From: Desulfobulbaceae bacterium
Lineage (GTDB): Bacteria > Desulfobacterota > Desulfobulbia > Desulfobulbales > Desulfobulbaceae
DNA: 40,370 nt
Direction: 5' to 3'
Assembly: GCA_011389815.1 (NCBI GenBank)
Contig: JAABTP010000023.1
Span: 1 to 40,370, forward strand
Shown here: in pieces, positions 1 through 40,370 of the stretch
Layout of the letters: each line of letters begins with the position of its first letter
How positions within the stretch are numbered: position 1 is the first letter of the stretch
Notes under the pieces: generated by a model
The model's database searches: none
Seen by the model: the letters and a program-made list of their open reading frames with translations, nothing else
Told to the model about the DNA's origin: nothing
Made by a program: the position numbers and the translations under genes

Positions 1-428
1 GATTGCTGCAATTGTTGAGTTATCAACGGGTAAGAGGTCTCTTCCTCAACAGAAATTAACGATAATTGCAAATGGCACATACCAGGTATCGGCTTACCAT
101 AGACAGAAGAGAAGAACCGCCCGAGCCCATAGGTCTTTTTACCTGCCTTCGGAGTGACGACCTCGTCTCCACCCAAAAGAGTGACTCCAGAATTTCCCAA
201 CAGGTGGGTACGGATAAAAATCCACTGGACCTTTGCCCAGTCAATTTTTGCTTTAAAAAACCGTTGGATGGTTCGATAACTACCGCCCTTTTCCGTCCAA
301 CGTGATATGCCAAGCATAGTAACTCTATCAGGCATAGACAAGATCGCTGTAACAATAATACCCAAATGACGTAAAGTAGTGTTGTCAAGGCAAGGGGTTA
401 AACAACAGAGTATGCTTAAAATGTCCAT
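1..428 (-). CDS. DDE transposase, N-terminal part (runs off window)
   Basis: The frame is open from ATG 426-428 to the window edge, giving about 142 residues beginning MDILSILCCL. A CAGGAG ribosome binding site lies six bases upstream. Around residues 85-115 there is GGDEVVTPKAGKKTYGLGRF followed by FSSVYGKPIPG. This matches the first catalytic Asp region of IS4/IS701-like transposases, where an Asp is followed by a PKxGKKTxGxGRF stretch. The C-terminal part with the other catalytic acids is off the window. The start sits inside the 3' end of the truncated Uma2 gene (416-799), overlapping it by 13 bases. Family placement is from memory of the motif, so the exact IS group is uncertain. Confidence 0.75.
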   Translation of the reverse strand, partial: MDILSILCCLTPCLDNTTLRHLGIIVTAILSMPDRVTMLGISRWTEKGGSYRTIQRFFKAKIDWAKVQWIFIRTHLLGNSGVTLLGGDEVVTPKAGKKTYGLGRFFSSVYGKPIPGMCHLQLSLISVEEETSYPLITQQLQQ

Positions 429-508
429 TTTGTTCTCCTGAATGATTTATCGTTTACACAATAATAATCATCCAGAAGAGATTGACAATTGATTGGCGAA
501 GGTATTGA
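1..508 (-). mobile_element. Partial insertion sequence (5' end of a DDE transposase element)
   Basis: The window opens inside an insertion sequence that runs off its left edge. The visible part carries the transposase start (428 down to 1) and about 80 bases of leader. The right boundary is inferred: the adjacent Uma2 gene keeps family-like sequence up to residue Ile97 (509-511) and then changes to unrelated sequence, so the element probably ends close to 508. No terminal inverted repeat or target duplication can be shown because the other end is outside the window. Confidence 0.6.
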
Positions 509-799
509 TATTTCAGGAGCACGTTTATACGGTGTATCGTATCCGTACTGTGCAAAGAATTCATCTGAAATCCAGGCCACATCAGCGACTTTAACGCCCT
601 GCGATGTCTGGATGGAACATTCTGTTATAACCTTACCCTGTCCTTTTTTTCCCTCCTTTATCTTCGCCCCGATTTCAAACTGAATATGGCCGTGGCTATT
701 ACTTGCAGGACTCATCAAAATCTTGCCCCACTTATTCAGCTCTATCTTGAAAGGGAGATCTTTCAGAAAAGGATTATTGATGAGCTGAGCCCATTCCAT
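416..799 (-). pseudogene. Uma2 family (DUF820) endonuclease, truncated by IS
   Basis: Residues 1-97 follow the Uma2/DUF820 pattern closely: MEWAQLINNPFLKDLPFKIE, then GKILMSPASNSHG, then the CSIQTSQGVKVADVAWIS block and a YKRAPEI segment. Family members continue after PEI with a conserved EIxSPSN region and run to roughly 180-200 residues. Here the frame instead reads SIPSPINCQSLLDDYYCVND and stops at 127 residues, inside the start region of the transposase. The missing C-terminal part contributes to the PD-(D/E)XK nuclease core, so the product is probably inactive. Uma2 genes are numerous in cyanobacteria and some Desulfobacterota; their role is poorly known. Confidence 0.75.
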
Positions 800-919
800 A
801 ATATCCTCTTTATAATTTCGCCATCCTTGCAGGAGAAAGCAGTCAAATCTTCACGCTGGACAGATAACTCATTGAAAAAAAGCGGCCTTGTCGGACAAAG
901 ATAAGAAGGGCATAAAATC

Positions 920-1657
920 CTACTGCAAAACAAGACGTGAATTAACCGGCTGCACGGAACGATTATTTGGGTGCTTTAAGATCTTCACAAGCTTTTTGAT
1001 CTGCCCTTCACTCACCGGAACAGGATTTTTCATAACCATCCATAATACGCCTTCGGTGCAGGGAGGGGTGGTTAACGACCCATTAACACGATAATAATCT
1101 TTATTGTTTGGCAGTAAGTGATCAGCTCTCACCTGTGATGTCATACTTGCTTTCTTGCCCTTTTCAGCAGGCATCTGCTGCCAGATTTTTTTCAGCTCTG
1201 TATTTTCATTACCAAGGGTATACATTACTGCGATGATAGCAAGGTTTCCATCGGTATCAGTGTGGATAAAATGAGCTTCTATGGGGAGCTGCCCCCCGTT
1301 AACCAGATTTTCGCTGGGTGCGTGAAAGTTAATCTGCTTGAGGGCAAATACTTGACCATTTACCGTAATGGTAGAACCTGCTGTGTATTTTGCCTGAATA
1401 GCATGATCATTATGCGCAACTTCAGTTACCAGCCCGGTGTAATTAAATTTGATCGGTTTCAGCTCTGCTTCAGTGAAGTCGGTCAGATCAATGGGTGACT
1501 GGTTGGCACCACTTGCACAGAGGGCATAGGAAGGGTCTAAGGTTCCCCAATGTTCTGGAGCAGTTTTGCCTGTGTATCCCCACTGTCCAGCAGCGGCAAG
1601 GGCATTTCCTGTCGTCAAAGTCAACGCAACAGCGATAGTCGACATTATTTTTTTCAT
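920..1657 (-). CDS. Periplasmic alpha-carbonic anhydrase (altered zinc ligand)
   Basis: The 245-residue product resembles bacterial alpha-carbonic anhydrases, which interconvert CO2 and bicarbonate in the periplasm. The ATG at 1657 was chosen because AGGAG lies six bases upstream and because it starts a signal peptide (MKKIMSTIAV to about residue 22, ending ALAAA). Family features visible are WGY at 26-28, NQSPIDL at 52-58, C47 and C200 (a likely disulfide), EAHFIH at 127-132 and GSLTTPPC at 193-200. The usual zinc motif F/V-H-F-H reads QINFHAPSEN here: the first ligand His is Asn110, while His112 and His129 remain. Activity is therefore uncertain. It stands alone on the minus strand between the Uma2 remnant and GAPDH. 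Confidence 0.85.
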   Translation of the reverse strand: MKKIMSTIAVALTLTTGNALAAAGQWGYTGKTAPEHWGTLDPSYALCASGANQSPIDLTDFTEAELKPIKFNYTGLVTEVAHNDHAIQAKYTAGSTITVNGQVFALKQINFHAPSENLVNGGQLPIEAHFIHTDTDGNLAIIAVMYTLGNENTELKKIWQQMPAEKGKKASMTSQVRADHLLPNNKDYYRVNGSLTTPPCTEGVLWMVMKNPVPVSEGQIKKLVKILKHPNNRSVQPVNSRLVLQ

Positions 1658-1762
1658 ATCATTCTCCTGTTCATCCTGTTCAGTACCTGGCGAGAAAACA
1701 GCAAACACTCACCTGATTTTCATGTCTTGTTGTCCCTCCCCAGGAAAAGGGAGGATCGGGAG

Positions 1763-2767
1763 TTATAATGGCTTGTTTTCTTCCATGTGCAGGACAAGAT
1801 CAAGCATTCGGTTGGAGTACCCCCATTCGTTGTCATACCAGGTCATAATTTTTACTGTGGTACCAAGTACCCGGGTGCAGAGACCATCAACGATGGTCGA
1901 GTGAGGGTCACCCTGAAAGTCAATGGACACCAAGGGCTCGTCGCAATAACGGAGAAAGCGTCCAGCAGCTTCCTGCAAGGCCTTATTCACCTCTGATACT
2001 GTGGTCTCGCGCTCGACCTCTATTACTGCATCTACCAACGAGACATCCGGGGTTGGCACCCGGACAGCCAGCCCATCGAATTTATTTTTTAATTCCGGGA
2101 TAACCAAGGCCACCGCAGCAGCAGCTCCGGTCTTGGTGGGGATCATGGACATGGCCGCAGCCCGTGCCCGACGCAGATCAGAGTGCGGAAAATCCAGCAA
2201 GCGCTGATCTCCGGTATAGGCGTGAACCGTGGTCATAAGTCCCTGCTTGATCCCAAAGTTATTCAGGATGACCTGGGCAACCGGAGCTAAGCAGTTGGTT
2301 GTGCAGGATGCATTGGAAACAACATGATGGGCGGTTGGATCATACTCATCCTCATTGACGCCCATAACAAAGGTTTTCACGCCGCCCTTGGCCGGAGCCG
2401 AGATAATGACCTTGGACGCTCCGGCATCAATATGGGCTCCGGCAGATTCCTGGTCCCTGAAAAGCCCGGTACACTCAAGAACGTATTCTGCACCGACCTC
2501 TTGCCAGGTAATATCTGCAGGATTGCGATGGTTGAAGACAGGTATTTCCTGACCATCAACCAGAATACCATTATCATTGCTTGTGATATCAGCCTGGCTT
2601 ACTCCCATCACCGAATCGTATTTCAACAGATGGGCAATGGTTTTGATATCTGTGAGATCATTGATACCAACAACCTCAATGTCTGCAAATGCTGTATCCT
2701 CGCTCAGTGCGCGAAAAATGTTTCTTCCGATGCGTCCAAATCCGTTAATACCGATTTTTATACTCAT
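1763..2767 (-). CDS. gap: Glyceraldehyde-3-phosphate dehydrogenase, type I
   Basis: This cytoplasmic enzyme oxidises glyceraldehyde-3-phosphate to 1,3-bisphosphoglycerate with NAD+ in glycolysis, or the reverse in gluconeogenesis. The 334 residues are the normal length. The Rossmann motif GFGRIGR is at 9-15, the active-site block SNASCTTNC at 151-159 with nucleophile Cys155, and the paired catalytic His182 in TVHAYTGDQ. The ATG at 2767 has AAGGAAC upstream. The gene is followed 105 bases later by the carbonic anhydrase on the same strand and diverges from der. Asp/Asn in VGINDLTD (33-40) fits NAD rather than NADP preference, although this is inference. Confidence 0.97.
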   Translation of the reverse strand: MSIKIGINGFGRIGRNIFRALSEDTAFADIEVVGINDLTDIKTIAHLLKYDSVMGVSQADITSNDNGILVDGQEIPVFNHRNPADITWQEVGAEYVLECTGLFRDQESAGAHIDAGASKVIISAPAKGGVKTFVMGVNEDEYDPTAHHVVSNASCTTNCLAPVAQVILNNFGIKQGLMTTVHAYTGDQRLLDFPHSDLRRARAAAMSMIPTKTGAAAAVALVIPELKNKFDGLAVRVPTPDVSLVDAVIEVERETTVSEVNKALQEAAGRFLRYCDEPLVSIDFQGDPHSTIVDGLCTRVLGTTVKIMTWYDNEWGYSNRMLDLVLHMEENKPL

Positions 2768-3219
2768 GATTTGTTCCTTTTCTCTTTTATTTCAGGTTTA
2801 TGTGTTTCATGGGAAATCTGCAAGATTTATTTCAGGTCCCTCTGCTATCTTCAGCGCCAGTATTTTTGGCAAGTATTTGTGCAATGCGGAGAGAAGGGTA
2901 AAGTAATATCATCAGATAGAGCTATCATATTTTCATAAAAAAATATATGAGAAAAAGGACTAAGGATAACAAAAAGTTCATGGCGAAGCAAGTGAAAGAT
3001 ACTTCGTGGAAAACAGAGCATCTTCTTTTAATACGGTTGAAATATAATTACGTACCCGGCTTTCCCTTGAACGGCCCTTTTTTACCAGCTTGCTTTCAGA
3101 AAACCTTGCTTGCCAAACATCCCTGCTACGAGTATTCTTGCGGCAACGCTCAACCATATATCCGGGCAGATACTCTATTCTCTGCTCTCTCTAACCTTTT
3201 AATACAACCCAGACTGATC
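2768..3219. other. Gap/der divergent intergenic region
   Basis: About 450 bases separate the GAPDH start from the likely der start. An in-frame extension of der to ATG 2947 is open here, but its translation (rich in Leu, Pro, Tyr and Cys, without family resemblance) does not look like Der protein. It should hold the promoters of both genes. The stretch before 2947 is AT-rich. I see no hairpin, small gene or riboswitch that I can support. Confidence 0.4.
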
Positions 3220-4584
3220 GTGAAGAGTAATGCCTATCCCCTTGTCGCCCTGATCGGACGGCCCAATGTGGGGAAATCCACCCTGTTTAACCGTATTACC
3301 CGTCGGCGTGATGCCATTGTCGACCCTACTCCTGGCGTTACCAGGGACCGTCATTATGCCCAGGTAGTTTGGGAAGAGCATGCCTTTATGCTGGTGGATA
3401 CCGGTGGTATTGAAGAGGCAGACGGCCTGGAAGGAGATCAGTTCAGTGATCATATCCGTACCCAGGCCTTACAGGCCATTGAAGAGGCTGATGTCATTAT
3501 CTTCCTCCTGGACGGTCGTCAGGGAGTGTTACCTGGTGATTATGAGATTGTGGAGCTGCTGCGCCGCACAAAGAAAGAGGTTTTTTTCGTTGTTAATAAG
3601 ATTGATGCGCCAGATAAAGAAAATGAGCTGTTAACACCGTTCTGGGAACTTGGAGTTCCTGATTTATGGGCTCTGTCCGGTGATCATGGCTATGGATTTC
3701 GTACCCTGATGCAGGCCCTGGTGGAGAAGATCGGGCAGACTGAGGCTCCGGCTGCCTTGCCTGAGGGGACTGTTCGTCTGGCCTTTATTGGTCGTCCCAA
3801 TGTGGGCAAATCCTCTATGGTGAATGCCATTATGGGGCAGGAACGGATGGTGGTTTCTGATGTTTCCGGCACTACCCGTGATTCTGTGGACACTCTGCTT
3901 TCCAGAGATAAGTACAACTACCTGCTTATAGATACCGCTGGTATCCGACGCAAGGGCAAGACGAAGGATAAGCTGGAAAAGTTCTCTATCCTCAAGGCCC
4001 TCAAGTCCCTGGGCCGTTGCGATATCGCGGTGGTGGTGATTGATGCCCATGAGGGGATCACAGAGCAGGACACCAAGGTGATCGGCTACACCCAGGATCA
4101 TGGCCGGGCCCTGCTGATCCTGATTAATAAATGGGATCTGATCAAGGATGATAAAAAGAAACAGGACTGGTTGCTGGAAGAGGTGCGGCTGGCTACCAAT
4201 TTCATCCCCTTTGCCCCGGTTTTTAGGGTTTCAGCCAGGACTGGTTATGGAATCAAACGTCTCTTCCCTGAAATCGGTAAGATGCATCGTCAGTTTTATC
4301 AGCGTTTTTCCACTTCTGCCCTGAACCGTCTTTTGGAAGCAGCAACCCATCAGCACGAGCCGCCCATGTACCGGGGGCGAAGGCTGAAGCTCTATTACAC
4401 CGCTCAAATTGATACGGCTCCGCCTTCTTTTGCCGTAGTAGCCAACTTCCCAAAGGGGATTCATTTTTCCTATCAGCGCTACCTGACCAATCGTTTTCGG
4501 GAAGGACTGGGCCTGGATAAGATTCCGGTGCGCCTCTTTTTCCGGGAACGGAGCGGGCGAAGCAAGGGAAGCAGCAGAAAATAA
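3220..4584 (+). CDS. der: Ribosome biogenesis GTPase Der (EngA)
   Basis: Der has two consecutive GTPase domains and a KH-like C-terminal domain and acts in late assembly of the 50S ribosomal subunit. The first domain shows GRPNVGKS at 13-20, DTGGIEE and NKID; the second shows GRPNVGKSS near residue 190, DTAGIRR and NKWD. The C-terminus ends in basic residues, RSGRSKGSSRK. I chose the GTG at 3220 (product VKSNAYPLVALIG), which gives 454 residues, the usual family length. The frame is open back to ATG 2947, which would add 91 residues that look untranslated. Neither start has a strong ribosome binding site, so the start is the weak point of this call. Confidence 0.95.
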   Translation: MKSNAYPLVALIGRPNVGKSTLFNRITRRRDAIVDPTPGVTRDRHYAQVVWEEHAFMLVDTGGIEEADGLEGDQFSDHIRTQALQAIEEADVIIFLLDGRQGVLPGDYEIVELLRRTKKEVFFVVNKIDAPDKENELLTPFWELGVPDLWALSGDHGYGFRTLMQALVEKIGQTEAPAALPEGTVRLAFIGRPNVGKSSMVNAIMGQERMVVSDVSGTTRDSVDTLLSRDKYNYLLIDTAGIRRKGKTKDKLEKFSILKALKSLGRCDIAVVVIDAHEGITEQDTKVIGYTQDHGRALLILINKWDLIKDDKKKQDWLLEEVRLATNFIPFAPVFRVSARTGYGIKRLFPEIGKMHRQFYQRFSTSALNRLLEAATHQHEPPMYRGRRLKLYYTAQIDTAPPSFAVVANFPKGIHFSYQRYLTNRFREGLGLDKIPVRLFFRERSGRSKGSSRK

Positions 4585-4608
4585 ATATCCGGTTTTCGAT
4601 TGAGGGCT

Positions 4609-4636
4609 GTAGGGGCATGGTGCGCCGTGCCCTTAC
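4609..4636. repeat. Dispersed 28-bp palindrome, copy 1
   Basis: The sequence GTAGGGGCATGGTG followed by CGCCGTGCCCTTAC is an imperfect palindrome 3' of der. It matches the perfect palindrome at 23098-23125 at 25 of 28 positions. All three differences turn a Watson-Crick pair into a G-T (G-U) pair, so an RNA hairpin would be kept. The downstream flank is also shared (TGC, then ACCTGAAA). Such GC-rich palindromes occur as dispersed intergenic elements in many genomes. A terminator-like hairpin follows immediately. Confidence 0.75.
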
Positions 4637-4641
4637 AGTGC

Positions 4642-4671
4642 AACACCTGAAACGTGGTGTTTCTTTTTTTT
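4642..4671 (+). terminator. Rho-independent terminator of der
   Basis: The stem AACACC (4642-4647) and GGTGTT (4656-4661) encloses the loop TGAAACGT, followed by TCTTTTTTTT. It lies 58 bases after the der stop on the same strand. An alternative stem GAAAC/GTTTC overlaps it. Confidence 0.7.
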
Positions 4672-4915
4672 ACACTGTCAGGTAGCGCTTTGTTTTTTGG
4701 GAGTAACGTTTATCTGGAAATATTGCCGGGAAGGCAGTAATTGGCTTGCTTTGTGCAAAGCGCCTTGCCAAATGATTTTCTGAAGAGTATTCTTATCTCA
4801 ATCTGTTGAAGATGTTGAAGCGTTGAAGCTGCTCAGATGGCTGTTTCGAACCTGCTGTCCTGTCCCGCATGGGGGGAGGGATGGGCGTTTATATGGATAA
4901 TACAATAATGAATTA

Positions 4916-5467
4916 ATGAGCTGGAGAAAAGATATAGACAGGGTACTCCTTCCTCAAAGTGTTTGGCAGGATGTGATTGCGCATTGCCAGAGAAAGGTGG
5001 CAGGGGAGTTCCTTCCCGGAGAAAGCAAGGTCAACAGAGCCTTTGGTATCCTTGCCGGGGTTCAAACAGGGAGAGAGCTGCATGTACGCATCGTGCTTCC
5101 GGTAAAAAAAAACGCCAGGAATCAAGAACCCCTGAAAAGTTTTATGGATAAGATGATGGAAGAGCATGCGGTTCCATCAACCACTCCCATGAGTAAACGG
5201 GGCTGGATTACTGATCCACATGAATTCAGAGAATGTCTTGAGCATTGTACCCAAAATGGTCTTTCCATCTTTGGTGCTTATCATATCCATGTTGTTCCCT
5301 GGGAAGGCGATCCCCTTCGTGATACCCCAACCCGTCTTGACACCCTCTTAGTCAAAGACAGCAAGATGTTTTCCTTTATAATCTCTATGGTTGATATTGA
5401 GAACCCCATTATCCGAGCCTTTTATGAGGGGAAAATTGATCAGGAAGTTCCAATCATCATTGTTTAA
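4916..5467 (+). CDS. JAMM/MPN-like domain protein
   Basis: I do not recognise this 183-residue protein with certainty. Near residues 43-62 it reads FGILAGVQTGRELHVRIVLP, like the start of a JAB/MPN fold. At 123-136 it has His-Ile-His, ten residues, then Asp (HIHVVPWEGDPLRD). The spacing equals the JAMM zinc motif HxHx7SxxD, except that the Ser is Pro133. The upstream catalytic Glu of JAMM proteases is not clearly identifiable. Bacterial JAMM proteins can release sulfur carriers or cleave isopeptide bonds, but no partner carrier is visible. It ends 23 bases before the dehydrogenase gene, so the two are probably co-transcribed. The ATG at 4916 lacks a Shine-Dalgarno sequence and overlaps the stop of a possible 11-codon leader (4881-4916). 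Confidence 0.6.
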   Translation: MSWRKDIDRVLLPQSVWQDVIAHCQRKVAGEFLPGESKVNRAFGILAGVQTGRELHVRIVLPVKKNARNQEPLKSFMDKMMEEHAVPSTTPMSKRGWITDPHEFRECLEHCTQNGLSIFGAYHIHVVPWEGDPLRDTPTRLDTLLVKDSKMFSFIISMVDIENPIIRAFYEGKIDQEVPIIIV

Positions 5468-5490
5468 CTTATTTTCCAGTACGTCTCGTT

Positions 5491-6690
5491 ATGTTCACAA
5501 ATGCAGAAAAAGAGTCAGATCTTATTGTCGAGTATACTGATCCCCTTGAAGGCTTTAAAGGATGGCTGGTTATTGATTCCATGACCCATAAACTTGCTGC
5601 TGGTGGACTCCGGGTCCAGCAGGGGCTGACCTGCGAATGTGTTCAGCGTCTTGCTGCCACTATGACCCTGAAGATGCGGATCGCCGGAATCCGGGCTGAT
5701 GGGGCAAAGAGTGGTATTGATTACGACCCAGGCAGTCCTGGCAAACAGGAAGCATTGTTTCGTTTTATGCGGGCCATTAAGCCGTACATGGAAGAACGCT
5801 ACTCAATGGGGCCGGACCTGAATACCACTATGCCTGAGCTGGATGCGGTCTGTCAGCGCCTTGGCTTGCCCTCTATTAAAAATGCTGTGGCCAGGAATCA
5901 GCAGCTTGATAATGAGGCATTTGCCCAACGAACAGCCTTGCTGGCTGCGCCCTGTGGGCATGCAACCCTTGGCCGATTGCGTTCCGGTGCTGGTGTGGCG
6001 GCTTCCTGTTTGGCGACCCTGGATTTTCTTGGGATTTCTCCCCAAAAGGCAACTGTGGCTATTCAGGGCTTTGGCGGGTTGGCAGCAGGAGCTGCCTATC
6101 TTCTTCATAGGGCTGGCGTACGGATTGTTGGTCTGGCAGATCGGGAAAAAAGTCTGTTCAGTATTAATGGGACGCCGCTGGATATCCCTGCCTTACTTTC
6201 CTCTCAGGATAATGGGGAAAAGGGCATTATTCCAACAGAGGAAAACCCCAAGGCCGCATATTCTGATAATCAGAAAATTTATGACCTGCCCTGTGATATC
6301 TTTGTGCCGGCAGCCATTGAAAAAGCGATTGATAAGGAAGTGGCAGAGCAGATACAGGCCAAGGCCATTGCCTGTGGTGCTAACCTGGCAGTGACTGAAG
6401 AGGCAGAACAGATTCTTCATGCGCGTGCTATTCCTGTGATCCCAGACATGGTTGCCGGTTGCGGTGGTTCCCTGTCCATGGAAGGGCTGTACGGCCCAGA
6501 TACCCTGCCTACTGCCGAGGAGGTGTTGCATCATGTTGACAGGAAAACCCGTAATATTGTTACGGCAATGCTGCAACGGAGTGAGCAGGAGCATATCTCT
6601 CCGCGCGAGGCAGCCCTGCGTATCTGTGCGGAAACCAGGCTTTATCCTGATTCCAAACCCTATGTGCCCCTGGCAGAGCAGATTGCCTGA
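5491..6690 (+). CDS. Glu/Leu/Phe/Val dehydrogenase family protein
   Basis: Members of this family oxidatively deaminate an amino acid to its 2-oxoacid with NAD(P)+, or run the reverse amination. The 399 residues show the substrate-domain block with TLKMRIAGIRADGAKSGI at 59-76 (K61 and K73 match the two active-site lysines), GPDLNTT at 107-113 with the catalytic Asp109, and the Rossmann motif IQGFGGLAAG at 191-200. It is slightly longer than leucine dehydrogenase and shorter than typical glutamate dehydrogenase, and has an unusual Ala/Cys-rich middle. Substrate cannot be assigned. It follows the JAMM-like gene by 23 bases and precedes a lyase-family gene after a tandem-repeat spacer. Confidence 0.85.
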   Translation: MFTNAEKESDLIVEYTDPLEGFKGWLVIDSMTHKLAAGGLRVQQGLTCECVQRLAATMTLKMRIAGIRADGAKSGIDYDPGSPGKQEALFRFMRAIKPYMEERYSMGPDLNTTMPELDAVCQRLGLPSIKNAVARNQQLDNEAFAQRTALLAAPCGHATLGRLRSGAGVAASCLATLDFLGISPQKATVAIQGFGGLAAGAAYLLHRAGVRIVGLADREKSLFSINGTPLDIPALLSSQDNGEKGIIPTEENPKAAYSDNQKIYDLPCDIFVPAAIEKAIDKEVAEQIQAKAIACGANLAVTEEAEQILHARAIPVIPDMVAGCGGSLSMEGLYGPDTLPTAEEVLHHVDRKTRNIVTAMLQRSEQEHISPREAALRICAETRLYPDSKPYVPLAEQIA

Positions 6691-6753
6691 AGCGGAGCAA
6701 GGGCAAGTGACAAGGCTTGTTCGGAAAGCTCTGCAACGGGTATATGTCTGGCG

Positions 6754-6891
6754 GACATACCTGGGTAAGTCTCTCAGACATACCTGGGTAAGTCCCTCAG
6801 ACATACCTGGGTAAGTCTCTCAGACATACCTGGGTAAGTCCCTCAGACATACCTGGGTAAGTCCCTCGGAAATATCCGGGTAAGTCCGGCA
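6754..6891. repeat. 23-bp tandem repeat, six units
   Basis: Six consecutive units begin at 6754, 6777, 6800, 6823, 6846 and 6869, exactly 23 bases apart. The unit is GACATACCTGGGTAAGT plus YCCTCA-like sequence; the last unit is diverged. A seventh begins at 6892 and decays at once. Just before the array, GGTATATGTC (6739-6748) is nearly the reverse complement of the first GACATACC, so a hairpin can form at its left end. The array fills most of the gap between the dehydrogenase and the lyase genes. There are no spacers, so this is not CRISPR. Confidence 0.95.
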
Positions 6892-6983
6892 GACCTCTGT
6901 ACGTTGAAAAAAATGCAAATACCTGTCCAACGTTTTTATCTTCCTTGTTAAGGAATACAATCTCTTTATCTTTTATTCGTCCT

Positions 6984-8351
6984 ATGCCTGTCCATCCCTT
7001 TGATTTTCAAATAAATCCCCATGTTTTCAGCACCCCGGAACTGGAGGCCCTGTTTGACGAACAGGCAGTCTTGCAACGCTGGCTTGATGTTGAGGCTGCC
7101 TTAGCTGTGGCCCAGGGGAAACTCGGTATTATCCCGGCAGAGGCTGCAACAGAGATTCAGGCAAAAGCGCAACTGGAGCATATTGATCTGGACAGCGTTC
7201 GGGAGGGGTACAGCAAGAGTCGGAATTCCGTGGTTCCCTTACTGGGTGGTCTGCGCCGGGCCTGTCAGGATGGGTATGGGGAATATGTCCATTACGGAGC
7301 AACAACCCAGGATATTCTGGATACCGGCCAAATCCTCTCTCTCAAGCAGACCTTGAATATTCTGGAACGGGATCTCTTGTCTGTAGAAGATATTTGCATG
7401 CAGCTGGCAGAGGAGCATCGTGCAACCCCGATGGTGGCGAGAACCCACGGCCAGCAGGCATTGCCCATCACTTTTGGCCTCAAGGTTGCGGGCTGGATGA
7501 CAGAGGTGCGTCGTCATATTGAGCGGATCAGGCATCTGCAAGGTACGGTTTGTGTTGGACAACTCAGTGGAGCCGTAGGAACCTATGCTGCTTTAGGGCC
7601 TCAAGGGCTTGCAGTTGCTGAAGAAACCCTGCGTTTGCTGGGCCTGGAGCACGATCCGCTTTCCTGGCATACCAGCAGGGATAGAATTGCCGAGCTGGCC
7701 TCTGCTTTTGCCCTCTTGGTTATGACGATGGCCAAAATTGCCAATGAGATCTTTCAGCTCCAGAAAACAGAGATTGATGAACTCCGGGAACCATCGCTTT
7801 CCGGTGCATTATCCAGCAGTACCATGCCCCATAAGCAGAATCCGGTCATATGCCAGCGGGTGAATGCCCTGGCAAAACATGTCCGGGCCCAGGCAGGCAC
7901 GGTTATGGAAAGCAGTCTGCATGAGCATGAACGGGACCCGCGTTGCCTCTGGGCAGAATGGTTGGCTGTGCCCCAGTTATGCATTGCCACAGGAACTGCC
8001 TTGCATTTGATGGTCGGGGTGCTTTCCGGGCTGCATGTACGCAAAGAGCAGATGCTTGCAAATCTGCATCAGCGGAAAGACCTGATCTCTACGGAATGGT
8101 TGCTTTTTCAACTTAGCAACAAGGGACTTGGGAAAAACAAGGCGTTAAGAAAAATACATAATCTGGCAGAGGCGGCAGCAAAGAATGGCCGTAGCCTGAA
8201 AGAAATGGTGTTAGCAGATGAGGAGATAGGCTCATTCTTCACCCTTGATGACCTTGCTCCGCTGGATCAACCAGAGCAGTATATTGGTCATGCTCTGGAG
8301 ATTGTCGATCAGGTAAATGCTGGTATCCGCAGACAACGTCAGAATGATTAG
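6984..8351 (+). CDS. Fumarase/adenylosuccinate lyase superfamily enzyme
   Basis: This 455-residue protein belongs to the aspartase/fumarase superfamily, whose members eliminate fumarate or a related product from a substituted succinate. It resembles adenylosuccinate lyase and 3-carboxy-cis,cis-muconate cycloisomerase. Visible motifs are HYGATTQDI, ARTHGQQALPITFG with the conserved THGQ, and the superfamily signature SSTMPHKQNP in the Ser loop. If adenylosuccinate lyase, it would act in purine synthesis. I took ATG 6984 (MPVHPFDFQINPHVF) as the start; the frame is open back to TTG 6945 and neither has a clear ribosome binding site. A dedicated aromatic degradation pathway is not visible nearby, so a PcaB role is unsupported. 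Confidence 0.85.
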   Translation: MPVHPFDFQINPHVFSTPELEALFDEQAVLQRWLDVEAALAVAQGKLGIIPAEAATEIQAKAQLEHIDLDSVREGYSKSRNSVVPLLGGLRRACQDGYGEYVHYGATTQDILDTGQILSLKQTLNILERDLLSVEDICMQLAEEHRATPMVARTHGQQALPITFGLKVAGWMTEVRRHIERIRHLQGTVCVGQLSGAVGTYAALGPQGLAVAEETLRLLGLEHDPLSWHTSRDRIAELASAFALLVMTMAKIANEIFQLQKTEIDELREPSLSGALSSSTMPHKQNPVICQRVNALAKHVRAQAGTVMESSLHEHERDPRCLWAEWLAVPQLCIATGTALHLMVGVLSGLHVRKEQMLANLHQRKDLISTEWLLFQLSNKGLGKNKALRKIHNLAEAAAKNGRSLKEMVLADEEIGSFFTLDDLAPLDQPEQYIGHALEIVDQVNAGIRRQRQND

Positions 8352-8477
8352 AGTAACTGCTTTTTATCCCTTGTGAAGACCCTGATGATATGTTTTACAA
8401 AGTAGAGGGGTTGAGAATACAACAACACCTGTCTTGTTGCTGGTGAGTTAACACAATCTCAAGAGGAGATCCGAACA

Positions 8478-8663
8478 ATGCGAAACGTAAAGATTGATAT
8501 GGAAAAATGTACAAACTGTCGGGAATGCGTAGAAGTCTGCCCCGAGGAAGTCTTTCAGCTGGTGGACGGTGTTCCTGTTCATACGTATAAAGAGAAATGC
8601 ATTGAGTGTGATCTCTGTATCAATATCTGCCCGGAAGATGCCATCAGTGTTGTCGCACAGTAA
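8478..8663 (+). CDS. 2[4Fe-4S] ferredoxin
   Basis: This is a 61-residue low-potential electron carrier of the clostridial type. Two complete cluster-binding motifs are visible: CTNCRECVEVCP at 11-22 and CIECDLCINICP at 41-52, each CxxCxxCxxxCP. The ATG has AGAGGAGATC upstream. In anaerobes such ferredoxins serve oxidoreductases such as pyruvate:ferredoxin oxidoreductase; the partner here cannot be read from context. It appears to be a single-gene transcript ended by the hairpin at 8680-8732. Confidence 0.93.
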   Translation: MRNVKIDMEKCTNCRECVEVCPEEVFQLVDGVPVHTYKEKCIECDLCINICPEDAISVVAQ

Positions 8664-8679
8664 CGGCTTTAAGAGAAGG

Positions 8680-8732
8680 TGATCCGAGCAAGGACAGCGA
8701 GGGCGCATTCCTTCTTGGTCCTTGTCGGATCA
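8680..8732. terminator. Long hairpin, probable bidirectional terminator
   Basis: TGATCCGAGCAAGGAC (8680-8695) pairs with GTCCTTGTCGGATCA (8718-8732) with one bulged base. The loop is 22 bases. ATGATTTTT follows on the plus strand. It lies between the convergent ferredoxin and the Cys-containing small gene, so it may serve both. Confidence 0.6.
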
Positions 8733-8753
8733 TATGATTTTTCATGACATCTT

Positions 8754-9092
8754 TCAGTGGTGTTCTGTCGCTGATAAGCCTTTGTCAGGAGCAGGCAATG
8801 GTCCTTTTGGTAAGCGGGAATGCCATACCTGGCGTCCTGTCTGTAATGAGAGACTGAGCAGGCAGGATTGCCAGTCAATAATAAAGCTGACACCCTCAAC
8901 GGTCCTGATTATCCCGCATTCACTCATTCCTGAGCAATCTTCCAAGGTCCGGCAGAGAATTTTTATATGCTCTTGGCCGCTGTTGTCATGTTTTACGGTT
9001 TCAACCTCCTTGACTCTGATCTCTGTTGTTTTGTTAATGACTGGACAATAACATATTCTGTGGTGGATGGCGCTTGCCAGTTGCGTGATCAT
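8754..9092 (-). CDS. Small Cys-containing protein, function unknown
   Basis: The 112-residue frame starts at ATG 9092 after a GAGGGTAC ribosome binding site. The N-terminal half looks like a folded protein: CYCPVINKTTEIRVKEVE, later ILCRTLEDCSGMSECGI, which gives a CxC pair and a CxxxxxCxxxxxC cluster that could bind metal. The C-terminal 30 residues (after about residue 80) are less protein-like. I recognise no named domain. It is convergent with the ferredoxin and single on its strand. It could still be a chance frame. Confidence 0.5.
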   Translation of the reverse strand: MITQLASAIHHRICYCPVINKTTEIRVKEVETVKHDNSGQEHIKILCRTLEDCSGMSECGIIRTVEGVSFIIDWQSCLLSLSLQTGRQVWHSRLPKGPLPAPDKGLSATEHH

Positions 9093-9412
9093 CGTACCCT
9101 CGTATGGCTTGGTTACCCTCCTTTTCAGTAGCACATTGTATTTTGTTCCTTATTTTTTTGCAACATATATCATGTTGTTATGGGCTGCATGAGCGTGCTG
9201 TAATGAATTTTCCTTGTGCCATAATGAATTTTATTTTTTCTACTGGCTTCCCCTGTTTCCTGGAAGGGTGTTTTTGGGGTATCGCTCCTGATAGCTTCCT
9301 TTTTGAAAGGAACTATGTTACATGCTTTTTAAGCACCACTCTGTAATAAGGGGATGTATAAAAGTACCTTCAGGATAAGAAGAGGGGAAGGGTCGAGAGA
9401 AGTGGATAAGGA
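9093..9412. other. Intergenic region with no supported gene
   Basis: This stretch of about 320 bases holds T-rich sequence upstream of the small Cys-containing gene and probably its promoter. Short open frames exist on both strands, but none has a ribosome binding site together with protein-like composition. I see no repeats or structured RNA. Confidence 0.4.
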
Positions 9413-9446
9413 ATAAAAAAAGCCTGAAGAATTTCTTCTTCAGGCT
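9413..9446 (-). terminator. Rho-independent terminator of tRNA-Asn
   Basis: Read on the minus strand, AGCCTGAAGAA (9446-9436), loop GAAA and TTCTTCAGGCT (9431-9421) form an 11-bp stem followed by a run of T from 9420 down to about 9414. It lies just downstream of the tRNA-Asn gene on the same strand. Confidence 0.85.
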
Positions 9447-9457
9447 TTTCATATTTA

Positions 9458-9533
9458 TGGCTCCTCGGGACGGACTCGAACCGCCGACAAGGTGGTTAAC
9501 AGCCACCCGCTCTACCAACTGAGCTACCGAGGA
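9458..9533 (-). tRNA. tRNA-Asn (anticodon GTT)
   Basis: The 76-base gene folds as a full cloverleaf on the minus strand. Acceptor TCCTCGG pairs with CCGAGGA, the D arm contains AGCTCAGTTGGTAGAGC, the anticodon loop is CTGTTAA with GTT, and the T arm contains GGTTCGAGTCC. The discriminator G and CCA end are encoded (9458-9460). Confidence 0.97.
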
Positions 9534-9660
9534 ATATATTCTTTGCTCGCATCAACGAGTGGCTTTATAGCATAATATGATTGCTTAGGTCAAGTAAAAA
9601 ATACGCTCAACGAAAAAAGCTTGCACAAAGTATAAAAGTTCTGTATATAGAGAGCGTCGT

Positions 9661-9738
9661 CGGGGCGTAGCGCAGCCTGGTTAGCGTGCCTGCCTTGGGA
9701 GCAGGAGGTCGTAGGTTCGAATCCTACCGCCCCGACCA
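9661..9738 (+). tRNA. tRNA-Pro (anticodon TGG)
   Basis: The 78-base gene has acceptor CGGGGCG pairing with CGCCCCG and discriminator A. The anticodon stem-loop is CCTGC-CTTGGGA-GCAGG with anticodon TGG, and the T arm is GTAGG-TTCGAAT-CCTAC. CCA is encoded. It diverges from the tRNA-Asn gene 127 bases away. Confidence 0.97.
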
Positions 9739-9871
9739 CTTCTTTTCTGGTTGTTTCAATGCAACGTATTGCAATGGATTTCAACTTGTCTTTTGCTGTC
9801 TCTGTATTACAGCTACATCACACGAACTTACTTTGTAAATTTCCTGTAATTTGTTCCTGAACATCGGCTCG

Positions 9872-10420
9872 TTATTCTGTTTTTCTCTTCCTGAAAAGAT
9901 AGGCTGCAAAAACTCCTGCTACCGCTCCAAAGAGATGCGCCTCCCATGATATGAATCCATGAAAAGGAGACAGACCATTGAGCATGCCCACTCCATAGAC
10001 CAATGCAATAATAATGGAGACAATAGCCGGAACCAGCTTTCGGTTCAGGATGCCAGAGCTGATCAGAAAGGCGGCTAAGCCGTAGATCAGCATGCTGGCC
10101 CCGATATGATTGGCTGTCCGGGCCAAGACCCAGACCAGCAGGCCGCCGCATCCAATAATCAACAAGATAACGTCAAAAAAGATCTTCCTGTAAAACAGAC
10201 TCAAGAGCAGCGTCAGGACAAAGAGGGGTACTGTATTGCTGATAAGGTGTCTGATGTTAACATGGAGAAAATTGGTCAGGGGAATCCCGATCAACCCTCC
10301 GGTGGTGCGTGGGATAATTCCATAGCTATTCAGGCGGAGAGGCAGGATCAGGTCTACAAGATAGATTGCCCAAATCGTGCAGACAAGGTAGGTTGGAAGA
10401 GTAGCAGGGCCGAGTTTCAT
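9872..10420 (-). CDS. Rhomboid family intramembrane serine protease
   Basis: Rhomboids cleave substrates within or near the membrane. The 182-residue protein has about six hydrophobic segments. The catalytic dyad is visible: HIGASMLIYG with Ser109 in the GxS motif, and His162 in SWEAHLFGAVAG. Asn62 in RHLISNTVPL matches the conserved oxyanion-side residue and the H-x5-N pattern of TM2. The ATG at 10420 was preferred because AGGA lies seven bases upstream; the frame is open to TTG 10516. It stands alone after tRNA-Pro and diverges from hisB. Its substrate is unknown. Confidence 0.9.
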   Translation of the reverse strand: MKLGPATLPTYLVCTIWAIYLVDLILPLRLNSYGIIPRTTGGLIGIPLTNFLHVNIRHLISNTVPLFVLTLLLSLFYRKIFFDVILLIIGCGGLLVWVLARTANHIGASMLIYGLAAFLISSGILNRKLVPAIVSIIIALVYGVGMLNGLSPFHGFISWEAHLFGAVAGVFAAYLFRKRKTE

Positions 10421-10666
10421 GATTATTCCTGAGAGACTTTGAGGGAGTAATTTGAACAACCTGACAACAGGATAGCAAATGTCGTCCTGTTCTGCAAGCA
10501 ATGAGAAGATAGGCAAAAGGGCCAGACAGATACTAATTCAGGGTAAATTCAGGTTGCCAATATTGAGCAGCCTGAATAATATAATCGGGTTTATCAAACC
10601 GTAAGAAATACCTTTCCCGCTCCCTGAAGTGGGGCAACAAAAAGACAACTTCCATCTTTCGAGATT

Positions 10667-11278
10667 ATGACAGAACCCACGCGCACTGTTTCCCCACGGA
10701 CAAGCACCATAGAGCGGGAGACCCTGGAAACAAAGATTTCTCTCCAACTGGATATTGACGGCTCAGGTAAGGCTGATATCAGTACCGGGGTTGGATTTCT
10801 GGATCATATGCTGACCCTTTTTGCTGTGCATGGTTTTTTTGATCTCACGGTCCAGGCCAAAGGGGATACCTATGTGGATGATCACCATACGGTGGAAGAT
10901 ATTGGTATCTGCCTGGGACAAGCCTTTGCCCAGGCTCTGGGTGATAAGGCGGGTATTCATCGCTATGCCCATGCCTATGTGCCCATGGATGAAACCCTGG
11001 TCCGGGTTAGCCTTGATTATTCCAATCGTCCCTTTCTCCATTATGATGTGACCATCAGAGACCAAAAAGTGGGAATCTTTGATACCGCCCTTGTTGTGGA
11101 ATTCCTGCGGGCTGTGGCCCAGCATGCTGGCCTCACCCTGCATGTGGATCTTCTCCACGGGGAAAATGCCCATCATATTATTGAGGCGGTGTTTAAGGCT
11201 CTTGGGCGGGCAATGGGAGAGGGAGCGTCCCTGCGGCAGGGGCTTGTGGGTACCCTGTCGTCAAAGGGATCTTTGTAA
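10667..11278 (+). CDS. hisB: Imidazoleglycerol-phosphate dehydratase
   Basis: HisB dehydrates imidazole glycerol phosphate to imidazole acetol phosphate in histidine synthesis, using two manganese ions. The 203 residues form the usual monofunctional enzyme with no N-terminal phosphatase domain. The two metal-binding signatures are DHHTVED at 72-78 and ENAHHIIEA at 166-174, in the two halves of the duplicated fold, with FLDHML at 44-49. No other his genes lie in the window, so the histidine genes seem scattered. The product is followed by a hairpin-rich gap and then a lipoprotein gene. Confidence 0.97.
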   Translation: MTEPTRTVSPRTSTIERETLETKISLQLDIDGSGKADISTGVGFLDHMLTLFAVHGFFDLTVQAKGDTYVDDHHTVEDIGICLGQAFAQALGDKAGIHRYAHAYVPMDETLVRVSLDYSNRPFLHYDVTIRDQKVGIFDTALVVEFLRAVAQHAGLTLHVDLLHGENAHHIIEAVFKALGRAMGEGASLRQGLVGTLSSKGSL

Positions 11279-11287
11279 TTCCCCGTG

Positions 11288-11332
11288 CCCAGTGTTGAAA
11301 CACTGGGCTATTACGGGCTGTCCCTCCGGGAC
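11288..11332. repeat. Double-hairpin intergenic element
   Basis: Just after hisB, CCCAGTGT-TGAA-ACACTGGG (11288-11307) and GTCCC-TCC-GGGAC (11320-11332) form two compact hairpins 12 bases apart. No T run follows, so this looks more like a dispersed palindromic element or mRNA 3' stabiliser than a classical terminator. No second copy was seen in the window. Confidence 0.5.
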
Positions 11333-11405
11333 AAGGAAAGATATAACCGTCTGAATCCGCGTGACTCGTTAATCAATGCATCATGGCATATTATAGGGGA
11401 GAAAA

Positions 11406-12062
11406 ATGAATATAGGATGGAGTAATATTAGAGGAGTTGCTTTAACAGGGATGCTTGCCGTGACGATCCTGAGTACAGGATGCAGCCAGAAAAAGGTAAA
11501 AAATTTTGAACAGCACCCTGATTTTGCTGTCAGCTGCGTAGCTGTTGCCCCGGTAGTCAGTGATCCGCCTCTGGACAGTGCCTTACTTTCTCAAATAGAG
11601 AAAAAAGAGCTGGAAGACGGGCTGTATTATATGAATAAATTTTTGAAAAAATATTTTATCAGCAGAAAGGATGTACGGCTTTTCAGTGATGGCAATTTTA
11701 CTGTTGAAGAGGATGAATCAGTGCGGCCTTCCCTGGAACGAGCCAAGAGATTTGCTGATAAATTGAGCTGTAATACCGTACTGGAAACCAGCCTCCATCG
11801 GTATAAAGAGCGGATTGGCGGCAATATGGCTGCCAAAGAGCCTGCCTCGGTTGCTTTTGAATATCGTCTCATGGCCATGCCTGATGGCAAGGTACTCTGC
11901 CAGGACAACTTTGATGCGGAGCAGCAATCCCTGTTAGGAAACCTCCTGGGTTTTCGTGAAGGCACAGGTGGGGCTTTAACCTGGCTTACTGCGAAAGAAT
12001 TTATGAAAAAGGGGCTGCAAAATCGGCTGGGAAAATGTTCCTATCTTGCTGAAGAGAAGTAG
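11406..12062 (+). CDS. Lipoprotein, function unknown
   Basis: The 218-residue product begins with a lipoprotein signal peptide ending in a lipobox, LSTGC, with lipidated Cys at residue 26. The mature part has VSCVAVAPVVSDPPLDS near residues 38-53, a helical middle and a C-terminal region with RLMAMPDGKVLCQDNF. The pattern (beta strand with AVxPV, then helices, then a DG turn) is like periplasmic lipoproteins with a CsgG/TolB-N-like alpha-beta fold, but I cannot assign a family. AGGGGAG lies upstream of the ATG. It precedes the ttcA-like gene by 32 bases on the same strand. Confidence 0.75.
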   Translation: MNIGWSNIRGVALTGMLAVTILSTGCSQKKVKNFEQHPDFAVSCVAVAPVVSDPPLDSALLSQIEKKELEDGLYYMNKFLKKYFISRKDVRLFSDGNFTVEEDESVRPSLERAKRFADKLSCNTVLETSLHRYKERIGGNMAAKEPASVAFEYRLMAMPDGKVLCQDNFDAEQQSLLGNLLGFREGTGGALTWLTAKEFMKKGLQNRLGKCSYLAEEK

Positions 12063-12094
12063 CTTGCTTTCATTTTCCTGTTTTTGATCAAGCC

Positions 12095-12892
12095 ATGAAG
12101 ACCATCCTTACTGCTGGAGAAAACCGGCGCATTGCCAAAGCCATGCTGGATTATGGTATGCTGGCGGATAGGGACAGAATTCTGGTCGCGGTTTCCGGCG
12201 GGATTGATTCCCTGGTTCTGGCTTGGGTGCTTGATAACTGGCGAAAAAAAGCCCCGATTGATTATGAGGTACAGGCCGTGTATGTAGATATGCGTCCTTC
12301 AGGTGGGGAAGCCGGGAATCGAGCAGACCTTATCCGGGAGCGGCTGGCAGTCTTGGGGCTTTCCTGTCAGGTTATTCCGGCAGAACTGCCTGAGCTACCA
12401 GCGCAGTCTGTTCCTCAACAAAGTTCTCAACAAAGCGATGCAGACCGGGAAAGAGCTGGTATTTGTTTTCAATGCGCCCGTAATCGGCGGCGGCTTCTCT
12501 TTGATCATGCCCATGAGCACGATTTCAACTCTATTGCCTTGGGCCATCACCGGGATGATATTGTGGAAACCTTTTTTATCAATCTTACCTGTAGCGGTAA
12601 TATTAGCACCATGCGCCCCAAACAAGAGCTTTTTTCCGGGCGGCTTGCCTTGATCCGCCCTTTGGCCTATCTGATTAAAAAGGAAATTAGAGGGATCGGG
12701 GCACAACTGGAACTGGACCCGGTTGCCTCTGATTGCCCAGTGTCGGAAAAGACCCGGCGGAAGGATGTCCGAGGGCTGCTGGAACATATGTATGAGCAAA
12801 TCCCTGGCAGCCAGGAGCATGTCTTTGCAGCCCTTGGCAATGTCCGCCAGGATTATCTTCTTCTTCAGGAATCCCATGCGAACCACTCTTGA
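12095..12892 (+). CDS. ttcA: TtcA-like tRNA thiolation PP-loop ATPase
   Basis: TtcA adds sulfur to cytidine 32 of certain tRNAs using ATP and a [4Fe-4S] cluster. The 265-residue protein has the PP-loop SGGIDS at 34-39, CFQCARNRRR at 124-133, GHHRDDIVETF at 150-160 and DCPVSEKTRRKD at 213-224. Cys124, Cys127 and Cys214 match the three cluster ligands of the family. A Ser/Gln-rich stretch (residues 105-115) is an insertion. The last 17 bases overlap the DUF89 gene, so translation is probably coupled. The TtcA family includes paralogues with unknown substrates, so the exact tRNA target is inferred. Confidence 0.88.
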   Translation: MKTILTAGENRRIAKAMLDYGMLADRDRILVAVSGGIDSLVLAWVLDNWRKKAPIDYEVQAVYVDMRPSGGEAGNRADLIRERLAVLGLSCQVIPAELPELPAQSVPQQSSQQSDADRERAGICFQCARNRRRLLFDHAHEHDFNSIALGHHRDDIVETFFINLTCSGNISTMRPKQELFSGRLALIRPLAYLIKKEIRGIGAQLELDPVASDCPVSEKTRRKDVRGLLEHMYEQIPGSQEHVFAALGNVRQDYLLLQESHANHS

Positions 12893-13766
12893 TTGCTTTG
12901 TTTGTTTTATGCGCCAGGCCAGATCCACTGGTCTGCTGGCAACAGATGATCCGGCCTTGCAACGCCAGCTTATAGAAGGGGCAGGTCAGTATATAGAGCA
13001 AGTGGACACTGAGCTTTCTCCGCCGGAAAATGCTGTTGGTCTTTATGCGCTTTTTGCCGATATTTTGGGCAATGATGATCCCTTTGCCCAGGTCAAGCAG
13101 GAAGGCAACAGCTTTGCCCTTGCTGTTCAGGAAGAGGTTGAGCAACGGATTCAGGCTGCGGAAGATTCCCTCCGGGCCGCAATCCGGGTGGCTATTGCTG
13201 GCAACATCATTGACTATGGGGCCTTGCATGAGTTTGATGCCGCAGCGACCATTGAGCAATGCTTTGACCGTGATTTTGTCCTTGATGATTACCCCATTCT
13301 GCTTGAGGCCCTGCACAGTCGTACCTATCCCAAGGTCTTATATCTTTGTGATAACTGTGGTGAGATTGTGTTTGATGGCCTCCTGATCAAGGAACTGAAT
13401 AAGCTGGGCTGTCATGTGACTGCTGCGGTTCGGGAAGCCCCGATCATCAACGATGCCACCTTGGCAGATGCCCGAACCTGTGGCCTGGATCAGATTTGTA
13501 CCGTGATCAGCAACGGAACCAGCTGTCCTGGCACCCCGTTGGCAAGCTGTAGTGCAGAGTTTCAAAAGCAGTTTCAGGCTGCCGATCTCATTATCAGTAA
13601 AGGGATGGGCAATTTTGAGACCTTGTCTGAGGTATCCGCCCCGATCTTTTTTCTCTTTACGGTGAAATGCAGCCAGGTGGCCTTGCATCTTACAGAGCGA
13701 CAGGGCCTTGCGCCAAACGTGGTTCAAGGGGATGGTGAGATGGTGTTGTTGCGGCAGAAAAAGTAG
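12876..13766 (+). CDS. DUF89 / ARMT1-like damage-control phosphatase
   Basis: DUF89 proteins are metal-dependent phosphatases proposed to remove harmful phosphometabolites. The 296-residue protein starts MRTTLDCFVCFMRQA, with the N-terminal Cys pair common in prokaryotic members. It carries the core motif CDNCGEIVFDGLL near residue 155, where Asp-Asn and the second Asp bind metal, and KGMGNFETL near residue 245. The frame is open further upstream within ttcA, but ATG 12876 with AGGA upstream matches the family start. It overlaps ttcA by 17 bases. Confidence 0.88.
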   Translation: MRTTLDCFVCFMRQARSTGLLATDDPALQRQLIEGAGQYIEQVDTELSPPENAVGLYALFADILGNDDPFAQVKQEGNSFALAVQEEVEQRIQAAEDSLRAAIRVAIAGNIIDYGALHEFDAAATIEQCFDRDFVLDDYPILLEALHSRTYPKVLYLCDNCGEIVFDGLLIKELNKLGCHVTAAVREAPIINDATLADARTCGLDQICTVISNGTSCPGTPLASCSAEFQKQFQAADLIISKGMGNFETLSEVSAPIFFLFTVKCSQVALHLTERQGLAPNVVQGDGEMVLLRQKK

Positions 13767-13864
13767 GGGTAACCGGGTGGTTGGCCTTGACAGTACCAAT
13801 GGAGTCTGACCCCTTTGATCTTCTAAACATTTTGGATTGATATTTAAATTTTATTAATGATTAT

Positions 13865-14458
13865 ATGGACAATTCTATATTAGAACAACTAATTGGAATC
13901 AATAAAAGCCTACAAGAGATTGCTTACGTATTAAATAGCCAGTCTTTTTGGAACTCACAGTTGTTTGCTGCAATAATAGGTGCATTATCTGCTATATTTT
14001 CAATGTTTGGAATTGAATTATATAAAAATCATAAAAAGAGAATAACAAAGCTTAATGAAACATATAAATTCTTAATTGACCAACTTAGTTTCCACACTCC
14101 TGATAACATCTTAAAGGAAGCGATACATGATGATACCTTGGGCTATTTAGGAAATGACACAGGTGAAGAAATTAAACTTGGAGAACGTATGGTAATTAGG
14201 TTAATGAAAGATATAGAATATGATCATTATCCTTGTTCTAAACTGAAAATTTTATTTTTTTCATATGAAAAATCATTAAAAAGATTCAGTGAACTTGAGA
14301 GTGAAAATATTGATGATTTTAAATTTTACGTCAAGAATTCCGAGAAAAAGTTTAATAAAATTGAAAGACTGTGTTTCAAGAATCTAAAGGAGGATAAGCG
14401 CATTTATTGGGAACGAAGAGAATCCAAAAAGGATGCCCAGCCAGCAAGTTGGAGTTAA
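13865..14458 (+). CDS. AT-rich orphan protein with one membrane segment
   Basis: I do not recognise this 197-residue protein. It has one likely membrane segment (about residues 32-48, LFAAIIGALSAIFSMFGI), then a long, charged, mostly helical cytoplasmic region rich in Lys, Glu and Ile. Base composition is clearly more AT-rich than the flanking genes, and the codons favour A/T third positions, which suggests acquisition by transfer. The ATG at 13865 has no strong Shine-Dalgarno site. It lies immediately after a short IS-like motif (GGAGTCTGACCCCTTTGA, 13800-13817) and before the vapC relic and repeats, so it sits in an accessory island. Confidence 0.6.
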   Translation: MDNSILEQLIGINKSLQEIAYVLNSQSFWNSQLFAAIIGALSAIFSMFGIELYKNHKKRITKLNETYKFLIDQLSFHTPDNILKEAIHDDTLGYLGNDTGEEIKLGERMVIRLMKDIEYDHYPCSKLKILFFSYEKSLKRFSELESENIDDFKFYVKNSEKKFNKIERLCFKNLKEDKRIYWERRESKKDAQPASWS

Positions 14459-14487
14459 AATGATGGTATAGAAATAATGGGGACAAA

Positions 14488-14523
14488 TTATGCCTTTACA
14501 TCATGAAGAGTTACAGGAATCAC
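14488..14523 (-). pseudogene. Relic of vapC 3' end
   Basis: On the minus strand this reads VIPVTLHDVKA and a stop. It is identical at 32 of 36 bases to the last 12 codons of the intact vapC gene (15484-15519), in the same orientation. Upstream of it the match is lost within a few codons and a TAG appears. It is a fragment left by decay or recombination of a second vapC copy. Confidence 0.7.
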
Positions 14524-14695
14524 TAATCAATCGGGTCAAACTTGATTGATTTAATCAAAATGAAACAAGGGTGCTCATTGAAGACACTTCTCCTCCTTGC
14601 CAACATCCCAAAAGCCGTTTATACTCGCCTGAACAACATAAACATGATTTTCAGTTAACGGAACACGGTGCAAATCCGTGGCATATCCAATGCTG

Positions 14696-14725
14696 TAAAC
14701 TGGGGTAAACTGGGGTAAACTGGGG
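14696..14725. repeat. 10-bp tandem repeat, three perfect units
   Basis: TAAACTGGGG occurs three times in direct, perfect tandem, followed by ACAGGTCAC. The GGGGACAGGTCAC end resembles short motifs that flank transposase-associated repeats in related genomes, but no transposase is present. Confidence 0.85.
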
Positions 14726-14968
14726 ACAGGTCACAATTAAATCAAAAAAACACACCCCGTTTTTGAATCCCATAGCCATGCGGGTTACAGGTCGGGGTTG
14801 CGGGTTCGAATATCAAGAGCAGTCAATATGAGCAAAAAAAGAACTGTTTTATTCCCTTGCAATTTCCAGAAGCAAAAGCTTTTAATTCTGTTCAAGGAAC
14901 AGCATCCATTGCGGCTTTTTTGCAGGAACAAACGCCACGGGAGCGGCCAACAACGCATATTTTGCCGT

Positions 14969-15241
14969 TTCAATCAAAGCGATTCACACTTCAATCAGGG
15001 CAATTTACGTTTAAATCGGATCAATTTACACTTGAATCGGGCCATTTTAAACTTCAATCAAGGCGATTTAAATTTAAATCAAGCCAATTTAAACTTCAAT
15101 CAGGACGATTCACACTTCAATCAAAGCAATTTACGTTTAAATCGGATCAATTCACACTTCAAACGACCCGATTTAAATGTGAATCAGGGTAATTCAAGTG
15201 TAAATCATCCCGATGTAAACGTAAATCACGACGATTTAAAC
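14969..15241. repeat. 21-bp tandem repeat array, 13 units
   Basis: Thirteen units of exactly 21 bases run without spacers from TTCAATCAAAGCGATTCACAC at 14969, with a partial unit after 15241. The consensus is TTCAATCRRGRCRATTTAMAC. Units 1-3 and 7-9 are nearly identical, showing a six-unit (126-bp) higher-order duplication. Because 21 is a multiple of three, plus-strand frames stay open across it. One frame (open 14798-15289, possible ATG 14828) gives a seven-residue repeat such as FNQGDLN, LNQANLN, FNQDDSH, LNRINSH; another (14857-15192) gives QSGQFTL-type repeats. No start has a good ribosome binding site, so coding is unproven. Confidence 0.95.
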
Positions 15242-15483
15242 GTACATTTACCAGGAAAAAATCAAAAGAAATCAAATCAATACACATAAACGGTCTCTCT
15301 GCGGGCTTTTTGCAGGCTACGAATGGTTCAGTCTGGATCGTGTTGGACGGGCGGGGATGTAGGAGAAAGAGAAAATAATTGTGTAATGAGCGTCCTCTCA
15401 CAACGTTGAAAATGTACTCACCTTGGTATCACACCCCAAGATCAAACCCCGTAGCCATGAGGGTTTTAGGGGGAGGAGGTAAG

Positions 15484-15891
15484 CTATGCCGTTACGTCAT
15501 GAAGAGTTACAGGAATTACTGCTTGAAAATTCCCAAAATCTTTATCTGTGGTCAAAATTGGCATTTTGTTACGGGTTGAAATTGCACAGATAAGGAAATC
15601 AGTATTTGATCCCTGAATGCCACTTGCGCGTGCTGTATTGAAGTATTCAGATGCTAACTCGTAATCCTCTGTTTCAAGTTTTAGGTCTTTAAAGGCCCTT
15701 AAATGCTCCCTGAGAGAATTAAAGTGGTTTTCATGTTTAATCCCATTGAGAAGCTCTTGACGAACAGGCCCTATAAGCTGCACACGCGATTGCTTTATAA
15801 GCTCTTTCAGCTCGTTAACATACAGATTATCCTCAGGAATATTTCTTCTTAAAGCCAGCGACCATACGCTTGTATCTACTATGACTTTCAT
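15484..15891 (-). CDS. vapC: VapC-type PIN domain toxin
   Basis: PIN-domain VapC toxins are magnesium-dependent RNases that cleave tRNA or rRNA and are held inactive by VapB. The 135-residue protein has the acidic active-site residues in the expected places: Asp6 (VDTSVW), Glu46 (VRQELLNG), Asp98 (SNTDFLICA) and Asp116 (TTDKDFG). Its ATG overlaps the vapB stop by four bases, as is usual for this module, so translation is coupled. The last 36 bases are duplicated as a relic at 14488-14523. Confidence 0.93.
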   Translation of the reverse strand: MKVIVDTSVWSLALRRNIPEDNLYVNELKELIKQSRVQLIGPVRQELLNGIKHENHFNSLREHLRAFKDLKLETEDYELASEYFNTARASGIQGSNTDFLICAISTRNKMPILTTDKDFGNFQAVIPVTLHDVTA

Positions 15892-16088
15892 TTTTCGAGT
15901 CTCTGCTTTTTGTAGTCATAGTCTTGCTCGTACTCTATTGTATTAAAGATATTTATAATCTTCATTTGTTTTCTTCTGTGAATATACTCTTGCAAAGCTT
16001 CTATTACAGCCCCTTTTTTGGTGCGGTGTTTGCCAAGATTTTTTGCCTCTTCAATAAGCCAATCGTCTATAGCGAGATTTGTAGCCAT
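15888..16088 (-). CDS. vapB: VapB-type antitoxin
   Basis: The 66-residue protein matches the VapB family that pairs with this PIN toxin class: MATNLAIDDWLIEEAKNLG at the N-terminus, TKKGAVIEALQEYIHRRKQ forming the DNA-binding ribbon-helix-helix part, and a C-terminal tail ending EYEQDYDYKKQRLEK that is expected to cover the toxin. GGAGGTTTAC lies upstream of the ATG. VapB normally represses its own operon with VapC. It overlaps vapC by four bases. Confidence 0.93.
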   Translation of the reverse strand: MATNLAIDDWLIEEAKNLGKHRTKKGAVIEALQEYIHRRKQMKIINIFNTIEYEQDYDYKKQRLEK

Positions 16089-16168
16089 GTGTAAACCTCC
16101 AAATAAAAGTTACACATAATATAGTTCTTTTTTTGTGTGAAGTAAAGGGAGTGGTTGTGATTTCCCTT

Positions 16169-17974
16169 TTAGCCAGGCAGTTTCAGGGTAAAGGTTGATC
16201 CTTTGCCGAATTGACTCTCCACCTCAACCGTCCCCCCGTGGCTCTGGGCAATATGTTTCACTATAGCCAGGCCCAGCCCGGTTCCACCGCTTTCCCTGCT
16301 CCGGGCCTTATCACAACGATAAAAGCGTTCAAAGATCCGATCCAGATGCTCTCGCTGGATACCACAGCCTGTATCTTGCACTGTAATTTCAACCCATTTT
16401 TTCTTGCTATTCTCTTGGCGGGATTGTGCCCGGATCCCCACAAAAGCATCTGAGGAGCTATAGGTGATGGCATTACTGAGCAGGTTGACCATTGCTTCTT
16501 CCAGCAGGGCTGGGTTATGCAGGGCCTTGAGTTCGCTGGGACAATGGAGTTCAAGCCGGATATTTTTTTCAAGGGCCTTGAGTTCACAGGTCTGCAAGGC
16601 TGCACGAAGCACAGGACAGAGTTTTTCCCGAGTCAGATCAAGAGTGGTCTCCTGATTATCTGTCGTCGCTTCAATGCGGGAAAGGCTGAGCAGGTCGTCA
16701 ATAATAGCATCAAGCCGACCCGCTTGCCGCAGGACAATCCGGAGAAAGGTCGTGCCGTCCTCATGGGCATCTATCCCGCCATCAAGCAGGGTTTCCACAT
16801 ACCCTTTGATTACTGTGATGGGCGTTTTCAGCTCATGGGAGACATTGGCGACAAAATCGCGACGAACGTTTTCCAGGCGATGAATACGGGTAACATCATC
16901 CATCACCATGAGAGCACCAATGGGTTGCCGGGCATTATCCTGTAAGGGAACGACCCGAACCTCCAGAGTGGTTCGCTGCTGACCATCAAAGATCTCTATC
17001 TTGTCTTCGGTGCAAACATTGCCCCGCAGGGTGTGGCGAATCATTTCCATGAGAGCAGTGTTGCGCACCACTCCCTGCACCAGTGTTTCTTTGCCGATCT
17101 GAGGATCAATACGGAACAGGCGACCAGCAGCCCGGTTCAGGCGGATCACACATTCTTCAGCATCCACAGCCAGCACTGCTTCGGTCATGGAGGAGAAGAC
17201 CGCTTCCAGCTCATTATGCTGGCGACTGGTGAAGATGATCCGTTCTATGAGCTGCTCTGCCATCTGATTAAGCGAGTTGATCAGGCTGATCATTTCCAGA
17301 GAAAGCCCGTGCTCATGCAGGGTAACAAGTCGGTTTTTTTCGCCGGAAGAAAGTTGCTCTGCTCCTTGCTTGATTTGTTCCAGAGGGCGGCTGATACGCA
17401 GGGCCAGAGTGCGGGAAAATATTGCTGCCAGCAGAATGGTCGTCAGGGAGGCGAGAAATACTCGATTACGGATGGTGTGGAGAACTGTATTCAGAGCAGT
17501 GGCTGGAACAGATAAGCGGAGTGCGCCCGGTGTATTGGCAGGGCTGAGTTGTAGCGGGATGGCTACGTAAAACATATCCTGCTGGAGTGTTTTGGAAAAT
17601 CGTAGTGAGGAACCAGTCTGCCCGCTAAAGGCCGAGGTTATTTCCGACCGCCTTCCATGTTTTTCCATACGTTGCGGATCTTCATTAGAGTCGGCCAGTA
17701 CAACTCCGTCCGGGGCAATAACTGTGATGCGGGTTTGGGCCCGTCGTCCGGTCCGGCGGCAGAAATTCTGCAGCGCGTCCTGGGACTCCATAATAAGATC
17801 CAGGATTTTCTGTTCCAGCAGCAGGGCCCTGGCTTCGATATCCAACACCATCTGGTCATAATAAAACGTTTTAAAGGTGGTGGTGGCAAACCAGCTGATT
17901 GCAAAGACGGTGCATAGGATAATCAGGAGGTTGACAGGAAATATCTGCCAAAAAAGGGGACGTCGTCGAGTCAT
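16169..17974 (-). CDS. phoR: Phosphate-regulon sensor histidine kinase PhoR
   Basis: PhoR is a membrane kinase that phosphorylates PhoB when phosphate is scarce. The 601 residues show TM1 at about 8-30, a periplasmic sensor region (about 31-170), TM2 at 171-191, a HAMP linker at about 192-245, a PAS domain at about 250-365, the HisKA H-box FVANVSHELKTP with phospho-acceptor His380, and a HATPase domain ending in GGTGLGLAIVKH. The long periplasmic region is the larger PhoR type rather than the short E. coli form. It starts one base after the phoB stop, so the two are co-transcribed. Assignment to phosphate rests on this layout and on phoU and pstC nearby. Confidence 0.92.
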   Translation of the reverse strand: MTRRRPLFWQIFPVNLLIILCTVFAISWFATTTFKTFYYDQMVLDIEARALLLEQKILDLIMESQDALQNFCRRTGRRAQTRITVIAPDGVVLADSNEDPQRMEKHGRRSEITSAFSGQTGSSLRFSKTLQQDMFYVAIPLQLSPANTPGALRLSVPATALNTVLHTIRNRVFLASLTTILLAAIFSRTLALRISRPLEQIKQGAEQLSSGEKNRLVTLHEHGLSLEMISLINSLNQMAEQLIERIIFTSRQHNELEAVFSSMTEAVLAVDAEECVIRLNRAAGRLFRIDPQIGKETLVQGVVRNTALMEMIRHTLRGNVCTEDKIEIFDGQQRTTLEVRVVPLQDNARQPIGALMVMDDVTRIHRLENVRRDFVANVSHELKTPITVIKGYVETLLDGGIDAHEDGTTFLRIVLRQAGRLDAIIDDLLSLSRIEATTDNQETTLDLTREKLCPVLRAALQTCELKALEKNIRLELHCPSELKALHNPALLEEAMVNLLSNAITYSSSDAFVGIRAQSRQENSKKKWVEITVQDTGCGIQREHLDRIFERFYRCDKARSRESGGTGLGLAIVKHIAQSHGGTVEVESQFGKGSTFTLKLPG

Positions 17975-17975
17975 G

Positions 17976-18671
17976 CTATTCCTTGATCCGGTACCCGATA
18001 CCTCGGACAGTCTCTATGTTTTTTCCGGTTGTCCCGAGTTTTTTGCGGAGACCAAAAATCTGCACATCCACTGCCCTGGGAGTGACGGAATAATCATACC
18101 CCCTGACCTGATCAATAATCTGTTGCCGGCTAAAGACCCAGCCTGGTCGGCGAGCCAGCTGGAGAAGAATAGTGAATTCAGTGGTGGTCAGCTGAACAGG
18201 GTTGCCTTTTACCAGGACTTCATGTCTTCTTGGAGTGATGCAGAGGTCATGAATGGCGATGACCTCTTCTGCCTCAGTATCAGTTGTTGTTTTATCTGCC
18301 TCTCTGCGCAGCACGGCCTCAATCCTGGCCATTAACACCTTGGGGCTGAAGGGTTTTGTCACGTAATCATCAGCACCGCCGCTTAAACCTGCCACGATAT
18401 CATCTTCTTCACCCAGGGCAGTGAGCATGATAACCGGAACGTGCTGGTTCTCACTGTCTTCCCTGATGCTTGTACAGACCTCCATACCGTTTTTTCCCGG
18501 CAGCATCAGATCCAGAATAACAGCAGAAAATTTTTCTTCTGCCAGAAGTTGTAACCCCTGTTCTCCACTGTCTGCACAGCTCACATTATATCCAGCTCTG
18601 ATCAGGTGATAGCTCACCAATTGCTGGATATCCATGTCATCTTCCACCACTAATATATTTGCTTTACTCAC
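17976..18671 (-). CDS. phoB: Phosphate-regulon response regulator PhoB
   Basis: PhoB is an OmpR-class DNA-binding regulator that switches on phosphate uptake genes. The 231 residues contain a receiver domain with acidic pocket Asp11/Asp12, phospho-acceptor Asp54 (VILDLMLPG) and the conserved Lys in VTKPFSP, followed by a C-terminal winged helix with TTTEFTILLQLARRPGWVFS and RAVDVQIFGLRKKLG. It is directly upstream of phoR on the minus strand. Three 11-bp-spaced GTTA boxes lie about 80-106 bases upstream of its start and may give autoregulation. Confidence 0.95.
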   Translation of the reverse strand: MSKANILVVEDDMDIQQLVSYHLIRAGYNVSCADSGEQGLQLLAEEKFSAVILDLMLPGKNGMEVCTSIREDSENQHVPVIMLTALGEEDDIVAGLSGGADDYVTKPFSPKVLMARIEAVLRREADKTTTDTEAEEVIAIHDLCITPRRHEVLVKGNPVQLTTTEFTILLQLARRPGWVFSRQQIIDQVRGYDYSVTPRAVDVQIFGLRKKLGTTGKNIETVRGIGYRIKE

Positions 18672-18751
18672 AGGTATCCTCTCTCTGTTATCAATTCATA
18701 GAGATATAAGTACGCAGTTCATGCGATCCTTGCAAACAAAAAACAGGTGGC

Positions 18752-18777
18752 TAACGGAATCTTAACAGGAGACTAAC
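18752..18777 (-). promoter_or_regulatory. Putative Pho box array upstream of phoB
   Basis: TAAC occurs at 18752, 18763 and 18774, exactly 11 bases apart. On the minus strand this reads GTTAGTCTCCTGTTAAGATT then CCGTTAGC. Direct repeats of this kind with 11-base period are the hallmark of PhoB/PhoP binding sites. The site lies between phoB and the small plus-strand gene at 18943 and could affect either. Confidence 0.6.
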
Positions 18778-18942
18778 TGAGTTGTAAAATTGGTGGAGTG
18801 TAAAGATGCGCCATAATGCCAGTAAACCGACCTTGGCTTATTACAAAAAAGAACAAAAAAATAACCAATGTTGAATACAAGTATAACACAGCACTCTTAC
18901 GCTTCAGGATAACCCTTGAATCCTCAGGAAAGGAGTGTTGTG

Positions 18943-19140
18943 GTGATTACCTATATTTTTGTATTGCTTAGTCTTGTTCTGCTCATCGGCGTGACAGTCT
19001 TTTTTTTCAGATCTCTCAAGTATAAAGAGGTTCCGGCCAATGTCCGGCTTATCATTAATGCCTGGAATTCTGTCCGGGATGACCGGACAAAGGCAGACAT
19101 TAATGAGTGCAGTCGTGCCGATACAGGCAATCAGGATTGA
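18943..19140 (+). CDS. Small single-pass membrane protein
   Basis: The GTG at 18943 follows AAAGGAG by seven bases and gives a 65-residue protein. Residues 2-24 form a strong membrane segment (ITYIFVLLSLVLLIGVTVFF), followed by FRSLKYKEVPANVRLIINAW and a polar tail. I do not recognise a family. It sits between the Pho box array and phoU, so a role in the phosphate response is possible but unproven. Its last 10 bases overlap the convergent gene at 19131-19322. A longer frame back to TTG 18916 is open but less likely. Confidence 0.5.
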   Translation: MITYIFVLLSLVLLIGVTVFFFRSLKYKEVPANVRLIINAWNSVRDDRTKADINECSRADTGNQD

Positions 19141-19322
19141 ATTGCGACCTCCCGAAGATGGGCGATCCAACATTGCCAGGGCCGTGTATCTTCACTGCAT
19201 GTCCAAGGGCAGCCGGAAAAATTTTCTTCCCGAATGGGACAGAGTCCGTACTTGAGAGTGCAGATCATCTTTGCGGCCTTTTCCAGAGCAGGTTCCGCTC
19301 TTTGTTCATGAGGTTTTTGCAT
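19131..19322 (-). CDS. Small Cys/Trp-rich protein
   Basis: The ATG at 19322 has an excellent ribosome binding site, AAGGAGGAGC. The 63-residue product has four to five Cys and three Trp in its second half: CTLKYGLCP, then CPWTCSEDTRPWQCW. Such a pattern suggests a small metal-binding or disulfide-bonded protein. There is no signal peptide. I do not recognise it. It is convergent with the membrane ORF at 18943-19140 and overlaps it by 10 bases. Confidence 0.55.
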   Translation of the reverse strand: MQKPHEQRAEPALEKAAKMICTLKYGLCPIREENFSGCPWTCSEDTRPWQCWIAHLREVAIQS

Positions 19323-19420
19323 AGTGCTCCTCCTTTATCTTCAAGGTTCACAGTCTGTCCCCAAATTTCACAGTGACAGCTGAACATTTTGATTAATAAT
19401 AGAGTCAAGGTATTATGCCG

Positions 19421-19438
19421 CTGTTACCATGCTGTTAA
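19421..19438 (+). promoter_or_regulatory. Putative Pho box, CTGTTA direct repeat
   Basis: CTGTTAC (19421-19427) and CTGTTAA (19432-19438) are direct repeats 11 bases apart, with the spacing and near-consensus sequence of a Pho box (CTGTCAT, four bases, CTGTCA). It lies about 170 bases upstream of phoU, in the same orientation. Confidence 0.5.
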
Positions 19439-19475
19439 AAAACGATTAACCTGAATGTTTCAGAATAAACTTTGC

Positions 19476-19501
19476 TAACCCAATTTTAACAATATGCTAA
19501 T
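19476..19501 (+). promoter_or_regulatory. Second 11-bp-periodic box upstream of phoU
   Basis: TAAC at 19476 and 19487 and TAAT at 19498 repeat with an exact 11-base period (CTAACCCAATTTTAACAATA then TGCTAAT). It mirrors the array upstream of phoB and lies about 110 bases before the phoU start. Confidence 0.5.
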
Positions 19502-19608
19502 AGAGCTGTAATCGGCAATCAGTAGTATCACCCAAAATTTGCAGAAAAGAAGAAAGACAGAACATACCTATAGAGCTGGCCTATACAGCAGGATTTTGGA
19601 GAAACACA

Positions 19609-20277
19609 GTGCCTCATAAAAAAATGATCAACCGCACGCTGCATCGGGAAATAGATTTACTGAAAAAGATGTTTATTGATCTCGGAGCGTTGGTAGAAGA
19701 TCGCCTGAGCAAGGTCTGCATTATGATTGAGACTTGGGATAAAGACTTGGCCCAAGAGATTATTCGTACGGATAATGAGATTGACCAAATGGAGGTGCAG
19801 ATTGAAGAGGACTGCCTCAAGGTGCTGGCTCTCCATCAACCGGTTGCCAGTGATCTCCGCCTTATCGTTGCTATTATCAAAATTAATAGTGAGCTGGAAC
19901 GAGTTGGTGATATGGCAGTCAGTATTGCCCGGCGGGTCCAGGTTATTCAGAAAAAGGGAAAAGGATCTTTTACAGTGGACTACACCCCAATGGCCAACAA
20001 GGTTTTGGGGATGATGAAGATGAGTCTGGATGCTTTGGTCAGGGAAAACGCAAATTCTACCCGCCAAATATTTATTGAAGATGAGGAAATTGATATCCTG
20101 CGCAATCAGGCCTATAAAGCAGTGGTTAATGAGCTTGATGCAGATACCGGTCATGCTGCTGCTCTTATGAATATGTATTTATTGTCCATTCATTTGGAAC
20201 GTATCGGTGACAGGGCCTGTAATATTGCCGAAGAGGTGATTTATCTTGTTGAAGGCGATATTGTCAGAAATGAATAA
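19609..20277 (+). CDS. phoU: Phosphate signalling protein PhoU
   Basis: PhoU links the Pst transporter to PhoR and keeps the regulon off when phosphate is sufficient. The 222-residue protein has two three-helix repeats with the metal-binding patterns expected: ELERVGDMAVSIARR in the first half and HLERIGDRACNIAEE in the second. The GTG at 19609 follows TTGGAG by eight bases and fits the family N-terminus (NRTLHREIDLLKKMF). It precedes pstC by 77 bases on the same strand. Confidence 0.95.
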   Translation: MPHKKMINRTLHREIDLLKKMFIDLGALVEDRLSKVCIMIETWDKDLAQEIIRTDNEIDQMEVQIEEDCLKVLALHQPVASDLRLIVAIIKINSELERVGDMAVSIARRVQVIQKKGKGSFTVDYTPMANKVLGMMKMSLDALVRENANSTRQIFIEDEEIDILRNQAYKAVVNELDADTGHAAALMNMYLLSIHLERIGDRACNIAEEVIYLVEGDIVRNE

Positions 20278-20354
20278 GAGCAGGCTGGAGTATTTTTTTT
20301 TCAGCCGTATAAGGATTTCGCCACAGACACTCAACCCTTCATCAAAAAAACGAT

Positions 20355-21746
20355 ATGTTATTTTTTTATATTCCAGCATTATTGCTGATCTTGAGTTCAC
20401 TTGCCTATTGGCAGGGGCGGGCAAAAGCCTTTGCTTTGAGTACGCAAAAAAGGGAAGGAAGTACTAGGCTCCACTCCAGGCCGACCTATTATGGACTCTT
20501 AGCTGCTTTTTGGTGTGGTATTCCAGGACTGCTGCTCTACCTGTCCTGGCTGGCAGCGTCTGATTGGATGTTGACCCGCTTTGTCTTGCAGAGCCTTCCA
20601 GAAGGGATGCAGAATCTCTCGCCAGATGAGTTAAACCTGCTCCTCAATGACCTGCATAATCTTATTTCAGGTCATCAGGCTGCTGGTAATATTGATCCGG
20701 CAATGCAGGCAGCAGCTGATTTTTATCTCCGCTTGCAGTCCATCAGCTCCATCGCCCTTGCTGTGGTTATTCTGGTGACGTCCATTATCGCCTTTGTGTT
20801 GATCTATCGCCGAATCCAACCCACCTTACGTGCCCGGAATCATGTGGAGCGCATTATCCGGTATCTGCTCATTGGTTGCTCAACCCTGGCTATCTTCTGC
20901 ACAGTTGGTATTGTTCTTTCTGTCCTTTTTGAGTCCATTCGTTTTTTTCAGCATATTTCTGTGACAGACTTTCTTTTTGGCCTGAAGTGGAGTCCTCAGA
21001 TGGCCATGAGGGCGGATCAGGCAGGGAGTTCCGGAAGTTTTGGGGCAGTACCAGTCATGGCAGGTACCTTTATGATTACCAGCATTGCCATGTTGGTGGC
21101 TGTGCCCATAGGTTTGCTGTCAGCCGTGTATTTATCAGAATATGCCGGGCCTGCCTTTCGGGGTGTTGTCAAACCGCTTCTGGAAATTTTGGCCGGGATC
21201 CCCACTGTTGTCTATGGTTTTTTTGCTGCCCTGGTTGTTGCTCCCTTTCTTCGCCAGGCCGGGACCTTTATCGGGCTTGATGTTTCTTCGGAAAGTGCTC
21301 TGGCTGCCGGATTGGTTATGGGAATCATGATTATTCCCTTTATTTCTTCCCTTTCTGATGATGTGATCAACGCTGTTCCCCAGGCCTTGCGCGATGGATC
21401 CTATGGTTTAGGAGCTACCAAGAATGAGACAGTGATCCAGGTTGTACTGCCTGCTGCCCTGCCGGGTATTGTGGGCGGGGTGCTGTTGGCCGTGTCCCGG
21501 GCCATTGGTGAGACCATGATCGTGGTTATGGCAGCTGGTCTTTCGGCAAATCTTACGGCTAATCCTCTGGAAGCAGTGACCACAGTGACGGTACAGATTG
21601 TGACCCTGTTGGTTGGTGATCAGGAGTTTGATAGCCCGAAGACTATGGCAGCCTTTGCTCTTGGTCTCCTGCTCTTTATCGTGACCTTGATTCTGAACGT
21701 TATTGCCTTACATATTGTTCGGAAATATCGCGAAGAGTATGAATGA
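20355..21746 (+). CDS. pstC: Phosphate ABC transporter permease PstC
   Basis: PstC forms half of the membrane channel of the high-affinity phosphate importer. The 463-residue protein is the long form, with an N-terminal extension containing extra membrane segments (about 1-20, 48-68 and 125-150) before the usual permease core. The core has the ABC permease EAA-type loop around LRDGSYGLGATKNETVIQVVLPAALPGIVGG. No strong Shine-Dalgarno precedes ATG 20355. The gene is followed by a hairpin and then by opposite-strand genes; pstA, pstB and pstS are not in the window. That separation is unusual for a pst locus. Confidence 0.9.
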   Translation: MLFFYIPALLLILSSLAYWQGRAKAFALSTQKREGSTRLHSRPTYYGLLAAFWCGIPGLLLYLSWLAASDWMLTRFVLQSLPEGMQNLSPDELNLLLNDLHNLISGHQAAGNIDPAMQAAADFYLRLQSISSIALAVVILVTSIIAFVLIYRRIQPTLRARNHVERIIRYLLIGCSTLAIFCTVGIVLSVLFESIRFFQHISVTDFLFGLKWSPQMAMRADQAGSSGSFGAVPVMAGTFMITSIAMLVAVPIGLLSAVYLSEYAGPAFRGVVKPLLEILAGIPTVVYGFFAALVVAPFLRQAGTFIGLDVSSESALAAGLVMGIMIIPFISSLSDDVINAVPQALRDGSYGLGATKNETVIQVVLPAALPGIVGGVLLAVSRAIGETMIVVMAAGLSANLTANPLEAVTTVTVQIVTLLVGDQEFDSPKTMAAFALGLLLFIVTLILNVIALHIVRKYREEYE

Positions 21747-21786
21747 GGGAGTATAAGAAGGGATGGCTGGGGTGATACGAAAGGAA

Positions 21787-21811
21787 GAGACAGAACAGCG
21801 AGTTCTGTCTC
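21787..21811 (+). terminator. Hairpin after pstC
   Basis: GAGACAGAAC (21787-21796), loop AGCGA and GTTCTGTCTC (21802-21811) make a perfect 10-bp stem 40 bases after the pstC stop. Only a weak T-containing tail (CCTTCAGATGCCTTTTGG) follows. It closes the phoU-pstC transcript before the convergent NIL ferredoxin gene. Confidence 0.6.
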
Positions 21812-21850
21812 CCTTCAGATGCCTTTTGGTTCAGGATCGCCCCAGACCGG

Positions 21851-22285
21851 TTAAGCCAAGGCTGTTGTATCGCTCATTGGATCAAACGAAATTTCCATGG
21901 AGCGGACCGGGCAAACAGGCACACAAAGACCGCAGGCAGTGCATTTTTCTGGATCAAAAATGACTTCCATTCCAGGCCGCTGAATATATAAGGCTGCAAC
22001 CGGGCAAATGCCAGTACAGGCTCCGCATTGATAGCATTTGTTTTCATCTCGATGAACTTTGCCAGCAAGGCGTTCTGCCTGTACACCAAGCGACTTCAGG
22101 TAGTCAAGGCTATCAGTGACTTTTTCTTTTTGTCCCTTGAGTTCCACCACCATGATACCGTCCCGTTGGGGGCGGATATCTGCTTTCAGGATGTTAAATT
22201 CGACTTCATAACGTTGAATCAGATGATAGATAACGGGCTGGCTTGAGGTCTCTTTGGGATAACGGAGAAAATATATTTTGGTCAT
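21851..22285 (-). CDS. NIL-domain 2[4Fe-4S] ferredoxin
   Basis: The 144-residue protein has an N-terminal NIL domain (about 1-75, an ACT-like ligand-binding fold) and two C-terminal cluster motifs, CYQCGACTGICP near residue 84 and CTACGLCVPVCP near 114. In methanogens and several Desulfobacterota, NIL ferredoxins of this kind work with a DUF39/COG1900 protein in making homocysteine from aspartate semialdehyde and sulfide. No such partner is in this window, so that role is an inference from family knowledge. It starts at ATG 22285 and faces the pstC 3' end. Confidence 0.88.
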   Translation of the reverse strand: MTKIYFLRYPKETSSQPVIYHLIQRYEVEFNILKADIRPQRDGIMVVELKGQKEKVTDSLDYLKSLGVQAERLAGKVHRDENKCYQCGACTGICPVAALYIQRPGMEVIFDPEKCTACGLCVPVCPVRSMEISFDPMSDTTALA

Positions 22286-22341
22286 TGTACCGTAGCATGT
22301 TGAAGGTTCAGGAGTTTTTACTGTACTCCAGATAGGTTAAA

Positions 22342-22926
22342 TCAGCTTTTCAACAGACCTAAGAGTTCTTGTAAGAGCTTTTCTGGCTCCGCCTCAGTAT
22401 CAATATATGTGATCTGCTGAGGAGTGAGTTCATCAGGCTGCTCAAATTTTTCCCGTTGCTGGACAAAGATTTCCCACCGTCCGTCTGAAACAGCAGTGGG
22501 ATCCTGGCCCCGCAGAGTAAGACGACGCTGGGTTTCCTTTTCAGAACAGGAGCAAAGAAAGAAGCGTATCTTGGCTTGAAGGGAAGCAGCCCACTCACTG
22601 ACCTTATGCCGCTCCGTTTTCGTACTGTAGGAACCGTCTAGAACAACACCTAGCGCCCCCTTACTAAGATCCTGAGCTGCTCTGTTTAACATGGTTTGAT
22701 AGGTTTTTTTCGTGAACTCAGGAGTGTATATCCCCTGCCCCATGCCATCAGATCGGCGTTCATTGCCAGCTATCCCTGCCAGTTCTTTGCGGACTCTGTC
22801 CGTATTATAATAGGGAAGGTTTTGCTTTTCGGCAAAGAGTTCAGCCAGGGTTGATTTTCCCGAGGCAATCAGACCAAAAAAGATGTAGAGGGTAGGCTGC
22901 TCTGTTTTTTGTTTATCCGTCATCAC
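22342..22926 (-). CDS. P-loop kinase (AAA/zeta-like), half of a split pair
   Basis: The 194-residue protein has a Walker A motif, GLIASGKST near residue 18-26, then YNTDRVRKELAG, LDGSYSTKTERHKV and CSEKETQRRL, the layout of small nucleotide kinases in the COG0645 group. These domains are often fused behind an aminoglycoside-phosphotransferase-like domain in one protein (COG2187 + COG0645). Here that partner is a separate gene upstream (23158-24177), on the same strand. The substrate is unknown. The start is a tandem ATGATG at 22926; the second ATG is equally possible. Confidence 0.8.
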   Translation of the reverse strand: MMTDKQKTEQPTLYIFFGLIASGKSTLAELFAEKQNLPYYNTDRVRKELAGIAGNERRSDGMGQGIYTPEFTKKTYQTMLNRAAQDLSKGALGVVLDGSYSTKTERHKVSEWAASLQAKIRFFLCSCSEKETQRRLTLRGQDPTAVSDGRWEIFVQQREKFEQPDELTPQQITYIDTEAEPEKLLQELLGLLKS

Positions 22927-23097
22927 GCTAAAGTATTTTTTATTCCTCCCTCCTCAAAGGAAGGGGGAGGGATGCGAGTTATATGAACGTACCGGGTGAA
23001 TCCTGGAGTCGCCCAGCATTCAGCTTGTATGTTTTTGTCCCTTCCCTAATGAATTAAGGAATTTAATAGAAATATTCTATCCATTATTGTGAGTGCC

Positions 23098-23125
23098 GTA
23101 AGGGCACGGCGCGCCGTGCCCTTAC
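23098..23125. repeat. Dispersed 28-bp perfect palindrome, copy 2
   Basis: GTAAGGGCACGGCG followed by its exact reverse complement CGCCGTGCCCTTAC, centred on GGCGCGCC. It is the perfect form of the imperfect element at 4609-4636, and shares the downstream flank TGC...ACCTGAAA. It lies between the two genes of the split phosphotransferase/kinase pair. Confidence 0.9.
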
Positions 23126-23157
23126 AATGCATTACCTGAAAAAGCAAGGGATGCAAA

Positions 23158-24177
23158 TTATGCTGTATAGCTCTCGGCCAAAGCAAAGTATTTGGCAGCC
23201 GCTTCCAGGCAGCTTTTTTTCACTGCCTCATCCACAGCCGGGTCAGCAGCTGTAAACAGGCCAATTTTTCCCCGGACATAAGCGCGATAGCATTTATAAA
23301 AATTCAGCATTTCTTTGAGAGTGGTATCACCAGCCTGCCGGCAGAATTGATCAATGCAGTAGTTGGACAGGTCTTGCAGCCCGTGTAAATCCAGATCCAT
23401 TGCTAAGAATCCGATATCGCTGGCTATGTCGCAGTAGCGGAAGCGGCGATTGAATTCGATGCAATCGTAGATATAGACCTGGTCAGCAAGACAGATATTT
23501 GCCGAGTACAGGTCACCGTGGCAGTCGCGGATATTGCCGCCTTTAATGCGCTGGTTAAAGAGTTTTTCTTGCTTGAGGAATTCTTTGGACCAGGAAGATA
23601 TTTTATCAAATTGTTCCTGACTGAGAGCGCTGTTTGTATCATTACTGATAAAGTCCTTGGTTTGGTCAAAATTTTCCAGCACATTGACAGCAACAGATTC
23701 AGCCGTGCCATATCCGTCTATTTCATCGGTGCGGTCAGCCTTCTGGTAAAAAGGTATGAGTTTGGCAACAATGGCATCAATATGAGCGAGGTCGAGCTGA
23801 CCAGCCTGAATCAGGTTGCCCATCATTTTGTCTTCCGGCATTCTGGCCATTTTTACTGCGTATTCAATGATGTCGCCGCTTCCATTCAGGCTATATTTAT
23901 CACCTTCCTGGGTCACGGTGACCAGATCAAGGTAGATCTCAGGACAAAGGCGTCGATTGAGCTGGAGTTCCTGTTGGCAGCATTGTTGCCTTTTTTCCAG
24001 GGTGGAAAAATCAAGAAAGCCAAAATCTACAGGTTTTTTGAACTTGTAGACATGATCGCCTGTAAGCAGAACAAAGGAGATATGGGTTTGCACCAGTTGG
24101 ACAGAGTCTTTGGGGCAGGTTGCCTGTTCTGTTGCCAGCAGGGCGGATATAAATTCGGGAAGATTATCGTTTGCCAT
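23158..24177 (-). CDS. Aminoglycoside phosphotransferase-fold protein
   Basis: This 339-residue protein belongs to the COG2187 group with a kinase-like fold. It has DHVYKFKKPVDFGFLDFSTL near residues 37-56 with the family's nucleotide-site lysines, the catalytic loop HGDLYSANI near 217, and the metal-binding IYDCIEFNRRFRYCDIASD near 230-248. Relatives usually carry a P-loop kinase domain at the C-terminus; this one ends at about residue 339 and the kinase is encoded separately downstream. There is no reason to infer antibiotic resistance. It starts at ATG 24177. Confidence 0.85.
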   Translation of the reverse strand: MANDNLPEFISALLATEQATCPKDSVQLVQTHISFVLLTGDHVYKFKKPVDFGFLDFSTLEKRQQCCQQELQLNRRLCPEIYLDLVTVTQEGDKYSLNGSGDIIEYAVKMARMPEDKMMGNLIQAGQLDLAHIDAIVAKLIPFYQKADRTDEIDGYGTAESVAVNVLENFDQTKDFISNDTNSALSQEQFDKISSWSKEFLKQEKLFNQRIKGGNIRDCHGDLYSANICLADQVYIYDCIEFNRRFRYCDIASDIGFLAMDLDLHGLQDLSNYCIDQFCRQAGDTTLKEMLNFYKCYRAYVRGKIGLFTAADPAVDEAVKKSCLEAAAKYFALAESYTA

Positions 24178-24263
24178 TGGTATGTCTTTTAGGATAAATT
24201 TTTGCGTTTAAAGTTGAGTTGAAACTTGAGTGTAAAGTTTTTGGGTGAAAAATACAAGAGTGG

Positions 24264-25883
24264 TTATTTATCTGGAAACCAACGGTTCAGGGTTATTACC
24301 AGCTCTTCCTGGTTCAGGGGTTTGGTGAGATAATCATCCATGCCAGCGGTAAAGCATTTTTCTTTATCACCGCTCATGGCGTTAGCAGTCATGGAGATAA
24401 CCAAACGATGTTTGCCGTGCAGTCTCAGTCTGAGATTGCTGATCAGGTTGTTATCCATTTTATCAGCAATATGAGGGTCAATTTCTTTGCCTTCTTCGCA
24501 GGCCCGGATAATTCGGGTAAATTGATAGCCGTCCAGTTTGGGCATTTGCACATCTGTCAGGATGAGATCAAATTGATCTTCCAGAATAATGTGTAAGGCT
24601 TCAATACCGTCAACAGCCTCAACAACTTCATGTTTGAATTTTTCCAGCACAACCCGAATCAAAAAGCGATTTGCCGCATTATCTTCCACCAGCAAGACCC
24701 GAACAGGGCGAATGTTCATTATTTCAGAGCTGCTCTTTTTCTGGCGTGTTATTTTTTCCTGAGAGCTTGTGGCAAACATTGCGGTGAACGAAAAAGTGCT
24801 GCCTTTGCCGTACTCGCTCTCCACATTGATTGTACCGTCCATGAGTTCACAGAGCTGACGGCAGATGGCAAGGCCAAGGCCGGTACCGCCGAATTTTCTT
24901 GAAACAGAGCTGTCTGCCTGGGAAAAAGCACTGAAGATCGAATGTATTTTTTCCTTTTTAATGCCAGCTCCCTGGTCAGTGACTGCCACACGCAGGGTGA
25001 TTGTTTCAAGGCCAGCATGCACTAAGGTCACATTGATACGAATGGTCCCTTTTTCAGAAAATTTTATTGCATTACTGAGCAGATTGAGGATGATCTGGCG
25101 AAAACGCAGACTATCACCAGCAACAGCAACAGGAACATCAGGGGCGATTTCCAGGGTAATCCCAAGCCCTTTTTCTTTTGAAAGAATGGAAACCGTTCGC
25201 ATGGCTGCTTCAATAGTCTCTGCAAGAACAAAGGGATGTTCATCCAGTTCCATTTGTCCGGCTTCAATCTTGGAAAAATCAAGAATATCATTGATCAAAG
25301 CCAAGAGTGAATCAGCTGACAGTTTAACGGTTTCCAGGTAACTCTTTTGCTGCGGGTCAGAGGCTTTTTCCAGGGCAAGATCAGTCATTCCCATGATCGC
25401 ACTCATTGGTGTCCTGATCTCATGGCTCATATTGGCGAGAAAGACTGATTTTGATTGGGAGGCAGCTTCTGCTTTCAGACGAGCTGTTTGTAATTGCTGT
25501 CGCATCTGGAGCAGCTCAAGCTGAGTATTGATCCTGGCCCGCACAACCTCCAGTTTAAAGGGTTTGGTGATAAAGTCAACAGCTCCGGCATCAAGCCCTT
25601 GCAGCTCATCGCTCTCCTTATCCAGCGCACTGAGGAAAATAACCGGAATATTTCTTGTTTGATCATTTTCCTTGAGACGGCGGCAGACTTCATAGCCATT
25701 AATTCCAGGCATCATGATATCCAGAAGGATGAGGTCTGGTTTTGGTTTTTGAACAGCAAGTTCCAGACCCTGCACACCACTTGTTGCAACCTTTATTTTA
25801 TATTCAGAGGACATAGCTTCCCCGAGGAGCATCAGGTTGTCGACTATATCGTCAATAATAAGAAGGGTGTGTTGTTCATTCAT
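24264..25883 (-). CDS. Receiver-histidine kinase-receiver hybrid
   Basis: The 539-residue cytoplasmic protein has a first receiver domain (1-120, phospho-acceptor Asp55 in LILLDIMMPG), a short coiled linker (120-145), a HisKA domain with His154 in FLANMSHEIRTPMSAIMG, a HATPase domain with GGTGLGLAICRQLCELM at 332-348, and a second receiver (394-539, Asp444 in LTDVQMP). The second receiver carries an insertion (about 460-500). There is no sensor or membrane segment, so it must receive its signal through the first receiver or a partner. It stands alone, with no output gene beside it. Confidence 0.92.
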   Translation of the reverse strand: MNEQHTLLIIDDIVDNLMLLGEAMSSEYKIKVATSGVQGLELAVQKPKPDLILLDIMMPGINGYEVCRRLKENDQTRNIPVIFLSALDKESDELQGLDAGAVDFITKPFKLEVVRARINTQLELLQMRQQLQTARLKAEAASQSKSVFLANMSHEIRTPMSAIMGMTDLALEKASDPQQKSYLETVKLSADSLLALINDILDFSKIEAGQMELDEHPFVLAETIEAAMRTVSILSKEKGLGITLEIAPDVPVAVAGDSLRFRQIILNLLSNAIKFSEKGTIRINVTLVHAGLETITLRVAVTDQGAGIKKEKIHSIFSAFSQADSSVSRKFGGTGLGLAICRQLCELMDGTINVESEYGKGSTFSFTAMFATSSQEKITRQKKSSSEIMNIRPVRVLLVEDNAANRFLIRVVLEKFKHEVVEAVDGIEALHIILEDQFDLILTDVQMPKLDGYQFTRIIRACEEGKEIDPHIADKMDNNLISNLRLRLHGKHRLVISMTANAMSGDKEKCFTAGMDDYLTKPLNQEELVITLNRWFPDK

Positions 25884-26143
25884 GTAGAGAATCAGGCACA
25901 GGCCGCACTGCTTGTTTTCCGTAGCTCTGGGTCTATTATCCCGCTTCCAGAGGCAGGATGGGTTTTGGTGGCAAAAGTGTCTTGGTTGTAAAAAAGAGCA
26001 TCTGTTGCACTTTTTACCTCATAAGGTATGCTGCATCTTATAATACTCTACTATAATGTTGGCACCAGTGCAACGGATGGAAAGAGCAGGCTGATGTTTT
26101 TCGTATCTTGTTTGCAATAAGGAAGAAAAGAGGAGATGGAGAC

Positions 26144-27757
26144 TTACCTGTTTTTAAGGTTTGCGGCCTTGAGCAGGGCAAGCTCCGGGGCATCAGCAGG
26201 CAGTTGTGTATTTTCTTTTTTTTCCGCCAGCTCGGAAAGGATGCGGTTGGCAAGCATTTTGCCCAACTGAACCCCCTCCTGGTCAAACGAATTAATATTC
26301 CAGCAAAAACCCTGCATAGTAATTTTATGTTCATAGAGAGCCAGCAAAGCCCCCATGCTGTACGGGGTCAGCTGGTCGGCAATGAGCAGGGAGTTGGGAC
26401 GGTTTCCTGAAAAAGATTTGTTGGGGTTTGCAGCTGGTCTGCCTGCGGCCAGGGCTAAGGACTGTGCAAGCATATTGGCCAGTAATTTTTGTTGTGAGGT
26501 TGAGTTGTTGACTACAATATCCTGCTGATATTGAGAGGAACGAAAGCCGATAAACTCAGCAGGCACAATTTCAGTCCCCTGATGGAGCAATTGATAAAAG
26601 GCGTGCTGACCATTGGTACCAGGTTCTCCCCAGACAATGGGGCCGGTTTTCCAGGAGACTGGTTTACCTGATCTGCTGACCTGTTTACCATTGCTTTCCA
26701 TATCGCATTGCTGGAGATGAGCAGGGAAACGGAGCAGGGCCTGACTATAGGGAAGGATGGCAAGGGTATTATAACCCAGGAAGTTTCGGTTCCAAATGCC
26801 CAACAGGGCCATCAACAAGGGAAGGTTTTGTGTGATATCCTCTTGCTCTCCTGCAAGGTCAGCAGCATTGCCTCCTCGTAAGAGTTCCAGGAAGTTTTCA
26901 TAGCCCAGAGCAAAGGCCAGGGTCACTCCACCAACCATAGAAGTGGCAGAGTAGCGTCCCCCGATATAATCGTACATATGGAATGCAGCCAGGTATTGGT
27001 CTGGATCATCCATGGGACTGCCTTGACCTGTGACAGCAATCATATGTCGGGCAGGATTAAGTCCGGCAGCAGTCAGGGCAGAGCGCACCAGTTGTTCGTT
27101 GGTCAGGGTCTCCAGGGTAGTTCCGCTCTTGGAAACCACATTGACCAGGGTTCTGGAAAGGTCAATTCCTGAGAGGACATCAGCAGCATCGTCAGGGTCA
27201 ACATTGGCAATAAAACAGGCCTGACGTCCGTGTTGGCAGTACGGTTTCAAAGCCTGATAAAGGGCACGGGGGCCAAGATCTGAGCCGCCGATTCCCACCT
27301 GTACCATTGTGGTAAAAGACTGGCCCTGGTGATTGGTAATTATCCCTTTGTCGAGATCAGTCAGGAATTTTTGCAGACGAGCAAGCTGTGTTTTGGCCTC
27401 AGCAGTTGCCTGGGAAGCACATGGGGTCTGGGTAAAAATATCCCGACAGGCAGTATGGAGGGCCGGGCGATCTTCACTCTCATGACCGATAATCTTGTTC
27501 ATGATGGCCCCGGATTTCATGGCCTTGAACTGTTCAACCAGGCAGGCTTCATCAGCGAGTTCCTGTAAGGTCTGCATAACCTTTTTGTCGACTCGCTGGG
27601 TACTGTAGAGAAAGTCAAAGCCACAGGCAGAGGTGCGATAGGAGGCTATGCGTTCAGGAGGAAGGCTGGTTGGGTCAGTAAGAGAATACGGGGTCTGAGC
27701 CAGTTGTTCCAGTTTTTGCACGGCCTTCATCTTGCCAAAATCTTTAAAAAGATCCAT
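26144..27757 (-). CDS. pgi: Glucose-6-phosphate isomerase
   Basis: Pgi interconverts glucose-6-phosphate and fructose-6-phosphate. The 537 residues are the usual length for the E. coli type. Visible signatures are GIGGSDLGPRAL, the SIS sugar-isomerase pattern VSKSGTTLETLTNEQLVRSA, and GEPGTNGQHAFYQLLHQGTE, which carries the catalytic Glu and His region. AGGAGGACAGG precedes the ATG. It lies downstream of rpe and a small membrane protein gene on the same strand, forming a sugar-phosphate operon. Confidence 0.97.
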   Translation of the reverse strand: MDLFKDFGKMKAVQKLEQLAQTPYSLTDPTSLPPERIASYRTSACGFDFLYSTQRVDKKVMQTLQELADEACLVEQFKAMKSGAIMNKIIGHESEDRPALHTACRDIFTQTPCASQATAEAKTQLARLQKFLTDLDKGIITNHQGQSFTTMVQVGIGGSDLGPRALYQALKPYCQHGRQACFIANVDPDDAADVLSGIDLSRTLVNVVSKSGTTLETLTNEQLVRSALTAAGLNPARHMIAVTGQGSPMDDPDQYLAAFHMYDYIGGRYSATSMVGGVTLAFALGYENFLELLRGGNAADLAGEQEDITQNLPLLMALLGIWNRNFLGYNTLAILPYSQALLRFPAHLQQCDMESNGKQVSRSGKPVSWKTGPIVWGEPGTNGQHAFYQLLHQGTEIVPAEFIGFRSSQYQQDIVVNNSTSQQKLLANMLAQSLALAAGRPAANPNKSFSGNRPNSLLIADQLTPYSMGALLALYEHKITMQGFCWNINSFDQEGVQLGKMLANRILSELAEKKENTQLPADAPELALLKAANLKNR

Positions 27758-27817
27758 TCCTGTCCTCCTGATTTTTTTTCAATTTGGAGCCTGGGCTACA
27801 AGTTTTCATATCCTTTT

Positions 27818-28099
27818 TTACATTTCCAGAAGCAATAGGCCTTGGGAGTAGAGGTAACCCATTGAAACCAAAGAGCCAATAATTCCCAGCCAGACATCGT
27901 CCCAACTCCAGAGTTTTTTACTCCACAGGTCAAGTCCTTCTTTGACAATGGTTACGGTGATTCCAGAGGCATAGAAGGGTGGCCAATACACACCCAGCAG
28001 GGTTAAGATAAAGCCCCAGAAAAAATGGAGTTGCAAATCCCATCGAAAAATCCGCATGACCACGACAGCAGCACGCTGATACCATTGGAGTAGGTTCAT
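27818..28099 (-). CDS. Small membrane protein between rpe and pgi
   Basis: The 93-residue protein has two hydrophobic segments (about 27-50 and 68-90). The residues HFFWGFILTLLG, a KEGLDLWSKK stretch and WSWDDVWLGIIGSLVSMGYL suggest the H...KE..D...W.D...G pattern seen in some small membrane proteins of the DUF2279/YfiM kind, but I am not certain. It lies 19 bases from rpe and 60 bases from pgi on the same strand, so it is co-transcribed. No function can be assigned. Confidence 0.7.
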   Translation of the reverse strand: MNLLQWYQRAAVVVMRIFRWDLQLHFFWGFILTLLGVYWPPFYASGITVTIVKEGLDLWSKKLWSWDDVWLGIIGSLVSMGYLYSQGLLLLEM

Positions 28100-28118
28100 T
28101 ATCGTATAAAATCCTTTT

Positions 28119-28781
28119 TTATTGCGTTGCTCTTGTTTTCATGTCCTGAATCACAGCAGCATAATCATCCTGACTATAGACGGCAGATCCAGCAACAAAG
28201 ATATTTGCCCCGGCTTCAGCCATTGCTCCGATGGTCTTGGGACTGATCCCACCGTCAATTTCTATGCCTGCATCCGGATTGACCTTGTCCAGCATAGCCC
28301 GCAGAGTACGGCATTTTTTCAAGGTGGATTCAATAAATCCCTGGCCGCCAAAGCCTGGATTGACACTCATCAACATCACCAGGTCCAGCTCTTCAAGGAC
28401 ATAATCCAGGGTGGATAATGAGGTTGCCGGGTTGAGGACAGCACCGGCTTTTTTCCCCAGGCTGCGAATGAAATTCAAGGTGCGGTGGAGATGGGTACAG
28501 GCTTCCACATGCACGGTGATCCAGTCTGCACCGGCATCGGCAAAGTCTTTGATATAGCGATCCGGGTCAGTAATCATGAGGTGGACATCCAGGGTCAGAT
28601 CTGTGACCTGGCGTGCTGCGTCGACCACTAAAGGCCCGATGGTGATATTGGGGACAAAATGACCATCCATCACGTCAATATGAATGACTTCGGCACCAGC
28701 TTTTTCAACGGCCCGGATTTCATCACCGAGTTTGGAAAAGTCAGCTGAGAGGATGGAAGGGGCTATCATAAGATTCTTCAT
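28119..28781 (-). CDS. rpe: Ribulose-phosphate 3-epimerase
   Basis: Rpe interconverts ribulose-5-phosphate and xylulose-5-phosphate in the pentose phosphate pathway. The 220-residue TIM barrel shows the expected motifs IAPSILSADFSKLGDE at the start, HIDVMDGHFVPNITIGP with metal-binding His and Asp, DVHLMI, VNPGFGGQ and DGGIS. ATG 28781 (MKNLMIAPSIL) was chosen over the open frame to 28832 because it fits family length and has AAGG nine bases upstream. It heads the rpe-small membrane protein-pgi cluster. Confidence 0.96.
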   Translation of the reverse strand: MKNLMIAPSILSADFSKLGDEIRAVEKAGAEVIHIDVMDGHFVPNITIGPLVVDAARQVTDLTLDVHLMITDPDRYIKDFADAGADWITVHVEACTHLHRTLNFIRSLGKKAGAVLNPATSLSTLDYVLEELDLVMLMSVNPGFGGQGFIESTLKKCRTLRAMLDKVNPDAGIEIDGGISPKTIGAMAEAGANIFVAGSAVYSQDDYAAVIQDMKTRATQ

Positions 28782-28950
28782 TTGGGTGAACCTTGTGGCA
28801 CATGACCAATAATATTTTTCAGCGTCAAACATGGACGATTATATGTGAATTATCCGCTTATAGTAACAGAATATATCAAATGTGTCTATGTTCGTTGTTC
28901 ACAGTGTGCTTAAAAATGTGGTTTCCTGTGCTCCCTCTCAAGCTGAAATG

Positions 28951-29490
28951 TCATGGGGTAGAGTATGAATTATAAATCAGTTCTTCTGTCGCAAAACCAA
29001 GTTTTTGGGCCTGGGCAACAAAACGATCCAGTAGTTTTTGGTCTACGGTTGGTGTGCGTGCCAGTAACCAGAGGTAGGAAGTGTCTGGGCCAGAAACAAA
29101 GGCGTATTGATAATTTTCCCTGTCCAGCTCAAAAATTACATAGGAACCATAAAAAGGGCCAAAAAAGGAAACCTTGAGATACCCTGTGTTCGGTTCCTCA
29201 ACAAAAAAGGCCTTGCCGGTAGCTTTTTTCCATTTGTTTTCTGCGGTCAGGAAACCACGGTTGGTCACTGAGACCCCACCGTCTTCCCGTAAAGAGTACT
29301 CTGCAATGACCTGTTCCATGCCTCGCTCAAAGGAGTGATCAAGGCGAGCAATTTCATACCATGTGCCCAGGTACCTGTTGATCTCAAAATTTTTGACCGG
29401 TCTAACCGATGCGGGCATTCCAAGACAGCCGCCCAGGCATAATGTTGTAGCAAAAAGGAAGAATTTTTTAGCCCTGAAAGGTAGTTTCAT
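28951..29490 (-). CDS. blc: Blc-type outer-membrane lipocalin lipoprotein
   Basis: Bacterial lipocalins bind lipids or fatty acids at the outer membrane and respond to envelope stress. The 179-residue protein has a lipoprotein signal ending in the lipobox LGGC (Cys22 region), then the lipocalin signature region YLGTWYEIARLDHSFERG near residues 40-57 and YVFVSGPDTSYLWLLAR-like strands that match Blc (FVSGPDTSYLWLLARTPTV). ATG 29490 has GGAG upstream. It is a single gene on the minus strand. Confidence 0.92.
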   Translation of the reverse strand: MKLPFRAKKFFLFATTLCLGGCLGMPASVRPVKNFEINRYLGTWYEIARLDHSFERGMEQVIAEYSLREDGGVSVTNRGFLTAENKWKKATGKAFFVEEPNTGYLKVSFFGPFYGSYVIFELDRENYQYAFVSGPDTSYLWLLARTPTVDQKLLDRFVAQAQKLGFATEELIYNSYSTP

Positions 29491-29608
29491 TCTGTCTAAT
29501 CTCCTGTTTATGGAAAGAAGTTGTTGAGTTAGATTTTTTGTACGAATAATCAGTTAAATAGTTGCGGTGTTAGAGTTCTGTTTTTTTGTTGGCGCAGAGG
29601 GAAAAAAG

Positions 29609-29638
29609 TTGACAAAAATTCAAAAATGATTATATATA
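29609..29638 (+). promoter_or_regulatory. Sigma-70-type promoter of the small secreted gene
   Basis: TTGACA (29609-29614) is a perfect -35 box. TATATA follows after 16 bases (29631-29636) or 18 bases (29633-29638), within an alternating TA tract. It lies about 60 bases before the ATG at 29696. Confidence 0.55.
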
Positions 29639-29695
29639 TAATATATAGATTTAATACTGATCCAGTATCTGAAAATACCACTACGGGGGACGAAT

Positions 29696-30028
29696 ATGCA
29701 ACAATCAGTAGCAATCCTTTTTTTCATCTCCTTTCTTCTTCTTGCCAATTCCGTTTATGCCACAGGTGTGTGTCTCAAGGGGTATGGAGAGACCCCTGAT
29801 GAAGCATTTAAAGTAGGGGCGAATCTTTTAAAAAAGAAGGCTGACGAGTTGGGAAATGAGTCGCTTTTGGAAAAACTTCAGATCCGCATTTTGCCTGAAA
29901 AGAAAAAAGACCTTTATACAGTATTGGTTTATTCTATGGATACGCAAACCTCTTGTGATCTTCCACAGAAGCCTCAACCAGCAAAGGCAGATCAAGCGAA
30001 CTGTACAAAGAATATCTGCACCATCTGA
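29696..30028 (+). CDS. Small secreted protein, unknown function
   Basis: The 110-residue protein has a clear signal peptide (residues 1-22, ending VYA) and a mature part of about 88 residues: TGVCLKGYGETPDEAFKVGA, a Lys-rich helix, a strand region RILPEKKKDLYTVLVYSM, and a C-terminus with Cys pairs (QTSCDLP, ANCTKNICTI). Its four Cys suggest disulfides in the periplasm. GGGGGACGA precedes the ATG. I do not recognise a family. It forms its own transcript, with a promoter at 29609 and a terminator at 30132. Confidence 0.75.
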   Translation: MQQSVAILFFISFLLLANSVYATGVCLKGYGETPDEAFKVGANLLKKKADELGNESLLEKLQIRILPEKKKDLYTVLVYSMDTQTSCDLPQKPQPAKADQANCTKNICTI

Positions 30029-30387
30029 TCAATGAGCATTCCATGTCCTTGGCAACGTCACCTCAGATATCTTCCTTCAGATTCAGGTTTTGCTTTGTAA
30101 AAACTCCTATGAGGAGAAACCGCCCTTTTTTAGAGGATCAATCTCTATTTGGTAGCGATTGATCCTTCTTTTCTTCACCTTACTCTACACAATCAGTCCG
30201 GTTTTCACACAGTTTTTTGATCTTTTTTTGTAACCCCATGCTCTCAGCGGCTTTGTTCTGTTTGAAGTTGAAGGGAATCTCTGTTATACATCTGTATGTG
30301 TTATGCGGGGCAAGTCTTTTCCTGACTTAGGGGAGTGATCGAGATCCCATCGTTTTAACAAAGAGCAGAAAATTTGTGGAGAAATTC
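30029..30387. other. Intergenic region before galE
   Basis: The first part holds the terminator at 30132-30167. The remainder is T-rich and contains no supported gene. It should hold the galE promoter. I see no structured RNA beyond the terminator. Confidence 0.4.
30132..30167 (+). terminator. Terminator of the small secreted gene
   Basis: GGATCAATC (30135-30143) and GATTGATCC (30157-30165) form a 9-bp stem, which AGA/TCT can extend with one extra base, around a 13-base loop. A TTCTTTTCTT tail follows. Confidence 0.7.
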
Positions 30388-31407
30388 ATGCATATTTTAG
30401 TTACCGGCGGGGCCGGATATATCGGCAGTCACACCTGTCTGGAGTTACTGGAAAGCGGTTATGAAGTCACTGTTCTTGATAATCTCTGCAATGCGAGCCG
30501 GGAGGGGTTACGGCGGGTGGAAAAGCTCACCGGGAAAACCCTTAATTTTTTTCAGGTTGATTTGCTGGATGCTGATGCCCTGGATATGGTGTTTCGGCAG
30601 AATGCTGATGCAACAGCAGTGATCCATTTTGCCGGACTCAAGGCTGTGGGCGAGTCTGTGGAAAAGCCTCTGCTATATTATCAGAATAATCTGACGGGCA
30701 CGATGAATCTGTGTCAAAGTATGCAACAGCACGGGATCAGGAATATGGTCTTTAGTTCGTCAGCCACGGTGTACGGCGACCCTGCTTCGGTTCCGATTAC
30801 TGAGGATTTCCCTCTGCTGGCCTGCACCAATCCCTATGGGCGAACCAAAGCCATGATTGAGGATATCCTGCGTGATCTCCATGTTGCGGATGAGGAATGG
30901 AATATCAGTCTACTCCGCTATTTTAATCCTGTGGGTGCCCATGCAAGCGGGGAGATCGGTGAAGATCCCAATGGTCTTCCCAACAATCTGATGCCTTATA
31001 TCTCTCAGGTTGCAGTGGGAAAACTGGACCAACTTTCTGTCTTTGGCGATGATTATCCCACCCCGGACGGGACTGGCGTCCGCGATTATATTCATGTGGT
31101 TGATCTTGCCAAGGGCCATCTCTGCGCCTTGGAGAAATTGACAGAAAATCCAGGTGTGGTTACCTATAATCTGGGCACCGGCCAAGGGTATTCTGTATTG
31201 GAGATGATCAGGGCCTTTGAAAAGGCTTCTGGAAAAAAGGTACCTTATACTATAACGCCACGTCGACACGGGGATATCGCCCAATGTTATGCCGACCCCT
31301 CCTTTGCGGCCCAGGAGCTGGGCTGGAAGGCGGAAAAAGGTCTTGATGCCATGTGTGCTGATGCCTGGAACTGGCAGTCCAAGAATCCTCATGGGTATGC
31401 CGGGTAA
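30388..31407 (+). CDS. galE: UDP-glucose 4-epimerase
   Basis: GalE interconverts UDP-glucose and UDP-galactose, feeding surface polysaccharide synthesis. The 339-residue short-chain dehydrogenase has the NAD motif GGAGYIGSH near residues 7-15, catalytic [10 protein letters not shown] near 122 and the Tyr-x3-Lys pair in [15 protein letters not shown] 30388 was chosen because GGAG lies seven bases upstream; an in-frame GTG at 30376 is less likely. It begins the galE-cysE-thioredoxin-polA series on the plus strand. Confidence 0.96.
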
Positions 31408-31442
31408 TTTATCAATCTCTTATCAGGGAGCAAAAAGAAAAA

Positions 31443-32402
31443 ATGTCTTTTAAAGACGACGAATCCTGCGGATGCGAAGGGCATGCGCCGCCAGTCAACC
31501 TGGAGGTTGATCCTATCCCTTCCATTGTTAATCAGCTGACAGAGGGCTTTATCTCAAAAAGATGGTCCAGTCATATTGAGCCGGTTCCCATCCCCACCAA
31601 AAAAGAGGTGGTTGATCTGGTGCTCCAGGCCCAGCGGGTCATGTTTCCTGGTTATTTCAGCTCCACCATGCTCAATCCTTCCGGCCTGGAATATCATCTT
31701 GGTCATAACATGACGATTCTTTACAGGAATTTAATCCGGCAACTCAGTTCAGCCATTCGCCATGACTGCTTTCGCCATAATCAGCCCTGTTCCGATTGTA
31801 ATGCACGGAGCCATGAATTGGCAGGGCGATTTATCCGAGAGCTACCAAAGATCAGGGAGACCCTGGAAATGGATATTCAGGCGACTCTGGACGGCGATCC
31901 GGCAGCTCGTAATGCGGATGAGGTGATTTTTAGTTATCCTGGATTTTTTGCCGTGTTTGTTTATCGCCTGGCTCATATCCTGTTTACTCTGGACATCCCT
32001 ATTTTACCAAGAATTCTCAGTGAATATGCTTACCATCGTACCGCCATTGATATCCATCCTGGTGCAGATATTGGCGAGTCTTTTTTTATTGATCATGGCG
32101 CAGGCGTGGTGGTTGGAGAGACCTGTGTTATCGGCAATCGGGTGCGTTTATACCAGGGCGTGACCCTTGGGGCCTTGTCTCTCCCTAAAGGAGCAGGAAA
32201 GAAGCTGCGTGATACCAAACGTCATCCAACCATTGAGGATGATGTGATTGTTTATGCAAGTGCCATTATTCTTGGCGGTGATACCGTGGTCGGGGCCCGC
32301 TCCATAGTGGGCGGTAATGTCTGGCTGACCAAGAGTATTGGCCCGGATACCAAGGTCTTAGTGAAGCAGCCCGAGCTTGTGTATGGAGGAAAGGATGAGT
32401 AA
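31443..32402 (+). CDS. cysE: Serine O-acetyltransferase
   Basis: This enzyme makes O-acetylserine for cysteine synthesis. The 319-residue protein has a long N-terminal helical part and a C-terminal left-handed beta helix of hexapeptide repeats: IDIHPGADIGESFFIDHGAG, then VVVGETCVIGNRVRLYQGVT with catalytic His and Asp residues. It is longer than E. coli CysE (273 residues) and resembles the EpsC-type form used by many anaerobes. It starts MSFKDDESCGCEGH, with a CxC near the N-terminus. It follows galE by 35 bases. Confidence 0.92.
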   Translation: MSFKDDESCGCEGHAPPVNLEVDPIPSIVNQLTEGFISKRWSSHIEPVPIPTKKEVVDLVLQAQRVMFPGYFSSTMLNPSGLEYHLGHNMTILYRNLIRQLSSAIRHDCFRHNQPCSDCNARSHELAGRFIRELPKIRETLEMDIQATLDGDPAARNADEVIFSYPGFFAVFVYRLAHILFTLDIPILPRILSEYAYHRTAIDIHPGADIGESFFIDHGAGVVVGETCVIGNRVRLYQGVTLGALSLPKGAGKKLRDTKRHPTIEDDVIVYASAIILGGDTVVGARSIVGGNVWLTKSIGPDTKVLVKQPELVYGGKDE

Positions 32403-32431
32403 TATTCTGAATTCGATGAGGAAGAGCACTA

Positions 32432-32935
32432 TTGAAGACGTTTGACAGTACAGAACCAAGAGAGCGGAAAAGGTATAGCCGACCATATATGATTGCATGG
32501 TTGCTTGTTTTTTTTGCTTTAAGTTTGGACAATGATTGCCGGGCCATGGGCAATCTTTTTGGAGAAGAAATCACCTGGAAAGGGTATAAGGAAGGATTAG
32601 CCCAGGCTGCGAGAGAAGGGAAGTCTGCCATTATTATCTTTTACTCCGAATCCTGCACTGCCTGTAAGAAATATAAAAGGGTGTTTCAGGACAGCAGTAT
32701 TGTAGAAGCCTCAAAATCCTTTGTCATGATCCGTGTGAACACCCGGCAGTATCCCCGGCTGAGTGCCAAATATCAGTTTGACGGCAAGTATGTACCCAGA
32801 ACCTTAGCGCTCTTTCCTGACGGCAAAATAATGCATCATCTCTACCCTTCCAAACGATATAAGTATTTTGTCGGACTTGAGCCGGATAACCTGTTGCGCC
32901 TGATGAAAAAGGCCCAGGAGGAGATAGGACGTTAG
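32432..32935 (+). CDS. Thioredoxin-fold protein, exported
   Basis: The 167-residue protein has an N-terminal membrane or signal segment (about residues 20-38) and a thioredoxin-like domain with redox motif CTACKKYKRVF near residue 76-86, plus a cis-Pro position in KYVPRTLALFPDG. It resembles DsbD-C/SoxW-type periplasmic thioredoxins. The start is uncertain: TTG 32432 gives a positively charged N-terminus before the segment and follows GAGGAAGAG, while ATG 32489 begins directly at the hydrophobic stretch. It lies between cysE and polA on the same strand. Confidence 0.8.
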   Translation: MKTFDSTEPRERKRYSRPYMIAWLLVFFALSLDNDCRAMGNLFGEEITWKGYKEGLAQAAREGKSAIIIFYSESCTACKKYKRVFQDSSIVEASKSFVMIRVNTRQYPRLSAKYQFDGKYVPRTLALFPDGKIMHHLYPSKRYKYFVGLEPDNLLRLMKKAQEEIGR

Positions 32936-32949
32936 TCCTGCTTGCCTTT

Positions 32950-35676
32950 ATGAGTCAACAAAGAGAGCTATTCCCTGTACCGCGAAAAAAAGAAGTCTAC
33001 CTGATTGACGGCAGTGCCTATATATACCGGGCCTATCATGCCATCAGACCCCTGACCAACAGCAACGGTCTGCCCACCCATGCTGTCTATGGTTTCACCA
33101 CAATCCTGCGCCGTCTTTTGCGGGAAAAAGAGCCGGAACACCTTGCTGTGGCCTTTGATACCAGGGGACCGGTTTTTCGTCATACGATTTCAGCGGAGTA
33201 TAAGGCCAATCGCCCGCCCATGCCCGAGGATTTGGTGCCCCAGATTCCCTATATCCATAAGATCGTGGATGCCTATAATCTGTTGAGCATGTCGGCAGAT
33301 AATCTGGAGGCAGATGATCTGATCGCCTCAGCAGCCCAGCTGTTGGTGGAACAGGGCTGCAAGGTGGTGATCGTTTCCGGGGATAAGGATCTCTTACAGC
33401 TTGTCTCTGAGGACATCACCATGTGGGATCCCATGCATGATCGACTCATGGATGCGGCTGCGGTGGAAGAGAAATACGGTCTCGGCCCGAAACAGTTGCT
33501 GGATTATTTTGCCTTGGTCGGTGATTCGTCAGACAATATCTCCGGCGTCCCAGGAGTTGGGCCCAAGACCGCCCAGAAACTGCTTGCGGAATATACGACC
33601 TTGGAGGGGCTGTATGAGCAGATCGACGGCCTAAAAAAATCCAAGATGAAAGAACGGCTTATTGCCCATAAGAAGGACGCCTTTCTTTCCCGTGATCTGG
33701 TGCGCTTAGAGGAAAAGGCCGAGGTGGCAGCGGATCTCCAGGCCTATCAGGTCGTTGAAGCTGACCCGGATACCCTGCGGGACCTGCTCACCGAGCTGGA
33801 GTTTTTCACCCTGCTCAAGTCTGAGGTGCCTGCGGCCAAGGTGGCCACAGAGGGATTTGTCCTGGTTCGGCAAAGGGAGGAGCTGGAGCAGCTTGTAGAA
33901 CTGCTTGGGAAACAGCTGCAAGGGGCTGGGCAGCTGGTGCTGGATACGGAAACCACTTCCCTTGATCCCTTGCAAGCGGAATTGGTCGGGGTATCACTTT
34001 GCACAGAGACAAAACAGGCTTGGTATCTGGCCTGCGGTCATCGGGATAGTGAGGGGGAACTGTTGCCGGACCAGCTGACAGTGCAGGATATTGTTGATCT
34101 CCTCGGTCCCTTGCTCACCGATCCTGACCTTGCCAAAATCGGTCATAACCTCAAATACGATTACGCCATTCTGGCTGCCCTGCAGAACGGTGGGATTCGT
34201 TTAGCTGGCCCCTTGTATGATACTATGCTCGGGGCCTGGTTGCTTGAGCCTGGTCGGCGATCTTATAAACTGGATGATCTGTGCCAGGAAATCGATCTGA
34301 AACTCACGCCTTTCAGCGAAGTGGTAGATGGAGATAAATCCTCAGATGCCTTTTGCCGGGTTGCTCCCGATATTGCCAAAAATTACAGTTGCGAGGATGT
34401 CTTTGGCAGTCTGCGTCTCTTTGAAGAACAACGGCCTGAGCTGGAAAAACAGGAATTGTGGACACTCTTCAGTGAGGTGGAAGGGGCCTTAATTCCGGTG
34501 TTGGCCGCAATGGAAGAGACCGGGATACTGCTGGATAAAGAGGTGCTGCAAGGCCTGACCAAGGAATTTGGTGCCCGGATGGATGAGCTGGAGCAGGAGA
34601 TCTATGCCTTGGCTGGACATGCCTTTAATATCAATTCGTCGCAACAGCTGGCAGAGGTACTCTTTGATGAGCTGGGCCTGCCCAAGGGCCGCAAGACCAA
34701 GACAGGCTATTCCACGGATGTGAAGGTGCTGGAAAAGCTCTCCCATAAACATGAACTGCCGGCCCGGATTCTTCGCTTCCGTAATCTGGCGAAACTGAAG
34801 TCCACTTATGTGGATAAATTGCAGACCCATATCAGCCCGGTGACCGGGCGGGTTCATTCTTCCTTTAACCAATGGGGCACGGCCACGGGTCGTCTCAGCT
34901 CCAGTAATCCTAATTTGCAGAATATTCCTATTCGTACTGAGGAAGGTCGCCGGATTCGTTCTGCCTTTATTGCGCCGCCGGGTAGTCTGCTGCTGTCAGC
35001 GGATTACTCCCAGATTGATCTGCGGGTTTTGGCCCATTACAGCCAGGATCAGGCTTTATTGGAGGCTTTCAGAGGGCAAGGGGATATCCATAGTCAGACC
35101 GCAGCTGAGATCTTTCAGGTAGCTCCGCAGCTGCTCACCGGAGAGATGCGGCGGGTGGCGAAGAGTATCAACTTCGGCATTGTCTACGGCATGTCCGCCT
35201 TTGGCTTGTCAGCACAGCTCGGGATCAGCCGTAAGGATGCCCAGACCTTTATTGACCGTTATTTTGTCCATTACCCGGGGATTCAGCAATTTATGGATGA
35301 TATTATGGATCAGGCACGGGCGGACGGCTATGTTACTACCTTGCTGGGGCGACGGCGGCAGCTTCCGGAGATCAATGTGAGCAATCGGAATCGTCGTCAG
35401 TTTGCCGAGCGGATGGCTATTAATACGCCTATTCAGGGGACAGCCTCGGATATCATCAAGCTGGCTATGATCAAGGTGCATGAGGAGTTGCTTACACAAA
35501 AGGCCCAGGCCAAATTGCTGCTTCAGATCCATGATGAGTTAGTGCTGGAAGTGCCAGAGGATGAACAGGAGTCTGTTGCTGCTATGGTGAAGGCGACGAT
35601 GGAGTCAGTCATGAAGCTGGATGTTCCGCTCAAGGTGAATACTGAGGTTGGGCCGAGTTTGGATAAGGGGGAGTGA
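32950..35676 (+). CDS. polA: DNA polymerase I
   Basis: Pol I fills gaps and removes RNA primers. The 908 residues include an N-terminal 5'-3' exonuclease (about 1-290, LIDGSAYIYRAYHA and EADDLIA), a 3'-5' exonuclease (about 310-500) with VLDTETTSLDP, which keeps the Asp-x-Glu catalytic pair, and the polymerase. Polymerase motif A is LSADYSQIDLRVLAHYS, motif B RRVAKSINFGIVYGMSAFG, and motif C QIHDELVLEVP. All catalytic residues look intact. It follows the thioredoxin gene by 14 bases. Confidence 0.98.
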   Translation: MSQQRELFPVPRKKEVYLIDGSAYIYRAYHAIRPLTNSNGLPTHAVYGFTTILRRLLREKEPEHLAVAFDTRGPVFRHTISAEYKANRPPMPEDLVPQIPYIHKIVDAYNLLSMSADNLEADDLIASAAQLLVEQGCKVVIVSGDKDLLQLVSEDITMWDPMHDRLMDAAAVEEKYGLGPKQLLDYFALVGDSSDNISGVPGVGPKTAQKLLAEYTTLEGLYEQIDGLKKSKMKERLIAHKKDAFLSRDLVRLEEKAEVAADLQAYQVVEADPDTLRDLLTELEFFTLLKSEVPAAKVATEGFVLVRQREELEQLVELLGKQLQGAGQLVLDTETTSLDPLQAELVGVSLCTETKQAWYLACGHRDSEGELLPDQLTVQDIVDLLGPLLTDPDLAKIGHNLKYDYAILAALQNGGIRLAGPLYDTMLGAWLLEPGRRSYKLDDLCQEIDLKLTPFSEVVDGDKSSDAFCRVAPDIAKNYSCEDVFGSLRLFEEQRPELEKQELWTLFSEVEGALIPVLAAMEETGILLDKEVLQGLTKEFGARMDELEQEIYALAGHAFNINSSQQLAEVLFDELGLPKGRKTKTGYSTDVKVLEKLSHKHELPARILRFRNLAKLKSTYVDKLQTHISPVTGRVHSSFNQWGTATGRLSSSNPNLQNIPIRTEEGRRIRSAFIAPPGSLLLSADYSQIDLRVLAHYSQDQALLEAFRGQGDIHSQTAAEIFQVAPQLLTGEMRRVAKSINFGIVYGMSAFGLSAQLGISRKDAQTFIDRYFVHYPGIQQFMDDIMDQARADGYVTTLLGRRRQLPEINVSNRNRRQFAERMAINTPIQGTASDIIKLAMIKVHEELLTQKAQAKLLLQIHDELVLEVPEDEQESVAAMVKATMESVMKLDVPLKVNTEVGPSLDKGE

Positions 35677-35797
35677 GGTCATTCAGAAGTGAATCCTTGG
35701 ATAAATTTTGTGCAAACGCAGGTGGAAAATCGGGGGCAAGCCCCGATTCAGGTCTGGTACAGCAACCAAATCTCAGCAAACCAAAATCATCCTCTGC

Positions 35798-36475
35798 TCA
35801 CTGCTCTGCTTCCTCCTTTTTCCCCGCCCCAGAGATAGCCTCCTTGTACTCTGGTGTATCAACATGGCATTTGGTGCAGTCTGCTTTGAGATCAAAAGCC
35901 AAGGTTCCGTTATGGCAGGCTCCGCAGTATTTACCGTCATACATGGCTTCCATGGTAAAATCAGCCTGTTCACCGGTGCTGCCCGTCTTCATGTCAAAGA
36001 GCTTCATATGACACTCGTTGCAGGCCAGGCCGAGTTCCTTATTGTGTAAGGCGTGATCAAAAAGGACTTTGACCGTTTTTTTAAGGAGAATAGTATTCGG
36101 GGGATTGACGTCATTACCATGACAGCGTTTACATTTGGCTTCATCCTGAATGCTGAAGGCTCCAGTTCCGTTATGGCAGGCACCGCAGTATTTTCCCTCC
36201 CGGAATGAGATCTTATTGAAATCACCACTGGCCTTGGCACGACTGGCTGACATCTCAAAAATTTTATTATGGCAGTCAGTACATTGCAGGCCTGCGCTGG
36301 TCACATGGGCCTTATGGCTGAATAACCCGATTGCATAATCAGGGAAAGCATCAGTCTGCTTTGTTGGACTCTCGTTCGCTACAGCTTCCTGATGGCTACT
36401 TATTCCAGTAATGACAAAGAGAGTGTTGATAGAACTCAGCAGGGTGAGAGCCATTATTACTTTGTTGAATTTCAT
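35798..36475 (-). CDS. Hexaheme c-type cytochrome (c3/c7 family)
   Basis: The 225-residue periplasmic protein has six CxxCH heme sites at C65-H69, C97-H101, C115-H119, C152-H156, C184-H188 and C200-H204. The second half repeats the first: each half reads CxxCH, a helix, YCGACHNGT.AF, then a third CxxCH, so it is a duplicated triheme (c7-type) unit. Extra His residues (SHKAH, DHALH) can be distal ligands. A signal peptide covers about residues 1-33. ATG 36475 was chosen because GGAGGAAAT lies upstream. It follows a tiny lipoprotein gene by two bases. It is likely an electron carrier of the periplasm. Confidence 0.94.
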   Translation of the reverse strand: MKFNKVIMALTLLSSINTLFVITGISSHQEAVANESPTKQTDAFPDYAIGLFSHKAHVTSAGLQCTDCHNKIFEMSASRAKASGDFNKISFREGKYCGACHNGTGAFSIQDEAKCKRCHGNDVNPPNTILLKKTVKVLFDHALHNKELGLACNECHMKLFDMKTGSTGEQADFTMEAMYDGKYCGACHNGTLAFDLKADCTKCHVDTPEYKEAISGAGKKEEAEQ

Positions 36476-36477
36476 TC

Positions 36478-36615
36478 TTATTTCCTCCAACCTGTTCGTT
36501 GATGATGAAAAAAACGGACTCGTTTTCTCGAGCCTCCTGATCCGATGAAAGCGCAGCCTGTTACCAGCAAACTGAGTACAGCGGCTAAGAGCATGACGAA
36601 TTTTCGTGATTCCAT
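36478..36615 (-). CDS. 45-residue lipoprotein
   Basis: ATG 36615 has an ideal ribosome binding site (AGGAGGATCTC). The 45-residue product MESRKFVMLLAAVLSLLVTG-C has a lipobox VTGC with lipidated Cys21, then a basic tail (SRKRVRFFHHQRTGWRK). It ends two bases before the cytochrome start, and the cytochrome ribosome binding site lies inside its 3' end, so the two are translated together. It could tether or assist the cytochrome at the membrane, but that is inference. Confidence 0.75.
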   Translation of the reverse strand: MESRKFVMLLAAVLSLLVTGCAFIGSGGSRKRVRFFHHQRTGWRK

Positions 36616-36658
36616 GAGATCCTCCTCTTGTATTAAGGTGATAGGGTAATCGTATTTT

Positions 36659-37171
36659 TTATGCACTTGGGCGGTATTCAAAAATCTTTCCCTTGAGTTC
36701 CTGACCAGCCTCCAGAGTTACATAAGGGCAAGGGGAACTGTACCAACTGTTGACCTGAAAAGCTCCAGGATTAATGATCAGCTTGCCTGCAACGTGCTTG
36801 CAGACCGGATCATGGGTGTGGCCGTAGATCACGCAATCCGCATCAGGGAAGACATCCCATATTCTGGATTCAATGGTATCTGCATATCTGCCCAGGGTGT
36901 AGCCATGAAGCAGGCCAATGGTAAAATTTCCCAGCTGAAAGCTTCGCTCTCTGGGCAGAGCAGTATGGCTTGTTTTGCCGCAACAGTTGCCGTGAACCGC
37001 ATAGACGGTTTTATCTGAAAAGATATCCAGTACCGAGATATCAGTCAGGTCACCAGCGTGGATAATTACCTGGCAGTCGGCAAAACATTGCCGGACAGCA
37101 TCAAGATATTCTCTGCTTGGTCGGTTCAAGTGGGTATCTGAAAGTATTCCTGCTGTGATTGTTTTTGTCAT
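36659..37171 (-). CDS. YfcE/MJ0936-type metallophosphoesterase
   Basis: The 170-residue protein belongs to the small calcineurin-like phosphoesterases that hydrolyse phosphodiesters with two metals. It shows the ordered metal motifs: ILSDTH (Asp12, His14), AGDLTD (Asp41), VHGNCC (Asn62), LHGY and GHTHDP. GNC is followed by Cys where many relatives have Asp. It starts 15 bases after the ruvB stop. It may be part of the ruv transcript. The natural substrate is unknown. Confidence 0.9.
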   Translation of the reverse strand: MTKTITAGILSDTHLNRPSREYLDAVRQCFADCQVIIHAGDLTDISVLDIFSDKTVYAVHGNCCGKTSHTALPRERSFQLGNFTIGLLHGYTLGRYADTIESRIWDVFPDADCVIYGHTHDPVCKHVAGKLIINPGAFQVNSWYSSPCPYVTLEAGQELKGKIFEYRPSA

Positions 37172-37186
37172 AGTTTTTCTTTCAGT

Positions 37187-38236
37187 TTATTCAAAAATAT
37201 TCGCCTGCTGGGCCAAGCCGCCTGGTACCTTCCTCTCAAAATGTTCATACACCGCTGCGGTGGCCATGCGTCCGCGCGGGGTGCGCATGAGAAAGCCTGA
37301 TTGGATGAGGAAGGGTTCGTAGACATCCTCCAGGGTGGTCTTTTCCTCACAGACCGCAGTAGCCAAGGTATCCAGGCCAATGGGGCCGCCCTGAAACTTA
37401 TCAATCAGGGTGAGGAGGATACGGCGATCCATATCATCCAGGCCAAAGCGATCCACAGCCAGCATGTCCAGGGCCTTATCTGCCACCTCCTCAGTGACCA
37501 CGGTGTGCCCTCCAACCTCGGAGAAATCCCGAACCCGCCGGAGGAGCCGATTAGCTATCCTGGGCGTACCCCGTGAACGACGCCCCAATTCCAAGGCACC
37601 AGCAGCATCAATTGCAATACCAAGGACTCCGGCTGAACGCTGAACAATGGTGACCAGCTCTTCCGGGCTATAGAATTCCAGGCGTAAGAGGACGCCAAAT
37701 CGATCACGAAGGGGAGGGGTGAGCAGGCCAGTTCGGGTGGTGGCTCCGACCAAGGTGAAGCGGGGCAGATCAATCTTGACCGAGCGGGCCCCTGGCCCCT
37801 GGCCGATGACCAGATCCAGCTGATAATCTTCCATGGCCGGATAAAGGATCTCCTCCACCGCATGGTTGAGGCGATGTATCTCGTCGATAAAGAGCACATC
37901 GCCTGCCTGGAGACTGGTCAGGATGGCAGCCAGATCCCCGGAACGTTCAATCACCGGTCCAGAGGTTGTCTTGATGCCCGCACCCATTTCATTGGCGATG
38001 ATATAGGCCAGAGTGGTCTTGCCCAGACCGGGAAAACCGTGGAACAGGACATGATCCAAGGCTTCACCCCGCTGGCGAGCAGCCTGGATAAAAACCTTTA
38101 GGCTCTGCTTGACCTGTTCCTGCCCGATATACTCCTCCAGCCGTTGGGGACGCAGATTGAGATCCGGCAGAGCATCGTCAATCTGCTTTTCTCCCTCAAC
38201 GATCCGCTTGCCGCTGAGATCTTCCTCGTAATTCAT
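37187..38236 (-). CDS. ruvB: Holliday junction branch migration helicase RuvB
   Basis: RuvB is the hexameric ATPase motor that moves Holliday junctions with RuvA. The 349 residues carry Walker A GFPGLGKT at 67-74 (the common form is GPPGLGKT, so the first Pro is Phe), Walker [10 protein letters not shown], sensor GATTRTG and the arginine-finger region RDRFG. The C-terminal winged helix ends [16 protein letters not shown]. It is 27 bases from the channel gene upstream and 15 bases from the phosphoesterase downstream. Confidence 0.97.
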
Positions 38237-38263
38237 GCCGTATACCTTGTTTTTTCGTAGCAG

Positions 38264-39343
38264 TTATTGCGACAAACCATAGGATGCCAGAACTTTTTTC
38301 CATTCAGGACTTTCTATTTCTTTCAAGAGCGCAATATTAACCTGTTTCAGCAAACGGGAATTTCGTGGGGCACTGAAGCTATAATAATCCGTGCCAAACT
38401 TATTTTCATGGAGTTGAATCTTGCTGTCTAAGTCATTCTCCTGAATAAGATGTTTAAGAATGGGTTCATCATAAATAAAGGTCTTAACTTTTCCAAAAGC
38501 CAGGGCGGTTACTCCTTCTTCTGTGCTTTTAAAGGCTCTGAAGCCGACATTATGGTTATTTAAGAATACAGCACTGCTGCTTTTTTTGACGGTGCCCACA
38601 GAGATTTTTTTGAGATCCTCTACTGTCTCAATCTGTAAACCGATTTTCTTCACAGTCAGGGTTGCAGCTATATTTGCGGTGAAACTGGAAATAATAATAA
38701 CAGCCGTAAACATCCAGATAACCCCGATTACCCGTCCCAACAGGGTACGAGGGGATTTGTCGCCATACCCGACGGTTGTCATAGTGACCGCAGACCACCA
38801 GATACCGTGGCCCAGGCCCTTGACTCCGGTTTCAAACTCTTCATTGTGCTTTTTTTCTGCCAGCCAAACCAAAAAACCAAAGATCATGATAACAATGAAG
38901 AGCAAGGCGACCACCTTAAGAAAGTCCGCAGAAAAGAAATTTTTTAAAAAGGCATAGGTGGAGTTTTCCTGATCCGTTGCCACTGCCAGGGCCAGACTGG
39001 CAACGTAAAAAGGCTGGCTGAAATCCATTTTTTCTTCCCGTTCACTGGTGACGGAAAAGGGGTTAATGGAAAGATCCACCTGGCCGTTTTCAGTAGCCTC
39101 TAAGAGTTCAATAAAATTATATTCTTTAAACTTATAGGATATGCCCAGCTGCTTGGCGATTCTCTCCCAGAGTTCAATGGATAAACCTGTGTAGCCACCA
39201 GCCTCTGTCTCCATAATAAAAGGGGGCGTGATTTTGACGCCAATTGTTAAAGAACTGGTTAACGGACTGTCCCCGGATTCATTTTGGGCCTGGGCAATGC
39301 TTGTTCCGAGGAAGATGAGGAGAAAGATCAGGATTTTTTTCAT
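38264..39343 (-). CDS. Glutamate-receptor-like potassium channel (GluR0 type)
   Basis: The 359-residue protein has a signal peptide (1-20), the first half of a periplasmic amino-acid-binding domain (about 30-130), TM1 (about 142-162), a pore loop with the potassium filter TVGYGD at 190-195, TM2 (about 204-228) containing SSFTANIAATLTV, which matches the SYTANLAA gating motif of ionotropic glutamate receptors, and the second half of the binding domain (about 232-359). Arg102 in SEREEKMDFSQPF and Asp292 in FIYDEP are the expected ligand carboxyl and amino contacts. It is a ligand-gated potassium channel of the GluR0 class. It lies between ruvA and ruvB, 55 and 27 bases away. Confidence 0.93.
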   Translation of the reverse strand: MKKILIFLLIFLGTSIAQAQNESGDSPLTSSLTIGVKITPPFIMETEAGGYTGLSIELWERIAKQLGISYKFKEYNFIELLEATENGQVDLSINPFSVTSEREEKMDFSQPFYVASLALAVATDQENSTYAFLKNFFSADFLKVVALLFIVIMIFGFLVWLAEKKHNEEFETGVKGLGHGIWWSAVTMTTVGYGDKSPRTLLGRVIGVIWMFTAVIIISSFTANIAATLTVKKIGLQIETVEDLKKISVGTVKKSSSAVFLNNHNVGFRAFKSTEEGVTALAFGKVKTFIYDEPILKHLIQENDLDSKIQLHENKFGTDYYSFSAPRNSRLLKQVNIALLKEIESPEWKKVLASYGLSQ

Positions 39344-39398
39344 GGTATTGTGTTGCGGGTAAAAATTATGGGGCTGTCAGGTATTGTATCCCTGTTTT

Positions 39399-40031
39399 TT
39401 ATGCGAGGCTCCGCAGGGCATTGCGGATAAGTTCATCCACCTTCATCTCAGCAGTGCCTTCCGGGTCTGCCTGTTGGACAGAGCGCAGGGCCTGCCAGGC
39501 CGTTTCCTGGGGATATCCGAGGTTCACCAGAGCTGAGACCGCATCCTGCATGGCAAAGCCTTCACTACGGGGGGGGATAGTCGCGGCACTTCCCTTGCTC
39601 GACATAGCTTGGGACTGTTCTAAGGCAAGCTCACCTACCTTGTCGGCCAGTTCCATGCAAAGACGTTGGGCCGTCTTTTTTCCGACCCCGGACAGGGAGG
39701 TCAGGCGGGACAGGTCTTTCAGGTTTACAGCAGTGCAGAGTTCTGCCGGATCAATACCTGACAGGATGGACAGAGCCAGCTTGGGACCAACCCCGGAAAC
39801 CCCGTTGAGCAAAAGAAAGAGTTTTTTCTGCTCCATATCTGTGAAGCCGTATAGAGTAATGGCATCTTCCCTAACATTGGTATGGATGTGGAGAAATGCT
39901 TTTTCTCCTGTTGGTGGCAGCTTATCATAGGTTCTGCTGGAGAGGAGAACCTCGTAACCCACGCCTTGTACGTCAAGAATGACTGAGGTTGGGTCCTTAT
40001 GTTGAAGAAGTCCAGAGAGTGTTGCTATCAT
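39399..40031 (-). CDS. ruvA: Holliday junction DNA-binding protein RuvA
   Basis: RuvA binds the four-way junction and loads RuvB. The 210 residues show the N-terminal OB fold (MIATLSGLLQHKDPTSVILD), two helix-hairpin-helix motifs (LNGVSGVGPKLALSIL and LTSLSGVGKKTAQRL) and a C-terminal domain (SEGFAMQDAVSALVNLGYP) that contacts RuvB. ATG 40031 fits the family start and follows AAGGAAAC; a longer frame to 40139 is open. RuvC, often just upstream of ruvA, is not visible in the remaining 340 bases. Confidence 0.97.
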   Translation of the reverse strand: MIATLSGLLQHKDPTSVILDVQGVGYEVLLSSRTYDKLPPTGEKAFLHIHTNVREDAITLYGFTDMEQKKLFLLLNGVSGVGPKLALSILSGIDPAELCTAVNLKDLSRLTSLSGVGKKTAQRLCMELADKVGELALEQSQAMSSKGSAATIPPRSEGFAMQDAVSALVNLGYPQETAWQALRSVQQADPEGTAEMKVDELIRNALRSLA

Positions 40032-40370
40032 CGTATGTTTCCTTAAAGGCCGGACAAGATATGACCAGTTTGTTCGTTTTTGTGGTCTGATTATAACGAG
40101 TACGGGCAATCCGGCAATGTATTTCCCCTGTCTGCCCATCTCTCTCGTGTCCTTGCCTTATCCTGATCAGCAGAGGAAAATTACAAAACCTCCTGATGAT
40201 GCTTGTAAAAAGATGCCGATTTCTATAATAAGTTAAATAAAAGGAGCGGTATTTCCGCAGGTTCAAGTAATAAGAAAAATAACAAAAGAGTAATACAGGC
40301 CCCTGACAGCCTTTTTCTGCTAGCTGGTTAATCTTTTAATTTTACACCAGAAAAAAATGGACATTTGAGA
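40032..40370. other. Region upstream of ruvA, no gene seen
   Basis: No frame here has protein-like composition with a ribosome binding site. On the minus strand GCGG-AAATA-CCGC (40258-40246) followed by TCCTTTTATTT could be a weak terminator of a gene beyond the window. It should also hold the ruvA promoter. Confidence 0.4.

Follow-up and report, generated by a model that had tools for sequence, protein, structure and literature searches.

Recurrent replacement of zinc-ligand histidines in a secreted alpha-carbonic anhydrase-like protein of a Desulfobulbaceae bacterium and its relatives

The secreted alpha-class carbonic anhydrase-like protein (alpha-CA) encoded in a 40,370-nucleotide stretch of a Desulfobulbaceae genome (the window) was found to carry asparagine in place of the first of its three zinc-ligand histidines, and comparison with its relatives showed that ligand histidines were lost four to five times within one clade. 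Recurrent change of the zinc site with the protein kept indicates that, probably, the usual enzyme activity was lost or weakened and the protein is retained for another reason. The explanation held here with reasonable, though far from full, confidence is that zinc catalysis was weakened or lost by the His94-to-Asn replacement (human CA II numbering) as one of these four to five losses, and that the fold was kept for another role.

The ORF of the window starts with an ATG at 1657 and encodes 245 residues; an upstream GTG start would give 262 residues (Table 1). The protein scored 128 bits against the Pfam Carb_anhydrase profile (PF00194), which has a curated cut-off of 27, and covered profile positions 2-251 out of 254. 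The closest solved match was 4c3t with an E-value of 9e-74 and others were 6im0 and 6eki, all of them bacterial alpha-CAs. Three residue alignments with solved bacterial alpha-CAs showed that LKQINFHAPSE of the window aligned ungapped with LKQFHFHAPSE, and IEAHFIH with FEAHFVH. This places Asn110 at the first His of FHFH and leaves no alternative His in that region as first ligand. The initial annotation had identified Asn110 as the first-ligand replacement with His112, His129, the Thr motif and both Cys kept, and the alignment agreed on each point: codon 1330-1328 is AAC, His occupies that column in 58 of the 65 aligned rows, and Glu116 is retained as well. The window protein thus has Asn110-His112-His129 instead of the three His of an active alpha-CA, together with the gatekeepers Glu116 and Thr196 and the disulfide pair Cys47 and Cys200 of the family. 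As an alpha-CA homolog without at least one zinc-ligand His it shares a sequence feature of the carbonic anhydrase-related proteins (CARPs), and its Asn-His-His set differs from the His-His-Gln set of the eta class. It resembles the bacterial alpha-CAs 4c3t, 6im0 and 6eki in family, length, Cys pair, SLTTPPC motif, Glu/Thr gatekeepers and the ungapped ligand region, but differs from them in the first ligand and in having Ile at the equivalents of Val121 and Val143. We take Ile131 to stand at Val121 and Ile141 at Val143 of the CO2 pocket, and His85 to be the equivalent of the proton-shuttle His64; the human numbering of Glu106, Thr199, Gln92, His64, Val121 and Val143 was mapped by motif and is assumed here. 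A structure prediction from eight aligned sequences gave a mean pLDDT of 53 and was not used. Finally, the search of the window's genome for alpha-CAs yielded one copy only. The zinc ligands of human CA II are His94, His96 and His119 (PMC5437132, in excerpt).

Table 1. Features of the alpha-CA gene and its neighbour, in positions of the window
Feature	Position	Strand	Basis
Secreted alpha-class carbonic anhydrase-like protein, 245 aa	920..1657	(-)	Pfam PF00194, E 6e-37
N-terminal Sec-type signal peptide, residues 1-22 (MKK...ALAA)	1592..1657	(-)	judged by eye from translation
Asn110, codon AAC, replacing first zinc-ligand His (His94 of human CA II)	1328..1330	(-)	alignment
His112, second zinc ligand (His96), retained	1322..1324	(-)	alignment
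His129, third zinc ligand (His119), retained	1271..1273	(-)	alignment
Ile131 instead of near-invariant Val	1265..1267	(-)	alignment
Ile141 instead of near-invariant Val; altered rows L020 and L035 also have Ile here	1235..1237	(-)	
Asp84 instead of near-invariant Gly, adjoining His85	1406..1408	(-)	alignment
Glu116 (gatekeeper Glu106), retained	1310..1312	(-)	alignment
Thr196 (gatekeeper Thr199), retained	1070..1072	(-)	alignment
gap (glyceraldehyde-3-phosphate dehydrogenase), directly upstream of CA, conserved neighbour	1763..2767	(-)	

Whole-genome searches recovered the protein from 6 of 8 genomes in the genus, from 31 of 73 in the family and from 61 of 257 in the order. A total of 68 loci were read in addition to the window. 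Four rows were dropped before tree building, namely L016 and L071, which are the same 30-residue fragment of G002, and L069 and L070, which were divergent or broken and H-H-H wherever readable; this left 65 rows, 64 of them distinct (L002 equals L060). The partial L009 was kept out of the alignment, and small matches in G245, G215:C66, G284 (second piece) and G394 were left out. The 65 rows comprised 58 with the ligand set H-H-H and seven with altered sets: N-H-H in the window, L011 and L020, D-H-Q in L033 and L035, A-H-Q in L037 and T-H-E in L023. The His94 equivalent was replaced in all seven altered rows, the His119 equivalent in four and the His96 equivalent in none. Nine of the 11 replaced positions hold N, D, Q or E, whose side chains are still able to bind metal. 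In a draw of 395 genomes from the phylum, 31 had a match and all 26 newly readable sequences were H-H-H; this baseline excludes L101 and L102 (unreadable fragments) and L001, L091 and L096 (counted already), and comparison beyond Desulfobacterota consisted of six proteobacterial sequences (L003-L008). Many of the alpha-CAs in the phylum draw presumably come from sulfate reducers, and since these proteins keep H-H-H, zinc poisoning by sulfide is a weak candidate for the cause of the change. Other loci were unusual in structure. L071 (G002:C1:1715731-1715820) is a C-terminal alpha-CA fragment 17 kb from an intact copy and is perhaps the remnant of a duplicate. L074 (G314:C45:594-1304 and 1909-2601) is a pair of adjoining alpha-CA genes, both H-H-H, with an in-frame TAA within one match. 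The alpha-CA matches L064, L065, L066 and L068 (G230, G244, G246 and G184), from three other families of the order, lie within frames of about 900 aa, which suggests fusion proteins.

The same Asn was found in the ortholog L011, encoded by AAT, in the single-contig genome of another species of the window's genus, which rules out a base-calling error. The window's genome is a draft in 233 contigs, which is the point in favour of a sequencing, amplification or assembly error there; besides the single-contig congener, altered sets in five further genomes from three other genera, with open frames throughout, stand against it. The chance of such an error is negligible and for the pattern as a whole it is already refuted; the Asn110 substitution is real and recurrent. 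It had also been asked whether Asn is a clade feature. This held in part, with Asn in two of the six full-length alpha-CAs of the genus and H-H-H in the other four.

A maximum-likelihood tree of the 65 rows, built with the two variable ligand columns removed, placed all seven altered rows inside one 16-row clade (support 96/87) nested in a 27-row clade (99/98); none of the 49 rows outside the 16-row clade was altered. The minimum number of ligand-set changes on the tree was five. AU topology tests, for which the groups were chosen after the tree had been seen, ruled out a single ancestral loss (single origin of all seven, p = 7e-34) and also rejected grouping of the D-H-Q rows L033 and L035 (p = 3e-11), which are from two genera, and of the N-H-H rows (window, L011 and L020; p = 0.004). 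For the four groups window/L011, L020, L023/L035 and L033/L037, five of the six pairings were tested, L020 with L033/L037 being left out. L020 with L023/L035 (p = 0.002, or 0.0024), L023/L035 with L033/L037 (p = 6e-9), L033/L037 with window/L011 (p = 0.0005) and L023/L035 with window/L011 (p = 0.0002) were all rejected. Sisterhood of L033 and L037 was compatible with the data (p = 0.22), and since the other tested groupings were rejected the number of losses is four to five.

The gene gap adjoins the alpha-CA gene on the same strand in all 16 loci given and in L017, L022 and L027, and lies within 0.6 to 0.9 kb of it in L025 and L039; it was not seen in the fetched flanks of L038, L040-L042 and L002-L008. 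The shared gap neighbourhood indicates that the alpha-CA genes of the clade are positional orthologs. In the congener G004 (93% complete), gap is present (L123, C10, 4055-5056) but the 1.5 kb downstream of it lacks an alpha-CA and the whole genome gave no alpha-CA match, which is an outright loss of the gene; the genome of G005 (69% complete) gave no match either. Downstream of the CA gene of the window, at 416-799 (-), there is a short Uma2-like frame that scored below the Pfam cut-off, and among the 16 loci a match to it was seen 0.5 kb downstream of the CA gene in G006 only.

Altered copies remain under purifying selection. With a GY94-type codon model on 16 taxa, in our own implementation with no check on simulated data and with large synonymous distances among the taxa, omega was 0.158 on altered branches and 0.108 on unaltered ones (LRT 7.8, p = 0.005), and omega = 1 on altered branches was rejected (LRT 319). 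Altered branches were likewise higher when compared with H-H-H tips (0.159 against 0.110, p = 0.02) and within the window's genus (0.171 against 0.078, p = 0.001). Omega of the separate altered groups ranged from 0.14 to 0.19 and the groups were mutually indistinguishable (p = 0.93). For the N-H-H pair the stem had an omega of 0.27 and the tips, which differed from the background (p = 0.025), one of 0.14; a burst on the stem followed by renewed constraint was not accepted because the difference between stem and tips was not significant (p = 0.16).

The raised omega on altered branches would also be expected if the gene were slowly decaying, that is, if it were turning dispensable as another CA did its work and the altered copies were early stages of loss. 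The absence of the gene from G004, both beside gap and elsewhere in the genome, the 30-residue C-terminal fragment in G002 and the signal-peptide-like start of a beta-class CA in the host fit this course as well. Decay is improbable, as all seven altered frames are full length, with matches spanning residues 1-245 and no internal stop, the N-H-H tips, which postdate the ligand loss, have a low omega (LRT against 1 = 108), both N-H-H congeners keep Asn through different codons, and three altered genomes have no detected beta-CA.

Changes in the altered rows extended beyond the ligands. A total of 47 sites were near-invariant in the 49 outside rows, 15 of them active-site positions from a list compiled after the changed positions had been seen, and 32 others. 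At 13 active-site positions, with the replaced ligands excluded, 11 of 91 cells were changed in altered rows, against 1 of 117 in the clade's H-H-H rows; the 32 other sites gave 10 of 224 and 1 of 288, respectively. Gly84, beside the proton-shuttle His, accounted for four of the ten changes of altered rows outside the active site. The excess at active-site over other sites within altered rows had p = 0.02, with cells of related rows not being independent. L037 had three active-site changes; the window, L011 and L033 each had two. Some altered rows have changes at second-shell Gln108 and at the shuttle His85 (the shuttle His is also missing from one H-H-H row, L019), and His112, Glu116 and Thr196, the equivalents of His96, Glu106 and Thr199, were unchanged in all seven. 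Because sites outside the active site changed more too, some of the signal reflects general relaxation; the catalytic cleft was loosened most, but not alone.

These results bear on the proposed sequence of events, in which the His94-to-Asn replacement would alter the zinc site of a secreted, presumably periplasmic, alpha-CA ortholog, fast zinc-dependent CO2 hydration would most likely be lost or much slowed, and the protein, still folded, would be retained for a role independent of hydration, for example periplasmic binding or scaffolding, as in CARPs. The initial annotation had left the choice between an altered metal site and a CARP-like protein. Recurrence, cleft changes and purifying selection favour the CARP-like side, and Asn alone is not proof of inactivity. 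We infer that the window protein has probably lost or weakened activity and may have a binding role.

The same substitution at the same position exists in human CA II H94N, which was reportedly engineered together with H119N and H119Q by Lesburg et al. in 1997; PDB entries 1h4n and 2h4n, which are among the solved matches of the window protein, are presumably H94N. The engineered variants were made in the fast human enzyme, whereas the window protein is natural and has further active-site changes. The variants H119N and H119Q are named in PMC10175565 (in excerpt). Excerpts of two papers that cite one and the same 1997 paper describe the activity of H94N as retained but markedly reduced (PMC5437132) and His-to-Gln/Asn changes in human CA II as without effect on activity (PMC6639325). 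In addition, Plasmodium PfCA has Gln as its third ligand and is an active enzyme, and the first ligand is Asn in P. berghei and P. yoelii and Asp in Theileria (PMC5437132, in excerpt). The activity of H94N and PfCA and the reported lack of effect of Gln/Asn changes speak against lost catalysis.

They would instead suit a retuned site of the kind found in the Plasmodium eta-class enzyme and in human CA II variants engineered to carry a carboxamide ligand. N-H-H, D-H-Q and T-H-E would then have a lower affinity for zinc, or a preference for a different divalent metal, and would remain catalytic for CO2 hydration or some other reaction. The possible ligands at nine of the 11 replaced positions and the intact equivalents of Thr199, Glu106 and His96 in all seven rows point the same way and thus away from lost catalysis, and the recurrence of D-H-Q in two genera whose rows stay apart adds to the case for retuning. 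However, a single base change turns a His codon into one for N, D or Q, so mutation may account for how often these residues occur, and the changes of Gln108 and His85 in some rows fit poorly. A scan for new ligands looked for H, C, D or E in at least four of the seven altered rows and in fewer than a quarter of the 58 H-H-H rows. It returned positions 23, 41, 117 and 217, of which only 117 adjoins a ligand motif and only 217 is acidic in all seven altered rows (8 of the 58 H-H-H rows). A-H-Q of L037 is a poor fit to a simple metal swap; it bears on weakened catalysis, which it would support given that, of the human CA II mutants compared, H94A lost the most affinity for zinc (PMC10175565, in excerpt). 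Overall, retuning, the chief alternative, is considered rather unlikely, and weakened or lost catalysis is preferred.

The apicomplexan eta-CAs, compared by description, are similar to the clade proteins in having an amide or Asp at ligand positions, but they are from unrelated hosts, the bacterial proteins branch within ordinary Desulfobulbales alpha-CAs, and the third ligand of the window protein is His. CARPs (VIII, X, XI and others, and T. gondii TgCA_RP) share with the clade proteins the loss of at least one ligand His in a protein that was kept; the clade proteins are bacterial and secreted and arose repeatedly within one small clade. CARPs are inactive through at least one missing ligand His and occur in vertebrates, insects, nematodes and viruses, and activity of TgCA_RP (Phe-His-Gln) was not measurable, according to the excerpted part of PMC5437132. 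Mussel alpha-CAs with a lost ligand His have also been described (PMC6639325, in excerpt). A narrow open-access search found no earlier report of an altered alpha-CA in cable bacteria or of a bacterial alpha-CA pseudoenzyme, and the main texts of PMC10926707 and PMC12093952 do not mention 'carbonic' or 'zinc'.

Another class of carbonic anhydrase is encoded in the window's genome. One beta-CA was found there, L073 (G000:C4:4696-5163), with intact CSDSR and HTQC motifs and a signal-peptide-like N-terminus, which indicates that this second-class CA is probably periplasmic. This intact-motif beta-CA and the missing alpha-CA next to gap in the congener count in favour of weakened catalysis. Beta-CAs were found in 47 of the 73 family genomes. 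Among the altered genomes, G000, G003, G060 and G062 had one or two, and G011, G048 and G050, drafts of 74-87% completeness, had none detected, which counts against lost catalysis. Since altered genomes occur both with and without it, a beta-CA is no predictor of ligand loss, and loss of the ligand owing to its presence was rejected, there being no association across the family genomes.

The host lineage was examined through 16S probe sites in the 73 family genomes. EXco1016 had zero-mismatch sites only in G003 (two copies) and G006 of the window's genus and was absent from the remaining genomes of that genus, including the window's own, in which no SSU match was found; ENni1437 was present only in G060 and G061 of genus g12, and Egiga134 in none of the 73. 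EXco1016 is listed for Electrothrix species and ENni1437 for Electronema (PMC11774119, in excerpt). By these probe sites, two of the clade's genera are in all likelihood Candidatus Electrothrix and Candidatus Electronema. The window's host would then be a Candidatus Electrothrix cable bacterium, and ligand losses would fall in both cable genera, with the window and L011 in one and L033 (G060) and L037 in the other. The clade also includes genera g4 (L020) and g9 (L023 and L035), outside the two probe-marked genera.

Every readable alpha-CA outside the clade (49 tree rows and 26 phylum-draw sequences) kept the three His. The clade with its four to five breaks offers natural replicates of a possible change from enzyme to pseudoenzyme, for which the H-H-H sister species can serve as controls, and the repeated breaks make the order of ligand loss testable. 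It is tentatively suggested that in cable bacteria and their kin the protein repeatedly either gained a new metal site or turned into a periplasmic protein without catalysis, in an order from His94 to His119 and never His96, converging on sets like those of eta-CAs. The question raised is what role a CA-fold protein has in a current-carrying periplasm, and whether CO2 hydration has moved to the beta-CA. If the ordered conversion is true, bacteria would have in these proteins their own equivalent of the CARPs, one tied to the unusual periplasm of electricity-conducting filaments.
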